NCBI GenBank assembly: GCA_030425485.1
Contig: JAUIAM010000004.1
Span: forward strand, 62,001 to 126,000
Direction: 5' to 3'
Source: Verrucomicrobiia bacterium
GTDB lineage: Bacteria; Verrucomicrobiota; Verrucomicrobiia; Opitutales; Cerasicoccaceae
Length of the DNA: 64,000 bases
The notes beneath the pieces are model-generated. The model saw nothing but the letters and a program-made list of their open reading frames with translations. It was not told the origin of the DNA and did no database searches. Positions 1 through 64,000 of this stretch are shown piece by piece; the stretch's first letter is position 1; the number at the start of each line of letters is the position of its first letter. The position numbers and the translations under genes are program-made.

Positions 1-7
1 GAAGCCT

Positions 8-20
8 TGTTAACATAACA
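8..20. promoter_or_regulatory. putative LacI-type operator, site A
   Basis: The 13-mer TGTTAACATAACA is a perfect palindrome of two TGTTA half-sites around a 3-bp spacer. It lies about 100 bp upstream of the PEP-CTERM gene starting at 117. Near-identical sites occur at 13387, 20641 and 26370, one of them in the promoter of a LacI-family gene. Binding by that regulator is inferred, not shown. Confidence 0.5.
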
Positions 21-116
21 CAAGACGACATTTGACCCTCACACCCATACTAACTTACACTCATTCCGTGCAGTGTTTTTAAAGCACTATTGCTAACCCT
101 ATAACTAATATACCTC

Positions 117-1001
117 ATGAAGATCACACGCCCATTCACTAAGCTCCTCACCCTAGCCGCTATCCTGCCTCTTTGCGCCCAGGCCAATACGGTCATACTG
201 GATCAAGACTTTAATAACGGCAGTCGCTCGATTCAGGACCTGCCCAGCTCTGCGCAGTGGTTCCAGTCGTTCAACAACCTCGACATGGTCGAAACCTCAC
301 CTGGAGAGTACTCGCTCGAGAACGCTCCGAGCAGTGCTACGATTCGTCATGGAGTTGCTTATTACGCTCCCACAAGCACACCCATTTCGATAGCTGCTGG
401 CCAAACCATTACAGCTTCACTCAGCATTACCCCGAGCTCAAAAACCCCCGATAATAGTGACAGGATATTGCGTATCGGCCTGCTTCATTCCGGTGCAAAC
501 CGACTGACCGAGGACGGCAACCCAAACATTGCCATGAGTGGGTACGGCTTTTTTGTTAACCCCGAAACCCTGAGAGTCAATACTTACGGACGCACGGAAG
601 ACGCCGGCCCTGTCTTCTCCTCCTTGACCAACGGCAATGGCTGGACTGGCGGTACCACTGGTGGACAAATATCCGACATCACCCCGGAGGACGCCTTCGC
701 CATGGTGCAAAACACCGCTTATGACATCACGCTCAGCATCGAGCATCTCAGCAACGGCGACCTGAACATCTCCTACACGACCAGCAATGGCGTAGACTCG
801 GTGACCACCAGCTTCGTGGAGAGCAACTATCTGGTTACGGATTTCGATACGATTGCCTTTGCCTGGGGGAATCATTTCGGCGACGGCCTTATCGACAATG
901 TCGCAATCACGGTTGTCCCCGAACCTTCCCAGTTTGCTCTGCTCGCTGGTTTCGCCGGATTCATCGCACTCGGTATCAAGCGCCAAAGAAAAAACGCCTG
1001 A
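117..1001 (+). CDS. PEP-CTERM sorted exoprotein
   Basis: A 294-residue secreted protein of unknown function. It has a signal peptide (residues 1-23, cleavage near AQA-NT) and a C-terminal PEP-CTERM tail: VPEPS, a hydrophobic stretch, then the basic end KRQRKNA. In other bacteria this tail directs exosortase-dependent sorting to the envelope or matrix. Between them, residues about 27-268 form one beta-rich domain (starts DQDFNNGSRS, ends FGDGLIDNVAI). The same domain occurs twice at the C-terminus of the sialidase-like protein at 21716-26089, so the two are related by duplication and domain shuffling. No catalytic motif is recognised; a carbohydrate-binding or matrix role is a guess. No Shine-Dalgarno is visible before the ATG. 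Operator site A lies upstream and a pseudopilin-like gene follows 59 bp downstream. Confidence 0.85.
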   Translation: MKITRPFTKLLTLAAILPLCAQANTVILDQDFNNGSRSIQDLPSSAQWFQSFNNLDMVETSPGEYSLENAPSSATIRHGVAYYAPTSTPISIAAGQTITASLSITPSSKTPDNSDRILRIGLLHSGANRLTEDGNPNIAMSGYGFFVNPETLRVNTYGRTEDAGPVFSSLTNGNGWTGGTTGGQISDITPEDAFAMVQNTAYDITLSIEHLSNGDLNISYTTSNGVDSVTTSFVESNYLVTDFDTIAFAWGNHFGDGLIDNVAITVVPEPSQFALLAGFAGFIALGIKRQRKNA

Positions 1002-1029
1002 AAACTGAGCGCTCGGTCTTTAGGCGTTT
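992..1029 (+). terminator. hairpin after PEP-CTERM gene, possible attenuator
   Basis: AAACGCCT pairs with AGGCGTTT, with a self-complementary GAGCGCTC in the loop. The stem begins in the stop codon region of the preceding gene. There is no proper T-run after it and the next gene starts 31 bp downstream, so it may be a weak terminator or an mRNA-processing hairpin. Confidence 0.35.
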
Positions 1030-1060
1030 CGTTCCCCATTACACCTAAGAACCCCAACCT

Positions 1061-1816
1061 ATGCCCTTAACCTTCACCCGGTTCCGGTTCCAGTCCGAAC
1101 GCGGATTCACGTTGATTGAGCTGTTAGCCGTTGTAGCAGTCATCGGTATTCTTGTTGCCGTCCTCATTCCGGTGATCAGCTCCATCCGTGAATCCGCGTA
1201 CCAATCACAGTGTGCAAGTAACCTGCGCCAGATCATGAGCGCATTTCAGCTCTATGCATCGGAAAACAACGGCTACCTGCCTGCCGCCTCGCGCGCTACA
1301 GATCCCACTGTCCCTGCGAACCAGTCTCCTAACTCTCGATGGTCACGTGACCTCGAGGCTTACCTACCGCAGTCCCGCCGCGCCAATTCAGTCAACCAGA
1401 TCTGGGACAATGAGGTTTTCGTCTGCCCCGCCGCCGTCACCCCCTCGGGAAAATCTGACCCGGGAGACATCAAAATGGCCTATAACGCCAGCCAGGCACT
1501 CTACGGCGAGAATGGAGACAGTGGCTTTGGCACCTCACGCTTTGAAAGGCGAAAACTCATGACCATCGAGGACCCCGCCAAAACCCCGCTGGTTTATGAC
1601 GCACCACTGCTCGCAAATTTCGACGTCCAAAGCAACTACTACGCCACCTGGCCACAAGTCCGCTCTGACTTCACACGCAGCATAGAAGACATGAGATACC
1701 TTTCCTTCCGCCACAAGGATAACATGAATGTCCTCATGGCTGACGGTGCCGTCCACACTGTTGGACCTGAATACCTCCAAACCCTCGACGTGCGCCGATG
1801 GAGGGGGCTGGAGTAA
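1061..1816 (+). CDS. pseudopilin-like protein, prepilin N-terminal methylation motif and H-X9-DG tail
   Basis: A 251-residue protein with a type IV prepilin/pseudopilin leader: a basic start, the cleavage site G/FTLIELL (glutamate at mature position +5), then one hydrophobic helix. The rest is a globular domain ending with the H-X9-DG motif (RHKDNMNVLMADG, residues about 223-235). Proteins of this layout are greatly expanded in Verrucomicrobiota and Planctomycetota; their role is unknown, but the leader implies processing by a prepilin peptidase and insertion in the inner membrane. It is a close paralogue of the protein at 12455-13195, sharing for instance DPTVP, YLPQSRR and SGKS. ACCCCAACCT abuts the ATG in place of a Shine-Dalgarno. 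Probably co-transcribed with the PEP-CTERM gene upstream. Confidence 0.85.
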   Translation: MPLTFTRFRFQSERGFTLIELLAVVAVIGILVAVLIPVISSIRESAYQSQCASNLRQIMSAFQLYASENNGYLPAASRATDPTVPANQSPNSRWSRDLEAYLPQSRRANSVNQIWDNEVFVCPAAVTPSGKSDPGDIKMAYNASQALYGENGDSGFGTSRFERRKLMTIEDPAKTPLVYDAPLLANFDVQSNYYATWPQVRSDFTRSIEDMRYLSFRHKDNMNVLMADGAVHTVGPEYLQTLDVRRWRGLE

Positions 1817-1959
1817 TTCCGGCCATCCAGCCGCATCACTGCTGTGGCCTGCTTTCTTTATCTGCTCCGAAATTTGAAAAGTCCGGAGCTGTAGCATCAG
1901 CTAAGCCAGCGTAGTAGTACGAATGCCAGGCCTAATAACGCAGAGCCTCTGCAGCCTAG

Positions 1960-2117
1960 GTCGTGTCTTCAAATTATGGAGCGAGTCCGCGCAGGTTGGT
2001 TTTGAGCATGTTTTTTGGCTTTCGAGGTGAGGCGAATCAAGATTCATGAACTGAGAAAACGGAAAAAGACGCGAAAAGACCCTTTTCTACCGACCTTGAT
2101 GAATTTGAAAACACAGC
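1960..2117. mobile_element. MITE-like element with terminal inverted repeats and CTAG target duplication
   Basis: This 158-bp non-coding segment is flanked by CTAG on both sides (1956-1959 and 2118-2121). Its ends are inverted repeats: GTCGTGTCTTCAAATT at 1960-1975, and at 2102-2117 the sequence whose reverse complement is GCTGTGTTTTCAAATT (13 of 16 match). It has no transposase. The shape fits an internally deleted insertion sequence that targets CTAG-like sites, as some IS5-group elements do. The right CTAG contains the TAG stop of mqo. A 13-bp palindrome, GCAGAGCCTCTGC, sits just outside the left end at 1940-1952. The rest of the gap from 1817 holds only weak hairpins (1821-1850 and 1864-1889), one of which may terminate the pseudopilin gene. 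Confidence 0.7.
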
Positions 2118-3617
2118 CTAGGCGATGCCGAGCGAAGCAAAAGCTTCTCGACTGAGTCGATCATGCAGCGGGGCGGATTCTGGCAGAGTCAAGTCAACAT
2201 CGTAGGAAGGAATCATAGCCTTCATACGCTCATGCCCAGCCTCTGTCTTGAGCACGTCACCGAAGCATTCACGCACGACTTGCAGTATAATATTCGAGGA
2301 GACTGATGCCCCGGGAGATGCCCCCAGCAAGGCAGAAAGCGATCTGTCCGCCGTAGTCAGCACCTCCGTGCCAAAGTGCACGATACCCGCATCGCCGTCT
2401 TGCTTTTTAATAGCCTGCACACGGATACCGGCATCGATCAACTTCCAGTCCGCCTCTGACGCGTCCGGATAAAACTTCTGCAACTCGCCCATGCGCGCCT
2501 TCATACTCTGCGTCCCCTGTTGGAAGAGGTAACGGACGAGCGGGATGTTGTGCAGCCCAACCTTAATGAGCGAAAAGAGGTTATCGGGGCGAATGGAAAA
2601 AGGCAGATCGGTAGGCTTACCTTTCTTGTGAAGAAACTTGGTTGTCCATTTTGCATAAGGGCCGAACAGCAGCGCCTTTCTGCCATCAATGATACGCGTG
2701 TCCAAATGCGGCACCGCCATGGTGGGTGCTGAGCCCGGCGACATCCCATAGACCTTGGCTGTATGCTGAGCTACGATCTCCGGCTTGTCGCACACGAGCC
2801 ATTGCCCACCAATCGGGAAGCCTCCCAAGCCTTTGCCTTCGCTCACCCCGGCCTGCTGTAGCAGGGGAAGCGTTCCCCCACCCGCTCCGAGAAAAACGAA
2901 TCTGGCTTGATTACAAAAGGTTTGGCCTGTCTTAGCATCATGCACCTTCAACTCCCAGGTATCCGCAACCTTTGTCAAACCAGTGACCCGGTGACCCGTC
3001 GCGTAGCCACAGCCTTCCTGCCGTCCGAGCCACTCGACCAACTGTCGAGCCAATGCGCCGAAATTGACATCGCTGCCATGCATCATCCGCGTAGCCGCGA
3101 TCGGCGTTTCATGCCGACCGGCCACAAGGAGCGGAGCCCAGTCACGGATCGTGTTACGATCAATCGTGTATTCCATCTCCTTAAAGAAATGGTGAGCGCG
3201 CATTTGCTTATAACGCGAATGAAGAAAGTCCACCTGCTCCTGTCCGAAGACAAAACTCAAATGCGGAACCGGATTGATGAAGCTCGAGGCGTCCTTGATA
3301 ATTCCGCTTCGCACTGCGTAGCCCCAAAATTGTTTAGAGTGCTCGAACTGATGAAATATCTCGATCGCCTTGCGGATGTCTACCTCCCCGTCAGGCCCGT
3401 AGTTTGGTGTGTAGCTAAGTTCGCATATCCCCGCATGCCCCGTTCCTGCATTGTGCCAGCCAAAAGAAGCTTCTTGCGCCAACTCATCGGTCATCTCGTA
3501 CAGTTGCACACGAAGTTCGGGCTGAAGCGCCTTGAGCATAGCGCCAAGGGTAGCGGACATAATACCACTCCCCACCAGCACCACATCTGGATTCGAGATA
3601 TGTGTAGATTCATTCAT
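2118..3617 (-). CDS. mqo: malate:quinone oxidoreductase
   Basis: A 499-residue FAD enzyme of the Mqo family, of usual family length. It oxidises malate to oxaloacetate and passes electrons to quinone at the membrane surface. The N-terminal nucleotide-binding fold reads VLVGSGIMSATLG (residues about 12-24), followed by family-typical segments such as FGWHNAGTGHAGICEL, MMHGSDVNFG and SPGASVS near the C-terminus. The ATG at 3617 is chosen; a TTG 18 bp further upstream would add six residues without a better ribosome site. It lies 39 bp downstream of the FAH-family gene on the same strand, so it may be the last gene of the fucose operon. Its TAG stop lies inside the CTAG copy flanking the MITE-like element. 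Confidence 0.93.
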   Translation of the reverse strand: MNESTHISNPDVVLVGSGIMSATLGAMLKALQPELRVQLYEMTDELAQEASFGWHNAGTGHAGICELSYTPNYGPDGEVDIRKAIEIFHQFEHSKQFWGYAVRSGIIKDASSFINPVPHLSFVFGQEQVDFLHSRYKQMRAHHFFKEMEYTIDRNTIRDWAPLLVAGRHETPIAATRMMHGSDVNFGALARQLVEWLGRQEGCGYATGHRVTGLTKVADTWELKVHDAKTGQTFCNQARFVFLGAGGGTLPLLQQAGVSEGKGLGGFPIGGQWLVCDKPEIVAQHTAKVYGMSPGSAPTMAVPHLDTRIIDGRKALLFGPYAKWTTKFLHKKGKPTDLPFSIRPDNLFSLIKVGLHNIPLVRYLFQQGTQSMKARMGELQKFYPDASEADWKLIDAGIRVQAIKKQDGDAGIVHFGTEVLTTADRSLSALLGASPGASVSSNIILQVVRECFGDVLKTEAGHERMKAMIPSYDVDLTLPESAPLHDRLSREAFASLGIA

Positions 3618-3656
3618 AGCAAAAGCATATAGCAAGCCGAGCTCACAGACTCAGCC

Positions 3657-4505
3657 TCACGCTATAACCTCTTGCCTGGATTGCCCCAAGCCGTCAATGC
3701 CTAGTTCAACGACATCCCCTGGCCGCAGGTATCGCGGGGGTGTCATTCCCAAGCCCACGCCAGGAGGCGTACCGGTGGTAATGACGTCACCGGGCAGAAG
3801 CGTCATATAGCGGCTGATGTAACTGACCAGGAAAGGAATGTTGAAAATCATGTCTGCGGTATTCCCGTCCTGTACTTGCTTCCCATTCAGGTTCAGCCAA
3901 AGCCGAAGTTCCCCCACCGGAGGAACTTCATCTGCCGTAGCGAGCCAAGGCCCCAGGGGAGCAAAGGTGTCGCATGATTTTCCTTTTACCCATTGCCCAC
4001 CTTGCTCCAGTTGAAAAGCGCGCTCACTCACATCATTATGCAGGGCGTAGCCAGCAATGCCCCGCATGGCCTCCGCCTCACTGGCGTAGGATAGACGCGT
4101 CCCGATAACAATGGCCAACTCCACTTCCCAGTCGGTTTTCTCACTCCCGCGCGGAATTTTTATCGCGTCGTAGGGCCCCACTATGGCTGTCGTGGATTTA
4201 AAGAAGAGCACTGGCTCGCTCGGGATATCAGCCCCTGACTCACGGGCATGCTCACGATAGTTGAGGCCAACACAAATCATCTTGCTAGGTCGTGCCACGG
4301 GTGCGCCCCAGCGTACATCATCCGCAATAGCGGGCTGATCGACCGCTTCTGTCTTTGCCCACTGGGCCAGGCGCCCGAGTCCACCACCGGCGAAGAAAGC
4401 CTCGTCGTAATCACTGGTAACTGCGCCTGCATCGATTCTTTTCCCATCCTCCAGAAGAAGCCCTGGACGTTCATAGCCAATGTTTCCGTATCGTATAAGT
4501 TTCAT
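3657..4505 (-). CDS. FAH-family hydrolase, probable 2,4-diketo-3-deoxy-L-fuconate hydrolase
   Basis: A 282-residue member of the fumarylacetoacetate hydrolase family. The metal-binding signature is present: E127 and E129 in DWEVELAIVIG and D158 in NDVSER, plus the family motif KGKSCDTFAPLGPWL (174-188) and TGTPPGVG near the end. The family cleaves C-C bonds in beta-diketo acids. Beside a fuconolactonase and two SDRs, the likely reaction is cleavage of 2,4-diketo-3-deoxy-L-fuconate to pyruvate and L-lactate, the last step of the non-phosphorylating fucose route. The rhamnonate equivalent or ureidoglycolate lyase are alternatives by sequence alone. Transcribed with the SDR gene 22 bp upstream. 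Confidence 0.85.
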   Translation of the reverse strand: MKLIRYGNIGYERPGLLLEDGKRIDAGAVTSDYDEAFFAGGGLGRLAQWAKTEAVDQPAIADDVRWGAPVARPSKMICVGLNYREHARESGADIPSEPVLFFKSTTAIVGPYDAIKIPRGSEKTDWEVELAIVIGTRLSYASEAEAMRGIAGYALHNDVSERAFQLEQGGQWVKGKSCDTFAPLGPWLATADEVPPVGELRLWLNLNGKQVQDGNTADMIFNIPFLVSYISRYMTLLPGDVITTGTPPGVGLGMTPPRYLRPGDVVELGIDGLGQSRQEVIA

Positions 4506-4527
4506 GATCTTTTTTTTAAAATTGGAT

Positions 4528-5286
4528 TCAGCGCAGTGAGATCACCCCGCCATCAATATCATAGGCCGCGCCAGTAATAAATGCGGCCTCATCCGAGCAC
4601 AAAAACAAGGCCAGCGAGGCTATCTCCTCAGGCGTCCCCATCCGCCCCAGCGGTTGGTACTCAGATAGCTTCTTAAACATAGCTTCTTCTGCGCCGGGAT
4701 AGTTTTTACTCAAAAACCGATCTACAAAGGGTGTATGCACCCGTGCCGGGCAAAGGCAGTTGCAGCGGATCCCCTTATCGGCGAAATCGCGAGCAACCGA
4801 GAGCGTCATCGACAGCACCGCCCCCTTGCTCATTGAGTAGGCAAAGCGGTCAGCAATGCCTATCTTGGAGGCTATCGATGCGAGATTCAGAATCGTACCC
4901 CCAGCCTTCAGTAATTTCGGCAGGGCATGGTGCATGCACAAGTAAACGCCTCGTACGTTAACTGAGTAGAGCTGGTCAACATCTTCCGCTGTGGTATCAG
5001 CAAGCGATCCGACGTGCGCGATGCCCGCACTATTGATAAGCATATGCACATGCTCGGTAACCTCGAAGGCACGCCGCACGGACTCCTCGCTCGATACATC
5101 GCAAACTACCGTTTCACCACTTCCCCCATTTTGCTGAATCATTTCAAGCGTTAGCGCCGCAGCGTCAGGCTGAAAATCCAGCAGAAGGACATAGGCTCCC
5201 TCAGAGGCAAGACGTCTGGAGATAGCCTGCCCAATACCCGATCCGGCACCGGTAACAGCCGCTACCTTGCCCTCAAAGCGCTTCAT
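4528..5286 (-). CDS. SDR oxidoreductase, probable 2-keto-3-deoxy-L-fuconate dehydrogenase
   Basis: A 252-residue classical short-chain dehydrogenase. The NAD(P)-binding motif TGAGSGIG is at residues 12-19, the NSAG variant of NNAG at 85-88, the catalytic serine about 137 and the YxxxK pair at Y150/K154. In the fucose pathway an SDR oxidises 2-keto-3-deoxy-L-fuconate to the 2,4-diketo acid, and the gene sits directly before the hydrolase that would use that product. The substrate is inferred from context only. The start is set at ATG 5286 (MKRFEGK), close to other SDR N-termini; an upstream in-frame start at 5304 would add six residues. Confidence 0.82.
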   Translation of the reverse strand: MKRFEGKVAAVTGAGSGIGQAISRRLASEGAYVLLLDFQPDAAALTLEMIQQNGGSGETVVCDVSSEESVRRAFEVTEHVHMLINSAGIAHVGSLADTTAEDVDQLYSVNVRGVYLCMHHALPKLLKAGGTILNLASIASKIGIADRFAYSMSKGAVLSMTLSVARDFADKGIRCNCLCPARVHTPFVDRFLSKNYPGAEEAMFKKLSEYQPLGRMGTPEEIASLALFLCSDEAAFITGAAYDIDGGVISLR

Positions 5287-5324
5287 GGGAGTTGAGTTTC
5301 GCATTCTCTCTTAAGCGTAAAGTT

Positions 5325-6176
5325 TCAGGGTTGCTCCAAGCGATAGATGCGACGGGCATTACCTCCGAATAACGCATCGAGCTGCTCATCGGACGCATCG
5401 GAAGTCAGCTCCAGCGCGACATCCATCCATCGCTTCAACGAGCAGGTTAATGTACAGACTGGCCAGTCGCTCCCCCACAGCACGCGCTCCCAGCCAAAGG
5501 CTTCGATGACCGCACCAGCGTAAGGTCTCAGCGTGCGCGCAGACCAATCCCCAGCGTCCACATGGGCGACCAGACCGCTTAACTTGCAGACGAGATTATC
5601 CAGCTCTCCCAGCATCTTCATCTGAGTCAGCCAGGGCTCCAGGGCCCCCTGCTTCACAACGGGGTTTCCGCAATGGTCCAAGATAAACTGAATCCCGGGA
5701 AAGCGACGCACCAGGTCGATCACCAGTGGCAGTTGGTCCGCACGCGCGCAAATGTCGAACGACAGGCCCGGGGCTTCCAGAGCGGCCATATTTTCCAAAA
5801 ATTGACCGTCCAGGAACAGGCTATTTTCCTGCGTATGCAGGACGCGTCGCACGCCTTTCAACAGAGGGCTTCCCCAATGCGGTTCAAGGTGCGCAAAGCA
5901 ATCGCCCTGCTCCAGTCGAGCACTCGCAACGATGCCAAGAATACGATTGGCAGGCTCCTCGGCCAACTGGAACACCCAGGCAATTTCTCCAGACAAATCT
6001 TTTTCGTCTACGTCTGTATCGACATACACTGAGCCAGCATAGGCGAACCCCTGCATGGCATCCCGATATTCACCCATGCCATGGAGCACATTCAGCGAAG
6101 GCAACCCATCCATCCAACTGAATGAAAAGCGCTCCGGGTCCCAAAGGTGTTGGTGTGCATCGATAAAAGCCCTCAT
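5325..6176 (-). CDS. amidohydrolase-2 family, probable L-fucono-1,5-lactonase
   Basis: A 283-residue TIM-barrel metal hydrolase of the amidohydrolase 2 family. The HxH metal site is at residues 8-10 (DAHQHLWDP), with later ligands in ILDHCGNP and LWGSDWPVC. The DxHxHLW start and the GSDWPVC end are typical of sugar lactonases such as L-fuconolactone and rhamnono-lactone hydrolases. Its role would be opening the lactone made by fucose dehydrogenase to give L-fuconate. The ATG overlaps the stop of the upstream symporter gene (ATGA at 6173-6176), which points to translational coupling of uptake and breakdown. Confidence 0.85.
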   Translation of the reverse strand: MRAFIDAHQHLWDPERFSFSWMDGLPSLNVLHGMGEYRDAMQGFAYAGSVYVDTDVDEKDLSGEIAWVFQLAEEPANRILGIVASARLEQGDCFAHLEPHWGSPLLKGVRRVLHTQENSLFLDGQFLENMAALEAPGLSFDICARADQLPLVIDLVRRFPGIQFILDHCGNPVVKQGALEPWLTQMKMLGELDNLVCKLSGLVAHVDAGDWSARTLRPYAGAVIEAFGWERVLWGSDWPVCTLTCSLKRWMDVALELTSDASDEQLDALFGGNARRIYRLEQP

Positions 6177-7834
6177 GCGAAATACCAATATAGTAATATG
6201 TACAGGAGCAGGAGTAGCGCACTCAGCACCCGGTAGTCAGCCAGCCCAGGCCAGCCAATATCCCTCAATGCCTGCATCGGACTAGACCAGGCGAAGCGCT
6301 CATCACAGGCCACAGCCCCCGTGCGCGCGAGAAGCGTCAAGCTAATCTGCAAAATGACACAAACCACCAATAGCAGGAATGCCATTAGCATGAAGGGGAT
6401 TGCAGCCAGTGGATTTCCCGGGACCAGTTTGTTAAAGACAAACACACCCACCCCCAAAGCAGAGCCAATCCACAAGGTCCAGCGGGCGGAAAGTGCGGTC
6501 GCAGACGGGAGCAACACTCCGATTAGAAAAACACAAGTAACCGATGGAGCAAGATGGGCGATGATGTCGTTCAAGCCCACAAACAGGCTATCGTACATAT
6601 CCAACAACGGCACCAAACAAATCGATATGAGCAGAGCAGCCCCAGCCGCTATCCGACCAACCGCCACAAGCTGACGATCCGTGCGCCCCGGCGCAAAGCG
6701 TGCATACAGGTCATAACTGACAAGGGTCGATATGGAGTTCAGCGCTCCGGCGACAGTGCTCATCAATGCCGCCAGGAGTGCAGCCATGACCAAGCCACGC
6801 AAGCCGCTTGGCAGCAACTGCTCTATCATCACGGCAAGCACATCCTTGGAGTCAGTCATCACCTTGCCGTCCTGAACCGTCTGCAAGGCACTGATATCCA
6901 GACCACCGCTCTTGTACAGTAGGTAGGCTACCAAACCGGGAAGCACAAAAATGAAAACTGGGAAAATTTTTAAAATCGCACAAAAGAGCGCACCGGTTCG
7001 CGCATGGTTGGCGTCTTTAGCTCCGAGCACACGCTGAACAATAGTCTGGTCCGCACACCAGTACCAGATGCCAAGAACCGGGTAACCCAGCAGCACGGCG
7101 TACCAGGACAGCCCAGAGGGGTCTCCCGCCGGGCGCAGCATCGACAGCCGCTCCATCTCGTTTAACTCAGAGAGCTTAGTCATCAGCACATCGACACCCC
7201 CAAGTTGATACAGCGCAACCAGTGTAATAATGGTCGAGCCGACCAGCAGTACCACCGTCTGCAAGGTCTCCGTTACCACGACGGCAATCAAACCACCCAC
7301 AATCGTATACACCCCTGTCAGTGCCGCGATGAAGATAATCGCAACATAGATATTTCCCAGGTCCGGGATAAAATAGGTAATCATCCGCCCGCCGGTGAGA
7401 AAGGCAAAGCCGATATGAACGATGACAGCGGAGGCGATCGAGAGAATCGTCAGCCAGTCACGGCAGCAACGGTCATAGCGCTTCTCCAGGTAATCGGGGA
7501 GTGTTGTTACGCCGGACCGCAGGTATATCGGGGCAAAGAACAACGCCAATAGGATCAGCGTCAGCGCTGCCATCCATTCAAAGTTGCCGATCAGCAACCC
7601 GGAATCAAAACCCGCCTGAGCAAGGCTTACCAGATGGACACAGGATATATTCGTAGCGAACAACGCCATCCCGATTATTGGCCAGTTCAGGCTATGGCCT
7701 GCAAGGAAGTAGCCTTCCGCATCCTCTCCATGCTTAGCGGCTCGTTTCTTACCTCGGATGGAAACGGCCAGCCCAAGCGCAACTACGGTCACCAGATAGC
7801 CCGCGATCACAAACAAGTCCAAGTAAGAATGCAT
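6173..7834 (-). CDS. sodium/solute symporter (SSS family), probable fucose transporter
   Basis: A 553-residue membrane protein of the sodium:solute symporter family with about 13-14 hydrophobic helices. Family marks include YFLAGHSLNWPIIGMALFA near the N-terminus, LPDYLEKRY in the third helix region, GGLIAVVVTETLQ and the core stretch AALLAALMSTVAGALNSIST. SSS proteins of this sugar-type branch carry monosaccharides with sodium into the cytoplasm. Fucose is inferred because the lactonase, SDR and hydrolase genes follow in the same operon. The start is ATG 7834 (MHSYLDL); a longer reading from 7879 has a poor N-terminus. The putative GntR operator at 7930 lies about 95 bp upstream. Confidence 0.88.
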   Translation of the reverse strand: MHSYLDLFVIAGYLVTVVALGLAVSIRGKKRAAKHGEDAEGYFLAGHSLNWPIIGMALFATNISCVHLVSLAQAGFDSGLLIGNFEWMAALTLILLALFFAPIYLRSGVTTLPDYLEKRYDRCCRDWLTILSIASAVIVHIGFAFLTGGRMITYFIPDLGNIYVAIIFIAALTGVYTIVGGLIAVVVTETLQTVVLLVGSTIITLVALYQLGGVDVLMTKLSELNEMERLSMLRPAGDPSGLSWYAVLLGYPVLGIWYWCADQTIVQRVLGAKDANHARTGALFCAILKIFPVFIFVLPGLVAYLLYKSGGLDISALQTVQDGKVMTDSKDVLAVMIEQLLPSGLRGLVMAALLAALMSTVAGALNSISTLVSYDLYARFAPGRTDRQLVAVGRIAAGAALLISICLVPLLDMYDSLFVGLNDIIAHLAPSVTCVFLIGVLLPSATALSARWTLWIGSALGVGVFVFNKLVPGNPLAAIPFMLMAFLLLVVCVILQISLTLLARTGAVACDERFAWSSPMQALRDIGWPGLADYRVLSALLLLLYILLYWYFA

Positions 7835-7929
7835 GAGAGATAGTGTAACAGATAGGGGGGAGCAAATTAGCGAGTTCACGCCATTCGATGATGAATAGAA
7901 AGCAATTTATAGACTTGTGCGTCAACCAC

Positions 7930-7947
7930 AAAAGTGCATACACTTTT
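7930..7947. promoter_or_regulatory. putative FCD/GntR operator between symporter operon and fucose dehydrogenase
   Basis: AAAAGTGCATACACTTTT is a palindrome with 7-bp arms around CATA. It lies between the divergent symporter operon and the SDR gene at 8065. The same core recurs as AAAAGTGTATACACAT (reverse strand) before the Ldh-family gene at 10803-10818. FCD-type GntR regulators commonly bind TGTATACA-like palindromes, and such a gene is in this cluster. Confidence 0.6.
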
Positions 7948-8064
7948 ACATAATACAACATCTAAAAATCGCTTAGCCATCCGACTATTCCGGCATCAAT
8001 ACCTTGAAGCTCGCTCCTCTTAAGCTCGATTCAACGGAAGAAAAACCCTACCCTTAGTTCGCGC

Positions 8065-8841
8065 ATGAAAAAACTATCTGACAAAGTCATCTTCATCACG
8101 GGTGGCTCTAAAGGCATTGGCCTGGGCTGTGTTCTTGCCTGCCTCAAGCATGGCGCACGCGTGGCCATCCTCTCGCTTGAGTCCCACCTCGCTGCCGCCG
8201 AAATCGAGCAGGCCGGCCTTGACCCCAAAGCAGACACGCTCATGGTCGATTGCGATGTGAGCAAACCAGCCATCTTCGACCGTGCGTTCACCCAGGCGCT
8301 GGACCACTTCGGCAGAATTGATGGCTTGATAAACAACGCGGGCTGGCACCCACCGGCTCTTACTATAGAAGAAACCTCAATCGAGGATTTTGAGAGCCTG
8401 ATACGCCTGAACCTCACCAGTTCATTTCTAGGCTGCAAACTCGCCATACCCCACCTCAAGCAGAGCAAGGGCTCCATCGTGAACATGTCGAGCGAAGCCG
8501 GAATGATCGGCCAGCCCGCCGCTTCGTCTTACGCCGCCAGCAAGGCCGGACAACTCGGGCTGACCAAAGCGCTGGCCCTGGACATGGCCCCACATGGCGT
8601 GCGTGTCAATGCGGTGTGCCCGGCCGGCGTCATGACTCCCCTGATGCAAGACTGGGCTGGTACGCAGTACGATCCAGCAGCGGCGCTAAACGCTGTGGAT
8701 GAGTGGCACCCCATTGGCCGCATGGCCCAGCCGGAAGAGATAGGTGAGGTATGCGCGTTCTTGCTCTCAACTGAAGCCTCGTTTATAACCGGGCAAAGCA
8801 TCTGCCCGGACGGTGGCGCTACACTGGGCTATCGGCGATAA
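8065..8841 (+). CDS. SDR oxidoreductase, probable L-fucose dehydrogenase
   Basis: A 258-residue classical SDR with TGGSKGIG (12-19), NNAG (90-93), catalytic serine about 142 and Y156/K160. From memory, the segment NNAGWHPP, the stretch around TKALALDMAPHGVRVN and the end GGATLGY closely resemble animal HSD17B14, an enzyme that oxidises L-fucose. Together with the lactonase and the later-step enzymes on the other strand, this supports L-fucose dehydrogenase, the first step from L-fucose to L-fuconolactone. It is transcribed divergently from the symporter operon across the palindrome at 7930 and ends 12 bp before the convergent GntR gene. Confidence 0.82.
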   Translation: MKKLSDKVIFITGGSKGIGLGCVLACLKHGARVAILSLESHLAAAEIEQAGLDPKADTLMVDCDVSKPAIFDRAFTQALDHFGRIDGLINNAGWHPPALTIEETSIEDFESLIRLNLTSSFLGCKLAIPHLKQSKGSIVNMSSEAGMIGQPAASSYAASKAGQLGLTKALALDMAPHGVRVNAVCPAGVMTPLMQDWAGTQYDPAAALNAVDEWHPIGRMAQPEEIGEVCAFLLSTEASFITGQSICPDGGATLGYRR

Positions 8842-8852
8842 TTTCACAGCGG

Positions 8853-9572
8853 CTATCGGGACGCGCTTTTTTTTCGCCTCGGGACTTTGGCCTGCTTCGC
8901 CTCCTCATGAAGAACAAAGAATTTGTAGATCATGTCTCTCGACCGTTGGATGTGTCGCTTGAGCAGCGACTTTGTCCGCTTCAAATCCCCCTCTTCCATC
9001 GCCTGAATAATCTCAGAGTGGTCGAGAAACGCCCTCTCAGGCACTTGGGGAAAGTGCGTTAACAAGTCAGTGAGATTCGGACGATAAATCAGCAAACGCT
9101 CCAGCGCAGAAATCAGCCAGGGGTTGTCACTTTTGCTGATCCATAAATCATGCAGCTCGCGATCTAGTTTAAACTGCGCATCCAGGCGCTTCTTCGCATC
9201 ATCAATTGGGACAATCGTCTTTTGCAGTTTGCGCAAACGGGCAAAGTCAGCCTTTCGGAAATTGGGCCACGCAGCCTCCAAGGCATAACACTCCAAAAGC
9301 TCTCTCAGGCCATAGATCTGACGAATATCGTCCAGGGTAAACTGCCGCACCGTTGCCGAACGATTCGGCTTAAGCACGAGGTAGCCCGATTCGGCCGCCC
9401 TCTGAATGGCCTGACGCATGGGCGTCCGGCTTATCCCCCACTCTGCGGCCAGACGCTTTTCCCGTACCACCTCACCTTGCTTTAACTCGCCGCTGAGGAT
9501 TGCACGCTGTAGCCGGCTGAAGGCGATGTCAGGTTTTATAGCAGTACGCTTGAGCTGTGTTTTTTTCTTCAC
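8853..9572 (-). CDS. GntR-family regulator, FCD subfamily
   Basis: A transcription regulator of about 239 residues. It has an N-terminal winged helix (ILSGELKQGEVVREKRLA, then ISRTPMRQAIQ recognition helix) and a C-terminal helical FCD ligand domain (LRELLECYALEAA, LDRELHDLWISKSDNP). FCD regulators usually repress sugar-acid or organic-acid operons and release DNA when an acid intermediate binds. The likely targets are the symporter operon, the SDR gene and the Ldh gene, through the shared palindrome at 7930 and 10803. The start is uncertain: GTG at 9572 gives a normal N-terminus, while a TTG at 9629 would add a cysteine-rich 19-residue extension of doubtful reality. Confidence 0.85.
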   Translation of the reverse strand: MKKKTQLKRTAIKPDIAFSRLQRAILSGELKQGEVVREKRLAAEWGISRTPMRQAIQRAAESGYLVLKPNRSATVRQFTLDDIRQIYGLRELLECYALEAAWPNFRKADFARLRKLQKTIVPIDDAKKRLDAQFKLDRELHDLWISKSDNPWLISALERLLIYRPNLTDLLTHFPQVPERAFLDHSEIIQAMEEGDLKRTKSLLKRHIQRSRDMIYKFFVLHEEAKQAKVPRRKKSASR

Positions 9573-9713
9573 GATCGTTACGGTTGGCCATTGAGCGCAA
9601 CAAGCATGGCTGCACGAGCATTCCGGCAAACTGAATGCCGCTTATTGAGCTTGCACGAGTCATAGCCATGGATAGGCCTTTGACAACACAAACCCATTCA
9701 TCGGCTCCAGTGA

Positions 9714-10778
9714 CTATCGCTGCACGAGGGGCTCAATCCCGCAAGCACCAAGCAGCTCATTCAGCTCATCCATGGTCCGGACACCGATAGGTATCCCTGA
9801 GGCACGCCGCTCCCGCTCAGACTCGATTTCTGGCTGGCCGGGGAACATAACCCTGTCAAAACCAAGCGCAGGAGCCAGATTCATATAACGCTCAGCCAGG
9901 CCCTGCGCACGCGCCTTGAACTCCTCCAAATCCGAAAAGGGCTTCACATCAATTACCCCCACCAGTCCACCTAGCCGACGATGAGCGGACAAGTCACCAT
10001 ACATCTTTGGGATATCCGGACCATACGGGGAAGCGGACAGCATCGAGCATAGGATATCGATCATCAGGCCCAAGCCTGAGCCCTTGTAACCACCCACGGG
10101 ATAGAGGGCATTAATTTGTTTGGGCTCGGTGGTATCGCAGCCCATAGCATCTACGCCCCAGCCCTTCGGGATCGCGATCTCTTCATTCGCGGCATTGGCC
10201 ACCAGATTCCACGGCACAATACTCGTCGCCATATCCAGACACAGATGATCGCCCCCGGCTCCAGGAACGGTAATACAGATCGGATTCGTACCGCAAAAAG
10301 GCTCGCGGCTACCATGCGGCAAGACCATCGGGTCCACGTGCGTAAAAACAAAAGAAATGAATCCCCCAGATGCCAGATCCAAGCCAAAGGGTGCCAGCGC
10401 CCCACAATGGCTTGAATTGCAAATCGACACCCAGCCCGCACCACTCTTTCTGGCCAGCGCAGCAGCCTCGGCACAGGCGCGCTTCACCACCAGGTGCCCC
10501 AGCGCATGATCTCCATCCAGTACCCCAAGCGTGGAAGCTACTTGCTTAAAACTCATCGCATGCTCGGCCCGAATGCTGCCCGCCTTGATCCGCCGGAGAT
10601 AGTGGGGCAACCGGGCAATACCGTGCGAATCCGTTCCCCGGAGGTTTGTCCGCACCAAGTGCGTAATGACTTCGCTAGCATCGCTCTCAGACAAGCCATG
10701 TGCGGATAGCAATCGTGTGCATTTGTCAGTCAATTCTACCGAATCAACACAGCTCGTTTCATGTGATATTTTGGCCAT
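9714..10778 (-). CDS. Ldh-family (malate/L-lactate/ureidoglycolate) dehydrogenase
   Basis: A 354-residue NAD(P)-dependent oxidoreductase of the LDH2/MDH2 (YlbC/YiaK) family. The conserved TDSHGIARLP, with catalytic His52, and the later SSHCGALAPF and GYKGSGLGLMIDIL segments are present. Members oxidise malate, L-lactate, sulfolactate or ureidoglycolate. The fucose route ends in pyruvate and L-lactate, so L-lactate dehydrogenase is the attractive reading here, but sequence alone does not decide. The ATG at 10778 is chosen over an upstream start at 10907 because a GTGTATACAC operator lies between them. Confidence 0.78.
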   Translation of the reverse strand: MAKISHETSCVDSVELTDKCTRLLSAHGLSESDASEVITHLVRTNLRGTDSHGIARLPHYLRRIKAGSIRAEHAMSFKQVASTLGVLDGDHALGHLVVKRACAEAAALARKSGAGWVSICNSSHCGALAPFGLDLASGGFISFVFTHVDPMVLPHGSREPFCGTNPICITVPGAGGDHLCLDMATSIVPWNLVANAANEEIAIPKGWGVDAMGCDTTEPKQINALYPVGGYKGSGLGLMIDILCSMLSASPYGPDIPKMYGDLSAHRRLGGLVGVIDVKPFSDLEEFKARAQGLAERYMNLAPALGFDRVMFPGQPEIESERERRASGIPIGVRTMDELNELLGACGIEPLVQR

Positions 10779-10802
10779 AGGATTAAGCGATATAATCAGC
10801 AT

Positions 10803-10818
10803 ATGTGTATACACTTTT
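10803..10818. promoter_or_regulatory. putative FCD/GntR operator before Ldh-family gene
   Basis: ATGTGTATACACTTTT contains the perfect 10-bp palindrome GTGTATACAC. On the reverse strand it reads AAAAGTGTATACACAT, matching the site at 7930 at all but one position of the AAAAGTGNATACAC core. It ends 25 bp before the chosen ATG at 10778, a position suited to repression. Confidence 0.55.
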
Positions 10819-10946
10819 TTGAAAAGCTTAAAATGCATCATCGCTAGATTACGGGTTTCCACACTCACCCAGGCGCTTAGTGACACCCCCACGCCGAACG
10901 TCATCACGCCGCGATTGCCCGAGCGCGCGAAGAGCGCAGTGGGGGT

Positions 10947-12380
10947 TTACTTCACAGCCCTGATGTCGGGCCTGCCCATATACTCACGGAGCCGGAGCAA
11001 GTCACCCGAATCGTGTATGATGGGCTTAGCCTCCTCAACGTAGCCAACTGGCCGGGTGTTGGCAGCAATGCTCTCGGCATGGGCATTGAGAAGCGCAACG
11101 AGCTCATCCACCATATCAGGGTACTGCGCGGCGAGGTCGTGCCGCTCCCCGATGTCTGCCGCCAGATTATAGAGCTCAAACTTCTTTTTCGACACCTTAA
11201 CGAGTTTCCACTTTCCACGCCGGATGCCGTCTGTTTCGTAGTAGAGGATATCGTGCGGCGAGGCGGCGCCCGGCCGCGCGAGCAGGACATCGAGCGCGTC
11301 GCTTCCGTCGACCATGTGCCCACCGGGTACTTCCGCCCCGACGAGCTTTGCCAGCGAGGGAAGGATGTCGATCGTGGTAGCAATCTCGTCCGACTCGACA
11401 CCCGCCGGGATAGTACCGGGCCACCAGGTCAAGGTGGGCTCACGCATATGCCCTTCGTACTTCGGGCCGCCTTTGCCACCACGCAGAGGCCCCATACTCA
11501 TGCCACTGGCCCCTCCGTTATCTGAGGTGAAGATGACGAGCGTGTTTTCTGCGATTCCTAATTCTCTCAGCGTATCCAGTATGCGACCGACGCTCGCATC
11601 CACCTCCTCGACATTACTTCGATTCACATCACCCCCGGCTTTTTCGAAAATATCCGGGCGTGCGTAGCGCGGAAAATGGACGTAGACATGAGGCACATAA
11701 GCGAAAAAGGGCTGGTCGCGATGTTCGGTGATAAACGCTATCGCCTGGTCGGTGACGAATTCGCAAAGCAGCGATTGATCAGCCGCATCACTGACATAGG
11801 CCACGGGCATGTCTCCGTGCATGACAGGAAGCGGCGTGTAAGGCGCGTAATCCGCGACAGGATTACCCCGCTTGTTCCGCGGCCACATATCATTCGAATA
11901 AGGGATGCCATAAAACACGTCGAACCCCTGTGCCAGCGGCATGAACGGCGGTTGGTCGCCAAGATGCCATTTACCGAAACAGCCAGTGGCAAAGCCCTGC
12001 TCCCTGAGTACCTCGGCGATGGTGATCTCATCAGGGTTGAGCCCACGCCCCTCACCCGGGAAGCATACCTGACCGTCCATGCCGATGCGGTGGGCATAGG
12101 TCCCTGTCATCAGTGCGGCACGCGAGGGCGTGCAGGCGGTGTTCGACACATAGAACTGCCGCAGCACAAGCCCTTCCTGCGCCATGCGATCAAGACTGGG
12201 TGTATCGTTGACGGTGTTTCCGAACGGACCAATGTCGCCATAGCCCATGTCATCAATGAAGATAAGCACGATGTTGGGCGGTCGCGCATCAAGGGGCGTA
12301 CTGGCAAGTAGCAGCAGCGAGCACACACCCGCAACCATCAAGGACCAGGCCGAAAAGCAGAATTGGAATCGCATAGACAT
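10947..12380 (-). CDS. S1-family sulfatase, secreted
   Basis: A 477-residue arylsulfatase-type enzyme with a signal peptide (about residues 1-32, ending LDARPP). The metal site starts with FIDDMGYGD (D43, D44). The formylglycine signature is CTPSRAALMTG with Cys83; this cysteine must be oxidised by a maturase not seen in the window. GKWHLG and SDNGGASG supply further active-site residues. It would remove sulfate esters from a polysaccharide or released sugar. Placed after the fucose genes it suggests a sulfated fucan or similar substrate, which is an inference. Another ATG lies 6 bp inside at 12374. Confidence 0.9.
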   Translation of the reverse strand: MSMRFQFCFSAWSLMVAGVCSLLLLASTPLDARPPNIVLIFIDDMGYGDIGPFGNTVNDTPSLDRMAQEGLVLRQFYVSNTACTPSRAALMTGTYAHRIGMDGQVCFPGEGRGLNPDEITIAEVLREQGFATGCFGKWHLGDQPPFMPLAQGFDVFYGIPYSNDMWPRNKRGNPVADYAPYTPLPVMHGDMPVAYVSDAADQSLLCEFVTDQAIAFITEHRDQPFFAYVPHVYVHFPRYARPDIFEKAGGDVNRSNVEEVDASVGRILDTLRELGIAENTLVIFTSDNGGASGMSMGPLRGGKGGPKYEGHMREPTLTWWPGTIPAGVESDEIATTIDILPSLAKLVGAEVPGGHMVDGSDALDVLLARPGAASPHDILYYETDGIRRGKWKLVKVSKKKFELYNLAADIGERHDLAAQYPDMVDELVALLNAHAESIAANTRPVGYVEEAKPIIHDSGDLLRLREYMGRPDIRAVK

Positions 12381-12454
12381 GGCGAGCGCAGTAGCCCCCT
12401 AGAGAATACAACGGTCCGATTTTATTAGCAGTAGACCGTTAACAACACGCAGGC

Positions 12455-13195
12455 TCATTTTCTCTCGATGCCCTTCCAAACTTCTTCGGACAGCTGATCG
12501 AGCCACGACGGCTCGACGGAGCTTACCGCTCCGTCGGCCATCAGCAGATTCATCTTACCATTGTGACGAAAGATAAAATAAGCCATCTCGTCGGGAGACC
12601 TTGAGCGGTCACCATGCGCCTGCGGCCAATTCGCATAGTAGTTGGTCTGCATTTCAAGCTTCATCTGTCCGTCGTAGAGGAACGGTGTGCTGTCTGGAGA
12701 AACGATCGAGTTGTATTTGCGAGGCTTAAAACGATTTGCTCCGTCATCTCCGTACCAGGATGAAGCCCCATTGTATGCCATGCGAACATAGCCGGGGCCG
12801 CTTTTCCCGCTCAGACTCAGGGCCGACGGACAAACAAAGATTTCATTCTCCCATGGCAAGGTAGTCGAGACAGCCCGCCTGCTCTGGGGCAGATATTCTT
12901 CCATGTCCCTGGCCCAACGCGAAGTCCTGGATTGTGCAGGAGGAACCGTTGGGTCCGTAGGACGCGTGCCCGACGGCAGATAGCCCTTGTGATCATTTAC
13001 GTATAGCTGAATGCATGTGAATATCTGCCGCAACTGACCTGCGCATGCGGTCTGCCGCGCATTTTCCTGTATGCCCCCAAAGGCGGAGGTTAGAATAAGG
13101 GCCAACACCCCGACTACAGCGATCGTCACCAAGATCTCAACCAGCGTGACACCGTGATGGCGTCCGTCGGGCTTACTATGAAAAAGCATCCTCAT
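12455..13195 (-). CDS. pseudopilin-like protein with H-X9-DG motif (paralogue)
   Basis: A protein of about 246 residues with the prepilin leader G/VTLVEILV (glutamate at +5) and a single N-terminal helix, followed by a globular domain ending with RHNGKMNLLMADG (H-X9-DG). It aligns along its length with the protein at 1061-1816 (shared YLP, RPTDPTVP, YLPQSRR, SGKSGPG), so the pair arose by duplication. The start is set at ATG 13195 (MRMLFHSK); a longer frame to 13273 gives an implausible cysteine-rich prefix. Function unknown. Confidence 0.82.
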   Translation of the reverse strand: MRMLFHSKPDGRHHGVTLVEILVTIAVVGVLALILTSAFGGIQENARQTACAGQLRQIFTCIQLYVNDHKGYLPSGTRPTDPTVPPAQSRTSRWARDMEEYLPQSRRAVSTTLPWENEIFVCPSALSLSGKSGPGYVRMAYNGASSWYGDDGANRFKPRKYNSIVSPDSTPFLYDGQMKLEMQTNYYANWPQAHGDRSRSPDEMAYFIFRHNGKMNLLMADGAVSSVEPSWLDQLSEEVWKGIERK

Positions 13196-13386
13196 GCACA
13201 TAGGATAACTGCTGCAACGAGCTATAGCCGTGCAAAACAAAGCACACTCAATACAGCCAAGGCCTAGGCTCAAGCCGCCCTGACAAGCAGAGTGATAACA
13301 CTCATTTTATACACGATTTGGAGTTAAGTAGGGGTTAGGTAGACATTACTATTCAGCAATCTCACGCCTTTTCAACACCCCTTCCG

Positions 13387-13399
13387 TGTTATGTTAACG
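13387..13399. promoter_or_regulatory. putative LacI-type operator, site B
   Basis: TGTTATGTTAACG differs from the perfect palindrome TGTTATGTTAACA (site C) only in its last base. It lies about 190 bp upstream of the pseudopilin-like gene on the minus strand, whose paralogue at 1061 is also downstream of such a site. Confidence 0.45.
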
Positions 13400-13527
13400 C
13401 AGCATCAGTTAAGGAATCCATGACCACATCATTACTTCTAACGTGCGCCCGACTCTGCTGCCCCCTCGCCACAATTCCTCTATCCGCCTGTGACCGATGA
13501 CTCTGCCGTCTTATGGGCGTATAAACG

Positions 13528-13566
13528 GAAGCGCTGCCAACCGGGTAACCGTGCAGGCAGCGCTTC
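13528..13566 (-). terminator. hairpin downstream of GH32-like gene
   Basis: GAAGCGCTGCC and GGCAGCGCTTC form a perfect 11-bp stem with a 17-nt loop, 57 bp past the stop of the minus-strand GH32-like gene. Only a short T-rich stretch (CGTTTA) follows on that strand, so it may act as a terminator or as a 3'-end stabilising hairpin. Confidence 0.5.
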
Positions 13567-13622
13567 GCAGTATTATCGGCTCACAATCAACGAGACCAGT
13601 AGAAAGCAAGTAGTGGGTAAGT

Positions 13623-15938
13623 CTAATGCGTTGGGTGCATGTCCCAGATCCGCAAGTCTCGCACGGTCATGGGAGCGTCTTTGGACACCAGCGAAATACC
13701 GAGTGCATCCTCCCGCGTCGGGTAGATGCGCTGCGTCACGCACTGGCGCCCATTGACAAAAATTTCCACAATACTCTTATCAATGAAAATGTGCAGATCG
13801 ACCGTCTCGCCCGGCTTCAGGGTAAAGGGAGCCTCCTGCCGCGTTACATAACGCTGGTCTTCCGGCAAGGCCTCAAAGGACTCCTTGTAGGTAAGCCGTC
13901 GGTATTTCACCTTTGGGTTCAGGGTGGCTTGGCTGATGTCTGTATAGACGATATTATCGTCCAGGCTAATCATAACGGGCAGTTGCTCCTCGCCTTGCGG
14001 AGACTGGCGTACAATTACACCAAACTCGCGCGCATCGCCGGGTTCGATCTCGGCCCGTATCTCGAGCAAGTCACCCCCACGGTCATCCAAATGCAGCTCA
14101 CCGGAAACTACCATGTCCTGAAAGCTTCGCCCGTTATACCGCAGCGCTTCAAGCTCCGGGACAGGCTCGATCAGCAGGGTGTCATCTTCATCAAGGCTCA
14201 GGACGCGGGGAAGTGTCGACACCGTTTTCCACCCCGGTGAGGTACGAATCGCATCACGGGCAGCTCCCCAGTAAATGCGTCTCCCCTGATCGTCAGCAAG
14301 CGTCTCAGGCGCGCACACTTCGCCGCCCGCCCAGCTCATGCGCCCGTGCTGCTCGGGGATGAAGCGCTCGTTATCGCGATCCCAGACACCGATATAGTAG
14401 TGGGTATTTAACAGCGGTCGGTGCCCATGCATGAGCAGCATATGCTTGCCATTGCCAATAGGAAAGAAATCCGGACAGGCGGCATCCTCCAGTTCGTGGG
14501 TCCACTTGCGATCCGATTTATAGAACGGTCCTCGGTACTCCCAGTTGATGAGGTCTGTCGAACGATACAGGCTGGTTGAGTCGCCCTCCTCGTAGCCCGG
14601 CGCATAACTCTTATTCCCAATGAGCGCATAGTAGGTGCCATCGTCCTCCCTCCAGACAGTGGGGTCAAAAACCTTCACCTCTTCGGGCTCTCCGTCTTCG
14701 GGGATCACGGGGTTGTGCGGACTGGGCGTCCATTCGATAAGCTCGGGATCGCTCAGGTCGGCGGCTGTGGAGATACATGTTCCCTGCGAGGGAACGTGAT
14801 AAATCAGCGTAGGCACGGGAGCTCCGTCGATGGCGTCTCCGCTATAAAGTCCCCGCGGCATGGAACCGTCGAAGACCGGCTTCATGGCCGGAGGATGTTG
14901 CACCCAGTGGACGAGGTCAGCACTGGAGGTATGCATCCACGTCTCACGCGCCCGCGAGGTATCAATGCCTGCCATCACGGTCTGCGCATCCGGGGCAGTG
15001 CGCCCGAGGAACATCACGTGGTAGCGGCCATTCCAGTAAAAGGTGCCATTAACATCATTCCAGTAACCCTCTGGCGGCATAATGTGATAGCGGGGGCGAT
15101 GCGGGTCGGAAGCAATCTCCTCTCGTAATTCCAATGCAGCGCGCATCTTGTCCACTGTCGTCAAGCCATCCTTGCCTGTCACTTTCTCAATCTCTTCGCG
15201 CAATGCTCTCTTCTTGCTGGCTATCTGCTCAGGGTCTCCACCGAATTTTTCTATCTCATCATCGGAGAGCGCGCGCGACCATATCGCCGCGATATCGACC
15301 TCGCCATTCAAGGCTCGGCCCAGGATGAGGGGCTCATCGTTTACGCGCAGGTCACCAGAGGCCTTGGTTATCGCGACGGGGAGTCCGTTCAGAAAAAGGC
15401 TTATGCGATCGCCGTCGTATCGGGCGACAACAGTCTGCCAATGGTCTGCGGAGAGCATGTCCGCAGGAATACGGATGCTGCCAGCAAGCCTCTCGCTGTT
15501 TACTGTTCCGATCTCGAAGCCGACCTCCCCGCCATTTGCGTATAGGTTGAATGAGCAGGCTTCATGGCCACCATGCTTGGAAAAAAGTTCAGCCCCGGAG
15601 AGCCCCTTCTCTCCCATCTTGAAGCGCAACAGGAGCGTAAGCTTATCGCCCTTTACCTGAAATTGCCCCCTACTCCCTTCGCCAGCGTTCAAGTAGCCGC
15701 CGGAGAAAATTGCGACTGCTCCCCTGCCCCCCAGCTCCAGAGAGGCTTCCCGCTCAGCCCCGCGCAGGGCGTTTCCGACAGACACGTTTCCTACCGCCTT
15801 CAGGGGGCCCTGCCCGTTGGTAGAATTCAGCGTGTCCATATTCCATACCGCCACGGCATCCCAAAGGATATCCTGAGCGGTCTGGGCGTGGCCAACGGAG
15901 AGAAAGGCAAGCAGGCTTAGTAAGGTGCAGTATTTCAT
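13623..15938 (-). CDS. LamG-GH32-like secreted protein with altered active site
   Basis: A 771-residue protein: signal peptide (1-18, ends GHA), a LamG/concanavalin-like domain (about 45-230), a linker, a five-bladed GH32-type propeller (about 280-600) and a C-terminal beta-sandwich (about 610-765). GH32 enzymes cleave fructans or sucrose. The nucleophile motif is present as YWNDVNG (D295) and the transition-state aspartate as FDPTVW (D425). The third motif, normally ECPDFF with the acid/base glutamate, reads AACPDFF: position 487 is alanine (codon GCC at 14478-14480). Activity on fructans is therefore doubtful; E484 or D485 nearby could substitute. It lies in the putative LacI regulon. Confidence 0.8.
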   Translation of the reverse strand: MKYCTLLSLLAFLSVGHAQTAQDILWDAVAVWNMDTLNSTNGQGPLKAVGNVSVGNALRGAEREASLELGGRGAVAIFSGGYLNAGEGSRGQFQVKGDKLTLLLRFKMGEKGLSGAELFSKHGGHEACSFNLYANGGEVGFEIGTVNSERLAGSIRIPADMLSADHWQTVVARYDGDRISLFLNGLPVAITKASGDLRVNDEPLILGRALNGEVDIAAIWSRALSDDEIEKFGGDPEQIASKKRALREEIEKVTGKDGLTTVDKMRAALELREEIASDPHRPRYHIMPPEGYWNDVNGTFYWNGRYHVMFLGRTAPDAQTVMAGIDTSRARETWMHTSSADLVHWVQHPPAMKPVFDGSMPRGLYSGDAIDGAPVPTLIYHVPSQGTCISTAADLSDPELIEWTPSPHNPVIPEDGEPEEVKVFDPTVWREDDGTYYALIGNKSYAPGYEEGDSTSLYRSTDLINWEYRGPFYKSDRKWTHELEDAACPDFFPIGNGKHMLLMHGHRPLLNTHYYIGVWDRDNERFIPEQHGRMSWAGGEVCAPETLADDQGRRIYWGAARDAIRTSPGWKTVSTLPRVLSLDEDDTLLIEPVPELEALRYNGRSFQDMVVSGELHLDDRGGDLLEIRAEIEPGDAREFGVIVRQSPQGEEQLPVMISLDDNIVYTDISQATLNPKVKYRRLTYKESFEALPEDQRYVTRQEAPFTLKPGETVDLHIFIDKSIVEIFVNGRQCVTQRIYPTREDALGISLVSKDAPMTVRDLRIWDMHPTH

Positions 15939-16007
15939 AAAGAGATAAGTGGGTTAGGGCTGAATTTTGGGCGATGAACCCTGAAGGCATACGTCGCTTG
16001 TGTCCTC

Positions 16008-16310
16008 TCAATTGATCCCCAGTCGACGGCGCATTTCCTCGAGCGTCCCCCCCTTGGTCTCAGGGAAATAGCGCCATACGATGAAGAACTGCAATACCAT
16101 CATAAACGCAAAAAAGAAGAAGGGCGAGCCGGCCACGGGTTCACCTGCTCCGTGGGCAAAAACCGGAAACATCCACGACGCTAGATATAATACGAAATCT
16201 CCTGAGACCTGATTCGTGCCAAATACCTTTTGCAAAATAGATGCTTCTGCTCCACCGAATAGACCTGCCAGAAACACAGCGATCAGGGAAACTTCAGACT
16301 CCCGGCGTGC
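16008..16310 (-). pseudogene. C-terminal remnant of an MFS sugar-porter
   Basis: About 95 codons encode two hydrophobic helices followed by the sugar-porter signature FPETKGGTLEEM and a natural stop. The remaining ten or so helices are missing, and no start codon with a sensible N-terminus precedes it. Upstream the frame runs into the antisense-like shadow of the adjacent propeller gene. It looks like the 3' end of a deleted transporter gene left beside the fused transporter at 16318-18726. Confidence 0.6.
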
Positions 16311-16317
16311 GTAAGCA

Positions 16318-18726
16318 TCAGGGTAGTGTAAGCGATACCTGGTCTGCCCCGGTATAGAGAGGAGGTACCCGCATGGCAGCTGGGCCACCGATACAGGCAA
16401 CCCGAAGACCTGTTGAAGACAGTTTGTCATTCTTGAGTTCGTAGAAACAGACGTCCTGATTCTCGTTACTGGCAACGGCCAGATAGCGTCCATCCGGGGT
16501 AAAAACCGCTGCTTGAGGGATGCCGCCGACGCGCATAACATCTACTGCAGAGAAAGTCTGACCTTCTCGCTTTAAAAGCATGACCATGCCGGTAGAGCGA
16601 TGAGTAGGCGCCCCAGGCTTCTTGTGACTGTTCTCCAGACAATTCGCCACCAGCCATTGCCCATCCAGGCTGACATCGATACCTTCAACAACCACACCGA
16701 CGGGGATTGTATCGATAATTTCGATACGATCTGGCTCAACCCCAATCACCGACACCGATCCCGCAGCCCCGTTGCCGACAACCGCGAGCTGCCCATCGGA
16801 GGTAAAGTCTACCGCGTAGGGACCAACCGGCGTATCCAGGCGTTGGATAGCAGTCACTTGGTCGTTTTCCACAGAGGCATAGAGCACGGCGTTGGTGTTA
16901 TTCAGGGTAATAAGCGCGCGCTTGCCATCGGGGGAGAAAGCCGCATGCGACACGCTCTCATCAGCCTCAGCCACGGTAAAAGTTCCCAATAGCGTGACCG
17001 GCTCGCTGGATTCACCGAGCGCCAACAACGAAACTGTACCATCAGCACGGTTGGCGACGAGGGCACGCGTGCCTGCGGCATTGATATCCACACCTGAAGG
17101 TTGCGTCCCCAACTCAAGTGTTTGAATGATCTGCGGCGTTGCGGTGTCCAGCCGAACGACACTCAGGCGCGAATCAGGGATCTGACGCTGGCGGTCATCC
17201 GGGTCGACGCGCATGGCCGCCGAGATAAGGGCCAGGCGATTGTCCGGTGTTATGGCAACGGAGGTCGGAGGACCAATCAAGCTGGCCGGAACATTTTCCA
17301 GCTCCCTGACTTCAAGCGACGGCAAGGCTGAAGTATTGATGGCAACGAGCGAACCAGGACGGGCATCAGCGTAGATTCGTTCGTCCCCACCCACTTGTGT
17401 AAAGCGCTGATCGTTGACGCATACCATCCAGCAATCTCCTGGCGAAACGGCGACCTCATTCTCCGATGCCTGCAAGAGCCCGAGCAGGCCACGAAACGCA
17501 ATATAAGATATGACGAGTGAAAAGACAAAGGCCACCGCCAGGCCGCTGTTGAGTACCCACCCGGCGCGGTGCTTCCCCATGAGGGAGGTCTTGTTAATCA
17601 GCGTTGCAAATACGCCGATGACAAGCGGCAGGATAAAGACCTGAGCTATCTGGGTCAGGATTTGCGCCATAATGGGGTTGGCCCCCAGGATGGGCACTGT
17701 TAAGCCCAACAGGCAGGCCACAGCACAAAGCCAGCGAAACAGTGAACTGTGGCTATCAAAGCGCCCATTGCGATAGTCACTCACTAAAAGTGGCGCCACC
17801 ATACAGATAGGGAAGATGGAAGAAAGTCCCGCACTGAGCGTACCAAGCAAGAAAAGTGCGACAGCAAAGCGCCCTGCAATCGGCTCTAGCGTATGCACCA
17901 TATCAAGCACCTTGTTAATCTCCATGCCACGGCTGTGTAAGGCACCTGCGGCGCAGGCCATAATGGCACCGCTGAGCACGAACATCAGTGTTGCCCCCAT
18001 GATCGCATCCACGCGCTGGTGCTTCAGGTCTTTCTCCTGCCAGCCCTTGGCCTTTACCAGCAGCGGGCGCACGACAAACGTCGGAGCAGCCATTGTCGTT
18101 CCAACAAAAGCGGCGATCATCAGGGTCGCACCCGGTACATCCGGGATTGTCGGAATCAACCCTCCAACGATTTCTCCAGCAGGCGGCAGCACGATGAACA
18201 TCGACAGCAGAAAAGACAGGCCCAGTAGCGCCACAAAGAACACCAGGACCTTTTCAAAAAATCCGTAGCCGCCATGCCACAACAGGGCGTACATGACCAC
18301 CATGATAACAACGGCAATGCCAAGGACCGGCCAGTAATAGTCACCGTCCAGGCCCGGCACGAATAATCGCAACCCCTCATATACCGCGCTTGAGGAGAGT
18401 CCAACCAGCCCAGAGAGGCAGAACCACTGGCCCGTGACGACACCAATAATCATCAGCACAGCAAGCCACTTTCCTCCGGGTAAATGCTTCTTACAACCGT
18501 GAGCTGCGGTATCGCCTGTGACCAGGGCAAAGCGCCCTGCCGTCTCCATTAGAATGCCGGAAAAGATGCAGCTGAGTGCGAGTACCCAGAGCAGCTCCAT
18601 GCCAAACTCACTGCCCGCTTTGGACATCGCGGTTACACTGCCTGTACCCAGTGTGTAGCCTATGGCAAAAATGCCGGGACCGATGGACAGAATGATGTGG
18701 CCGAGCTTGCGAAATGTTCCAGGCAT
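16318..18726 (-). CDS. Nramp-fold transporter fused to a beta-propeller
   Basis: An 802-residue fusion. Residues 1 to about 418 form an Nramp-like membrane domain of about 11 helices (GPGIFAIGY in helix 1, SAGLSSIFPI in a later helix). Residues about 428-800 form a YncE-like seven-bladed propeller with repeats such as SVAITPDNRLALIS, AAFSPDGKRALIT and AVFTPDGRYLAVASN. In true Nramp metal carriers helix 1 has DPGN and helix 6 has MPHN; here they read TLGTG (26-30) and AAPT (213-216), so metal transport is unlikely. The neighbours are KDG kinase and KDPG aldolase, suggesting a sugar acid or related substrate. AGAGAAG precedes the ATG at 18726. The join is near nucleotides 17440-17470. Confidence 0.75.
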   Translation of the reverse strand: MPGTFRKLGHIILSIGPGIFAIGYTLGTGSVTAMSKAGSEFGMELLWVLALSCIFSGILMETAGRFALVTGDTAAHGCKKHLPGGKWLAVLMIIGVVTGQWFCLSGLVGLSSSAVYEGLRLFVPGLDGDYYWPVLGIAVVIMVVMYALLWHGGYGFFEKVLVFFVALLGLSFLLSMFIVLPPAGEIVGGLIPTIPDVPGATLMIAAFVGTTMAAPTFVVRPLLVKAKGWQEKDLKHQRVDAIMGATLMFVLSGAIMACAAGALHSRGMEINKVLDMVHTLEPIAGRFAVALFLLGTLSAGLSSIFPICMVAPLLVSDYRNGRFDSHSSLFRWLCAVACLLGLTVPILGANPIMAQILTQIAQVFILPLVIGVFATLINKTSLMGKHRAGWVLNSGLAVAFVFSLVISYIAFRGLLGLLQASENEVAVSPGDCWMVCVNDQRFTQVGGDERIYADARPGSLVAINTSALPSLEVRELENVPASLIGPPTSVAITPDNRLALISAAMRVDPDDRQRQIPDSRLSVVRLDTATPQIIQTLELGTQPSGVDINAAGTRALVANRADGTVSLLALGESSEPVTLLGTFTVAEADESVSHAAFSPDGKRALITLNNTNAVLYASVENDQVTAIQRLDTPVGPYAVDFTSDGQLAVVGNGAAGSVSVIGVEPDRIEIIDTIPVGVVVEGIDVSLDGQWLVANCLENSHKKPGAPTHRSTGMVMLLKREGQTFSAVDVMRVGGIPQAAVFTPDGRYLAVASNENQDVCFYELKNDKLSSTGLRVACIGGPAAMRVPPLYTGADQVSLTLP

Positions 18727-18798
18727 AACTTCTCTATACGGGGGTGCGGGTGGGGTAATAGACAATGACTAATACGTGCAACGCAGACACGATAAGCA

Positions 18799-19890
18799 TC
18801 AGCGCACAACGCGCCCTGATCCATTACCGTACATGAGTGCTTCGACTTCTTTGCGTGTGCTAAAATTAAAGTCGCCTTTGATCGAATGGGCGAGACAAGA
18901 AGCCGATACTGCAAAATTGATTGCGTCCTGATCCAAGGGGTAGTGACCAGAATGAAGGGCGTAGACTAGTCCGGCGGCGAATGAATCACCCCCGCCGACA
19001 CGGTCCACGATATTGCGAATTTCATACGGCTGGTAGCTACCACCCTTTACAGGTGCGAAGCTCGCTTGCCTCGTCTGCGTGTCGTAGAGCATGGCCCCCC
19101 AGTTATTGTGGCTGGCGGACAGACTCTCTCGCAGCGTGATGGCGACTTTTTTGACATTACTGAATTGCTCAGCAATAGCTGCGGCCACCTGCGGATATTT
19201 CTCGATTGAGAGTTCACCGGAGTCGACATCTGTATCCGCTGCGTGGATACCCAGCACGTCGGCGGCATCCTCCTCGTTGCCGATCACGACATCAACCCAC
19301 GGCAGGATCTCACGCATCGTATCTTCTGCGAGCTGGCGGGCCGGGCGATCCGGTGCCCACCTCCAGAGCTTCTTGCGGAAATTTAAATCGCACGAGACCG
19401 TCACTCCCGCTTGCTTTGCCTTTTCAACCGCCAAGCACACGGCCGCTGCGGCCACCTGGGAAAGCGCAGGCGTAATCCCCGAAACGTGCAACCAGCCAGC
19501 TTCACCGAAAATCTCATCCCAGGGGTACTCATCACCCGGCGTCATCGAGACCGAGGAGTAGTCGCGATCATAAATCACGTTGCTTGGTCGCTGGTTGGCA
19601 CCGGTCTCGACAAAGTACAAGCCCAGACGCCCGGTATCCGTAGACAGGACGTGTCGTGTATCCACGCCCAGCCCTCGCATCGTACGCAAGCAGGCCTCAG
19701 CAATAGCATGCTTGGGCATCGCGGAAACAAACATACTGCTCCCCCCCAGCATACTCACTGAGGCGGCCACATTTGCCTCAGCGCCGGCAAAGGTCAGGTC
19801 GAGCTTGCCGGGGCAGGCCTGGCTAAAACGATAAAACTGCTCAGGGGCAAGGCGCCCCATTATTTCACCAAAGCAGACAACGGTTTTCAT
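18799..19890 (-). CDS. kdgK: 2-keto-3-deoxygluconate kinase (PfkB family)
   Basis: A 363-residue PfkB/ribokinase-family sugar kinase. The start MKTVVCFGEIMGRLAP, the substrate-side segment FAGAEANVAASVSMLGG and the C-terminal anion-hole motif with catalytic aspartate, DRVGGGDSFAAGL, match KDG kinases. It would phosphorylate 2-keto-3-deoxygluconate to KDPG in the cytoplasm. The ATG overlaps the stop of the upstream aldolase gene (ATGA at 19887-19890), so the two are translationally coupled; the pair forms the lower uronate/KDG pathway. A 3,6-anhydrogalactose- or galacturonate-derived keto-deoxy acid is also possible. Confidence 0.88.
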   Translation of the reverse strand: MKTVVCFGEIMGRLAPEQFYRFSQACPGKLDLTFAGAEANVAASVSMLGGSSMFVSAMPKHAIAEACLRTMRGLGVDTRHVLSTDTGRLGLYFVETGANQRPSNVIYDRDYSSVSMTPGDEYPWDEIFGEAGWLHVSGITPALSQVAAAAVCLAVEKAKQAGVTVSCDLNFRKKLWRWAPDRPARQLAEDTMREILPWVDVVIGNEEDAADVLGIHAADTDVDSGELSIEKYPQVAAAIAEQFSNVKKVAITLRESLSASHNNWGAMLYDTQTRQASFAPVKGGSYQPYEIRNIVDRVGGGDSFAAGLVYALHSGHYPLDQDAINFAVSASCLAHSIKGDFNFSTRKEVEALMYGNGSGRVVR

Positions 19891-20564
19891 AAATACAAGG
19901 GATGGAGTGAAGGCGTTTTCCCGATGGCATGCATTGTTTCTCTAGCCCGATCTGTAATGCTCGCCCAATTCCCCTCTGCAATGAGAGCTCCCGGGGCAAT
20001 CCACGAACCGCCCAAGGCCAGGATATTCGGATCCTCCGCATAGGGGGCGATATTATCGCAACGTAGTCCGCCCAAGGGTATAAACTGAATCCCCAAGTGC
20101 AGATAGGGAGCGATCATATTACGTAAATAAGCGAGTCCACCGGAAGGTTCAGCCGGAAAAAATTTCAGCACATTGCAACCAAACTCCAGGGCCGTTTCGA
20201 TATCGCTCGGCGTCACGACTCCGGGGCCAAACGGCAACCCGGCAGCATCGGCGCAATCAAGCACACGACGGTTCGTGCCGGGCGCGACTGCAAAGTCCGC
20301 TCCCGCGTCCTGCACCTGGCGCACTTGCTCCGGAAGAATCACCGTACCCGCGCCGACTAACATCGCGGGAGCATGGCGCTTCATGGCCTTCAATACTTCG
20401 AGCGAACGCGGAGTACGCAGGGCCAGCTCGACTGCTGACACGCCTCCGGCCATGAGAGCATCGGCCAGCGGACCAGCCTGCTTTTCATCGTTGGAAACAA
20501 CGACCGCGATCACGCCAACATCAGCCAGCTGTCGCTTTAATTTGGGGGTAAATGCCAGGCTCAT
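19887..20564 (-). CDS. eda: KDPG/KHG aldolase
   Basis: A 225-residue class I aldolase of the Eda family that splits KDPG into pyruvate and glyceraldehyde 3-phosphate. The catalytic glutamate is E46 (AVELALRT) and the Schiff-base lysine K134 in NVLKFFPAEP; GAGTVI (71-76) is also conserved. It is the first gene of the eda-kdgK-transporter set and is divergent from the LacI-family regulator, with a palindromic operator in the shared promoter. Confidence 0.92.
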   Translation of the reverse strand: MSLAFTPKLKRQLADVGVIAVVVSNDEKQAGPLADALMAGGVSAVELALRTPRSLEVLKAMKRHAPAMLVGAGTVILPEQVRQVQDAGADFAVAPGTNRRVLDCADAAGLPFGPGVVTPSDIETALEFGCNVLKFFPAEPSGGLAYLRNMIAPYLHLGIQFIPLGGLRCDNIAPYAEDPNILALGGSWIAPGALIAEGNWASITDRARETMHAIGKTPSLHPLYL

Positions 20565-20640
20565 AAATACAAATCCAGTTCAAGGCTTAAGCTATGCAGT
20601 AACCAAACCCAGCACTTGAAGTTTGACAAAACCTATTCCA

Positions 20641-20653
20641 TGTTGCGATAACA
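20641..20653. promoter_or_regulatory. putative LacI-type operator, site D
   Basis: TGTTGCGATAACA fits the TGTTR-N3-TAACA pattern of sites A-C. It ends 8 bp before the ATG of the LacI-family gene and lies in the intergenic space shared with the eda-kdgK operon, the expected place for autoregulation and operon control. Confidence 0.6.
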
Positions 20654-20660
20654 TCACGTC

Positions 20661-21698
20661 ATGGATTCCGCCAATTCAGTCAGTCAAAAAGATGTGGCCA
20701 AGGCGGCGGGTGTATCCGTCATGACGGTCTCCCGTGTCCTGCGCAACTCGCCCCGTGTCAGCACCGAGACTAAAGAGCGCGTACTCGCAGAAGCCGAAAA
20801 GTTAGGCTATGCACCCGACCCTCTGGTCTCTCAACTTATGGAGCGCATCCGGCTGCGGCGGCAGCGTGGCGAGAGCGAAACGATCGCCTTGCTCAGTGAG
20901 CCAGATACTTCTGGCCACGATATCCATAACTACATTTCAGTGGATGATGTGCGCCAACGCGCCTCCAGTCATGGCTACCGGGTTGAAGTGTTTCAGATCG
21001 GCCAGGGAGGGCTGCCTCCCAATCGTATACGCAACATTCTCACGACACGAAATATCAGCGGTGTGCTCGTTTCCGTCAACTCACCCCAATGCGCCAGCAG
21101 CGAACTCGATTACACCGGGCTGGCCGCAGCGACTTTTGGCTTTGGCCTCCCCCGCCCCTCACTGCACAGGGCTAGCACAAACATCACCGAAGGGCTACTG
21201 GCCATTTTTCAGAGACTGGAGAAGCGTGGCTATAAGCGTATCGGTCTGGTCATTACACCCTGGGCAGACTTACGCGCGGGCCACACCTATTCGGGAGCAC
21301 TCCTGCACTATCAGCAATCGCTTCCCGCCAAACGCCAGTTGCCGCTCCTTCTCTTTACTGAGCCAAAGTTGGCCGACAATCGCGTCCTGTTCGAGAAATG
21401 GCTGCATAAGCATAAGCCGGACGTGCTCATAAGCATGCATGAGCCGATTATCACATGGCTAGGCGAAATGGGCCTGAAGATTCCCGATGATATAGGCTTA
21501 GTCGTGCATGACTGGATATCCGCGATGAACGGGCTGGCCGGCATGGATCACCGCCGCAGACAAGTGGCCGCTGCCGCAGTTGACATGCTGGCCGCTCACC
21601 TGCACCACCATGAGTACGGGATTCCGAATGCACCCTGGCAAGTGCTAATCCCGCCACGCTTTGTTGATGGCAAGAGCATTCGCCCGGAAAAAGCATAG
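20661..21698 (+). CDS. LacI-family transcription regulator
   Basis: A 345-residue regulator with an N-terminal LacI helix-turn-helix (SQKDVAKAAGVSVMTVSRVL, residues 8-27) and hinge, followed by a periplasmic-binding-type effector domain ending near residue 340. Such proteins usually repress sugar operons until a sugar or sugar acid binds. The gene is divergent from eda-kdgK, so KDG or an upstream oligosaccharide is a plausible effector. Matching palindromes at 8, 13387, 20641 and 26370 suggest it also governs the PEP-CTERM, pseudopilin and sialidase-like genes. Confidence 0.9.
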   Translation: MDSANSVSQKDVAKAAGVSVMTVSRVLRNSPRVSTETKERVLAEAEKLGYAPDPLVSQLMERIRLRRQRGESETIALLSEPDTSGHDIHNYISVDDVRQRASSHGYRVEVFQIGQGGLPPNRIRNILTTRNISGVLVSVNSPQCASSELDYTGLAAATFGFGLPRPSLHRASTNITEGLLAIFQRLEKRGYKRIGLVITPWADLRAGHTYSGALLHYQQSLPAKRQLPLLLFTEPKLADNRVLFEKWLHKHKPDVLISMHEPIITWLGEMGLKIPDDIGLVVHDWISAMNGLAGMDHRRRQVAAAAVDMLAAHLHHHEYGIPNAPWQVLIPPRFVDGKSIRPEKA

Positions 21699-21715
21699 GC
21701 CACGGAGCCTTGGCT

Positions 21716-24700
21716 TCAGGGAGTCGTGTGCGCCACGGTAACGTTGTCCACCAGGCCATCGCCAAAGGCGTCACCCCAGGCAAAGGCGATGGTGTCGAAA
21801 TCGTAGACCAAATAACCGCTCTCTACGAACTGGGTGCTCGCAGTGCTGGTGCCATCGGTCGTCGTGTAGGTAATATTCAGGTCGCCGTTGGTGAGGCGCT
21901 CAATCTCAACAGTGATATCATAATCCTCGCCCTGGACCATGGAAAAGCTGCCGGTCGGCGTCAGGTCGGAAAGCAGCCCTCCCGTTACCCCACCGACCCA
22001 GCCGTTGCCGCTGCCCAGCGAGGAAAAAACTGGACCCGCATCATCGGAGCGCCCGTAAGCACGGACGCGCTGGTTAGTGGGGTTGATGAAAAAGCCGTAG
22101 CCGCTCATGGTGAGATTCGGGTTCGTGCTATCAGCGGTTTGTCGCGAATCGCCTGAGCGGAGCAAGCCGACACGCAGCACAGTCAAGCCATCATCTGGCG
22201 TACGCGATGTCGGGGTTACACGGAGTGAAGCGGTCAGCGTTTCTTCAGCTCCAAGCGAAACAGGATGGTCGGCAGGGGTGAAGTACGCGACACCGTGCCG
22301 GATAACTGCGCTGGCCGGAGCATTCTCCAACGAGTAGACCCCCGGCGATGTCTCCACCATATCAAGATTGTTAAAGGACTGATACCACTGCGCGGATACG
22401 GGAAGATTCTGGTTTGTGCGACTGCCGTCGTCAAAGCCGTCATACAGTTTTACCGGCGAGGTGTGCGTGACGACAACGTTGTCGATCAAGCCGTCACCGA
22501 AAGCGTCACCCCAGGCGAAAGCGATGGTATCGAAATCATAAACCAAATAGTCCTCTTCGACAAAGCTGGTGCTCGCGGTGTTGATACCATCGGTCGTCGT
22601 ATAGGTGACTTTCACATCACCATTGGCCAGGTGTTCAATCTCAAGTGTGATCTCGTAGGGCATGCCCTGAACCAGCGCAAAGCCATCCTCCGGGACAGTG
22701 TCGGATATAAGCCCCCCCGTGGTTCCACCAACCCAGCCATTTCCACTACCCAGCGAAGAAAAAATGGGGCCCGCATCTTCAGAGCGTCCGTAAGCACGCA
22801 CCCCCTGGTTTGCAGGATCGACAAAAAGCCCATAGCCGCTCATCGTCAGGTCGGGGTTTGTATTATCCGCTGTTTGGCGCGAACTCCCGGAGTGGAGCAA
22901 GCCTACACGCAGCACAGTCAAGCCCTGATCGGGGGTGCGCGAGGTTGGGGTAAGTTGGAAAGAGGCCGTCAAGGTTTCCCCCACGGCCAGCGAGACAGGC
23001 GATGCGGCGGGCGCAAAGTAGCTGACACCATGTCGAATAACCGCACTGGTGGGGGCATTCTCCAGTGCGTAGGCATCAGGCGAAGTTTCCACAAGGCTGA
23101 GATTGTTAAAGGATTGAAACCACTGCGCAGAATCAGGGAGCTCCTGGTTAGCGCGGTCGTCATCTTCAAAATCATCCTTCAAGAGGATTAACCCCCGACT
23201 CTCATCCAATCGAAGCAGGCTTAAGCGAAAGAAGCACAGGGGGCCGAAGTCCATCGGCACGAGTACCCGCCAGAGATCCCTGCCACTGTCGCTCTCTACA
23301 TAGGCTTCATGTATGCTGGCTGGCCGGTGCCAACCTTCAATTAGGCTGGAAGAAACTTCAACCTGCCAATCAATGTCAGCGACGGAAGGATCGCGCCAGT
23401 ACTCGTAAGCATATGAGCCGCCCAATGTACCCGCAGTCGGCAGCAGGTGCGAATATGTCTCGGAGCGACCGACACCCAGGGCATAGCGTGTCAGGTTAGG
23501 CAATCCACTTGCCATAGCGCCAGCCCCGCTAACGTCAAGGTCCTCCAGCTCGGCTGCGGAGTATTCGCTGTAACGCCAGAAGTCAAAACTCGGCTCAATC
23601 GTAACCATGCGCGATACGGGTGTAGCCGGTGCGTATTGGTCATCTCCACTTTGCGTAGCCAGAAGACTAATCTCCCCAAGCCCGCTGAGCAGCAGCGTCT
23701 GCCATTGCACGGTACCGGGGCCCGAATCCACACTCAGCGATACGGGCAAGCCCGAATCCGAGCCCGCATAGAGCGGAATGCCTTCAGCGGAGAAGCGGAC
23801 GACCGGCCGCGGCGAAAAGGCAATCGCCTGAGACATAAGCACGGCGACCGACGCGCTACTCGAACTCCCTCCACCGTTGGAGGCTGTCACCGAGTAGTCC
23901 CCAGCCATACCCAGACCAAAATCCGCCAGACTCAAGGTGGTACCGTTTTCGCCCGGAATCGGCTCTCCCTCAAAGTACCATTGCAGGTGCGGCTCAGGAA
24001 AACCCTCCACTTCGACTTCGAGCACAACCGCGCCTCCCCCATTCACCTCCTGAGGAGTCGGTGCAGAGACAATCGTCGGTGCAATAGGAGCCAGCGGCTG
24101 GATATGAGAAGCACCGTGAAAAGTCACCTTAATGTTGGTCGTCTTGCTGTTACTTATCTCAAGGCGATAAAGCCTGTCGGCTTCATAGTCGGTGAAGTAG
24201 TACTCATTGTTAAAACGGATAAATCCATTTACCGTGCCCAGGTCGTTGGTGTTGTAGTAGGTCTGTACCCCACCGGTATCCAGCAGAGCCCGGCCCAGGT
24301 TCGTATGGCCTCCTCCATGCCAGGAAAAGAACATCCGGTTGCTGGCCTCGTGGATACCAAGAGCATTCACGTCGTCGCGTCCTGTTAGCAGATTCCCGAG
24401 AAAGTCGCGGCTCACTGCGTCGAATTTGCTAATACGGCCATTACCACTGTCAGCCACATAAATGGTACCATCCGAGCCCGCCACGATGCCCTTGGGCTCA
24501 TTAAGCCCGAAGCCACCCGTGACGAAGAAGCTCACGTCGTTGGTGAGTGTGTCCACGCGGTGCACGCGGTCAGACGTCCCCCATGAGGTAAAAAAGACAT
24601 CATCGCCATAAGCGGTCAGTGCAACGGGCATACCATCGAAATCAACCCCCTCAGTGGCTACCGTCTCCACATAATCCCCCTCCGGCGTGAAGCGCAAAAT

Positions 24701-26089
24701 ACGTCCACCGGCCTTGTTTTCTCCGACGTAAACGTCACCATTCGTCGCCTGGGTAATACCAAAAGGTCGATCCATGGAGAAGTTTGTGAACTGGCCACTG
24801 GGGGCGAGGTTCGCGTTGAGGGTTGTCTCTACCCGGCGGACTTTATCGCTGTCGGTACAGGTAACGAGGACGAATTCCCGCTCAGGATTACGAAAGTTCT
24901 CCAGTTTGTGAAAGGAGAATATGTTGCCATCATGCGCTCGATCCGGCGTGTAACTGCCGTCCCGTAAGGCCGTACGCGCAACAAAGATAAGGTCGTCGCC
25001 GTCAATCGCCGAGCAGTAGTAGTGGAAGCCCTCGACGTCGAGATCAGCCGTGTAGAGTAACATCTTTTCCAGCTCCCAATCCCGCAAGTCGGCCGAGGAG
25101 TACAGCGCTCCGGCATTACGTATCAGGTCCTCGTTTTGGGAAGTGCCGTATCCCCCGTGCTCAGGCAGCACCGGATTCGTCAGAGCCCAGAAGCGCTTTG
25201 ACACATCGTCGTAGAAGACGCAGAACTTTTTGTCTGCGCCCGGCAGGTTAACGAAGTCAGCGGTATTAAAGGTAAGCGTCGTGGCCGCTTCGTTACACTC
25301 GATCAAAGCCGAGTTGGGCATGTCCTCAACATTGGGCATCATGACAACACCCGTCTGAGGAGAGGCCACAACCTGGCTTTCGTGCCAACGCTTAAAGTCA
25401 CCACCGAGCCATGAGCCCGAGCCCGAAGGAGTTGCGTCCAGTTCGTTCGTGGCGGTCCAATCCGCATCGAGCAAATTCGGCACGAGCGGAGCTGAGATCA
25501 GTCGCATGCCGTTGGCAAAGTATATGCGACCATTATAAATATGCGGGATACTGACCGCAGAGTCAAAGCCACCGCTGGGCATCGATACCGGGCTCGACCA
25601 CGTCAGGCCCATATCGGTGGAGCGACGGATCTTGGGGTTGAAGCCACCCATAATGTAGAGATCACCATTGTAGCTGTATAGTATCTGCTTGGATTTATTC
25701 ACCTCCGAGCGCAGCGTCCATGTCTGCCCGCCATCGGTAGAACGATAGATGCGTGTAGTGCGCGGCGACGGCGGATCATCGCCATGCCAGTTGTGACTCG
25801 CAATGTAGCTACCGTCGGGCATGATCGTAATCGATGGATCGGCGATGTAGCGCTCATGCTGGTTGTGCTTGTGGATAATGACGCCGCCCAACTGCTCAGG
25901 GTCAATCGCCCGCGCTGTACTGGCAACCAGGACAGCCATGACAATCGCCAGCGTTAACCAGCAAAAGTGCCCCCCCGACCGGCTCGGGTACGCCCAATAT
26001 CTGCGTCGACAAACTCGGCTGAAAGCAAAACGAAAGGTGGAAAAGATCGCTGGAGTACGGGACTCCGCGAATACGCGTGCCAGGCTCAT
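21716..26089 (-). CDS. large modular exoprotein: sialidase-like propeller, NHL-type propeller, Ig-like and two repeat domains
   Basis: A 1457-residue secreted protein. After a long signal region (cleavage near ARA at about residue 61) comes a sialidase-like propeller (about 65-420) with Asp-boxes RSTDGGQTW and RSTDMGLTW. A second, NHL/Vgb-type propeller follows (about 425-660), then an Ig-like domain (about 665-755), a Verrucomicrobia-type linker with NLTRYALGVG (about 840-860), and two tandem copies of a 240-residue domain (about 967-1211 and 1212-1457). These copies match the PEP-CTERM protein at 117-1001, but this protein has no PEP-CTERM tail. The full set of sialidase catalytic arginines was not established, so the substrate is unknown. 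It may act on or bind a surface glycan. Operator site C lies upstream. Confidence 0.82.
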   Translation of the reverse strand: MSLARVFAESRTPAIFSTFRFAFSRVCRRRYWAYPSRSGGHFCWLTLAIVMAVLVASTARAIDPEQLGGVIIHKHNQHERYIADPSITIMPDGSYIASHNWHGDDPPSPRTTRIYRSTDGGQTWTLRSEVNKSKQILYSYNGDLYIMGGFNPKIRRSTDMGLTWSSPVSMPSGGFDSAVSIPHIYNGRIYFANGMRLISAPLVPNLLDADWTATNELDATPSGSGSWLGGDFKRWHESQVVASPQTGVVMMPNVEDMPNSALIECNEAATTLTFNTADFVNLPGADKKFCVFYDDVSKRFWALTNPVLPEHGGYGTSQNEDLIRNAGALYSSADLRDWELEKMLLYTADLDVEGFHYYCSAIDGDDLIFVARTALRDGSYTPDRAHDGNIFSFHKLENFRNPEREFVLVTCTDSDKVRRVETTLNANLAPSGQFTNFSMDRPFGITQATNGDVYVGENKAGGRILRFTPEGDYVETVATEGVDFDGMPVALTAYGDDVFFTSWGTSDRVHRVDTLTNDVSFFVTGGFGLNEPKGIVAGSDGTIYVADSGNGRISKFDAVSRDFLGNLLTGRDDVNALGIHEASNRMFFSWHGGGHTNLGRALLDTGGVQTYYNTNDLGTVNGFIRFNNEYYFTDYEADRLYRLEISNSKTTNIKVTFHGASHIQPLAPIAPTIVSAPTPQEVNGGGAVVLEVEVEGFPEPHLQWYFEGEPIPGENGTTLSLADFGLGMAGDYSVTASNGGGSSSSASVAVLMSQAIAFSPRPVVRFSAEGIPLYAGSDSGLPVSLSVDSGPGTVQWQTLLLSGLGEISLLATQSGDDQYAPATPVSRMVTIEPSFDFWRYSEYSAAELEDLDVSGAGAMASGLPNLTRYALGVGRSETYSHLLPTAGTLGGSYAYEYWRDPSVADIDWQVEVSSSLIEGWHRPASIHEAYVESDSGRDLWRVLVPMDFGPLCFFRLSLLRLDESRGLILLKDDFEDDDRANQELPDSAQWFQSFNNLSLVETSPDAYALENAPTSAVIRHGVSYFAPAASPVSLAVGETLTASFQLTPTSRTPDQGLTVLRVGLLHSGSSRQTADNTNPDLTMSGYGLFVDPANQGVRAYGRSEDAGPIFSSLGSGNGWVGGTTGGLISDTVPEDGFALVQGMPYEITLEIEHLANGDVKVTYTTTDGINTASTSFVEEDYLVYDFDTIAFAWGDAFGDGLIDNVVVTHTSPVKLYDGFDDGSRTNQNLPVSAQWYQSFNNLDMVETSPGVYSLENAPASAVIRHGVAYFTPADHPVSLGAEETLTASLRVTPTSRTPDDGLTVLRVGLLRSGDSRQTADSTNPNLTMSGYGFFINPTNQRVRAYGRSDDAGPVFSSLGSGNGWVGGVTGGLLSDLTPTGSFSMVQGEDYDITVEIERLTNGDLNITYTTTDGTSTASTQFVESGYLVYDFDTIAFAWGDAFGDGLVDNVTVAHTTP
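21719..23190 (-). repeat. tandem pair of about 735-bp repeat units
   Basis: Two adjacent in-frame units, about 22456-23190 (first in the protein) and 21719-22455 (second), encode copies of the same domain. Shared blocks include SAQWFQSFNN/SAQWYQSFNN, ENAPTSAVIRHGV/ENAPASAVIRHGV, LTMSGYG and FDTIAFAWGDAFGDGL. A third copy lies in the gene at 117-1001. Confidence 0.9.
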
Positions 26090-26479
26090 AGGGTAATATG
26101 ATTAGGGTGAATAAGCACCGCCTCTTGGTGCAGATTTAACCAAGGCCCGATCAGGTAAATATTCTAAGCAGTTGTCTATGGATCTTTCGGTTTGGGGTAA
26201 CTAATTCTCAGGTCGGTGAATCCGAAATACGCATCACCACTATTATTCAGTCTCGAATGATCCTTTAGTCTTCATCGTATCGATTTACCTGGGCGCGCCC
26301 TGGAAGAGAGCAAGTAGAATAGGCCAACAGGCTTGTGATACTTGGCAGGCTGTGTCAAAGCCGACGAGCTGTTATGTTAACACTAATTCGAACAAAAGAC
26401 AGCCACCCCGAAAGCAGCATCAACAATCTGCGGGTGCGATAGAATCAGCTATGGCTGCGGGTTCTTTGGGAAGCGCTGT
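26090..26479. other. intergenic region with operator site C
   Basis: A 390-bp gap upstream of the sialidase-like gene. Apart from the operator-like palindrome at 26370-26382 and a CACCCTAATC leader motif next to the start codon, no gene, hairpin terminator or repeat was seen. Confidence 0.5.
26370..26382. promoter_or_regulatory. putative LacI-type operator, site C
   Basis: TGTTATGTTAACA is a perfect TGTTA-N3-TAACA palindrome, the same as site A read on the other strand. It lies about 280 bp upstream of the sialidase-like gene that shares a domain with the gene behind site A. Confidence 0.5.
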
Positions 26480-27919
26480 CTACCAGTTAGCCGTTCGCGG
26501 CGGGAGCGGATCAACCGTCCACGCCATGCGATGACAGAGCCGCTCAAAGAGCTCCAGCTTGATTGCCGCAGAGGCGGGATCATCCCACAGGTTGAATGAT
26601 TCATCCGGGTCCGACGCTAGATCGTATAGCTCGCCCTTCCCCAGTGAATGGGCCACGGCCAGCTTGTAGCGCTCGGTGCGTAGCATCGTCGCGTGAGCAG
26701 GTGGGTTCTTGTGTCCGGGCAAAGCATTATAGAACTCGCAGTATACATCGTCACGCCAAGCCACATTCTCCTCTTGGCGAAGCAGCGGCCAGAGCGAACG
26801 TCCCTGCACCCCGAGCTCTGGCACGAGCCCTGCCGCCTCGATCAAGGTCGGCGTCAGATCAACTAACTCGACGAGCGAGTCGCAGGAGTGTGGGCAAAGA
26901 TTACCGCCGGGAAAACTCAGGATGAGCGGCACACGCACTGAGGGCTCGTAGAAGAAGGGGCCCTTGAGATAGGCGCCATGATCCCCGAGCAGTTCACCGT
27001 GGTCGGACATAAAGATGACGATGGTATTCTCCCACTGCCCGGACTGCTTAAGCGCGTCGAGCATGCAACCGACCTGCACATCGATCAGATCACACATCGC
27101 CCAGCTTGCCGCCCGCACAAGACGGTGGTCACGCTCGCTCATCGACTCGAAGTCAAACCCGCTCAGCCCACCATAGGCACCGCGGTGATCAATGTTGAGC
27201 CAATCCGATTTTTCGGCCAACTCACCCTCGCGGTAGTTCGGCAGAGGAATCTCGCCGAGCTTCTCCAGGTAGGGCGCGAGGTACTCCTCGGGAGGATCAA
27301 AGGGGTGATGCGGATCAAACATGTTGACCGAGAACAACCAGGGTTGGCCCGAGCCCTTTTCCTTATCAATAAAATCAATTGCCTTCTGCGCACACCATGT
27401 CGTCTGGTGATGCTCGGCAGGCATCCCCTGCATAACATAGGGGCAGTCTTCGCGAGGCGTGGTGGCGTACGCTACCCCCTTCTCTTCAAGCCAATGGATG
27501 TACTCATTGCCGGACCAATCCGGAGCCGGATGGTGCGACCAGTGAAAGTCGCGGTAGCCATCATCAATACGCGGTTCAGACGCATACATGCGGTAATCGC
27601 AAGCAGAGATGTGGAGCTTACCGGACAAGCCGCAAGCATACCCGGCGTCGGCCAGCACCTTGGTCACGAGCTTTTCATCCGCGGGGATGGACTGGCCGTT
27701 TTGGCGGCAGCGCGTCGTGCGCGGGTAGCGACCCGTCAGGAAGCTCGAACGGCTCGGCGTGCAAACCGGGCTTTGGCAAAAGGCATGTTCGAAGCGCACC
27801 CCCTCCGCAGCCAGGCGGTCGATATTCGGCGTTTTAACGTGAGGATTTCCATAGCAGCCAAGCATATCGAAGCGCTGCTGGTCCGTGCAGATCCAAAGAA
27901 TGTTCGGTGGCGACTTCAT
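26480..27919 (-). CDS. S1-family sulfatase
   Basis: A 479-residue sulfatase with metal site NILWICTDQQR (D13) and formylglycine motif CTPSRSSFLTGRYP (Cys53); SDHGELLGDHG is the second metal segment. No signal peptide is seen, unlike the sulfatase at 10947, so it may act in the cytoplasm or be exported otherwise. It belongs to the branch often annotated as choline-sulfatase or iduronate-sulfatase-like, but the substrate here is probably a sulfated sugar. It is the last gene of a minus-strand set: toroid B, toroid A, GH43, sulfatase, with only a 13-bp gap after the GH43 gene. Confidence 0.9.
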   Translation of the reverse strand: MKSPPNILWICTDQQRFDMLGCYGNPHVKTPNIDRLAAEGVRFEHAFCQSPVCTPSRSSFLTGRYPRTTRCRQNGQSIPADEKLVTKVLADAGYACGLSGKLHISACDYRMYASEPRIDDGYRDFHWSHHPAPDWSGNEYIHWLEEKGVAYATTPREDCPYVMQGMPAEHHQTTWCAQKAIDFIDKEKGSGQPWLFSVNMFDPHHPFDPPEEYLAPYLEKLGEIPLPNYREGELAEKSDWLNIDHRGAYGGLSGFDFESMSERDHRLVRAASWAMCDLIDVQVGCMLDALKQSGQWENTIVIFMSDHGELLGDHGAYLKGPFFYEPSVRVPLILSFPGGNLCPHSCDSLVELVDLTPTLIEAAGLVPELGVQGRSLWPLLRQEENVAWRDDVYCEFYNALPGHKNPPAHATMLRTERYKLAVAHSLGKGELYDLASDPDESFNLWDDPASAAIKLELFERLCHRMAWTVDPLPPRTANW

Positions 27920-27932
27920 GCAAAAAGGTTGC

Positions 27933-28850
27933 TTACTGCTCTATGCGATCTGAACACTGGAGCCCGTCCGCAGTCTCGGCAATGCGGTAAAATACGGCCC
28001 GCTCGTCATAGCGTTGATTGGGTGTGTGGAAGACGAGACGCTTCTCGCCTTCAAAGGTTTCAAAAATCATACCATGACCGCCATCTTCTTTCCAGAGCGG
28101 CTGATCCATCTGCTCCCACGGCCCAAGAATAGTGCCTGTCGTTGAGCGTGCCAGCCCCATCGCGTAGCCTTTATCGCCAAAACTCGACCAGAGCATGAGC
28201 AGGGAGCCGTTGCTGTGCTCATACATCCAGGGCCCATCTGTGACGTAGATCGGAAAGGGGTGCTCGCCGCCTTTATCCGGCCAGGCCTGCTTCTTCTTCC
28301 AAGGCGCTTCGGCCGCATTAAAGAGGTGCTGAGGGCGGCCGACCGCACGCGTCAGATCTTCGGACAACCGGGTCGCCCACATCCCGCCGTTGTACACCTG
28401 CACCCACTCGTGACAGAAGATCATCCAGGGCGCGCCATCCGTATCGACGTAGAGCGTACCGTCGAGGCACTGCCAGTCATCCGGAGTAACAGGCCCCTCG
28501 GAGATGGGCAAGAATGGCCCCTCGGGGGAATCCGCACGGAGTACCTGTGTGCCACGGTAACGTTCGTGCGCCTTGAAGGTGGCCAGCATGTAATAGGCTC
28601 CGCGATACTTAAAAACCTCCGGAGCCCAAAACTGATGTTCTGCCCAGAAACCTTCCGGCGGACGAAAGGCATGCATGGGACCCTCCCAGTTTGTCAGATC
28701 GGTGCTCTTCCAGCAGTTAAAGCCTACCCCGGGTACGAGAACTTTCCCACCCGGCGGGTGGAGGTCTGTCGTGCCGTAGAGGTAGTAGCACTGTTGCTCA
28801 TCATCTCGGTAGACAAAGGGGTCGCGAATGGTAATCTCTCGGGTATGCAT
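27933..28850 (-). CDS. glycoside hydrolase family 43-like enzyme
   Basis: A 305-residue single-domain five-bladed propeller enzyme of the GH43 type. The general base is D10 in IRDPFVY, the pKa-modulating aspartate D130 in CLDGTLYVD, and the acid E148 in FCHEWVQ; WAPEVF (76-81) is also typical. GH43 enzymes remove arabinose, xylose or galactose. There is no signal peptide, so it may act inside the cell on imported oligomers. The start is ATG 28850 (MHTREIT), 14 bp after the upstream stop; a longer frame to 28985 overlaps the previous gene and has a poor N-terminus. Confidence 0.87.
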   Translation of the reverse strand: MHTREITIRDPFVYRDDEQQCYYLYGTTDLHPPGGKVLVPGVGFNCWKSTDLTNWEGPMHAFRPPEGFWAEHQFWAPEVFKYRGAYYMLATFKAHERYRGTQVLRADSPEGPFLPISEGPVTPDDWQCLDGTLYVDTDGAPWMIFCHEWVQVYNGGMWATRLSEDLTRAVGRPQHLFNAAEAPWKKKQAWPDKGGEHPFPIYVTDGPWMYEHSNGSLLMLWSSFGDKGYAMGLARSTTGTILGPWEQMDQPLWKEDGGHGMIFETFEGEKRLVFHTPNQRYDERAVFYRIAETADGLQCSDRIEQ

Positions 28851-28863
28851 GCTCTGCGATAAA

Positions 28864-29877
28864 CTAAATAAAGGGACGGCGATCGAGCACGAGGTGCAGT
28901 GGACGATCCGAGCGTAGATATCCCGGTAGCGCCGCCTGGAGCTCCGCCAGTGCACAGAGCATTCCGAAAAGCGCGTGCAAGTCATCGAAGGGGACAGTCA
29001 TCGTATCGATGCGCTTCATTAGAAAGGCGCACAACTCATGCGTAAATGCTCGCAACACAGACATGACATCACCATGACGGTGCCCACTCTGCCGCAGGGC
29101 CCGCGTCAGGCAATACACCCAGTCGATGTCAGCAAAGCCGACTCCGTTTCCAAGATACGGCCACTGCCCGCTCTCGCGGATGTGCAGGCAGGTATCGATC
29201 ATGGCGACCGGGTACCGTAGCGGTTGCCGCATGTGCTCGTGGTTAAACAGGTAGTGGAAGCTGCCCGCCAGATGCGGAAACAGGGGCACGTCTTGATTAA
29301 CCCCGATGCAGCCTTGTCGCCAGAAGCCCGTCTCCGCATCCTGCTGCTCCCACAGCCAGCGGAAGTAGCGCGCTGTCCACTCCGGCGAGGCCTCATCTGC
29401 CAACACGCGTGCGGCAAATAACCCGGCTCCCTGGTGCGAAGCATCCCACGGATCATTAACCCAGTCAAGTTGATCGAGAAAGGACTCTAAAGCCTGTGGC
29501 TCGTTTAGAAATGAAAGGGCTCGCAATGAATGCAGCGGCCCCGCATCAAAGAGCTGCAAGGCGGCCAGGCAGTGCGCCGTGACGTGATAGCTGTGGTGCG
29601 TTTCTTCGAGGAACAACCCACTGTCTGCATCCTGAAAATCCCGCAGCACTTGCACCCACTGCGTACGCTCATCCGTGTCGGTGGGAAACACCCCCAGCGT
29701 GTAGAGGATATTGGCTGCATCAGCGCAACCGTAGGGATTGAGCACCGTGCCGTCCGCACGCTCGCGCGCCGCCTCTCCCAGCCAACGCTGGTAGCGTCCC
29801 GCCCCGAGCTCGGCCTCCTTTACCGCTTTGAGGGCTGCGTTGAGAATCGGCTGTATATCGACAGGCTCGGGGGTCAT
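28864..29877 (-). CDS. alpha/alpha-toroid protein A, unknown function
   Basis: A 337-residue soluble protein rich in helix-hairpin repeats with the pattern of alpha/alpha-toroid folds (terpenoid cyclase, prenyltransferase, lyase or glycosidase type): YGCADAANILYTLG, HVTAHCLAALQLF, DASHQGAGLFAARVL, FADIDWVYCLTRAL. Many conserved-looking Trp, His and Asp residues suggest an enzyme pocket. I do not recognise a defined family and no signal peptide is present. It is translationally coupled (ATGA, 29874-29877) to toroid B, which has the same general shape. The context (GH43, sulfatase) suggests processing of an imported sulfated oligosaccharide, which is inference. Confidence 0.6.
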   Translation of the reverse strand: MTPEPVDIQPILNAALKAVKEAELGAGRYQRWLGEAARERADGTVLNPYGCADAANILYTLGVFPTDTDERTQWVQVLRDFQDADSGLFLEETHHSYHVTAHCLAALQLFDAGPLHSLRALSFLNEPQALESFLDQLDWVNDPWDASHQGAGLFAARVLADEASPEWTARYFRWLWEQQDAETGFWRQGCIGVNQDVPLFPHLAGSFHYLFNHEHMRQPLRYPVAMIDTCLHIRESGQWPYLGNGVGFADIDWVYCLTRALRQSGHRHGDVMSVLRAFTHELCAFLMKRIDTMTVPFDDLHALFGMLCALAELQAALPGYLRSDRPLHLVLDRRPFI

Positions 29878-30944
29878 CTTGCTGCTTGCAGGTTCGCATC
29901 CTTACGCCACCCATCGGAGTAGGCCAAACATCTCATGCACATAAGCGTACCGAGCATGTCACTGATCGGGTGAGGCTCGTGACAAAGCCGAATGCCGTGG
30001 TGGGCCAGCATAGCATGCTCCCCATGAAAAGCGAAAGCGCCATCGGACTTTAAATAGTCAGCCATCAAGACTGCGACCAGCCACGCGCCCGCGGCGGAGA
30101 TATCGTCCCTCCGGTAACTTCCGCCGAGTTGGATGTCCAACTCGCGCAAGACCCAGACTGCGTCCCAGTTCAGGCACATGTTAGACTCATCGCCGAACTC
30201 GCCACTGCCTTGCTGTAGCGCCAGGGTTGAATCGATGGCCTTTTCGGCATTCGGGTACGGGCGCTTGGCATCAAGGTAGGCAAAAATCAACTTAAACGTA
30301 CCAGCCATCGCCACGGATTGGTTATGGCAGCCCAGCAGCATCGGGTAGCCTGTTTCTGGATCGAGCAGCTCTGACTCGAGCGAACTGAACATGTCCTCAA
30401 GGATGCGCTCGTCTTTCGCGCGTGTCGCCGGAGTCGACGAGCGCAGCAGGGCTCGAATGGCACGCGCCCAGGTTTCACCATAAAGCCACGGGTTTGACCA
30501 GTCATGGGAAAGCGACCACGCACGGGCGTCCACCTCCCTCAAGTCGACAAACTGCGCCTTGGGAACCGGGTATTGTGGCTCTGCCCCGAGGGCATACAAC
30601 GCCTCCAGGGCGGCCCCATTTCGCTGGCCCCAGACCTGATCCCAGTTGTGCGTTCCGGTCAGGTCAGACTCGGTCTCGAGAGGGTCGCGAAAGAGCCCGT
30701 CATCCGGACTTTGGCAACTCTGGAAGTAGGCGACAGCCTCGGCACGCTGCGCCTCAGAGATGGCATCAAGTTCGCCCAGCTCGTTGAGAATGCAGATGGC
30801 CAGGCCAGACGCATTGAGCGCGTACGGCCTGACCAACTGAGCGTGGTACTTCCAGCGCCCCCAACCCTCATCCGGGTAACGCACTGACTCCAGCCAGCCC
30901 AGTATTCCAGAACGGACCTTATCTACGCAGGAAGTTCCCATCAT
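29874..30944 (-). CDS. alpha/alpha-toroid protein B, unknown function
   Basis: A 356-residue soluble protein with helical repeats like those of its neighbour: GWGRWKYHAQLVRPYALNA, DQVWGQRNGAALEALYALG, GSGEFGDESNMCLNWDAVW. The motif WDQVWGQRN and the paired NWDAVWVLREL may line a central cavity. It is the first gene of the coupled toroid pair and overlaps toroid A by four bases. It differs enough from A that the two could form a heterodimer or act in sequence. Substrate and reaction are unknown. A second ATG lies 3 bp inside. Confidence 0.6.
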   Translation of the reverse strand: MMGTSCVDKVRSGILGWLESVRYPDEGWGRWKYHAQLVRPYALNASGLAICILNELGELDAISEAQRAEAVAYFQSCQSPDDGLFRDPLETESDLTGTHNWDQVWGQRNGAALEALYALGAEPQYPVPKAQFVDLREVDARAWSLSHDWSNPWLYGETWARAIRALLRSSTPATRAKDERILEDMFSSLESELLDPETGYPMLLGCHNQSVAMAGTFKLIFAYLDAKRPYPNAEKAIDSTLALQQGSGEFGDESNMCLNWDAVWVLRELDIQLGGSYRRDDISAAGAWLVAVLMADYLKSDGAFAFHGEHAMLAHHGIRLCHEPHPISDMLGTLMCMRCLAYSDGWRKDANLQAAR

Positions 30945-30972
30945 TCAATAACCCCATTTTGAAAAGAAGGAT

Positions 30973-31848
30973 TTATGCCTTGCGACGACGAACGTACAGG
31001 GCACAAAGAACGCCACCGAGACCAAGCATCATGGCGCTATTGGAAGCCTCGGGAATCATCCCAGAGTAGGTCACATTGATGTTGTCAAAGCTGGCTTGGT
31101 TTCCGTCTGAGTTGTACAGACCTACCGTGTCAAAGGTCGTCGTGAACTGGCTGTCGGCACTGGTGATCGTACGCTGCCAGCCCAAGTTAGCCAGTGGGTC
31201 GTTAACATCACCGGTAATTTCGATCTTCAGGGTCAGCTCAGACGCGCTGACGAGCGTGTACTGATAGGTAACGGTGTTGACCGTATTGCTGAATAAGGTG
31301 TTCTGCAAGCCACCCGAAAACAGGTTCGTGCCCTGGAAGAACAGATCCGTTTTAACCTCACCGGTGGTAAAGTACTGACGCGAATTACCCACCGTGTTTC
31401 TCGGATTGATGCCAAGGTACATGCCGCTGTCATCCGTACGTAGCCCGACCGTTCCGTCCTGGCCGTCGGCAGTCGTACGGGTCATGTGGGAGTTGGTCAT
31501 ACCAAAGCGGAGGCTATTGGTAACGTTGTTAGCCGATGAGTAGCTGACATCGAAGGTCATGGTCAAGGTCTCGCCAACCTGCATGGTAACGGGCTGGAAG
31601 TAGGCCACTTCGAGGCCGTTGCCCGTGAACACGAGCGAGTTAGTGGCAGCCGAGGAGATGCCGTTTGCGCTCTCGTACCAACCGGACTGCGGGAGGACTT
31701 CGCCCGGGCCTGCGACACGCACGCCGTTGCGCTTTCCGTCGTCGAAGTTATCGTTGAGCAGCACAGTTTGCGCGCTCAAGCTGGCGGTGGTAGCTACGCC
31801 CAGCAGCATAGCAGCCAGGCCCTTACGGATGTTGTTCTTCTTCATCAT
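30973..31848 (-). CDS. PEP-CTERM-type exoprotein
   Basis: A 291-residue secreted protein. It has a signal peptide with cleavage near LSAQT, one beta-rich domain (NDNFDDGKRNG onward; FDTVGLYNSDGNQASFDNINV near the end) and a C-terminal sorting tail IPEAS, hydrophobic helix, RRRKA. It resembles in outline the domain of the PEP-CTERM protein at 117 but is more distant. No enzyme motif is seen. The ATG at 31848 starts a good signal peptide and is preceded by AACCCTAACC rather than a Shine-Dalgarno. Confidence 0.8.
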   Translation of the reverse strand: MMKKNNIRKGLAAMLLGVATTASLSAQTVLLNDNFDDGKRNGVRVAGPGEVLPQSGWYESANGISSAATNSLVFTGNGLEVAYFQPVTMQVGETLTMTFDVSYSSANNVTNSLRFGMTNSHMTRTTADGQDGTVGLRTDDSGMYLGINPRNTVGNSRQYFTTGEVKTDLFFQGTNLFSGGLQNTLFSNTVNTVTYQYTLVSASELTLKIEITGDVNDPLANLGWQRTITSADSQFTTTFDTVGLYNSDGNQASFDNINVTYSGMIPEASNSAMMLGLGGVLCALYVRRRKA

Positions 31849-31930
31849 TGCGGTAGTGTGGGTTAGGGTTAAGCAATTGAATTTCATCATGCGGATTTTT
31901 GAAGAGATTGGGTCGTTAGAGGGATAAAAG

Positions 31931-34357
31931 CTAGTAGGTGTCCTGCAGCTTGAAGGTATCGGGATTCAGGGCGTTTCCCGTCACGGTAAACCCGGCCATG
32001 CCGCCACGGTAAAAGCGCGAAAAGTTCAAGTGCTCCTGGTGATGGCAGCCAATCGTGGGGACGGAGTTGATCGCACGGATCGTAGCCGTCGTCGGGGCCT
32101 GGCCTGCCAGTTTTCCGTCGATATAAATCTCGATACTCTCACCGGTATAGACAGCGGCCACCGCGCTCCATTCGCCGATGGGCAGCTTTGCTTCGGAGAT
32201 CACCTCCGTGCCATTCCTTACCGCAAAGAGCGAACCGTCGAAAATCCCCATATCGAGAGCGCGATTCTGATCGGACAGCAGGTAGGTCATCCCTTCGGTG
32301 CTCTCGGGGCAGACATAGGCCTCGACCGTCATCACATCATGCGGCAAGGAACGGGCAATGACCACGATACGGTCGTTCTCGCCGTCAAAGTCGTAGTACG
32401 AGGCTGCCCCGCCGGGGATGCCCTCCCCCTTTTTGACCGCAGGAACAGCGGTATCGTCAATGCCCCAACGCTTTCCACCGCCCTCGCTGACGATATTCCA
32501 ACCGCCAACATCACGCGGATGCCGGGCCGAATCTTCATCCATAGGCAGAGAGAAACCGTATATCTCCTCACTCGCGACCTCATACTGTACCGGGACCTTC
32601 GCCCCGTGCGTGCCCACGCCCCATGTTTCATCAAAATTTCCTCCACGCGGTACAACCGGGAAGCTCACAAAATCAACGTCGTCCATATGGCGTACTTCCA
32701 CGGGATTTGACCAGGCGTAGCGACCGTCAGCACGGGTGATACGTACGATGTAAACATCGATGGGTTGACGCTGCGGGCGCGGAGCCAGCTCGAAGTCCAC
32801 TACGACGTCATGGCCGCCTTTTTTGGCAATCTCCTGCGTCGCCATGATCTGGCCATTGCAGAGGAGCTCTGCCGTACCGACCCAACTCCAGCTCTTGAAG
32901 CGTGAAGTAAACTTCAAGCTATCGCCGTCCTCCTTGACCGCGAGGGAGGGCGACGGCAGCAGTTCGTTGAGGTCTACACGCAAGGTCTGGTAATCGCGCA
33001 TGATGCCGGGCCGAACGATGAGTGGGTAAAGTTCGCGCCAAGCCTTGTCGTCCGCAGCCGGGGCCTTGCCGTCAGTCGTAATGGCCGCCTCAACGCGATA
33101 GAAGCTCAGCCCATCCAAGCCCGGCGTTTCAAATCGATGATCCACGACCGTGTGGCCATCGGGCTTCAAGTCGACCGCAGGGTAAACCTTCTCGACGTTG
33201 CCGCTGATGTCGAGCAGGCGCACGTAGCACTGCGCGGGCTTCGTTGAGTAAGGAAAACTCTGCACCTCAACAGTCCACCCATCGCCCATGCGAACCTCGG
33301 GCTTGTATGCGACAAAGACCTGTGGCGGTCGCGGGTGAGCGGTCTCACCACGCCAGACACGCGCGTACTCGCGGTTGATTTTCAGCAGCGCGTCGCGCCC
33401 CCAGACAGAGGGCTCAAAGTGCGTATTTTCGATGTAGTCGTTCCACGTCGTCAGGCAAACCCAGTCGGCATCCACGGCCATAGCGGCCTCCCAGTTATCC
33501 CGCAAAGTGCCCGTACCGTGAAAGGGACGATAGTAGGCGTTATGCGTGCCGTTGTAGCCCTGCGTAATTCCCGCGACCAGCACACCGTCTGGACGCCCGG
33601 CCTTGGCCAAAGCCTCACGCCCGTTCTCCAGGCGCAGCGTCATGTCGGCCAGAGATAAACCGTTGCTACCAAAATCATAAAGCCCGTCAAAGACCTTCAG
33701 GGAACGCGCAAATAAGTCCGCATTATCCCAGAGGGTATTTTCTCGCTGCGGCTGCACGACCCAGTAGGCCTCATGCCCGCGAGCCTTGAGCTTGTTCACG
33801 ATCTCCGCGGAGGACTCTGGCGAACGGCTCGTTTTATAGATGAAAATGACCGGCTTACCATCGATATAGAAATTGTTCGGATGATCGCCCCAGTTCTCAA
33901 AATACTCCGTCAGCCGATCGACAATCAAATCGACCGACAAGCTCTCAGGCCACCCATCCACACAAAGTGAAATATAGAACGGCAGCCCTTCGGCAGCAGT
34001 GTAGAGTCGGCCCAGCCCATTCGGATACGCCTCCGTAGGAATAATATCTACGGTAAAGCCATCGACGCCGTACTCCATCGCGCTGAGGATTTGCGGGCGT
34101 GTGGTGCTGGTCAGCCCGGTGTCCGCACTGACCCACTTGCTCTCCGGCAGCAGGGACCTGTCACCGAGTTTCCGGCGCACGTCATTGGTATCATCAAAAT
34201 GCTGGGCGAAGTTAAACCCCCACCCCACATAGTGAGCCCAAACGAGCTTGGGTACATTTCCCTCTTCAGCACGGCCCGGGGTATCCGAGGCAGTTGCCAA
34301 CTGAGTAAACCCCTTCGCTAACACCAATCCGATTAAAACTAGTTTTAAATACTTCAT
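31931..34357 (-). CDS. GH71/GH99-like glycoside hydrolase with LamG domain
   Basis: An 808-residue secreted enzyme. After the signal peptide (about 1-22) comes a TIM-barrel of the GH71/GH99-like type (about 30-345): LVWAHYVGWGF, EYGVDGFTVDI, NFYIDGKPVIFIY and DWVCLTTWNDYIEN, features of endo-alpha-mannanases and alpha-1,3-glucanases. Two beta domains follow, and a C-terminal LamG-like domain (about 630-800). It probably cuts an extracellular polysaccharide. The ATG at 34357 is preferred; a GTG at 34375 would overlap the upstream stop (GTGA) and add six residues. Confidence 0.78.
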   Translation of the reverse strand: MKYLKLVLIGLVLAKGFTQLATASDTPGRAEEGNVPKLVWAHYVGWGFNFAQHFDDTNDVRRKLGDRSLLPESKWVSADTGLTSTTRPQILSAMEYGVDGFTVDIIPTEAYPNGLGRLYTAAEGLPFYISLCVDGWPESLSVDLIVDRLTEYFENWGDHPNNFYIDGKPVIFIYKTSRSPESSAEIVNKLKARGHEAYWVVQPQRENTLWDNADLFARSLKVFDGLYDFGSNGLSLADMTLRLENGREALAKAGRPDGVLVAGITQGYNGTHNAYYRPFHGTGTLRDNWEAAMAVDADWVCLTTWNDYIENTHFEPSVWGRDALLKINREYARVWRGETAHPRPPQVFVAYKPEVRMGDGWTVEVQSFPYSTKPAQCYVRLLDISGNVEKVYPAVDLKPDGHTVVDHRFETPGLDGLSFYRVEAAITTDGKAPAADDKAWRELYPLIVRPGIMRDYQTLRVDLNELLPSPSLAVKEDGDSLKFTSRFKSWSWVGTAELLCNGQIMATQEIAKKGGHDVVVDFELAPRPQRQPIDVYIVRITRADGRYAWSNPVEVRHMDDVDFVSFPVVPRGGNFDETWGVGTHGAKVPVQYEVASEEIYGFSLPMDEDSARHPRDVGGWNIVSEGGGKRWGIDDTAVPAVKKGEGIPGGAASYYDFDGENDRIVVIARSLPHDVMTVEAYVCPESTEGMTYLLSDQNRALDMGIFDGSLFAVRNGTEVISEAKLPIGEWSAVAAVYTGESIEIYIDGKLAGQAPTTATIRAINSVPTIGCHHQEHLNFSRFYRGGMAGFTVTGNALNPDTFKLQDTY

Positions 34358-34371
34358 TACAAAAACGATTC

Positions 34372-35109
34372 TCACTTAGATATGCTCCAGAGGTCTTCCT
34401 TGCCCCTGTCGCGGTACTTAAATTCTCTCAATTCCGTCGTGTCCGAAAACCACTCCACGTGACCATCGGCAAAAACAATGTTCGCAGCCCCATCGGCGTG
34501 CTTGTCCACCTCCGGATGCCCTCCGGATCTGCGGTCACGCACAACACCCGGCAGGATATCAAACTGGATGTTATGAAAGGGGTGCCGCCCTGACTCGGAC
34601 CACGCCGCGCAACCTGCCAAAATCGTACGCGAAGGAAAACTCACGTGCTGCGGACCCGTTGCAGTGGTATTTCTTGCCACCCCGATAAAGGCATTGTTCA
34701 TCCCGTAAGTTGCCGACATCCGCGTCTCACCTGCATCGGGATACATCTCCAGCAAGGCCGGGCAGGTAAAAATGCTCCGTCCACTGCGCGTACCCCCACC
34801 AGGCAAATCCCGATCACTCGGAACATACTCCAGTAATCGCTTGGCCCAGTGCCCCGTCGGCTGCGAACCATCGCTCACATTGTAGTTGGGGTAAGCTCCA
34901 TACTCCTGCGCAAAGAGCTGCAGGCAGGTGTTAATCTGCCGCAGGTTAGTCGCACACTTGGACTGGTTGGCCATCTCGCGCACCCGCCCCAAGGCCACGA
35001 CCACGAGGGCAGACACGATCGCCAGAACCGAAACACAAACCAGTGCTTCTACGAGCGAAAATGCCGTGCGCGCACGACCAGGCTTCAACAAACGGTTAAA
35101 GTAGTTCAT
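34372..35109 (-). CDS. pseudopilin-like protein
   Basis: A 245-residue protein with a prepilin-type N-terminus, TAFSLVEALVC (alanine instead of the usual glycine before the cleavage point, glutamate at +5), a hydrophobic helix and a globular domain. The tail reads HADGAANIVFADGHVEWF, a one-residue-longer variant of the H-X9-DG motif. It is more distant from the two paralogues at 1061 and 12455. It may be coupled to the GH71/99-like gene that follows at once. Confidence 0.8.
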   Translation of the reverse strand: MNYFNRLLKPGRARTAFSLVEALVCVSVLAIVSALVVVALGRVREMANQSKCATNLRQINTCLQLFAQEYGAYPNYNVSDGSQPTGHWAKRLLEYVPSDRDLPGGGTRSGRSIFTCPALLEMYPDAGETRMSATYGMNNAFIGVARNTTATGPQHVSFPSRTILAGCAAWSESGRHPFHNIQFDILPGVVRDRRSGGHPEVDKHADGAANIVFADGHVEWFSDTTELREFKYRDRGKEDLWSISK

Positions 35110-35269
35110 CAGAGGTATGCCGCTGAAAATCATAAAACAAACGCATTGAGTCAATCATTTATTTTACCTAACGAATCACTTATCAAAGAAAAACACCACC
35201 AATCACTCATAAAAACTAGCAACAAAGCCATACAGAGCCCGGCTAAACCCACGACCAACCGATTGATGC

Positions 35270-35320
35270 AAAAATAAATCTGCAATATTGCTTGATTGAT
35301 TCATTCATTTGTGGTTTATC
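35270..35320. promoter_or_regulatory. palindromic region before GntR-type regulator
   Basis: It contains the perfect palindrome GCAATATTGC (35282-35291), followed by TTGATTGATTCATTCATTTG. A similar AATCATTTATTT stretch lies near 35153 before the divergent pseudopilin gene. These AT-rich repeats are candidates for binding by the adjacent regulator. Confidence 0.35.
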
Positions 35321-35332
35321 TGGATAGAAGCA

Positions 35333-36430
35333 ATGAAAGAACCCCGCATAAACCGCAAGGCAGCCTACGAACAGGTCAAGGATGCCGTGTACCAGAAGTA
35401 CATCGGCAAGGACGGCAAGCCAGGCACCAGACTCCCCTCAGATCGCGCACTAGCCGTGGAATTCGATGTGAATGTCGCGACCGTGGCCAAAGGCCTCACC
35501 GCCCTGTCCATGGAAGGCGTTGTCTCGCGGCGCGTTGGCTCCGGCACCTACATCCAGACGACGCGCACACACACACAAACCGTGGGAGTCTACCTCGCTG
35601 CCGCCGTCACCAGCTACGCCATTCCGGAAATGGTGTTCTTCGCCAAGCTGGACCAGCTCGTGCAGCAAACCCTGCACGGTCGTGGCAACGAATTCCAGCA
35701 CTACGCCGACTCCCGTATTCGCGAGTTCTGGGCCACCCCCCACTCTCCGCTCGCGCGCGACATCCAGGAAGGCAAAATCTCGGACCTGATTGTCATTCGC
35801 GCCAACCCCTCCAACTACGCCTGGCTCGAAACCATGGACGTACACACCATTGGGTTCGGGGTTAACCTCGGCGGCTCCGTCGTGGAAATTGACCTCTCCG
35901 CGTTTTCCAGCCAGAGCGTAGAGCACCTGACCAATATCGGCTGCAAGTCCATCGGGCTCATCACCAAGCTGCCGCCAAAATCCAGCACTCGCAGCACTTC
36001 CGGCCAGGCACTCCATGAGGCCTTCTACAACTCGCTCGAGCAAAACGGACTCCCCATCCAGCAAGAGTGGATACGCACGGACGACTTTGACAATACCCTC
36101 TCCGACGCCGAACCCCAGGATTCGGAATTCTTCGGCTACACCTCCTTCCAATCCATCTGGAACTCCAATCGACGACCAGACGGCATTATCGTACACTCAG
36201 ACATCGTCGGGCTTGGCGTTATCCGTGCCGCGCGCGACATGAATGTGGACCTCAACAAGGACATCAAAGCCGTTTTCTCGGTCAACCACGGCAGCGCCTG
36301 GACACCCCATAAGGCTTACACCCGAATGGCCTTCCCCATGACAGACATCGTGCGCGCGCTCCTCAACCAAGTCGGCAACACCGAGAACAAAATCTCCTGG
36401 GTCAAGCCGGTGCTAATCCTTCCCGACTAA
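35333..36430 (+). CDS. GntR-type regulator with sugar-binding-fold effector domain
   Basis: A 365-residue regulator with a GntR winged helix at the N-terminus (RLPSDRALAVEFDVNVATVAKGL then GVVSRRVGSGTYI, about residues 25-75, with the long motif here quoted in parts) and a LacI-like periplasmic-binding effector domain after it. This AraR-like layout is common for sugar-responsive regulators. It is divergent from the pseudopilin and GH71/99-like genes and may control them. ATG 35333 is chosen because it follows GATAGAAG; a TTG/ATG at 35309 would add eight residues. Confidence 0.82.
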   Translation: MKEPRINRKAAYEQVKDAVYQKYIGKDGKPGTRLPSDRALAVEFDVNVATVAKGLTALSMEGVVSRRVGSGTYIQTTRTHTQTVGVYLAAAVTSYAIPEMVFFAKLDQLVQQTLHGRGNEFQHYADSRIREFWATPHSPLARDIQEGKISDLIVIRANPSNYAWLETMDVHTIGFGVNLGGSVVEIDLSAFSSQSVEHLTNIGCKSIGLITKLPPKSSTRSTSGQALHEAFYNSLEQNGLPIQQEWIRTDDFDNTLSDAEPQDSEFFGYTSFQSIWNSNRRPDGIIVHSDIVGLGVIRAARDMNVDLNKDIKAVFSVNHGSAWTPHKAYTRMAFPMTDIVRALLNQVGNTENKISWVKPVLILPD

Positions 36431-36843
36431 GCCGGTTCCGTACAATACCACACCGGACGCAAGAGCCGCTCCTGATTCAAAGGTGCGAAGCGGGCCAAAC
36501 AGGACTGGCGCCACATCCACATCGCGTCCGCTTGCCTAAGCTGCCCGGAACGGGGCGATCATATGCTTTAGGCGGCGTATGCAAACCTCCTCAAAGTCGC
36601 ATACTCAGCCGAGGTGCAAAATCAACTTGTCCGCGCCACGGGATGCCTTTATAGCATTTCTTGTCGTATAACTCACGGCAACAACACCCGATGAAGCTGC
36701 ACGCGCGATCTCGCGCTGCGCTCCTCAGACCCGGCATCGCTGCGGCCCGTACACATGATGGCTATCCTGTGCTGAGTGAAATCAGCCTGAGCCACACCTC
36801 CTATGGGCAGCACATGCCCCCCCCCTGTGCCAACCATCCCCAT
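36431..36843. other. intergenic region, no feature recognised
   Basis: A 413-bp gap between the GntR-type regulator and dld. An open frame continues upstream of dld here, but its translation is low-complexity and unlike any D-lactate dehydrogenase. No terminator, RNA gene or repeat was seen. Confidence 0.5.
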
Positions 36844-38553
36844 ATGAACACATCCAGCTTGATTCACCGATTTGAAGCAATCGTCGGCCAGCGCAACGTC
36901 CTGACCAAGGACCGCAAGACCGCCTACTACCGCTCGGGCTTTCGCTCGGGCTTCGGAGGCGCGGTGGCAGTGGTCTTCCCCACGAGCCTGCTGGAACAGT
37001 GGAAAGTACTTCAGGCCAGCGTAGAGGCCAACTGCGCCATCATCATGCAGGCGACCAAAACCGGGCTAACCGAGGGCTCGTGCCCGAGCGGTTTCGACTA
37101 CGACCGCCCGGTCGTCATCATCAATGTGACACGCCTGAAGGGACTGATCCTCCTGGATGGCGGCAAGCAGGTCATCGCCTTTCCCGGCACCACCCTACAC
37201 GAGTTGGAACTGGAGCTTAAAAAGATCAACCGCGCCCCACACGCCGTTATCGGCTCCACCACGATCGGAGCCACCGTCATCGGCAGTGTGGCCAACAATG
37301 CCGGTGGCGCCCTGTGCAAGCGCGGCTCGTCCTACACGGAGCTGTCGCTCTTTGCCCAGGTGGACAAGGCCGGAAAACTCAATCTGGTCGACCACCTCGG
37401 CATCAAGAACTTGGGAGACACGCCGGAAGACATCTTTGCCAGCCTGGCCGCGGGTACAATTCGCACCGAAGACCTTGAGGATATGGACAAGCTCGCCTCG
37501 GATCGCGAGTACCAGCACCGTATCAGAAATCTCGATACAGACGTCCCCAATCGCTACAACGCCGACCCCAAGCGCCTGCACGACGTCAGCGGCAGCGCGG
37601 GCAAAGTGGCCGCCTTTGCCGTCCGCGTAGACACCTACCCCATCCCGGAGCGCAAGCAGGTCTTCATTCTCGGCACCAACGACCCGACCGACTTTACCAA
37701 GCTGCGCCAGCATATCTTGACCCAATTCAAGGAGCTACCGGACATGTGCGAGTACATGAACCGAGAGATTTTCAATACCGCCGAAAAGTACGGCAAAGAC
37801 GTCTTCCTCTCGATCAAGCACCTGGGCACGGAACGCCTCCCCCGGGCATATGCGCTCAAATCCAGCGTCGAGTACTTGCTGAACAAAGTGCCCTTCCTGC
37901 CCAAGTTTCTGCCTGACCTCTTCCTCTACTACGTCAGCCAGCTCTTTCCCCAGCACCTGCCCAAGCGCCTATTGGAATACCGGGACAAGTTCCAGTACTA
38001 CCTCATCCTCGTCATGAGCGATGAGGGCATCGACGAGGCGGAAACGTACCTCCGGGAAACGTGGAGCAAGCACGAGGGCACAGACTACTTTAGGTGCAAC
38101 CAGAAGGAGCAAGAGGCGGCGCTGCTTCACCGCTTTGCCGCTGCGGGGGCAGCCATCCGCTACCAAAACCTCCACCAGAAAACGACTGAAGAGGTACTTG
38201 CGCTCGACATTGCGCTCCTGGGCAACGACCTCGAATGGGTGGAAGAGCTGCCGCCCGAAATAACGGAACACCTTGAGCTGGCCTTGTACTACGGCCACTT
38301 CATGTGCCACGTCTTCCACCAGGACTATATCTTTAAAAAGGGCACCGACCTGAAAGCCATCAAAGCCAAGATGCTGAAACGGCTCGATGAAAAGCGGGCC
38401 AAGTACCCCGCCGAGCACAACGTCGGCCACCTGTACGAAGCCGACGAAACCCTGAAGCAATTCTACGCCGTGCTCGACCCGACCAACACCTTCAACCCCG
38501 GCATTGGTAAGACGAGCAAGGCACGGATTGCTCCAGTATCCCCGGAGGCCTGA
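36844..38553 (+). CDS. dld: quinone-dependent D-lactate dehydrogenase
   Basis: A 569-residue FAD enzyme, close in length to E. coli Dld (571). It oxidises D-lactate to pyruvate and reduces quinone at the inner face of the membrane. The FAD-binding domain includes IIMQATKTGLTEGSCP, GSTTIGATVIGSVANNAGG and KRGSSYTELSLFA; the lactate-binding and membrane-association regions follow, ending with HNVGHLYEA and DPTNTFNPGIGK. The ATG at 36844 matches the usual N-terminus (MNTSSLIHRFEAIVG). It stands apart from the other genes and ends 37 bp before a convergent gene. Confidence 0.93.
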   Translation: MNTSSLIHRFEAIVGQRNVLTKDRKTAYYRSGFRSGFGGAVAVVFPTSLLEQWKVLQASVEANCAIIMQATKTGLTEGSCPSGFDYDRPVVIINVTRLKGLILLDGGKQVIAFPGTTLHELELELKKINRAPHAVIGSTTIGATVIGSVANNAGGALCKRGSSYTELSLFAQVDKAGKLNLVDHLGIKNLGDTPEDIFASLAAGTIRTEDLEDMDKLASDREYQHRIRNLDTDVPNRYNADPKRLHDVSGSAGKVAAFAVRVDTYPIPERKQVFILGTNDPTDFTKLRQHILTQFKELPDMCEYMNREIFNTAEKYGKDVFLSIKHLGTERLPRAYALKSSVEYLLNKVPFLPKFLPDLFLYYVSQLFPQHLPKRLLEYRDKFQYYLILVMSDEGIDEAETYLRETWSKHEGTDYFRCNQKEQEAALLHRFAAAGAAIRYQNLHQKTTEEVLALDIALLGNDLEWVEELPPEITEHLELALYYGHFMCHVFHQDYIFKKGTDLKAIKAKMLKRLDEKRAKYPAEHNVGHLYEADETLKQFYAVLDPTNTFNPGIGKTSKARIAPVSPEA

Positions 38554-38590
38554 GCACAGGACCAACCGCGGCCAGCGAACCCGTTTCGCC

Positions 38591-39478
38591 TCAGACAAAG
38601 AGGCTCAGTTGCTCATGTATCGCCTGCGCCTTCATGCGTTTTCCGGGCAGAAGGTGGGGGTCTTCACTCGCGCTCTGAACAAAATCTGCGAAAGCTCGCA
38701 GGTCCCGATCAGTCGCGTCTGTCGCAAAGCTCAGGGCGAGCCAGATGTAGTCCAGTTGCTCGTGGTGCAGGTCCCGTACAAGGCTCAGAATGTTGTCTGC
38801 CGTTTGTTCGGAAAAATGGCACTGCTCCTGCAGGGCCCCCTTGAGGTCGGCGATTTCCTGCTCCGTGCTAAAATTCGAGCAGATGGCAACCATCGATGCG
38901 ATTAAGATGAGCACCCGCGTCTGGCGGCAATTGCGGTTCTTGGGCCCCTTGCGCCAGTAGGCCTGAAAGGCGTCGCGGAAACCCGGCGTGGAGAGAAAGT
39001 CATTAAAGGCCAGCTCGCGCTCGATTTCCGGCAGCGAGCGCGATGCCTTCGTGGGCCCCAGGCCCATCGCATCCCGGTCCATCGCCGGCAGGTCTCGCCC
39101 ACTGCGTCGGCTGATGCGTTCGAGCAGGCTTAACAGCGGATGCGAGCGGCTGCCCGTCAGCTTGGACTTAGGCAGGAGCTGGGTAAAGAGCGACCAGGTC
39201 AGGCGGGCCCGAGCCACCCCGTTGTCCTCAAAGAGCAAGTGGGCCAAGACCGCCCGGCCCTCCTCCAGACTGGTCCGGGATTCGCTGTAGAGCTCGACCA
39301 GCCACTGCAGGTAGGCCGGCAGCCGGGACTCCTGCTGCAACTGACGAATGGTCTGCTCAATCTCGGTGCGATTGAGATGAAGTTCCCACCCCAGACAGGC
39401 ATACAGGCAGAGAAAACGGCAGCGATACCAGCTGTCAAACGGCACTGAGCTCCACCGCTCCTCCACGCGTTCATTCAT
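38591..39478 (-). CDS. hypothetical protein
   Basis: A 295-residue mainly helical protein with no signal peptide or membrane segment. Features seen are a tryptophan-rich start (ERWSSVPFDSWYRCRF), a basic middle (LLERISRRSGRD) and ELAFNDFLSTPGFRDAFQAYW. I do not recognise a family. It lies between convergent dld and rhaA on the same strand as rhaA, 49 bp after it, so it could be co-transcribed with rhaA. Confidence 0.6.
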   Translation of the reverse strand: MNERVEERWSSVPFDSWYRCRFLCLYACLGWELHLNRTEIEQTIRQLQQESRLPAYLQWLVELYSESRTSLEEGRAVLAHLLFEDNGVARARLTWSLFTQLLPKSKLTGSRSHPLLSLLERISRRSGRDLPAMDRDAMGLGPTKASRSLPEIERELAFNDFLSTPGFRDAFQAYWRKGPKNRNCRQTRVLILIASMVAICSNFSTEQEIADLKGALQEQCHFSEQTADNILSLVRDLHHEQLDYIWLALSFATDATDRDLRAFADFVQSASEDPHLLPGKRMKAQAIHEQLSLFV

Positions 39479-39527
39479 GCAGCGGAGACTAGCCCATGCT
39501 TATCGCAAGCAGCAAGCGAAACCGATG

Positions 39528-40766
39528 CTATCTGGCCGATAAAACCTTACTTTCATAGGTTTTTACTTTCTCCAGCAAAGTGAGTTCCCCGGGCACTTCG
39601 TTGCGGCGGCAAAACTCCTCCCATACACTCGACCAGGGCAGCGCCTTGGACATCTCAAGCAGCGAGAGACGGCGGGTGTAGTCGCGCTCAGCTTCAGCCT
39701 CGAGAAGCTGAGCGCGCGGTTCAAGCAGGGCGAGCAGAAGCGACTTCTGGGCCGCGCGCGTGCCGATAGCCCAAGCCGCAATGCGGTTAATGGAGGCGTC
39801 GAAGAAGTCCAGGCCGATGTGCGTATTGCCGAGGGCGTCGCAGCGAACGAGTTCCTGCATGATCGCCTGGGTGGCGTCGTCAAAGAGCACAACGTGGTCG
39901 CTGTCCCAGCGTACGCCACGGGAAACGTGGAGCAGCAGGTGGGGCACATACATCAGGACGGAGGAAATTTTGTCCGCAATGCCCTCCGTGGGGTGAAAGT
40001 GCCCAGCATCCAGGCAGAGCGCGGTCTGGTTCTTGGCCGCGTAGCCAAGGTAGAACTCATGTGAGCCGACGACAAAGCTTTCCGAGCCGATGCCAAAGAG
40101 CTTGGACTCGACCGCGTCGATATTGTGCGCCTTGTTCAGCGACTGGGCGAAAACCGCGTCGAGGCTCTGCTCCAGACGCTGCCGGTAGCTCATGCGGTCC
40201 GCGGGCAGGTCCTTCATGCCATCGGGAATCCAGACATTGGTCACGCAGGCGGAGCCAAGCTGCTCCCCCGCTGCAGCACCGATACGGCGACTGGCCTGGC
40301 AGTGGCGCACCCAGAACTCGCGGATGCCCTTGTCCGGATGGCTGAGGGTCAGCCCGTCGTCCGCCTTCGGGTGGGAGAAGCAGGAGGGGTTGAAATCCAT
40401 GCCAATACCCTCAGCCTTGCACCAGTCGATCCAGCTCTGGAAGTGGCCAACCTCGATTGCATCGCGCTCGACGCTCTTTCCGCCAAAATCACCATAAATA
40501 GCGTGGAGGTTCAGCCGGTGCGTACCGGGGAGGAGCCCCAGCACCAGTTCGAGGTCCTGCCTGAGCTCATCGATGGTGCGGGCGCGTCCGGGGTAGTTTC
40601 CCGTCACGGCCAGGCCACTGCCCAGCTCGGTAGCCCCTGCTTCAAAACCGCGCACATCATCGCCCTGCCAGCAATGCAGTGATATCGAGGTCGAGGCCAT
40701 TACCTCGAGTGCGTTCTCTACGTCGACGCCGATCGAGGCGTACATTTCCTTGGCTTGCTCAAACAT
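39528..40766 (-). CDS. rhaA: L-rhamnose isomerase
   Basis: A 412-residue TIM-barrel isomerase converting L-rhamnose to L-rhamnulose. Typical RhaA stretches are [72 protein letters not shown] and [12 protein letters not shown]; these hold the metal ligands (Glu/Asp/His). Rhamnulose kinase and aldolase are not in the window. The ATG at 40766 is preferred over the longer frame to 40892, which overlaps the divergent regulator region. CCCCAACCCC precedes the ATG instead of a Shine-Dalgarno. Divergent from an AraC regulator. Confidence 0.93.
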
Positions 40767-40800
40767 AGGGCTAGGGGTTGGGGTTAACACACAAATCCTA

Positions 40801-40828
40801 GTGCATTCAGGCCAAAAACGGAATGCAC
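40801..40828. promoter_or_regulatory. inverted repeat in the rhaA-araC divergent promoter
   Basis: GTGCATTC and GAATGCAC form perfect 8-bp arms with a 12-bp spacer. A further related element, ATGCGCATT...TTGCAC, follows at 40831-40849. The position between rhaA and the AraC-type gene suggests a site for that regulator. Confidence 0.5.
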
Positions 40829-40830
40829 GG

Positions 40831-41793
40831 ATGCGCATTTTATTTGCACTTTTTGACAAAAGAGATTCCTTCAACATAACTGTGCAACTCAAGCCCTCAA
40901 ATAGTTTTACCCGCTACCTCCCACCCCCAGAAGATAGCGAAAGATGGGGATACAGGCTGATTGATGCCGGGCGACAACAGGTTTCTCCCGGGCAAGCCTA
41001 CCCGCCTCCGGGACACCCCTTACCCTACCGATTTGACACGAAAAAGGGCCGCGCGCTACAGGAGTTTCAAGTCGTGTTCATCACCCGTGGCGGAGGGAGC
41101 TTCCAGTCCCAGTCCTGTCCCGCGTCTCGGGTGGAAAGCGGAGATGCGCTGGTGCTTTTTCCGGGCGAGTGGCACCGCTACGCTCCAGCACAGGACACCG
41201 GCTGGGACGAGTGCTGGCTGGGGTTTGACGGGCCGCAGGCCAGGCAACTCATGGAGGCCTTTTTCAGCCCCAAGGCACCCGTCCTGCGGGGGAGCTTCCG
41301 CAGCGAACTCATTCAAGCCTTTGACCAGCTCCTGGCCTGGATGCAGCGCCCCGTACCGGGCATTGAGCAGATCACGGCCAGCCACATCCCGCTCATCCTG
41401 GCCCTGCTTCGGGCGGGCTCGCAACAGGCACAGGCAAAGTCACGTACCGACGCGGAGCTTGTGCTCACGGCCAAGGCCAGGCTGCTCCAAAATTTGCAGG
41501 AACGAACCGACCTGGAAGGGATCGCCCGCGAGCTGGGCGTGAGCTACACGCGGCTGCGGACGCTCTTTCGCCAGCACACCGGCTATGCCCCAAGGGCCTT
41601 CGAAAACCTTATAAAACTCAACCGCGCCCGGGACATGCTAGCCTCGGGCGAGCGCAACGTAGGCGCTACCGCCGATGCGCTCGGCTTTACCTCGGTACAC
41701 TATTTTTCGCGGGCTTTTAAGAAGCAGTTTGGTCTGGCGCCGATGGATTGGCTGCGGCAGGAGCGCGGTCGCGTTGAACATATTTCCCGCTAA
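40831..41793 (+). CDS. AraC-family transcription regulator
   Basis: A 320-residue regulator with an N-terminal cupin-like sensing domain ([27 protein letters not shown], about 80-125) and a C-terminal double helix-turn-helix ([20 protein letters not shown] and [23 protein letters not shown], about 225-315, quoted in parts). Such proteins usually activate sugar operons; L-rhamnose is the likely signal because rhaA is divergent. The start is unsettled: ATG 40831 lies right after the inverted repeat, GTG 40882 is an alternative. Confidence 0.85.
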
Positions 41794-41802
41794 GGAGTCT
41801 GT

Positions 41803-42510
41803 ATGAATAACAAGGGCATGGAGAAAAAAATGGGCATGATGGAGCGCGCGCGGGAAGTTCGCGCATGGACGTTATTTGCGGTCTTTCTGGCCGGAGTGGG
41901 CGCTGTTGGCTACACTGGCATGGAGCTTGCGCGCTCGCAAATGGCGGAGGACATCTACCGCACGCGCTTGTCCGCCCTGTCCGAAGACTACGCCAAACTC
42001 CGGGATCAGTACGAGCGCGCCCTGCGCGAAACTGTGGTGACCGAGCTGGAGGTCAAGGGCGAGGCCCTGAACGTCCGCTACCTGCGCGGCGACGGCGAAG
42101 TCGTCACCATACCGACCAACCTGAACACCGAGAAGGAAATCTTTATCGACTTTTATGTGGCTGGCAACCGCGTGGGTATCCGACGACTTTTTGACAGCTC
42201 ACTGCCCGCAGACAGCGCCCTCGTGCTGGACGAGCCGTGGGATACGATGGCCAAGGACGCGCCACCCGCCTCCTTCGGGCGCACGGTGTACCGCCGTCTC
42301 GATCAGGGGCGCTGGGTCGTCACCATGACCGGCAACGGCTCGCTCGGGCTGACGCGCTCCCCGCATGATGGGCGCGGGCACCTGGCCGCCCCGCCCACCC
42401 TGGTCAACCCGGAAGCCCCCCTGCGTGAAGGCGACGAGGCGGTGGAAGAAATCAGCCTCGGCGATGTCGTCGGCTGGCTGATGGGCAAGTACGACGAGCC
42501 CCAGAGCTGA
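41803..42510 (+). CDS. hypothetical membrane-anchored protein
   Basis: A 235-residue protein with one N-terminal membrane helix (about 21-43), a short heptad-like stretch (AEDIYRTRLSALSEDYAKL, then a helix) and a soluble C-terminal domain. No family is recognised. A clear Shine-Dalgarno, AAGGAG, overlaps the stop of the AraC gene and precedes this ATG, so the two are probably co-transcribed. A strong terminator follows at 42683. Confidence 0.6.
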   Translation: MNNKGMEKKMGMMERAREVRAWTLFAVFLAGVGAVGYTGMELARSQMAEDIYRTRLSALSEDYAKLRDQYERALRETVVTELEVKGEALNVRYLRGDGEVVTIPTNLNTEKEIFIDFYVAGNRVGIRRLFDSSLPADSALVLDEPWDTMAKDAPPASFGRTVYRRLDQGRWVVTMTGNGSLGLTRSPHDGRGHLAAPPTLVNPEAPLREGDEAVEEISLGDVVGWLMGKYDEPQS

Positions 42511-42682
42511 AGCGGTTTACATAGAGTCGCAGCCAGAGATAGGGACGTCACTTCCCTCCTCTTTATCTAAAAAGGACACCCCTCCTGCAACCTTGGCCCT
42601 GTTTTGCGGTTAAACCCGACAATGACGCCTTGCGTATGGCACAATACGCTTTCCGTCAGGAAAACAACCAGGGAGTTATAAG

Positions 42683-42711
42683 AAAAGGCGGGGTGGATGC
42701 CCCGCCTTTTT
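42683..42711. terminator. bidirectional Rho-independent terminator
   Basis: AAAAGGCGGGG and CCCCGCCTTTT pair perfectly over 11 bp around a 6-nt loop, with T-runs on both strands. It would end transcription from 41803 on the plus strand and from the SYLF gene on the minus strand. Confidence 0.85.
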
Positions 42712-42738
42712 GCATAAAGCTGTTACAATAAGCCCGGC

Positions 42739-43428
42739 TTAGTCACTCTCGGCAAAGCGGTTGAGAGCTTCGACAAAAGCCTTTCCAGCCGCAGGCATGG
42801 CCACGCTACCACCAAAGATGCTTTGGCGACCGAGGCCGTCCGTCTTGTAGTAGTTATTGTTGGATTCCACATCGTACTCCGAGTTGATGCCCTTGACCGC
42901 GGCGGAGGCTTCGAGCCCGGAAGAAGTCGAGTAGACGTAGATGTCGGCCGAGTTGGACTTGGACCAGTTCTGGGCGTCACCAGCAGAGCTGGGGCCACCC
43001 GTCGCGCGAGCCGTACCCGCCCAGTCGATGCCGTCCTTGGAGAGCACTTTGAGCCCCTCCTTGTTCATGAAAAAGAGCATCACGGTCTGCTCACTTCCGC
43101 CTACTTGGGCACCAAAGCTGCCGGAACTGAGCGAATAAAAGGCGGGCGGGCTCCAGCCGTCTCCATCGCGCACCATGGCAAAGCCTTCACCACTTTGCGC
43201 ACCGATGATGAAGCTGCCGCCCACCATCTTATAATACATGACCCCCTCGGCGTTCTGGATAATCACGTCCGGGATGGCCTGTTGCGGGTCGGCCTGGTAG
43301 TTCTGCAACCAGCCCGTGGCCGCGTTGAGGAGCTCGTTGAGTTCGGCCACACTCTCCTCCGCGCGGGCGAAGGACAGGGTCAGGGAAAGCGCCACCAGGG
43401 CAGTGAGAAACGTGCGAAGCTTTTTCAT
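42739..43428 (-). CDS. SYLF/Ysc84-domain lipid-binding protein
   Basis: A 229-residue protein with a signal peptide (MKKLRTFLTALVALSLTLS..., cleavage near ARA) and a SYLF domain over most of the rest: VIIQNAEGVMYYKMVGG, FSLSSGSFGAQVGG-like YSLSSGSFGAQVGG and FFMNKEGLKVL. In other organisms SYLF proteins bind phosphoinositide-like lipids; the role in bacterial envelopes is unclear. The start is ATG 43428. It ends against the bidirectional terminator. Confidence 0.85.
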   Translation of the reverse strand: MKKLRTFLTALVALSLTLSFARAEESVAELNELLNAATGWLQNYQADPQQAIPDVIIQNAEGVMYYKMVGGSFIIGAQSGEGFAMVRDGDGWSPPAFYSLSSGSFGAQVGGSEQTVMLFFMNKEGLKVLSKDGIDWAGTARATGGPSSAGDAQNWSKSNSADIYVYSTSSGLEASAAVKGINSEYDVESNNNYYKTDGLGRQSIFGGSVAMPAAGKAFVEALNRFAESD

Positions 43429-43519
43429 GAGATGCGAATGAGTTAGAGGTTCGCCTATCCTCTTAGCTTGCAGCGCGTAAACTGTCAACGCCTACAATAT
43501 GAGTCATGACGGCACGGCA

Positions 43520-44242
43520 CTAGGTACGCCGACGCAGGACAAAGAGCATGGCAACCAGCCCGAGCCCCAAAGCGTAGGTGCCTGGCTCGGGCACGGCAGG
43601 GACAAACTCGGGCGAGCCCGCATCGATATAGGCCGCACTTTCATTAAAATGGTAGACGAGCCAGAAAGTGATGCTGGCCGGCATGACCGCGTCTGCCGAT
43701 ATATCCTGCGCATCGAGGTCGTCCATCGCCGTCAACTGGAGCCGGAACTGGTGGCGGATCGAGTCCATGTCATTCGAGCTAAAAGAGCCGCCATCGGGGA
43801 GCTGGACGTCCACGCCATCAAACACGGACGTATCCATCGTGCCGGAGACATTGCCAATCGGGTCCGCTGCGCCGGACAAACTCATGCTGGCCGATTGGAG
43901 CAGTTGAAAGGGCTCGTTGTTGTAGGAGGCAAACAGCCCAACCTCCGAGCCCACCGTGTAGAGCCCGATGTCTTCGCCAAAGGCGGCATTGGCCGAACCC
44001 GCCAACTGGGCCGAGGCACTTTCGTAGTGGATGTCCGTCTGCAGGAGCTCCCCCCACTCGGCAGGAAAAGCCGGGGATTGAAAGGCCTCCGACTGGAAGC
44101 TCTGGACGACAAAATCGGAGTCTTCGTTGAGAACGAAGCCGTAGGCCTCCAGCGTGACGGGGAGCGTTTTGACAAAGGTGGCTTGCACCGCGAACGGCAG
44201 GACGAGCAGGAGAAATACGGCGGCAGGAATCCTGATTCTCAT
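43520..44242 (-). CDS. PEP-CTERM exoprotein
   Basis: A 240-residue secreted protein with signal peptide (MRIRIPAAVFLLLVLP..., cleavage near VQA-TF) and a clear C-terminal VPEPGTYALG, hydrophobic helix, RRRT tail. The central domain is beta-rich and of unknown function, not related in an obvious way to the other PEP-CTERM proteins here. ATG 44242 gives a normal signal peptide. It follows rny on the same strand after a 75-bp gap. Confidence 0.82.
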   Translation of the reverse strand: MRIRIPAAVFLLLVLPFAVQATFVKTLPVTLEAYGFVLNEDSDFVVQSFQSEAFQSPAFPAEWGELLQTDIHYESASAQLAGSANAAFGEDIGLYTVGSEVGLFASYNNEPFQLLQSASMSLSGAADPIGNVSGTMDTSVFDGVDVQLPDGGSFSSNDMDSIRHQFRLQLTAMDDLDAQDISADAVMPASITFWLVYHFNESAAYIDAGSPEFVPAVPEPGTYALGLGLVAMLFVLRRRT

Positions 44243-44317
44243 GGTGATGAAACAGATACTCATATTTAATTGGGCAACAAGACCAAAAGCCAGCGGCCAT
44301 CACCCCACCCCACTAAC

Positions 44318-45850
44318 CTACTTGGCCGTTTCGACGAAGCGCTGCTCGCGGACAAGGGTGACCTTGATCGTACCCGGGTACTGAAGCTCGTCCTCAATGC
44401 GCTGGCGTATCTTCCGGGCTAGGCTGCGGGCCCCGAGATCGTCCACCGCCTCGGGGGAGACGATGACGCGGATTTCGCGCCCGGCCTGCACCGCGTAGGC
44501 CTCCGAGACCTCCTCGTAGTTGAGGGCGATGTCCTCCAGGCTGCGCACACGCTGCACGTAGCCGTCCATGGAGTCCGTGCGGGCCCCGGGACGCGTGGCC
44601 GAGAGCGAGTCGGCCACCTTGGTCAGCGCAGCGTACACGCTGGTGGCCTCGACTTCGTCGTGTGAGCAAGCCACAGCATTGACCACGATGGGGTCTTCAC
44701 CGTGACGCTGGAGCAGGCGCGAGGCACTGGCGGCATGGCTGCCCTCGTACTCGTGGTCGATGGCCTTGCCCAGGTCGTGCAGGAGGCCGCAACGCTTGGC
44801 CAGCTCGGGGTCCAGCCCCAGCTCAGAAGCCAGCAGCGAAGCCAGAAAGGCCACCTCCACGGAGTGTTCGAGCGTATTCTGGTTATTGGAAAGCCGATAG
44901 TGGAGCATGCCCAGCAGGCGGATCACCTCGGGGTGCAGGCCGTGGAGGCGGAGCTTGAGCAGGGCACTTTCGCCGAGCTGGATAACGTGGTCCTCCATAT
45001 CGCGCCGGACGCTGTCCACGGTCTCCTCAATGGAAACGGGGTGGATGCGCCCGTCCTTAATCAGGCGCTCCAGAGCGATACGGGCCACCTCGCGGCGAAC
45101 AGGGTCGAAGGACGAGACAAGGATTGTACCGGGGGTCTCGTCGATCATGAGGGTGACGCCCGTGGCGCGCTCGAAGGACTTGATGTTGCGGCCCTCGCGG
45201 CCAATGATCCGCCCTTTCATGTCCTCGCTGGGCAAATCGACAATCGTTGCGCTTATCTGCTGGGAAACGCTGCTGCCGACCCGCTGCATGACGTCGATCA
45301 GGATGCGCTGGGCCTCGGACTTGGCCTCGTCCTCGGCATGGATGACCATCTCGCGCTGAATCTGCTGCAATTCGCCGGCGGTCTGCTCGCGGGCCTCCTC
45401 GCGCAGGAGCTGGCGAGCCTCCTCGTCGGAGATGTCGGCGATGCGCTTGAGAAGCGTCTCGTAGTGATCGACCAGATTCTCGTAGCGCGCCTGCTCAGCC
45501 AGGGTGTCAGTGCGGATCTTGTCGATCTCGGCCTCGCGGTGCGAGAGGCGCTGGCGAACACGATCGATGTCCTTGCGACGGGCTTGCAGGTCCTCCTCTT
45601 CGCGCTGGATTTTCTGGCGGCGTTCGTTCAGGAAGGCTTCGCGGTCGACCCGCTCCTTTTCAAATTCAATCGTGGCCTGACTGCGGATTTCACGGGCCTG
45701 AATTTCAGCATCCTTGCGGGCCAGCTCGACAATCTCGTCAGCCTGAATGCGGGCAAGCTTGATGCGTCTCGACAGCAACATCCACCCCATCAGCAAGGCC
45801 AGCCCTGCCCCACAGGCAAAGGCCAGTATCAACTCCCACGAGAACGTCAT
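44318..45850 (-). CDS. rny: ribonuclease Y
   Basis: A 510-residue membrane-anchored endoribonuclease that starts mRNA decay. It has an N-terminal helix (residues about 5-25), a long charged coiled coil to about 190, a KH domain with GRIIGREGRNIKSFE, and an HD domain with CGLLHDLGKAIDHE (metal ligands H and D) and ACSHDEVEA. The start is ATG 45850 (MTFSWEL), directly giving the anchor. RNase E/G is encoded 1.5 kb away, so this genome has both decay systems. Confidence 0.95.
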   Translation of the reverse strand: MTFSWELILAFACGAGLALLMGWMLLSRRIKLARIQADEIVELARKDAEIQAREIRSQATIEFEKERVDREAFLNERRQKIQREEEDLQARRKDIDRVRQRLSHREAEIDKIRTDTLAEQARYENLVDHYETLLKRIADISDEEARQLLREEAREQTAGELQQIQREMVIHAEDEAKSEAQRILIDVMQRVGSSVSQQISATIVDLPSEDMKGRIIGREGRNIKSFERATGVTLMIDETPGTILVSSFDPVRREVARIALERLIKDGRIHPVSIEETVDSVRRDMEDHVIQLGESALLKLRLHGLHPEVIRLLGMLHYRLSNNQNTLEHSVEVAFLASLLASELGLDPELAKRCGLLHDLGKAIDHEYEGSHAASASRLLQRHGEDPIVVNAVACSHDEVEATSVYAALTKVADSLSATRPGARTDSMDGYVQRVRSLEDIALNYEEVSEAYAVQAGREIRVIVSPEAVDDLGARSLARKIRQRIEDELQYPGTIKVTLVREQRFVETAK

Positions 45851-46018
45851 TTCACCATTAGTATCGCACAGCGCGTAAGCCAGAATGAAACCGCAGCGTA
45901 AATCTCCTGTCAATGTAGAACCAAGGGCAAGTGTGCCCAAGGAGCGGTATTTTAGTCACTTATAGGCTATTTCTGCTTTGCCAGTGTGGCAACTTACCCG
46001 TAACAGTGGCCCCCTTGC

Positions 46019-47290
46019 ATGACATCCCTGAGCCAGACAATTAAGCGCCTCGGCCTGCAGCGGGTCATCACCCTGAGTGATGAGCACCGCAGCGACTGGC
46101 TGTCGCCTGTGAGTATGCTCCTGCTGGGCATGATCGGGGTGTTTTTCATCTACTCGGCCCAGAGCTACTCCGGGGGCAGCTCGTGGAAGATGCAGATCGT
46201 GTGGATGGTGCTCGGTTTCGGAGCCTACAGCGTCATCTCGCTCATCAACTACAAGTTTTTCCTGGAAAACGCCCACCTGTTTTACTGGTTTGGCATCATG
46301 CTGCTGCTGCCGCTGGCCATCCAGGCCAATGTGCCGGGACTAAAGCTGCCGTTTGTCGAGTCACGGTTCGGGGCCACGCGGTGGCTGGACTTCGGCCCAT
46401 TTTCGCTCCAGCCATCCGAAGTGGCCAAGCTGACCACGCTCCTGATGGCCTCCAGCGTGCTGGCCCGCTCGGAGATCGGCACCCTCAAAGAGTCCATAAA
46501 GGTCTTGCTAAAAGTGGGTTTTACATTTTTTATTCCAGTGTTCCTGATTTTTCTGGAGCCCGATTTAGGCTCCTCGCTGGTCTTTGCTCCTATGGCCTTT
46601 GCGCTTCTTTATGTTTCTAATCTGTCCGAGAAGTTCTTCTTGAGTGTTTTCGGGCTTTTTCTGGTAGGCACGCTCATCATTGGCGTGGATATCTATCGCT
46701 ACCAGACATTTATGGAAGAGCAGGGCCTGTCCTTTACCGAGGACAAAGGCGCCTATGAAGACCAGTCTCTCATCCCTCTCAAAGATTACCAGCGCAACCG
46801 CATCCTGGGATTCGTGGCCCCGCAAGTGGTCGATCCCGCCGGAAACGGTGTCGCCTGGAACCGCAACCAATCGCTCATCGCTGTTTCCAGCGGCGGGCTT
46901 TATGGCAAGGGACCGGGCGAAGGCACTCAAGCCCGCCTGGGCTACCTGCCGCCGACGGTTGCGCCCAACGACTTCATCTTTTCCGTACTGGCCGAGGAAT
47001 CGGGCTTTATGGGCGGGATAATCGTTCTGTTTCTTTACGCCGTCCTCCTCATTAACGGGGTCCGCATCGCGGGCCTTGCGCGTGACAGGTTCGGTATGTT
47101 GCTGGCCATCGGGGTCAGCGTTATTTTCATGGTCCACATCTTCGTAAACATCGGTATGACTATCGGCCTGATGCCAATCACAGGCCTGCCTCTACCGTTT
47201 TTAAGTTACGGTGGCTCCTTTGTTTTAAGCTGTTGTGTATTACAAGGTTTCGTCCAAAGCGTTTACCGCTTTCGAAAGGATTTTTCATGA
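46019..47290 (+). CDS. rodA: rod-shape peptidoglycan glycosyltransferase RodA
   Basis: A 423-residue SEDS-family polymerase with about ten membrane helices. RodA builds glycan strands for cell elongation together with a class B PBP. Family marks are RFGATRWLDFGPFSLQPSEVAK, read in parts, FLEPDLGSSLVF with the catalytic aspartate, and the C-terminal GLPLPFLSYGGSF. It ends 103 bp before rng, an arrangement common near mre genes in many bacteria, though no mre or PBP gene is seen here. Confidence 0.95.
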   Translation: MTSLSQTIKRLGLQRVITLSDEHRSDWLSPVSMLLLGMIGVFFIYSAQSYSGGSSWKMQIVWMVLGFGAYSVISLINYKFFLENAHLFYWFGIMLLLPLAIQANVPGLKLPFVESRFGATRWLDFGPFSLQPSEVAKLTTLLMASSVLARSEIGTLKESIKVLLKVGFTFFIPVFLIFLEPDLGSSLVFAPMAFALLYVSNLSEKFFLSVFGLFLVGTLIIGVDIYRYQTFMEEQGLSFTEDKGAYEDQSLIPLKDYQRNRILGFVAPQVVDPAGNGVAWNRNQSLIAVSSGGLYGKGPGEGTQARLGYLPPTVAPNDFIFSVLAEESGFMGGIIVLFLYAVLLINGVRIAGLARDRFGMLLAIGVSVIFMVHIFVNIGMTIGLMPITGLPLPFLSYGGSFVLSCCVLQGFVQSVYRFRKDFS

Positions 47291-47392
47291 CATTTCTCCC
47301 TGTAGCGGACGGTTGTAAGGACCACACCCCCGCGGCAGGACGACAGCCAGGACAAAGGGCGCCCCTCCAACCTCAGGGAAAATCGCCCAATA

Positions 47393-49129
47393 ATGAAAAC
47401 CTCCTCAACCCAAGAAAAAAGCAAACTCGACACTGAACTCCGCTCTGCCCCCAAGGAAGAAATCGTCGAGCCCATCCCCCGCGAACAACTCAACAAGGAA
47501 TCCGCCAAACGGGCCAAAAAACGCCCCGTGCTCCAGAAAATTGCCCGCGTGCTCTCTGGCCAAAAGGATACCCCCTACCGCGAGCTCATCATCAACGCCG
47601 AGCCGCTGGAAACCCGTGTCGCCCTCCTCGTAGACGGCGTCCTGGAGAAGTTCGAAGTCGAGCGCGCCGGAGACAGCCGCATGGTCGGTGCCGTCTTTGC
47701 CGGTAAAATCCAGAACCTGGAGCCCGGCCTCAAGGCGGCCTTTGTCGACATCGGCCAGCCCAAGAATGCCTTTCTCCACTACTGGGACATCCTCCCGGCA
47801 GCCGACGACAAGACCGTCGAAATCGTCCGTAAGAACGAGTCTGCCGAGCAGAAAAAACGCCGCTCCCAGAAGCCGACCATCAAGGACATCCCCAAGCTCT
47901 ACCCCATTGGCTCGGACATCGTCGTCCAGATCACCAAGGGGCAGATCGGCACCAAGGGCCCGCGCACCACGACCAACCTTTCCCTGCCGGGGCGCTTCCT
48001 CGTCCTCACGCCTTTCTCCGGCCAGTGCGGCATCTCACGCAAAATCGAGAGCAAGCAGGAGCGCGACCGCCTCAAAGCCATGCTTGAAAAGCTGACCCTC
48101 CCCGAGGGCATGGGCATCATCGTCCGCACCGCCGGCGAGGGCAAAAAGGAGCGCTACTTCGTGCGCGACCTGCACATGCTGCTCAAGAAGTGGGAGAAGA
48201 TCGAGGCTGGCATGAAGGCCGGTAAGCCCGCCCTGCTCTATCAGGAGCCCGACATCATCGAGCGCACCATCCGCGACTTCCTCACCGAGGACATCGACCG
48301 CGTGCTCGTGGACAGCGAAGACCGCCACCAGTCCATCATCGAGAACATCTCCGAGGTCTCGCCCCGCTCCAAGAAGAAGATTTATCAGTTCAAGGAAGAC
48401 ATCCCGATCTTCGAGCGTTTCAACATCGAACGCCAGATAGAGCAGACCTTCCAGCGCACCGTCCCCCTGCCCAGCGGCGGCGAAATCGTCATCGACGAAA
48501 CCGAGGCCCTCGTGGCCATCGACGTCAACACCGGCTCGCACAAGGGCAAGGACAAGGGCGGCAAGGACTTCATCGTCAACGCCAACCTGGAGGCGGCCAG
48601 CGAAGCCGCCCGTCAGATCCGCCTGCGCAACATCGGCGGCCTCATCATCCTGGACTTCATCGACATGAAGAACAAGAAGGACCGCCAGGCTGTCTTTAAC
48701 CGCATGCGCCGCGAGATGGCCAAGGACAAGGCCAAGAGCCACGTCCTGCCCATCAGCCAGCTCGGCATCATGCAGATGACCCGCCAGCGCCACTCCGAGA
48801 GCAACGCCAGCGGCATTTACACTGGCTGCCCCTACTGCAACGGGCGTGGCATCGTGAAGAGCGACCGCACCATGAGCGTAGAAATCCAGCGCAAGCTGGT
48901 CAGCGTCATCCGCCACATGCGTAACACCACCCACAAGCAGGGCGAAAAAATCGAGCTGACCATCCTCCTCCACCCGACCAACCTCGAGCGCCTGCGCCAC
49001 GAGGACGAGGAGCACCTCATCGACATCGAGCAAGCCTACAACGTTGGGCTTTCCTTCAAGTCCGACTACGGCTACCATGTGGAGAATTTCCGCATCGTAG
49101 ACCCCAACGACGGGCACGAACTCCGCTAA
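47393..49129 (+). CDS. rng: ribonuclease E/G family protein
   Basis: A 578-residue endoribonuclease for mRNA decay and rRNA maturation. After a charged N-terminal extension of about 60 residues comes the S1 RNA-binding region ([23 protein letters not shown], in parts), then the DNase I-like catalytic core with [15 protein letters not shown] and LIILDFIDM, which hold the magnesium-binding aspartates. The zinc-link cysteines are present in CPYCNGRG. It lacks the long C-terminal scaffold of E. coli RNase E, so is RNase G-like in size. Confidence 0.94.
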
Positions 49130-49138
49130 TCCATAGCC

Positions 49139-49639
49139 ATGAAGCCGCTCCTCCTTTTCTCGCTTGCACTCCTCGCCACCATCACCGCGCGGGGAGAATG
49201 GAACATCGTCAAGCCCAGCACGGAGCTCGACCAGCCGCTGCAGGGTGAGATATGGGGGAAGGCATTCACGCTCAAGGAAGCTACCTGGAACGATCATGCC
49301 CTCACCTTGGACTCGGTCGGCACCGCCAATGGCTGGTCCGAGAGCCAGGTGATTATCTTCCTCAACGACACCTCTCCCGGCTCGACAGAGGCTCCGCACG
49401 AGTGGGTGTTTTATCCCTCCATGGACGGCTTTGACGTCAGCTTTCCGCACATCCACATGAAATTCGCCAAGCCGGGCCAGCAATTTCCCGGCACCATGAT
49501 GTACATGGGCGAATACACCCTGCGCCTCGTGCTGGTGAAAAAAACGGACAAGCTGGCCCAATTCGAAATCCACCTTTCCCTGCCCGATTACCAGAAGTCG
49601 TACCTCATGGGGCAATTCGAAGCCAACATTCAAAACTAG
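49139..49639 (+). CDS. hypothetical secreted protein
   Basis: A 166-residue protein with a signal peptide (1-19, cleavage near TARG-EW) and a small beta-rich domain with no recognised family. Segments include QPLQGEIWGKAFTLKEATW and FPGTMMYMGEYTLRLVL. It follows rng by 9 bp and precedes another small gene by 13 bp, so all three are probably one transcript. Confidence 0.65.
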   Translation: MKPLLLFSLALLATITARGEWNIVKPSTELDQPLQGEIWGKAFTLKEATWNDHALTLDSVGTANGWSESQVIIFLNDTSPGSTEAPHEWVFYPSMDGFDVSFPHIHMKFAKPGQQFPGTMMYMGEYTLRLVLVKKTDKLAQFEIHLSLPDYQKSYLMGQFEANIQN

Positions 49640-49652
49640 CCACTGCTTTAAC

Positions 49653-50006
49653 ATGAAACCTCGTAACCTGCGCCACCGCCTGGAAAAAGCCGCCAAGCTC
49701 CTCGTCATCGTGCAAAAGCACATGCCCGAGGTGAAATGCCAGTTCGATGACAACAAGGGAGACTCAGGCCACCTGATCGTCCACCTGCCCTTGGGCAGTG
49801 ACGCCAGCAAGCTGGGTAAGGACCTGGAGTCCAAGGGCTTTGCCTTTACCCGCACGCGCAACCCCTGGCTGGGCAACATGACCTACCGTGGCAAAAAAGA
49901 AGAGCAGCCCGACATCCTCATCGAAGTCGAGATCCATGCCGATCGCCTGAACCCTTCGCGCGAGATTGCCCCCTGCCCGCACACTTTCCGCGAAGAAAAG
50001 AGCTAA
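49653..50006 (+). CDS. hypothetical protein
   Basis: A 117-residue basic protein without signal peptide or membrane helix. Its first half is helical and basic (RNLRHRLEKAAKLLVIVQK), its second half has NPWLGNMTYRGKKEEQPD and ILIEVEIHADRL. No family is recognised. It follows the small secreted protein gene closely. Confidence 0.6.
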   Translation: MKPRNLRHRLEKAAKLLVIVQKHMPEVKCQFDDNKGDSGHLIVHLPLGSDASKLGKDLESKGFAFTRTRNPWLGNMTYRGKKEEQPDILIEVEIHADRLNPSREIAPCPHTFREEKS

Positions 50007-50117
50007 TGCCCCGAAACGGGGGCAATCGGCCGAGGCTGAGTTATTTTGAGAACACGCCACGGGCATTGCGCTTGCCGCCAAACGGTTCTTGTGACAGATT
50101 ACGCGGCTGAATCGAGT

Positions 50118-51224
50118 ATGGCAAACCTACTCATAGTTGATGACATCGAGGGCGTCCACGAGATGCTCGACATCGTCTTTGTCGACGCCGGGCACCAGGT
50201 CGAGCACGCCCTGCTGGGCTCTCAGGCCCTGCACATTTACCGCGATACCGATATCGACCTCGTCATCACCGACATCCAGATGCCCGGCATGAGCGGGCTG
50301 GAACTGCTCAAGGAACTCCGCACGCTGGACGAAGACGTGGTTGTCATCGTGACTACGGCTGAAAATTCCAAGCAGTACGCCATTGAAGCCCTGCGACTGG
50401 GCGCCTTCGACTACGTGGAAAAGCCTTTCGACGAAGACGAACTGCTCGGTATGGTCGAGCGCGGCCTGGCTCAGCGCAGAAAGCTGCTCAAGGTTAACGG
50501 GATCGAAAATGCCTCGCCCGAAGTGCGCCAGGAGCTGAGTGAACTGCGCAAGGAGCTCGACGCACGCAACGAAGCCCTGGAAAAAGCCAGCCAGCGCACT
50601 GCCGAGCTTGAGCAAAGCCTGGAGGAGCGCGAAAACCAGATAAAGCAACAGAAGCAGTTGGAGAAAGACCTCCGCAAGCGCCAAAAAGAGCTCGAACTGC
50701 GTGAGGAGGCCTTTCGCGCCATGGACGCCACCCTCAAGGAGCGCATGGCCAGCCTGAAGCAGCTCAAAAAGCAGAAGCAGGGCGGACTTTCCGAGGAAGA
50801 CAGCGCCGCACTGGCCCAGCTCAAAGCCGAACTGGCCAGCCGCGAGAGTGCCCTGGAGGCCATGGAATCGACCATTCTCGAACGCGAGCAATTTTTACAG
50901 GAGAGCGAGGAGTCACTTTTTGAAAAAGGCCAGCGCCTGACCGAGCTGGAAGCCGAGCTCGAACAAATGCGCGACGACCTCTCTGCCAGCGGAAAGGGTA
51001 CAGGCGGAAGCCTCTCCGCCGAGGAGCAGGCCGAGATGACCCAACTCAAGGAAGCCCTGGCAGCCCGGGAAGCAGAGCAGAGCCAGCTTGAAGAAGACCT
51101 CAAGGCACGCGAGCAATCCCTCAAGCGGGCCGAGGCGTTAATTAAGGCCCGCGAGCAGTTTTTACGACAGAGCGAAAGCATTCTTTTCGGCGAAGATAAT
51201 CCCTCTGAGAAAAAAGATGACTAA
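50118..51224 (+). CDS. response-regulator receiver domain with long coiled coil
   Basis: A 368-residue protein. Residues 1-125 are a receiver domain with acidic pair D8/D9, phospho-acceptor D52 (ITDIQMPGMSG) and the conserved lysine in YVEKPFDEDE. The rest, about 130-368, is almost all charged coiled coil (repeats like LEQSLEERENQIKQQ and LEAELEQMRDDL) with no DNA-binding or enzyme domain. This REC-coiled-coil layout recalls FrzS- or RomR-like localisation proteins, but homology is not claimed. ATG 50118 is chosen at the receiver start. A partner kinase is not adjacent; a hybrid kinase is at 57575. Confidence 0.8.
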   Translation: MANLLIVDDIEGVHEMLDIVFVDAGHQVEHALLGSQALHIYRDTDIDLVITDIQMPGMSGLELLKELRTLDEDVVVIVTTAENSKQYAIEALRLGAFDYVEKPFDEDELLGMVERGLAQRRKLLKVNGIENASPEVRQELSELRKELDARNEALEKASQRTAELEQSLEERENQIKQQKQLEKDLRKRQKELELREEAFRAMDATLKERMASLKQLKKQKQGGLSEEDSAALAQLKAELASRESALEAMESTILEREQFLQESEESLFEKGQRLTELEAELEQMRDDLSASGKGTGGSLSAEEQAEMTQLKEALAAREAEQSQLEEDLKAREQSLKRAEALIKAREQFLRQSESILFGEDNPSEKKDD

Positions 51225-51302
51225 AGTCGACCTTTTGGCCTTTGCCTAGCTAGAGAGCTGTGTAAACTTCTATCATACCTGCTACCTAGTGAATCATCTG
51301 TC

Positions 51303-52457
51303 ATGCACATCCTCGTCGCTTTTGATAAGTTCAAAGACTGCATGACCGCCCAGGAGGCCTGCCAAATTGCGCAGGAGGTCATCCTCAAACTCCACCCGAA
51401 CTGGACGGTCAGTATCGCCCCCATCACCGATGGTGGGGAAGGTTTTTGTGAAATCCTAACGCGCTCTGCCTTTGGCAAAATGGAGCGCGTCCCCGTGCTC
51501 GGTCCCCAGTTGGACCCGCAAACCGCCCGGATCGGTTATGTGGAGATTGGTACCCTGGGGAAAAGTACCCGCGACATCCTCAAGCTGCCTACCGAGGGCA
51601 AGCTGGCCGTGATCGAAATGGCCCAGGCCAGCGGTCTCCAGTCGATCCCCGTCGGTAAGCGCGACCCCTGGATCGCCTCCAGCTACGGAACGGGGCAGCT
51701 CATCGCCGAAGCCGCGGACGCCGGAGCGATGGAGATCCTGCTAGGCATCGGCGGCAGTGCCACCAACGACCTCGGCATGGGTGCGCTGGAAGCCATCGGC
51801 CTTGAGCTGATGGACACCAAAATGGGCCTGATCGACCACGCCACCCCCCGGGACTGGTCACGCGTGGGGCGTATTGCCGGGGACATCTGGCCCCACATCC
51901 CCCGGATCAACATCGCCTGTGATGTCGAGACGACCTTGCTCGGCCCCAACGGCGCCACCGCGGTCTATGGCCCGCAAAAGGGGCTCAAAATGGACGACTA
52001 CCCGCAGTTGGAAAAAGCTGTCGGCACGATGGCCAAGCAACTCTGCGATCACTTTGACAAGCCCCGCAGCACGATGGCTCAGCCCGGCACCGGAGCCGCC
52101 GGGGGCATCGGTTTTGGCCTGATGACGGCCTGCGACGCCCGCATGGTAAACGGTTTCTCCCTCGTGCAATCCTGGCTCCAGCTCAAGGAGAAGATCGCCG
52201 ACGCGGACCTCGTCATCACTGGCGAAGGGAAGTTCGACCGCAGCTCGCTTCAGGGCAAAGGTCCGGGCTCCATCCTCCGCGAGGCCGCCCGGCAGCACAA
52301 GCATGCCAAGGTCTTTGCCGGCCTGGTGGAGAGTAAACTCGCCCTGCCGCACAAGACCACGGCAGAGGTCATGGCCCCCCCCGGCTACACGAAAGAGCGA
52401 TCGATTGCCGATGGGAAGAAACTCTTGGCCAAAAAGCTGGTCGAAGTGTTCAAGTAA
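51303..52457 (+). CDS. glycerate kinase
   Basis: A 384-residue kinase of the GarK/GlxK type (glycerate kinase family 1), near the usual 380 residues. It phosphorylates D-glycerate, most members giving 2-phosphoglycerate. Seen are FDKFKDCMTAQEA at the start, APITDGGEGF, LLGIGGSATNDLGMG and GEGKFDRSSLQGKGP. It may feed serine or glyoxylate-derived carbon to glycolysis. Followed 8 bp later by a DUF2062 gene. Confidence 0.9.
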   Translation: MHILVAFDKFKDCMTAQEACQIAQEVILKLHPNWTVSIAPITDGGEGFCEILTRSAFGKMERVPVLGPQLDPQTARIGYVEIGTLGKSTRDILKLPTEGKLAVIEMAQASGLQSIPVGKRDPWIASSYGTGQLIAEAADAGAMEILLGIGGSATNDLGMGALEAIGLELMDTKMGLIDHATPRDWSRVGRIAGDIWPHIPRINIACDVETTLLGPNGATAVYGPQKGLKMDDYPQLEKAVGTMAKQLCDHFDKPRSTMAQPGTGAAGGIGFGLMTACDARMVNGFSLVQSWLQLKEKIADADLVITGEGKFDRSSLQGKGPGSILREAARQHKHAKVFAGLVESKLALPHKTTAEVMAPPGYTKERSIADGKKLLAKKLVEVFK

Positions 52458-52465
52458 GGGCCCGG

Positions 52466-53221
52466 ATGACCGCAGAAGAGTTACTCGAAAAATTTAGACA
52501 GAAAAGGCATGAGCGCATTCGCCGTGTCAAAAAGCTCATGCGCCCCCTTCCGAGGCGCAGCAACGTCCACCGCTACCCCTTCCTGAAGTGGTTTGCCCAG
52601 ACCGCCCGGGCCCGCTCCTACCTGTGGTCCTTTCGCCGCCAGCACATCATTTCTGCCATCTACATCGGCTGCATCCTGAGCATGCTTCCGATCTATGGCA
52701 TTCAGGTGCCACTAGCCTTCATCCTTTCGCTTTTCCTGCGCTGCAACCTCATGATTATGATTGCCACGCAGTTCATCACAAACCCGGTGACGGCCGTCCC
52801 GCTGTACACCGCCGCCTGCTTCCTCGGGCTGCAGATCCTGTATTTGCTGGGTTATGACATCCCCGGCGGGTCTGCCTGGGAGTTTGCCGGCATCATGGCC
52901 TCCAACCTCAAGGCCATCCTCTTCAGCGTCGTGGGCAACGCCAACGCGCAACAGAGCGTCAACGCGCTGGTCAGCGAAAGCGGCATGAGCCTGATGAAGC
53001 TCGGCTACCTCGCCTTCATCTCGACGGTCATCGGCGGAGCAATCATTGGTTACTTTATCGGATTCATTTTCAGTTGCGTCTACCAGGGGATGGCCAAGTA
53101 CTATGCCAGCAGTCACCGACAGATGCAGCTACACTTCGAAAAATTGCACCCCAAGCTCAAGCTTGGCCGCCAGAACCGGACAAAACCGCCCCAGCAGCCA
53201 GATGATGCCCCATCGAGCTAA
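52466..53221 (+). CDS. DUF2062 membrane protein
   Basis: A 251-residue membrane protein with a basic N-terminus (RRVKKLMRPLPRRSN), three or so hydrophobic helices and the DUF2062 stretch ISAIYIGCILSMLPIYGIQ followed by ITNPVTAVPLY. The domain is widespread; the function is unknown, with proposed links to envelope or cell-wall lipids. Its 3' end overlaps the NamZ gene by 20 bp. Confidence 0.82.
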   Translation: MTAEELLEKFRQKRHERIRRVKKLMRPLPRRSNVHRYPFLKWFAQTARARSYLWSFRRQHIISAIYIGCILSMLPIYGIQVPLAFILSLFLRCNLMIMIATQFITNPVTAVPLYTAACFLGLQILYLLGYDIPGGSAWEFAGIMASNLKAILFSVVGNANAQQSVNALVSESGMSLMKLGYLAFISTVIGGAIIGYFIGFIFSCVYQGMAKYYASSHRQMQLHFEKLHPKLKLGRQNRTKPPQQPDDAPSS

Positions 53222-54452
53222 GGGTATCCTCGCCGGGCTGCTTCTGCTGGCCTGCCTCTGCCTGCCCGCTACCGCGCAGGCCCGCGTCCTACTGGGCATC
53301 GATGTCCTTGAGGCAAAACACTTCGACTCCCTCCGCGGCTTGCGCATCGGCCTGCTCACCCACGGGGCAGGCGTCAACGGCGAGGGCGTCCCCACCTGGA
53401 AAGTCCTCTACGATGCACCCGAGATAAACCTCGTCGCGCTCTACGGCCCCGAGCACGGCATCGACGGCAAGACCAAGGCGGAAAAGTACGTGCCCACCAC
53501 GACGCACGCCGCCACCGGGCTCCCCGCCTACTCCCTTTACGGCCCCACGCGCAAGCCCACCCCGGAGATGCTCAGCGGCATCGACCTCATGATCATCGAC
53601 CTGCAGGACATCGGCGTGCGCAGCTACACCTACGTCAGTGCCATGCGCCTGACGATGGAGGCCTGCTTCGAGGCCGGCATCCCCGTCATGGTGCTCGACC
53701 GTCCCAACCCTCTCGGTGGGCGCAAGGTAGACGGGCCCATGCTGGACAAGCACCTCATGTCCTACGTCGGTGCGTTTCGCGTGCCCTACGTGCACGGCCT
53801 GACCATTGGCGAACTCGCCCTCATGGCCAAGCACATCCCGGGCTGGATGGACGTCAGCGTAGAGGTCCAGCAGCAAGGTAAGCTCTACGTCATCCCCATG
53901 GAGGGCTGGGGCCGCGACATGCTCTGGACCGATACCGGGCTCAGATGGACCCCCACCTCCCCGGCTATACCGGACTTTGCCGCCGCCGTCGGCTATGCCA
54001 TGACGGGCCTCGGCTGCCAGCTTGGCGGCTTCCGCCACGGCTACGGCGAAGGCTACCCCTTTCGCCTGCTCAACTTCACCAACAAGCCCCCCGAGCACCT
54101 TGCCCGCACCCTCAACTCGATCGGAATCAAGGGGCTGCAGTTTCACCCGCAACCGAGCTGGGAGAAAGTCCCCGGCGTATATGTTGTCGTAACCGACTGG
54201 GACGCGCTGCACCCGACCGAGTTGAGCTTTCACCTCATGCGTCTGGCCGCAGCGTGGAACGAGAGTAACCCCTTCGCCGATGCCAGCAAGAGCCGTGCCC
54301 TGCTCTTTAACAAGCACACCGGCTCTCAGGACTGGTGGAACGAACTCGTAACGCGCGGCGACCGGGCCCGCGTGGAAACCTTTCTCAAAGAGTGGGACGC
54401 CCGCGCCCGGGAATTCCAAAGCTCCAGCCAACGCTACTGGCTCTATCGCTAG
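53202..54452 (+). CDS. NamZ-type exo-beta-N-acetylmuramidase (GH171, DUF1343)
   Basis: A 416-residue secreted enzyme with signal peptide (about 1-25, cleavage near AQA-RV). It carries the family motifs GPEHGIDG, DLQDIGVRSYTY, VLDRPNPLGG and QLGGFRHGYGEGYPFRLLNF; the His/Asp-rich motifs likely form the active site. The family removes terminal MurNAc from peptidoglycan fragments. ATG 53202 gives the signal peptide, while longer frames run through the DUF2062 gene. Its TAG stop lies in a CTAG, at the edge of the hairpin-rich element at 54453. Confidence 0.88.
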   Translation: MMPHRAKGILAGLLLLACLCLPATAQARVLLGIDVLEAKHFDSLRGLRIGLLTHGAGVNGEGVPTWKVLYDAPEINLVALYGPEHGIDGKTKAEKYVPTTTHAATGLPAYSLYGPTRKPTPEMLSGIDLMIIDLQDIGVRSYTYVSAMRLTMEACFEAGIPVMVLDRPNPLGGRKVDGPMLDKHLMSYVGAFRVPYVHGLTIGELALMAKHIPGWMDVSVEVQQQGKLYVIPMEGWGRDMLWTDTGLRWTPTSPAIPDFAAAVGYAMTGLGCQLGGFRHGYGEGYPFRLLNFTNKPPEHLARTLNSIGIKGLQFHPQPSWEKVPGVYVVVTDWDALHPTELSFHLMRLAAAWNESNPFADASKSRALLFNKHTGSQDWWNELVTRGDRARVETFLKEWDARAREFQSSSQRYWLYR

Positions 54453-54621
54453 GTCGTGTTACCATTTTGGGGGCTATGCGCCCCCAAACCCCGCAGCAGG
54501 CATAGCCTGCACTTTCGATGCTGCCGCATCGCGCCTGGGATTACGGCCTTCAGCATCGCTGATGACCGTAATCCCAGAGGAGCATCCAAACTGGGTTGCA
54601 CCCCAAACTTATGCGAGGAAC
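54453..54621. mobile_element. hairpin-rich non-coding element, possible second MITE
   Basis: The segment starts directly after CTAG with GTCGTGT, as the element at 1960 does. It then folds into four consecutive hairpins: 54466-54488 (TTTGGGGGC/GCCCCCAAA), 54496-54510 (GCAGGC/GCCTGC), 54516-54531 (CGATGC/GCATCG) and 54535-54577 (perfect 12-bp arms CTGGGATTACGG/CCGTAATCCCAG, with a TCAGC/GCTGA inner stem). A right end near TTAG at 54622 is a guess, and no convincing right inverted repeat was found. It could equally be a structured RNA or terminator array. Confidence 0.4.
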
Positions 54622-54667
54622 TTAGCTCACGGCACACTGACTTTATCATTCTGATGGGAAGACGGCA

Positions 54668-55465
54668 TTAACCCGGCTGGCAGACCGGGCAATAGCAACT
54701 GGTGCGTCCGCCCACCTGCTCCCGGGCCAGAGCCTCCCCACAACGCGGGCAATCTCCGCCCGCTTTCCAACGGTGGTTAAAGAGCCAGTCATCCGGCGGC
54801 GTGCCCCAGTCCGTACCAATGACCTCCATGGCCTGACGGCACACGTCGCGCAGACAGCAGTAGAGTGCCTCGACCTGCGCGGGGGTTAAACTCCCGGCCA
54901 AGGCCGTGGGTGCCAACGAGACCCGCCAAAGTATTTCGTCCGCCATCCAGTTCCCGATGCCGGGAAAGCGGTCCTGCATCAGCAGCACGGCCTTGAGCGG
55001 GGAGCGCTTGCGCCGTTGCAGGAATGCAGCCAGTGCCTCCAGGGTAAAAGCGTCCGAGAGCACCTCCGGCGGCAGCTCCTTCCGCCAGGCCGGCGTTTCC
55101 TCGGAGCGAGCAAAGCGTACCCGCCCAAAGAGCCGCGGGTCGCGAAAAACCAGCACCTGATCGGCCAACTCCAGCGCAAGGTGCTCGTGCTTATCTGTGG
55201 CATAGGGTAGCGGCGCGCAGGCCAGCTTACCCGTCATCCCGAGGTGGATGCCGAGCCAACCGCCGCCACTGAAACGGAAGACCATCTGCTTGCCCCGAGC
55301 CTCGGAGTCGAGCAGCGTGCTCCCGGTCAGGGTTTCAGCGATTTCCTCCGTATCGCATTCGCAGAAAATACGCGCCTCGCGGTGCAAACGCACGGCGTGG
55401 ATACGCTGCCCGATACCGGGCGACCAGCATTTGCGGTAGAATTCAACTTCGGCCAGCTCAGGCAT
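54668..55465 (-). CDS. mutM: formamidopyrimidine-DNA glycosylase (Fpg/MutM family)
   Basis: A 265-residue base-excision repair glycosylase/AP lyase. The N-terminal PELAEVE keeps the catalytic proline and glutamate (the usual second proline is alanine), K in ARGKQMVF matches the conserved lysine, the helix-two-turn-helix reads QDRFPGIGNWMADEIL, and the C-terminal zinc finger is complete (CPRC and CYCPVC). It removes oxidised purines, or oxidised pyrimidines if Nei-like; Fpg is preferred by length and N-terminus. Confidence 0.9.
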   Translation of the reverse strand: MPELAEVEFYRKCWSPGIGQRIHAVRLHREARIFCECDTEEIAETLTGSTLLDSEARGKQMVFRFSGGGWLGIHLGMTGKLACAPLPYATDKHEHLALELADQVLVFRDPRLFGRVRFARSEETPAWRKELPPEVLSDAFTLEALAAFLQRRKRSPLKAVLLMQDRFPGIGNWMADEILWRVSLAPTALAGSLTPAQVEALYCCLRDVCRQAMEVIGTDWGTPPDDWLFNHRWKAGGDCPRCGEALAREQVGGRTSCYCPVCQPG

Positions 55466-55544
55466 AATCTTTTAGGAAATGAGTTTCATGCCGCATTGAC
55501 GCGGCAGGGGTAAATTGCTTATATCAGTGACTTTCTCTCGCCAA

Positions 55545-57524
55545 ATGGACCAGCAGACGATTCTGACGAAAGCCAGCCTTAGCCTTTCCGAGGATATTGA
55601 GGATAGCAAGCCGGAGAGCGGAATTCTCATCCTGAAGAACATCCCGCTCCGAACTTACCTTGTCGTCAGTTCGCGCCAATGGATGATTCTCAGTCGCTTC
55701 CGCGATGCCATGAGCCTGCAGGAGCTCATCCCCCGGCTGATCTCGGAGCGACGCAGCCCGCCGCTGCGCGAACTCTACGAACTCATATTGAAGGCTGTCG
55801 TCGCGGGAATCCTGCTCGTCGATGGCGAACTCATGGCCGACCACCCCCGGGTCAAAGCCGAGGAGTGGCAACACAAGCTGCGTCTACGTTTCGCCAACTG
55901 GCTCGGCGTCATCTGCGTGCTCTTTGGTTTTGGCACACTGGTCACGGGTGCTATCCAGTTACCCGAGTCCGTGTTCGAGATGCTCATCGCCTACCTGATC
56001 ATTTGCGGCTGTCTAAGCGTGGGCTATTTTCTGTCCGCCTGCCTGCTGGCGGGGTTTGACCGCGAGGTCTACGATGTGCGCCTGAAATGGAAGCACCCCT
56101 TCCCCCACCTGTACTGCAATGTCGAAGACGCGCGCATGGCGGGCCGCCTCTGCGAGAATACCGTCGCCCTGACCCAGATGGCCCCGCTGTTCCTCTTTAT
56201 CGGGCTGTCGGCCATCTGGTTTCCACAGTTGGAGTACATCCTGTTGCTGGGGATATTCTACCTGACTCTCCCCGACCAGCGCAGCGCCGGCACACTGCTC
56301 ATCCGCAGCCTGTACCGCCACATCCCCCTCTCGACCAACAAGGACTTCCTCTTCGTGCAAAACCAGCTCTTCTGGACGATGCTGAACAAGCGCATCAAGT
56401 TTGCCGATAAGCGCTACCTCATCATTTATAGTGCCTACACGCTGCTCTGGCTGGGCACCGTCTGCCTGGTCAATGTCAGCGCGTTTAACATCAATGCGGT
56501 AAAGCTATTTCAACGCTTCATCGAGAGCGGCGGCGTCAAGTGGGTCGGCGTGTTCCTGCTCTTCCTCATGGGCTCGCTTGCCCTGCTCAGTCTGGCTTTC
56601 CTCATCTGGATCTTCCTGCGTAACCTGCTCGGTATCTTCGAGAAAGTACGCAGCACGAACGAACGCTCCGGCAGCATCACCTCTCTTGAATTGACGACGC
56701 ACGACATTCTGGCGTTTTTCAAAGACTCCATGCTCTTTAAGGAGCTGGACGAGACCACCATGCATGCGCTGGCCGACCGCGTACAGGGCCTGATCGTCAA
56801 CCCGCGCAAGTACGTCATCCACGAGGGAGACGAGGGCGACATGCTCTACATCGTATACCAGGGGTCGATGGAGGTGCTGATGAATCTCAAATCCGGACGC
56901 CCCCTGAAAATCGCGGACTTGCGGGCCGGGGACGTCTTTGGCGAAGTCGCCCTCATCCAGCATATTCCCCGCACGCGCTCCGTCCGCGCCACCAAGCGTT
57001 CGCTGCTGCTCACCCTCAGAAACGAGGACTTCGAGTCACTGGTCGTCGAGCACCTCGGTGCCCGCCGCATCCAGGACATAGTCGAGAAGCAGGCCTTCCT
57101 CAGCCGCATCGAACTCTGCCGCCACTGGCACCCGCAGGCGCTGGCCCGCTTCGCGCAGTTGACCCGCTTTGCGACCTTCCAGGCCAAGGACCGCGTCATC
57201 AACAAAGGCATGGCCAATCAGTTTTTCTACCTTATCTACGACGGTATGCTGGAGGTCAGCACCGGTGATAAAACCCTGGCCAAGCTTACCTCGGGGCAAT
57301 TCTTTGGAGAAATCAGCCTGCTCCAAAACAGCGTTTCCACCGCAGACGTTACCGCCGTGGTCGAGAGCCGCTGCCTCGTCGTCACCCGCCGGGAATTCCT
57401 CAGCTTCATGGCGACCGATTTCCTCATCGGACTGCAATTCGAGGAGATCAGCTCCAAGCGACTCAAGCACGACATCTTCCCGCTGACCGGTGTCAGCTAT
57501 GATGAATCCGCCATACGGGGCTAA
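55545..57524 (+). CDS. membrane protein with two cyclic-nucleotide-binding domains
   Basis: A 659-residue protein. Residues about 120-380 hold several membrane helices in a PqqD/peptidase M50-like arrangement that I cannot assign; no HExxH protease motif is seen. Two Crp-type cNMP-binding domains follow: about 400-510 with FGEVALIQHIPRTRSVRA, and about 530-640 with FFGEISLLQNSVSTADVTA. The first has the PRTRS stretch typical of nucleotide binding. It likely couples a cyclic nucleotide signal to a membrane activity. ATG 55545 is chosen. A hybrid histidine kinase gene follows 50 bp downstream. Confidence 0.7.
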   Translation: MDQQTILTKASLSLSEDIEDSKPESGILILKNIPLRTYLVVSSRQWMILSRFRDAMSLQELIPRLISERRSPPLRELYELILKAVVAGILLVDGELMADHPRVKAEEWQHKLRLRFANWLGVICVLFGFGTLVTGAIQLPESVFEMLIAYLIICGCLSVGYFLSACLLAGFDREVYDVRLKWKHPFPHLYCNVEDARMAGRLCENTVALTQMAPLFLFIGLSAIWFPQLEYILLLGIFYLTLPDQRSAGTLLIRSLYRHIPLSTNKDFLFVQNQLFWTMLNKRIKFADKRYLIIYSAYTLLWLGTVCLVNVSAFNINAVKLFQRFIESGGVKWVGVFLLFLMGSLALLSLAFLIWIFLRNLLGIFEKVRSTNERSGSITSLELTTHDILAFFKDSMLFKELDETTMHALADRVQGLIVNPRKYVIHEGDEGDMLYIVYQGSMEVLMNLKSGRPLKIADLRAGDVFGEVALIQHIPRTRSVRATKRSLLLTLRNEDFESLVVEHLGARRIQDIVEKQAFLSRIELCRHWHPQALARFAQLTRFATFQAKDRVINKGMANQFFYLIYDGMLEVSTGDKTLAKLTSGQFFGEISLLQNSVSTADVTAVVESRCLVVTRREFLSFMATDFLIGLQFEEISSKRLKHDIFPLTGVSYDESAIRG

Positions 57525-57574
57525 GCATGCGGTTGACGCCCCCCTCCAAACCCTGTTTGCTATAGAGCTTCGCC

Positions 57575-58711
57575 ATGGACCCACTTTCAGACCACGAGGT
57601 ATCGCAGGACAAGCTCATCACGCTCGGTGAGCTCTCGCGCGGCATCGCCCACGACCTAAAAAACCTCCTCACCGGCATCCACGGCAACAGCGAGCTTGCC
57701 CTGCGCGGCTACAAAAATGAGAAAGCCACCAAAAAGGCCCTGACCAACATCATGCTGGCCGCACGCAGTGCCCAGGATCTTGTCGAGCAGATCAGCTCCT
57801 ACAGCCGAAACGAAACCCTGCCCGACAAGGTCATCGACCTGCGTCAGCTCCTTTCCAAGACCGAAAAGCTGCTCGCAGACGCCGTCCCGCCCGGTGTCAA
57901 CGTCGACTTTCAGCTCCCGGAGTCCGCCGTATGCGTACGCGCAAACCCCAGCCAGATGCACCAGCTCGCCAGCAACCTTTGCCTCAACAGTCTGCACTCA
58001 CTGGCCCGGGACGGCGGCTTACTCTCCGTAAAGCTAAGCCCCAAGGCGGACAGCTCCGAAGTCGTGCTCACCGTGAGCGACGACGGCCCCGGCATTCCGG
58101 AGAAAATTCTGCCCCGTATTTTCGACCCCTACTTTACCACCAAGGAAATCGGCGTCGGCACCGGCCTCGGACTGGCCGTCGTCCACAAAATCGTCACCGA
58201 CTACGGCGGCAGCATCACCGCGAGCAGCACCCCAGGCCAGAGTACGGACTTCGTCATCCACCTGCCCATGTGCGCAGAACAACCCGAGGAAGAAGAACCC
58301 GCACCCGAGCCCGAGGATTTCGTAGCCGAGAAAAAGGCCATCCTCCTCGTCGACGATGAGCCCATCATGCGCGGTCTGGGCATGGACATCCTGCATACGC
58401 TCGGCTACCGCGTCAGTGTGGCCGAAAACGGGCGCGAAGCCCTCGCCCTTGTCCAGAAAAACCCGGACTACTTCGACCTGGTCTTGTCCGATTCCAAAAT
58501 GCCGGAAATGACCGGCCCCGAACTGGCCGAGCAGCTCCAGTCCATCAAGCCAGACCTGCCCTTTATCCTCGTCACGGCTTTCAACGACGCAGTCACCGAG
58601 GCAAAACTCAAACAACTCGGCGTACAGGAGATCGTGCACAAGCCATTCCTCATCGAGAACCTCTCGCGCGCCCTCAGCAACGCGCTAAGTAAAAAGAGCA
58701 GCGGGAACTAA
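57575..58711 (+). CDS. hybrid histidine kinase without input domain
   Basis: A 378-residue cytoplasmic protein: dimerisation/phosphoacceptor helix with H26 (GIAHDLKNLLTG), HATPase domain (N-box NLCLNSL, DDGPGIP at 169-175, GTGLGL at 195-200) and a C-terminal receiver domain (about 253-375) with D306 in VLSDSKMPEMTG. No sensor domain or membrane helix is present, so its signal probably comes from a partner, perhaps the cNMP-binding membrane protein encoded just upstream. Confidence 0.88.
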   Translation: MDPLSDHEVSQDKLITLGELSRGIAHDLKNLLTGIHGNSELALRGYKNEKATKKALTNIMLAARSAQDLVEQISSYSRNETLPDKVIDLRQLLSKTEKLLADAVPPGVNVDFQLPESAVCVRANPSQMHQLASNLCLNSLHSLARDGGLLSVKLSPKADSSEVVLTVSDDGPGIPEKILPRIFDPYFTTKEIGVGTGLGLAVVHKIVTDYGGSITASSTPGQSTDFVIHLPMCAEQPEEEEPAPEPEDFVAEKKAILLVDDEPIMRGLGMDILHTLGYRVSVAENGREALALVQKNPDYFDLVLSDSKMPEMTGPELAEQLQSIKPDLPFILVTAFNDAVTEAKLKQLGVQEIVHKPFLIENLSRALSNALSKKSSGN

Positions 58712-58751
58712 GCTGCGGAACCACTCCCGCCCGCGCCTGTCGAGCATACCC

Positions 58752-59195
58752 ATGAACGCTACACGTGCGCACTGGCTCTGGCCTCTGGCTCTGGCATCTT
58801 CCCTCGTCTTCTTCTCCGGGCAGGCCATGCCTCATATCCCCGCGCCCAAGATTGACCATTACGACAAGGTCATCCACCTACTCGTCTTCGGCCTGCTCGC
58901 CACAGCCATATACCGCGCGTTTCCCACTCACTACCCCGTCCGAGTGCGGCTGTACTGGGCCGTCGGCATAACCGTCCTTTTCGGCCTCAGCGACGAGCTT
59001 CATCAGGGCTTCACACCCGGCCGCACGATGGACCCGTGGGACTGGGTAGCCGACACCATGGGCGCGCTGCTCGCCACCACCCTCTATGCCTACGCCCCTC
59101 TTTACCGCCAGATTCTGGATTGGCGGCCGCTGGCCTGCTCGGCAGCACTCATTCGCTCCCTGTCCAAGTCAAGCCCGGCCATGAGCAAAAGCTGA
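58752..59195 (+). CDS. VanZ-like membrane protein
   Basis: A 147-residue protein with about three or four membrane helices and the VanZ-like motif FGLSDELHQGFTPGRTMDPWD, quoted as recognised block, followed by ADTMGALLAT. DHYDKVIHLLVFGLL lies near the start. Small VanZ proteins are widespread; the function is unknown apart from glycopeptide resistance in VanZ itself. Confidence 0.83.
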   Translation: MNATRAHWLWPLALASSLVFFSGQAMPHIPAPKIDHYDKVIHLLVFGLLATAIYRAFPTHYPVRVRLYWAVGITVLFGLSDELHQGFTPGRTMDPWDWVADTMGALLATTLYAYAPLYRQILDWRPLACSAALIRSLSKSSPAMSKS

Positions 59196-59212
59196 GGGAT
59201 GCGCTTGCCTGA

Positions 59213-61252
<2,040 letters not shown>

Positions 61253-61261
61253 GCATCGAGT

Positions 61262-61558
61262 TTACGCGTAGTCGTAGACGACGAATCGCTTGGCCACGCT
61301 GCCGATGTACTCGCTGATAAAGGCCTTGTGCGTCGGGTGTACCTGGTAGACTTCCAGCGCAGCGGCGTCGTCGAAGTCCATCGAAATGGCCACGGTAAAG
61401 CTGTCGTCAACCGCACCTCGCGGGCTACTGACCGGCCCGCCGCAGCGGAAATTTTTCACCCCCGGAATACTCTCCAGCATCTTCACCCCCTCAAGGAGCT
61501 TGGCGCGATTTTCTTCTACCGGGGCATCTGCCCAGAATACAACAACGTGTGTAAGCAT
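61262..61558 (-). CDS. Dabb (stress-responsive A/B barrel) protein
   Basis: A 98-residue ferredoxin-like barrel of the Dabb family, starting MLTHVVVFW and with FTVAISMDFDDAAALEVYQ and HPTHKAFI, which are typical. These small dimeric proteins have varied or unknown roles. It is 10 bp from the convergent ligA stop and starts 36 bp after the RND gene ends. Confidence 0.88.
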   Translation of the reverse strand: MLTHVVVFWADAPVEENRAKLLEGVKMLESIPGVKNFRCGGPVSSPRGAVDDSFTVAISMDFDDAAALEVYQVHPTHKAFISEYIGSVAKRFVVYDYA

Positions 61559-61594
61559 GCCTGAAGGGAAAGCCCTCGCCGCCTGGGTGGCAAG

Positions 61595-64000
61595 TCAGGA
61601 CTCGGGATCACGCAGTTCACTGCTGGGGTGCTCCGGCGGAAAAATGAAGGCAAAGGCCTTGCCTGCGAGGCGCTTGATATCCTCCACAATTAAGTAAACG
61701 GCGGGCACCAGCACCAGCGTAATCAAGGTGGCAAACACGATGCCGAAACTCAGCGATACCGCCATCGGGATGAGGAACTGCGCTTGCAGGCTTTTCTCGA
61801 GCAGGATGGGCAGCAGGCCGCAGAAGGTCGTGAGCGACGTCAGCATGATTGGGCGGAAGCGCGCAGCTCCGGCCTCCCACACGGCATCGACCAGCGACAC
61901 GCCCCGCGCACGTTGCCGGTTCACATAGTCCACCAGCACGAGGCTATCATTTACCACCACCCCGGCCAGCGCCAGCATACCAAAGACAGAGAGCTGGCTG
62001 ATCGGCATGCCGTCTTCGCGGAAGATGCCCATAATCACATGGCCCGCCACCGCACCGCAGAGCCCGTAGGGGATGACCAGCATGACGATAAAGGGCTGGG
62101 TGTAACTGCGAAACGGAATAGCCAGCAGCGCGTAGACAGTAAAGAGCACCAGCAACGCATTGGTCATCAGCACGGCATTGGACTCCTGCACCTCACGCTC
62201 TTCGCCTTCGTAAGTCACGCTGAGCATGGGGTACTTTTCCAGCAGTGCGGGAATGATCTCTTCGTCCAAGTCGAGCTTAACGGCCTCCAGGTCGATCCGG
62301 TCCTTGTCCGCATCGGCCCGGATGTTCACCACGCGCTCGCGGTTCACGCGGGTGATCGATGCGTAGCCGAGACCAAGCTCTGCCGTAGCCACCTCCGAGA
62401 AGGGCACCTCGCGCCCGTCCGGCGTGCGGATGCGCATGTCTTCGAGGTTACCGAGGGAGCGCCGCTCCTCCTCCGGGTAGCGCACCATGACGCGGATGTC
62501 GTCGCGCCCGCGCTGGATACGCTGGGCTTCCTCGCCAAAAAAGGCCTGCCGCACCTGCCGCCCAAGCTGGGCGATGTCGAGGCCGAGCATTTCTGCGCTG
62601 GGCAGGATGTCGAGTTGGATTTCCTTTTGGCTATCGGCCAGGTTATCCGTGATGTCGTAAATGCCGTCGTACCGAGCTAAGGCGAGCTTGAGCTCGTTGG
62701 CAAAACCGCGCAAGTCGGCCAGTTCACCACCGGATACCTGCACGTCGATCGGTGAGCCCTGGCCGCCCGCCGCCACCGCCATGAAGGACAACTCCTTGAC
62801 GCCCGGAATCACCCCGACCTCCTCGCGCCAGCGATTGGCCATGATGATCGCGGAGTCTTCCTTGGCCCGGTCTTCGGACTTGCGCAGTTCGATCACGACT
62901 TCGCCGATATTGCTCTGATTGGAGCTGGAGACGCTCCCCCCCGGTCCACCGCTGAAAGCGGTTTGCCCGAGGGTGACTTTCAAGTTTTCAATCGGGTCAT
63001 CCCGCCCGGCATCGAGACTGGTCTGCACCACGCGGTCCAGCGCATCGGTGATCTGGTCGAGTGCCTCCTGCGTGCTGGCCGCGGGTGCACCGTCCGGCAA
63101 CTGCAACGTCACGCCAATGTAGTCCGAGGGCACACTGGGAAAAGGCACGCGCTTGACCCATCCGCCAGCCAGCAGCCCGCCCGTCAAGGCGAGCGTAGCC
63201 GTAAAAATGGCAAAGGTCAGGTAGCGGTTTTGCAGAAAAACACGCAGCGCGGGGCGGTACCACTTATCGATGAGACGCTCCAGCCCGTCCGAGACACCAC
63301 GCTGAAAGCGCTGGAAGGCGTTCAGCTTTTCACGGTGGCGGTCCCCCACCTTGCACAGGGACAGGTGGTAGGGCAGCACGAGCTTTGACTCGATAAGCGA
63401 AAAGAGCAGTGTAGGGATGACCACCATCGGAATGGCCCCCACAAACTTGCCCAGAAAGCCGGGCAGGTTAAGCAGCGGGGTAAAGGCCACCGCCGTAGTG
63501 AGCACGGCAAAGGTCACCGGTACACTGACAGCCTTGGTCCCGCGGATACTGGACTCCACCCCGGGGCCTTCCCGCTGGAACGAGGTAAAGACGCTCTCGC
63601 CCACCACAATGGCATCGTCCACCACAATCCCCAGCACGAGGATAAAACCAAAGAGCGAGATGAGGTTTACCGACACCCCGATCCAGGGCATGATGAGAAA
63701 GGTGCCGAGAAAGGAAATCGGAATACCCAACGTAACCCACACCGCCAGCGAAGGCCGCAGAAAAAGAGCCAGCACGCAGAGCACAAGCGCAAGACCCGCG
63801 ATGCCGTTATTGATGAGCATGTTCAGGCGGCCCCAGAGGTAGAACGAGCTGTCTCGCCAATAGCCGATCGTGATCCCCTCGGGCAACTCGTGCTGCTTTC
63901 GCTCGATGTACTCCTTGACCTTGGCCGAGATGTCCAGCGGGTTCTGAGAGCCGACTTCGGATACCATCAGGGTAACGGCCGGCTCACCGTTGAAGTAGGT
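61595..64000 (-). CDS. RND-family efflux transporter, C-terminal part (5' end outside window)
   Basis: About 801 codons of an AcrB/MexB-like or CzcA-like inner-membrane proton antiporter; the frame is open to the window edge, so the N-terminal part is missing. Seen are the first helix bundle with GFILVLGIVVDDAIVVGE (paired aspartates for proton relay), the second periplasmic loop (TLGQTAFSGGPGGS) and the second helix bundle with FGMLALAGVVVNDSLVLVDYVN and FCGLLPILLEKS. Substrate class is not decided; drug/lipid-type (AcrB) branches fit better than metal-type. The matching adaptor gene would be upstream, outside the window. Confidence 0.92.
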   Translation of the reverse strand, partial: TYFNGEPAVTLMVSEVGSQNPLDISAKVKEYIERKQHELPEGITIGYWRDSSFYLWGRLNMLINNGIAGLALVLCVLALFLRPSLAVWVTLGIPISFLGTFLIMPWIGVSVNLISLFGFILVLGIVVDDAIVVGESVFTSFQREGPGVESSIRGTKAVSVPVTFAVLTTAVAFTPLLNLPGFLGKFVGAIPMVVIPTLLFSLIESKLVLPYHLSLCKVGDRHREKLNAFQRFQRGVSDGLERLIDKWYRPALRVFLQNRYLTFAIFTATLALTGGLLAGGWVKRVPFPSVPSDYIGVTLQLPDGAPAASTQEALDQITDALDRVVQTSLDAGRDDPIENLKVTLGQTAFSGGPGGSVSSSNQSNIGEVVIELRKSEDRAKEDSAIIMANRWREEVGVIPGVKELSFMAVAAGGQGSPIDVQVSGGELADLRGFANELKLALARYDGIYDITDNLADSQKEIQLDILPSAEMLGLDIAQLGRQVRQAFFGEEAQRIQRGRDDIRVMVRYPEEERRSLGNLEDMRIRTPDGREVPFSEVATAELGLGYASITRVNRERVVNIRADADKDRIDLEAVKLDLDEEIIPALLEKYPMLSVTYEGEEREVQESNAVLMTNALLVLFTVYALLAIPFRSYTQPFIVMLVIPYGLCGAVAGHVIMGIFREDGMPISQLSVFGMLALAGVVVNDSLVLVDYVNRQRARGVSLVDAVWEAGAARFRPIMLTSLTTFCGLLPILLEKSLQAQFLIPMAVSLSFGIVFATLITLVLVPAVYLIVEDIKRLAGKAFAFIFPPEHPSSELRDPES

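Follow-up and report, generated by a model that had tools for sequence, protein, structure and literature searches.

Proteins A and B, the products of two overlapping genes in a 64,000-nucleotide stretch of DNA from a Verrucomicrobiia bacterium (hereafter the window), are anciently diverged paralogs of one uncharacterized protein family. The family appears to be real and new, and we hold both its delineation and the assignment of its fold, a predicted alpha/alpha toroid, with high confidence. Gene context and gene fusions together indicate that a large part of the family has probably been drawn into glycan metabolism. The breakdown of complex glycans by bacteria of this phylum involves many genes that family models leave unnamed, and the family provides a testable example: small proteins, mostly without export signals, whose fold is best known from isoprenoid enzymes.

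Both genes are encoded on the reverse strand, A (356 aa) at positions 29,874–30,944 and B (337 aa) at 28,864–29,877, each with an ATG start. The stop of one and the start of the other overlap by ATGA (29,874–29,877, reverse strand), four bases that are common to both open reading frames. These frames, their overlap and the GH43 and sulfatase genes that come next are seen in the sequence just as the preliminary description gave them. Near-full-length homologs of each protein in other genomes mark A and B as real genes, and both have intact reading frames and conserved cores. Neither start resembles a signal peptide. Within the first 60 residues, the hydrophobicity maximum over a 12-residue stretch is 1.97 at residue 42 in A and 1.14 at residue 8 in B; by the same measure the GH71/99-like neighbor reaches 2.34, the BNR-type large protein 2.93 and the PEP-CTERM-like protein a weaker 1.91 at residue 25. 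The absence from A and B of a hydrophobic start like those of the GH71/99-like and BNR-type neighbors fits their earlier labeling as soluble. The GC content of A and B (0.59–0.60, versus 0.576 for the window) is uninformative on their origin.

The run of same-strand genes to which A and B belong begins with a pseudopilin-like protein (PF07596/DUF1559; 34,372–35,154), whose gene overlaps by four bases with that of a GH71/GH99-like protein carrying a C-terminal LamG domain (31,931–34,375; PF03659, E 4.4e-13, with a GH99 match below cut-off). There follow a PEP-CTERM-like protein (30,973–31,890; labeled by eye, with no Pfam match), which lies 28 nt upstream of A, then A and B themselves, a GH43 protein (27,933–28,850, with its likely start at a Met at 28,850; PF04616, E 5.9e-37) 13 nt past B, and a sulfatase (26,480–27,919; PF00884, E 1.8e-42) with a CTPSR motif, which we take to be of the formylglycine type. 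The run, all of it on the reverse strand, is closed by a large protein of 1457 aa (21,716–26,089) that starts with a hydrophobic stretch and contains NHL and Ig domains as well as BNR repeats scoring below threshold. On the forward strand, a divergent GntR regulator with a periplasmic-binding-protein-like domain (35,309–36,430; PF00392, PF13377) lies beyond the pseudopilin-like gene. A homolog of the GH71/99-like protein (33% over 840 aa, L101:7268–9661) adjoins a clade B gene in locus L101. Judged from the GH43, sulfatase, GH71/99-like and large secreted repeat proteins, the earlier term “sulfated-glycan locus” is reasonable, and these gene contents suggest a marine-type sugar-degradation cluster. 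Hydrophobic starts are seen in the GH71/99-like protein and the large repeat protein but in none of A, B, the GH43 protein and the sulfatase; hence, some parts of the system would be exported, with these last four proteins probably cytosolic.

In Pfam, A and B match only the prenyltransferase toroid model PF00432, in both cases below its cut-off of 26.5 (A: 20.7 bits, E 3e-4; B: 13.4 bits, E 0.054). NCBIfam and PHROGs returned no match for either protein, and the CAZy-type toroid families (GH88, GH105, GH76, GH37 and the lyases) are absent from their Pfam and NCBIfam matches up to E 1. Neither protein rises above any curated cut-off in Pfam or NCBIfam, and “unknown family” is right for the libraries used. 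A and B are similar to each other by BLASTP (28% over 265 residues, E 7e-4, in a single comparison), and iterated profiles seeded with A alone and with B alone arrive at a common set of members within the loci fetched; this similarity and the convergence of the profiles place the two proteins in one family. Against solved structures, the pooled profile A3 gives weak sequence support, matching RabGGTase beta at E 8.9e-7, mainly via single helical repeats and not collinearly, and squalene-hopene cyclase at 6.3e-4; the pooled profile A5 finds RabGGTase beta at 2.2e-4. When A or B was searched singly by sequence against solved structures, only chance matches came up, and profiles built from clade B alone matched no toroid of known structure, finding instead a designed coiled-coil protein and (profile A4) glycogen synthase. 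In the open-access literature subset searched, none of the records listed concerns such a family by title or in the opening of its abstract, and the words “toroid” and “prenyltransferase” occur 0 times in the main texts of PMC8857213 and PMC11980603.

The adoption of alpha/alpha toroids by A and B, originally a guess, is well supported by confident AlphaFold2 models (A: pLDDT 93.7 from a 29-row alignment; B: pLDDT 93.4 from a 26-row alignment), each of which predicts one toroid built from paired inner and outer helices. By VIA structural alignment, the best match of the A model is the GGTase beta chain 6j74_B (Z 19.0, 3.5 Å over 266 residues), and the best 50 matches listed are all prenyltransferases. 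The B model is closest to the FTase beta chain 28jn_B (Z 20.2, 4.0 Å over 288 residues), with squalene-hopene cyclase and invertases further down the best 50 matches listed at Z ~15. Sequence identity over the best structural match is 13–14% for both proteins. Foldseek gives weaker support: it ranks a squalene-hopene cyclase first for A (E 4.9e-5; 31 matches at ≤0.001), and also finds GH88 (4q88, E 2.5e-4), GH37 (5z6h, 3.0e-4), GH76 (4d4a, 3.7e-4), GH105 (4ce7, 2.6e-3) and a polysaccharide lyase; for B its best match is a farnesyltransferase at E 5.1e-3, with 0 matches at ≤0.001. Foldseek TM-scores in the top rows are ~0.3–0.5 for both models. Kinship of the family to the prenyltransferase/terpene-cyclase superfamily is likely.

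With the pooled profile at E 1e-6 or better, and the five best candidates per genome scored, the family occurs in 30 of the 387 genomes searched in the phylum. In a maximum-likelihood tree, clade A (5 rows, support 100/99) and clade B (16 rows, support 100/98) are well separated, and the deepest forks are weak. Strong clade A matches come from the window's own genome, which has two copies, and from G431 and G445; a further clade A member, the sole relative found in a scan of genome contigs, lies in Phycisphaera (L003) on a contig of 7.8 kb that is uninformative about the clade B content of its genome. Clade B is represented in the tree by rows from 13 further genomes.

The ATGA overlap, the shared operon and the shared predicted fold would all suit an obligate two-subunit enzyme, either a heterodimer or a pair of proteins catalyzing two successive steps, as the tight coupling of A and B had been taken to suggest. 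The distribution of the clades speaks against this reading: clade A is found in 0 of the 13 other clade B genomes, clade B in 0 of the 2 other clade A genomes searched whole, and a B profile run on 197 genomes around G109 and an A profile run on 197 around G445 (each set apparently a single class) listed none with strong matches to both. Among the genomes searched, the two clades meet only in the window's own genome, where the second A copy, 71–72% alike, stands without B, beside a pseudopilin gene and a GntR regulator gene whose products are 49% and 38% (L007:7984–9081) identical to those of the window. Nor is the overlap particular to the pair. Among 39 members, 8 share a four-base overlap with a neighbor: A and B mutually, and six others with DUF4838 (L053), GntR regulator (L050), GH67N-like (L065), BNR/LamG (L103), pseudopilin-like (L067) and hexapeptide transferase (L071) genes; L131 has such an overlap with a Wzt-type ATPase gene. 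Gene starts in the compared loci are automatic and overlap lengths there approximate. Overlaps of this length with several unrelated partners make that of A and B ordinary tight operon packing, and we consider an obligate A–B enzyme very improbable. The earlier “coupled pair” reading is thereby corrected; the absence of the A–B pair elsewhere among the genomes searched leaves the family itself unaffected.

Family members stand side by side in 2 of the 30 genomes, as A and B in the window (28% identity) and as a tandem pair in G001 (53%). A recent tandem duplication was considered for A and B and rejected on this comparison, their 28% over 265 residues being set against the 53% of the G001 pair. 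Most likely, two old lineages came together locally at the A–B junction. The congeners G001–G003 have no clade A match, G003 having only a distant secreted-type member, and G001 and G003 have no clade B match; together with a broken B-type copy in G172 (G172:C73), this patchiness would suit paralogous hitchhikers, left over from mobile glycan clusters and doing little in their host. Both frames are, however, intact and both cores conserved, and we regard this reading as improbable.

We compared genes adjacent to family members (41 proteins of ≥120 aa, on the same strand and separated by a gap of −100 to 150 bases, of which 40 were scanned) with distal genes in those loci (71 lay >6 kb away, of which 41 were sampled and 40 scanned). 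Glycan-related Pfam matches occur in 16/40 neighbors, counted from single-locus scans and one pooled scan, versus at least 5/40 distal genes, counted among the matches listed (25 of 44 families), and since this control count is a lower bound the Fisher p of 0.010 is optimistic. The 16 neighbors are GH95, GH9, two DUF4838, CBM9/GH10-like, two GH42, NAGidase, GH67N-like, GT1, GT2, two GH20, GH71/99, BNR/LamG and GH2 proteins. Counting DUF4838 and the glycosyltransferases as glycan-related was our choice; without the two glycosyltransferases the count is 14/40 (p 0.034). The window's PEP-CTERM-like protein was omitted from the neighbor set, and its GH43 protein fell outside it since, with an automatically assigned start, that gene ran 122 bases into B. 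Fusions point the same way: a SASA sugar esterase is joined to the toroid in G038, and a hexapeptide acyltransferase in G057 and G376 (L132, L135) and, read by eye, in G107 (L140). Against this, the B2 members scanned (L059, L060, L061) adjoin protein kinase, ABC transporter, SurA-like and AIG2-like genes and no glycan genes. The suggestion of a new carbohydrate-active family holds up in so far as an unclassified carbohydrate-related family is plausible, no curated cut-off being reached and glycan neighbors being commoner than among distal genes.

Some members lie in glycan-building clusters with GT1/GT2 or Wzt genes, and such contexts fit glycan handling better than one common degradative reaction. 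Lipid-linked sugars occur in such settings, and A, B and their relatives might accordingly be true isoprenoid enzymes, prenyltransferase- or terpene-cyclase-like, that work in glycan loci, for example on a lipid carrier; the closest folds (FTase and GGTase beta) and the pooled-profile matches to RabGGTase beta and squalene-hopene cyclase would agree with this. Against it, no isoprenoid family is found among the neighbor-family matches listed (in one scan the best 25 of 55), some family members have signal-peptide-like starts, and the DxDD motif and apparently also the Asp-x-Cys motif of isoprenoid enzymes are not conserved, as detailed below in the comparison with known toroids. We judge isoprenoid chemistry to be highly improbable.

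Conserved residues of the family lie at the predicted center of the toroid. Where inner helix 5 begins, A carries C257-L-N259-W-D261 (30,162–30,176, reverse strand; model helix 256–272), of which C257, N259, W260 and D261 are invariant in 5/5 clade A rows, and B carries D250-I-D252 (29,122–29,130, reverse strand; model helix 249–264), of which D252, aligned with D261 of A, is invariant in 8/8 rows. Many members have the pattern [C/F]x[D/N/E]xD here. Of 46 members compared, 34 have Asp at the central position (D261 in A, D252 in B), 7 from the secreted-type/SASA clade have Asn and 5 from B2 have Pro; at the inner helix 4 position (K218 in A, H208 in B), 40 have a basic residue, His, Lys or Arg. 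These 46, a subset of the family, comprise the set of 39 and seven more; the copies in G191, G238 (in two pieces), G167 and G296 and the broken one in G172 are not among them. The 39-row set includes L062, and a 30-row alignment was made without it. Invariant in all 5 clade A rows are H99, E157, K218, C257, N259, D261, H315, R319, D329 and C336, and in B and seven relatives (8/8 rows) six His, at 94, 98, 102, 148, 208 and 301. This pattern suggests that the conserved center is a candidate metal or acid/base site. The DTC of B at 228–230, tried as a prenyltransferase Asp-x-Cys, was rejected; it sits on helix 223–235, between inner helices 4 and 5.

From the fold models and the genomic context we propose, at about even chances, that A and B process oligosaccharides in the cytosol, probably as enzymes, that they derive from a toroid of the prenyltransferase/terpene-cyclase type and that they act separately. 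The family, mostly stand-alone, is probably built on the protein-prenyltransferase-beta/terpene-cyclase scaffold. Alongside the GH43 protein and the sulfatase, A and B would work in the cytosol on oligosaccharides that have been imported and in part desulfated, each as a putative enzyme in its own right. The sugar would be held in the central cavity of the toroid, where the residues topping the inner helices, namely the final Asp of the [C/F]x[D/N/E]xD pattern in inner helix 5 and the His or Lys of inner helix 4, could act on it; in B, a ring of further His could hold a metal. A and B would then be adjacent because each joined the cluster separately, not as an obligate pair.

For the family at large, the neighbors of which are diverse (GH20, GH95, DUF4838, GH67N-like, BNR/LamG, pseudopilin, GntR, hexapeptide transferase and Wzt proteins), a non-catalytic role in glycan binding or sensing has to be weighed, in which a sugar-holding toroid would be the scaffold, chaperone or regulator of its coupled or fused partner. 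Fusion to sugar enzymes of opposite chemistry, an esterase and an acyltransferase, is consistent with such a role, as are the two clades without the central Asp; its replacement by Pro in B2 and by Asn in the secreted-type/SASA clade counts against the enzyme explanation. The polar residues topping the inner helices are, however, conserved clade by clade to a degree that seems to go beyond the needs of the fold or of loose binding, and we consider binding or sensing rather unlikely. Enzymatic action of the family would be likelier than a binding module, and we rate it near a coin toss. More tentatively, and with somewhat less than even probability, the family may represent a new carbohydrate-active enzyme family drawn from the prenyltransferase/cyclase toroid, which would use an Asp and a basic residue, possibly with a metal in clade B, in degradation clusters as well as in acyltransferase-fused glycan modification and building. 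At least eight kinds of glycan enzyme are found beside family members. If these proteins are enzymes they would form a new class, which may fill missing steps in the breakdown of sulfated glycans, and if they are binding modules they would represent a new kind of intracellular glycan-binding domain.

Among known toroid systems, the beta subunits of the protein prenyltransferases resemble A and B in being single-domain alpha/alpha toroids of similar size, in giving the best fold matches (Z 19–20) and in the repeated QxxxDGxF-like turns found in the family. The zinc ligands of prenyltransferase beta subunits are an Asp-x-Cys on inner helix 5 and a His on inner helix 6. In B, inner helix 5 carries an Asp and inner helix 6 a His (H301, within an HxLFG stretch), both of them invariant, and helix order suggests that D252 and H301 lie near the positions of C240 and H290 of RabGGTase beta, which we take to be zinc ligands. 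Candidate ligand positions, by putative equivalence to solved chains, are D250-x-D252 and H301 in B and C257-x-N259-x-D261 and D329 in A. Unlike the prenyltransferases, the family has an Asp where, by this putative equivalence, the zinc-binding Cys would be, and its neighbors are glycan rather than isoprenoid genes; the Asp-x-Cys at inner helix 5 appears not to be conserved, B having D-x-D, which would argue against isoprenoid chemistry. The window's genome has 0 matches to the prenyltransferase alpha subunit model PPTA (PF01239), a weak further point against that chemistry, since this model is insensitive in prokaryotes and gives a match above cut-off in none of 14 control genomes.

The class II terpene cyclases and squalene-hopene cyclases (PF13243, PF00432) share with the family an alpha/alpha toroid, QW-like turns and a weak profile match. 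Unlike these enzymes, A and B have one toroid domain and remain below the cut-off for PF00432. DxDD is the catalytic motif of class II terpene cyclases, and its low frequency in the family (2/39 members, neither of them A or B) likewise argues against isoprenoid enzymes. The genome of the window encodes a separate squalene-hopene cyclase. The (alpha/alpha)6 glycosidases GH88/GH105, GH76 and GH37 have a similar barrel and appear in the Foldseek list for A; they differ in that A and B have no Pfam match to them and that none is among the best 50 VIA matches for A. The (alpha/alpha)6 glycosidases of glycan loci process imported oligosaccharides, and an analogous role is possible for A and B.

Toroids of the family to which A and B belong also occur fused to enzymes. 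A C-terminal toroid follows a hexapeptide acyltransferase in three genomes (L132:1378-3084, L135:745-2478 and, read by eye, L140:2141-3823), and the central motif of these toroids is CxxxD. At a further locus, the toroid is fused to a SASA-type carbohydrate esterase (L004:682-2496), with Asn in place of the central Asp.

A congener of the source genome carries two secreted-type toroid proteins in tandem, 53% alike (L068:8214-11094), which are a more recent and independent pair, and a B-type copy within locus L075 is broken into pieces with internal stops (G172:C73:10606-11110).

The source genome itself holds a small second cluster (L007:7984-12596, on contig C12) with counterparts of window genes, namely the LamG protein, the pseudopilin (49%), A (71%) and the GntR regulator (38%); neither B, GH43 nor sulfatase was seen within this stretch. 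In the window, the GntR regulator adjoins a membrane-type D-lactate dehydrogenase gene (36661-38553; PF09330).

Finally, at L131:1444-3986 a toroid gene shares four bases with the gene of a Wzt-type ABC transporter ATPase, a neighbour that suggests a cluster for surface-glycan export.
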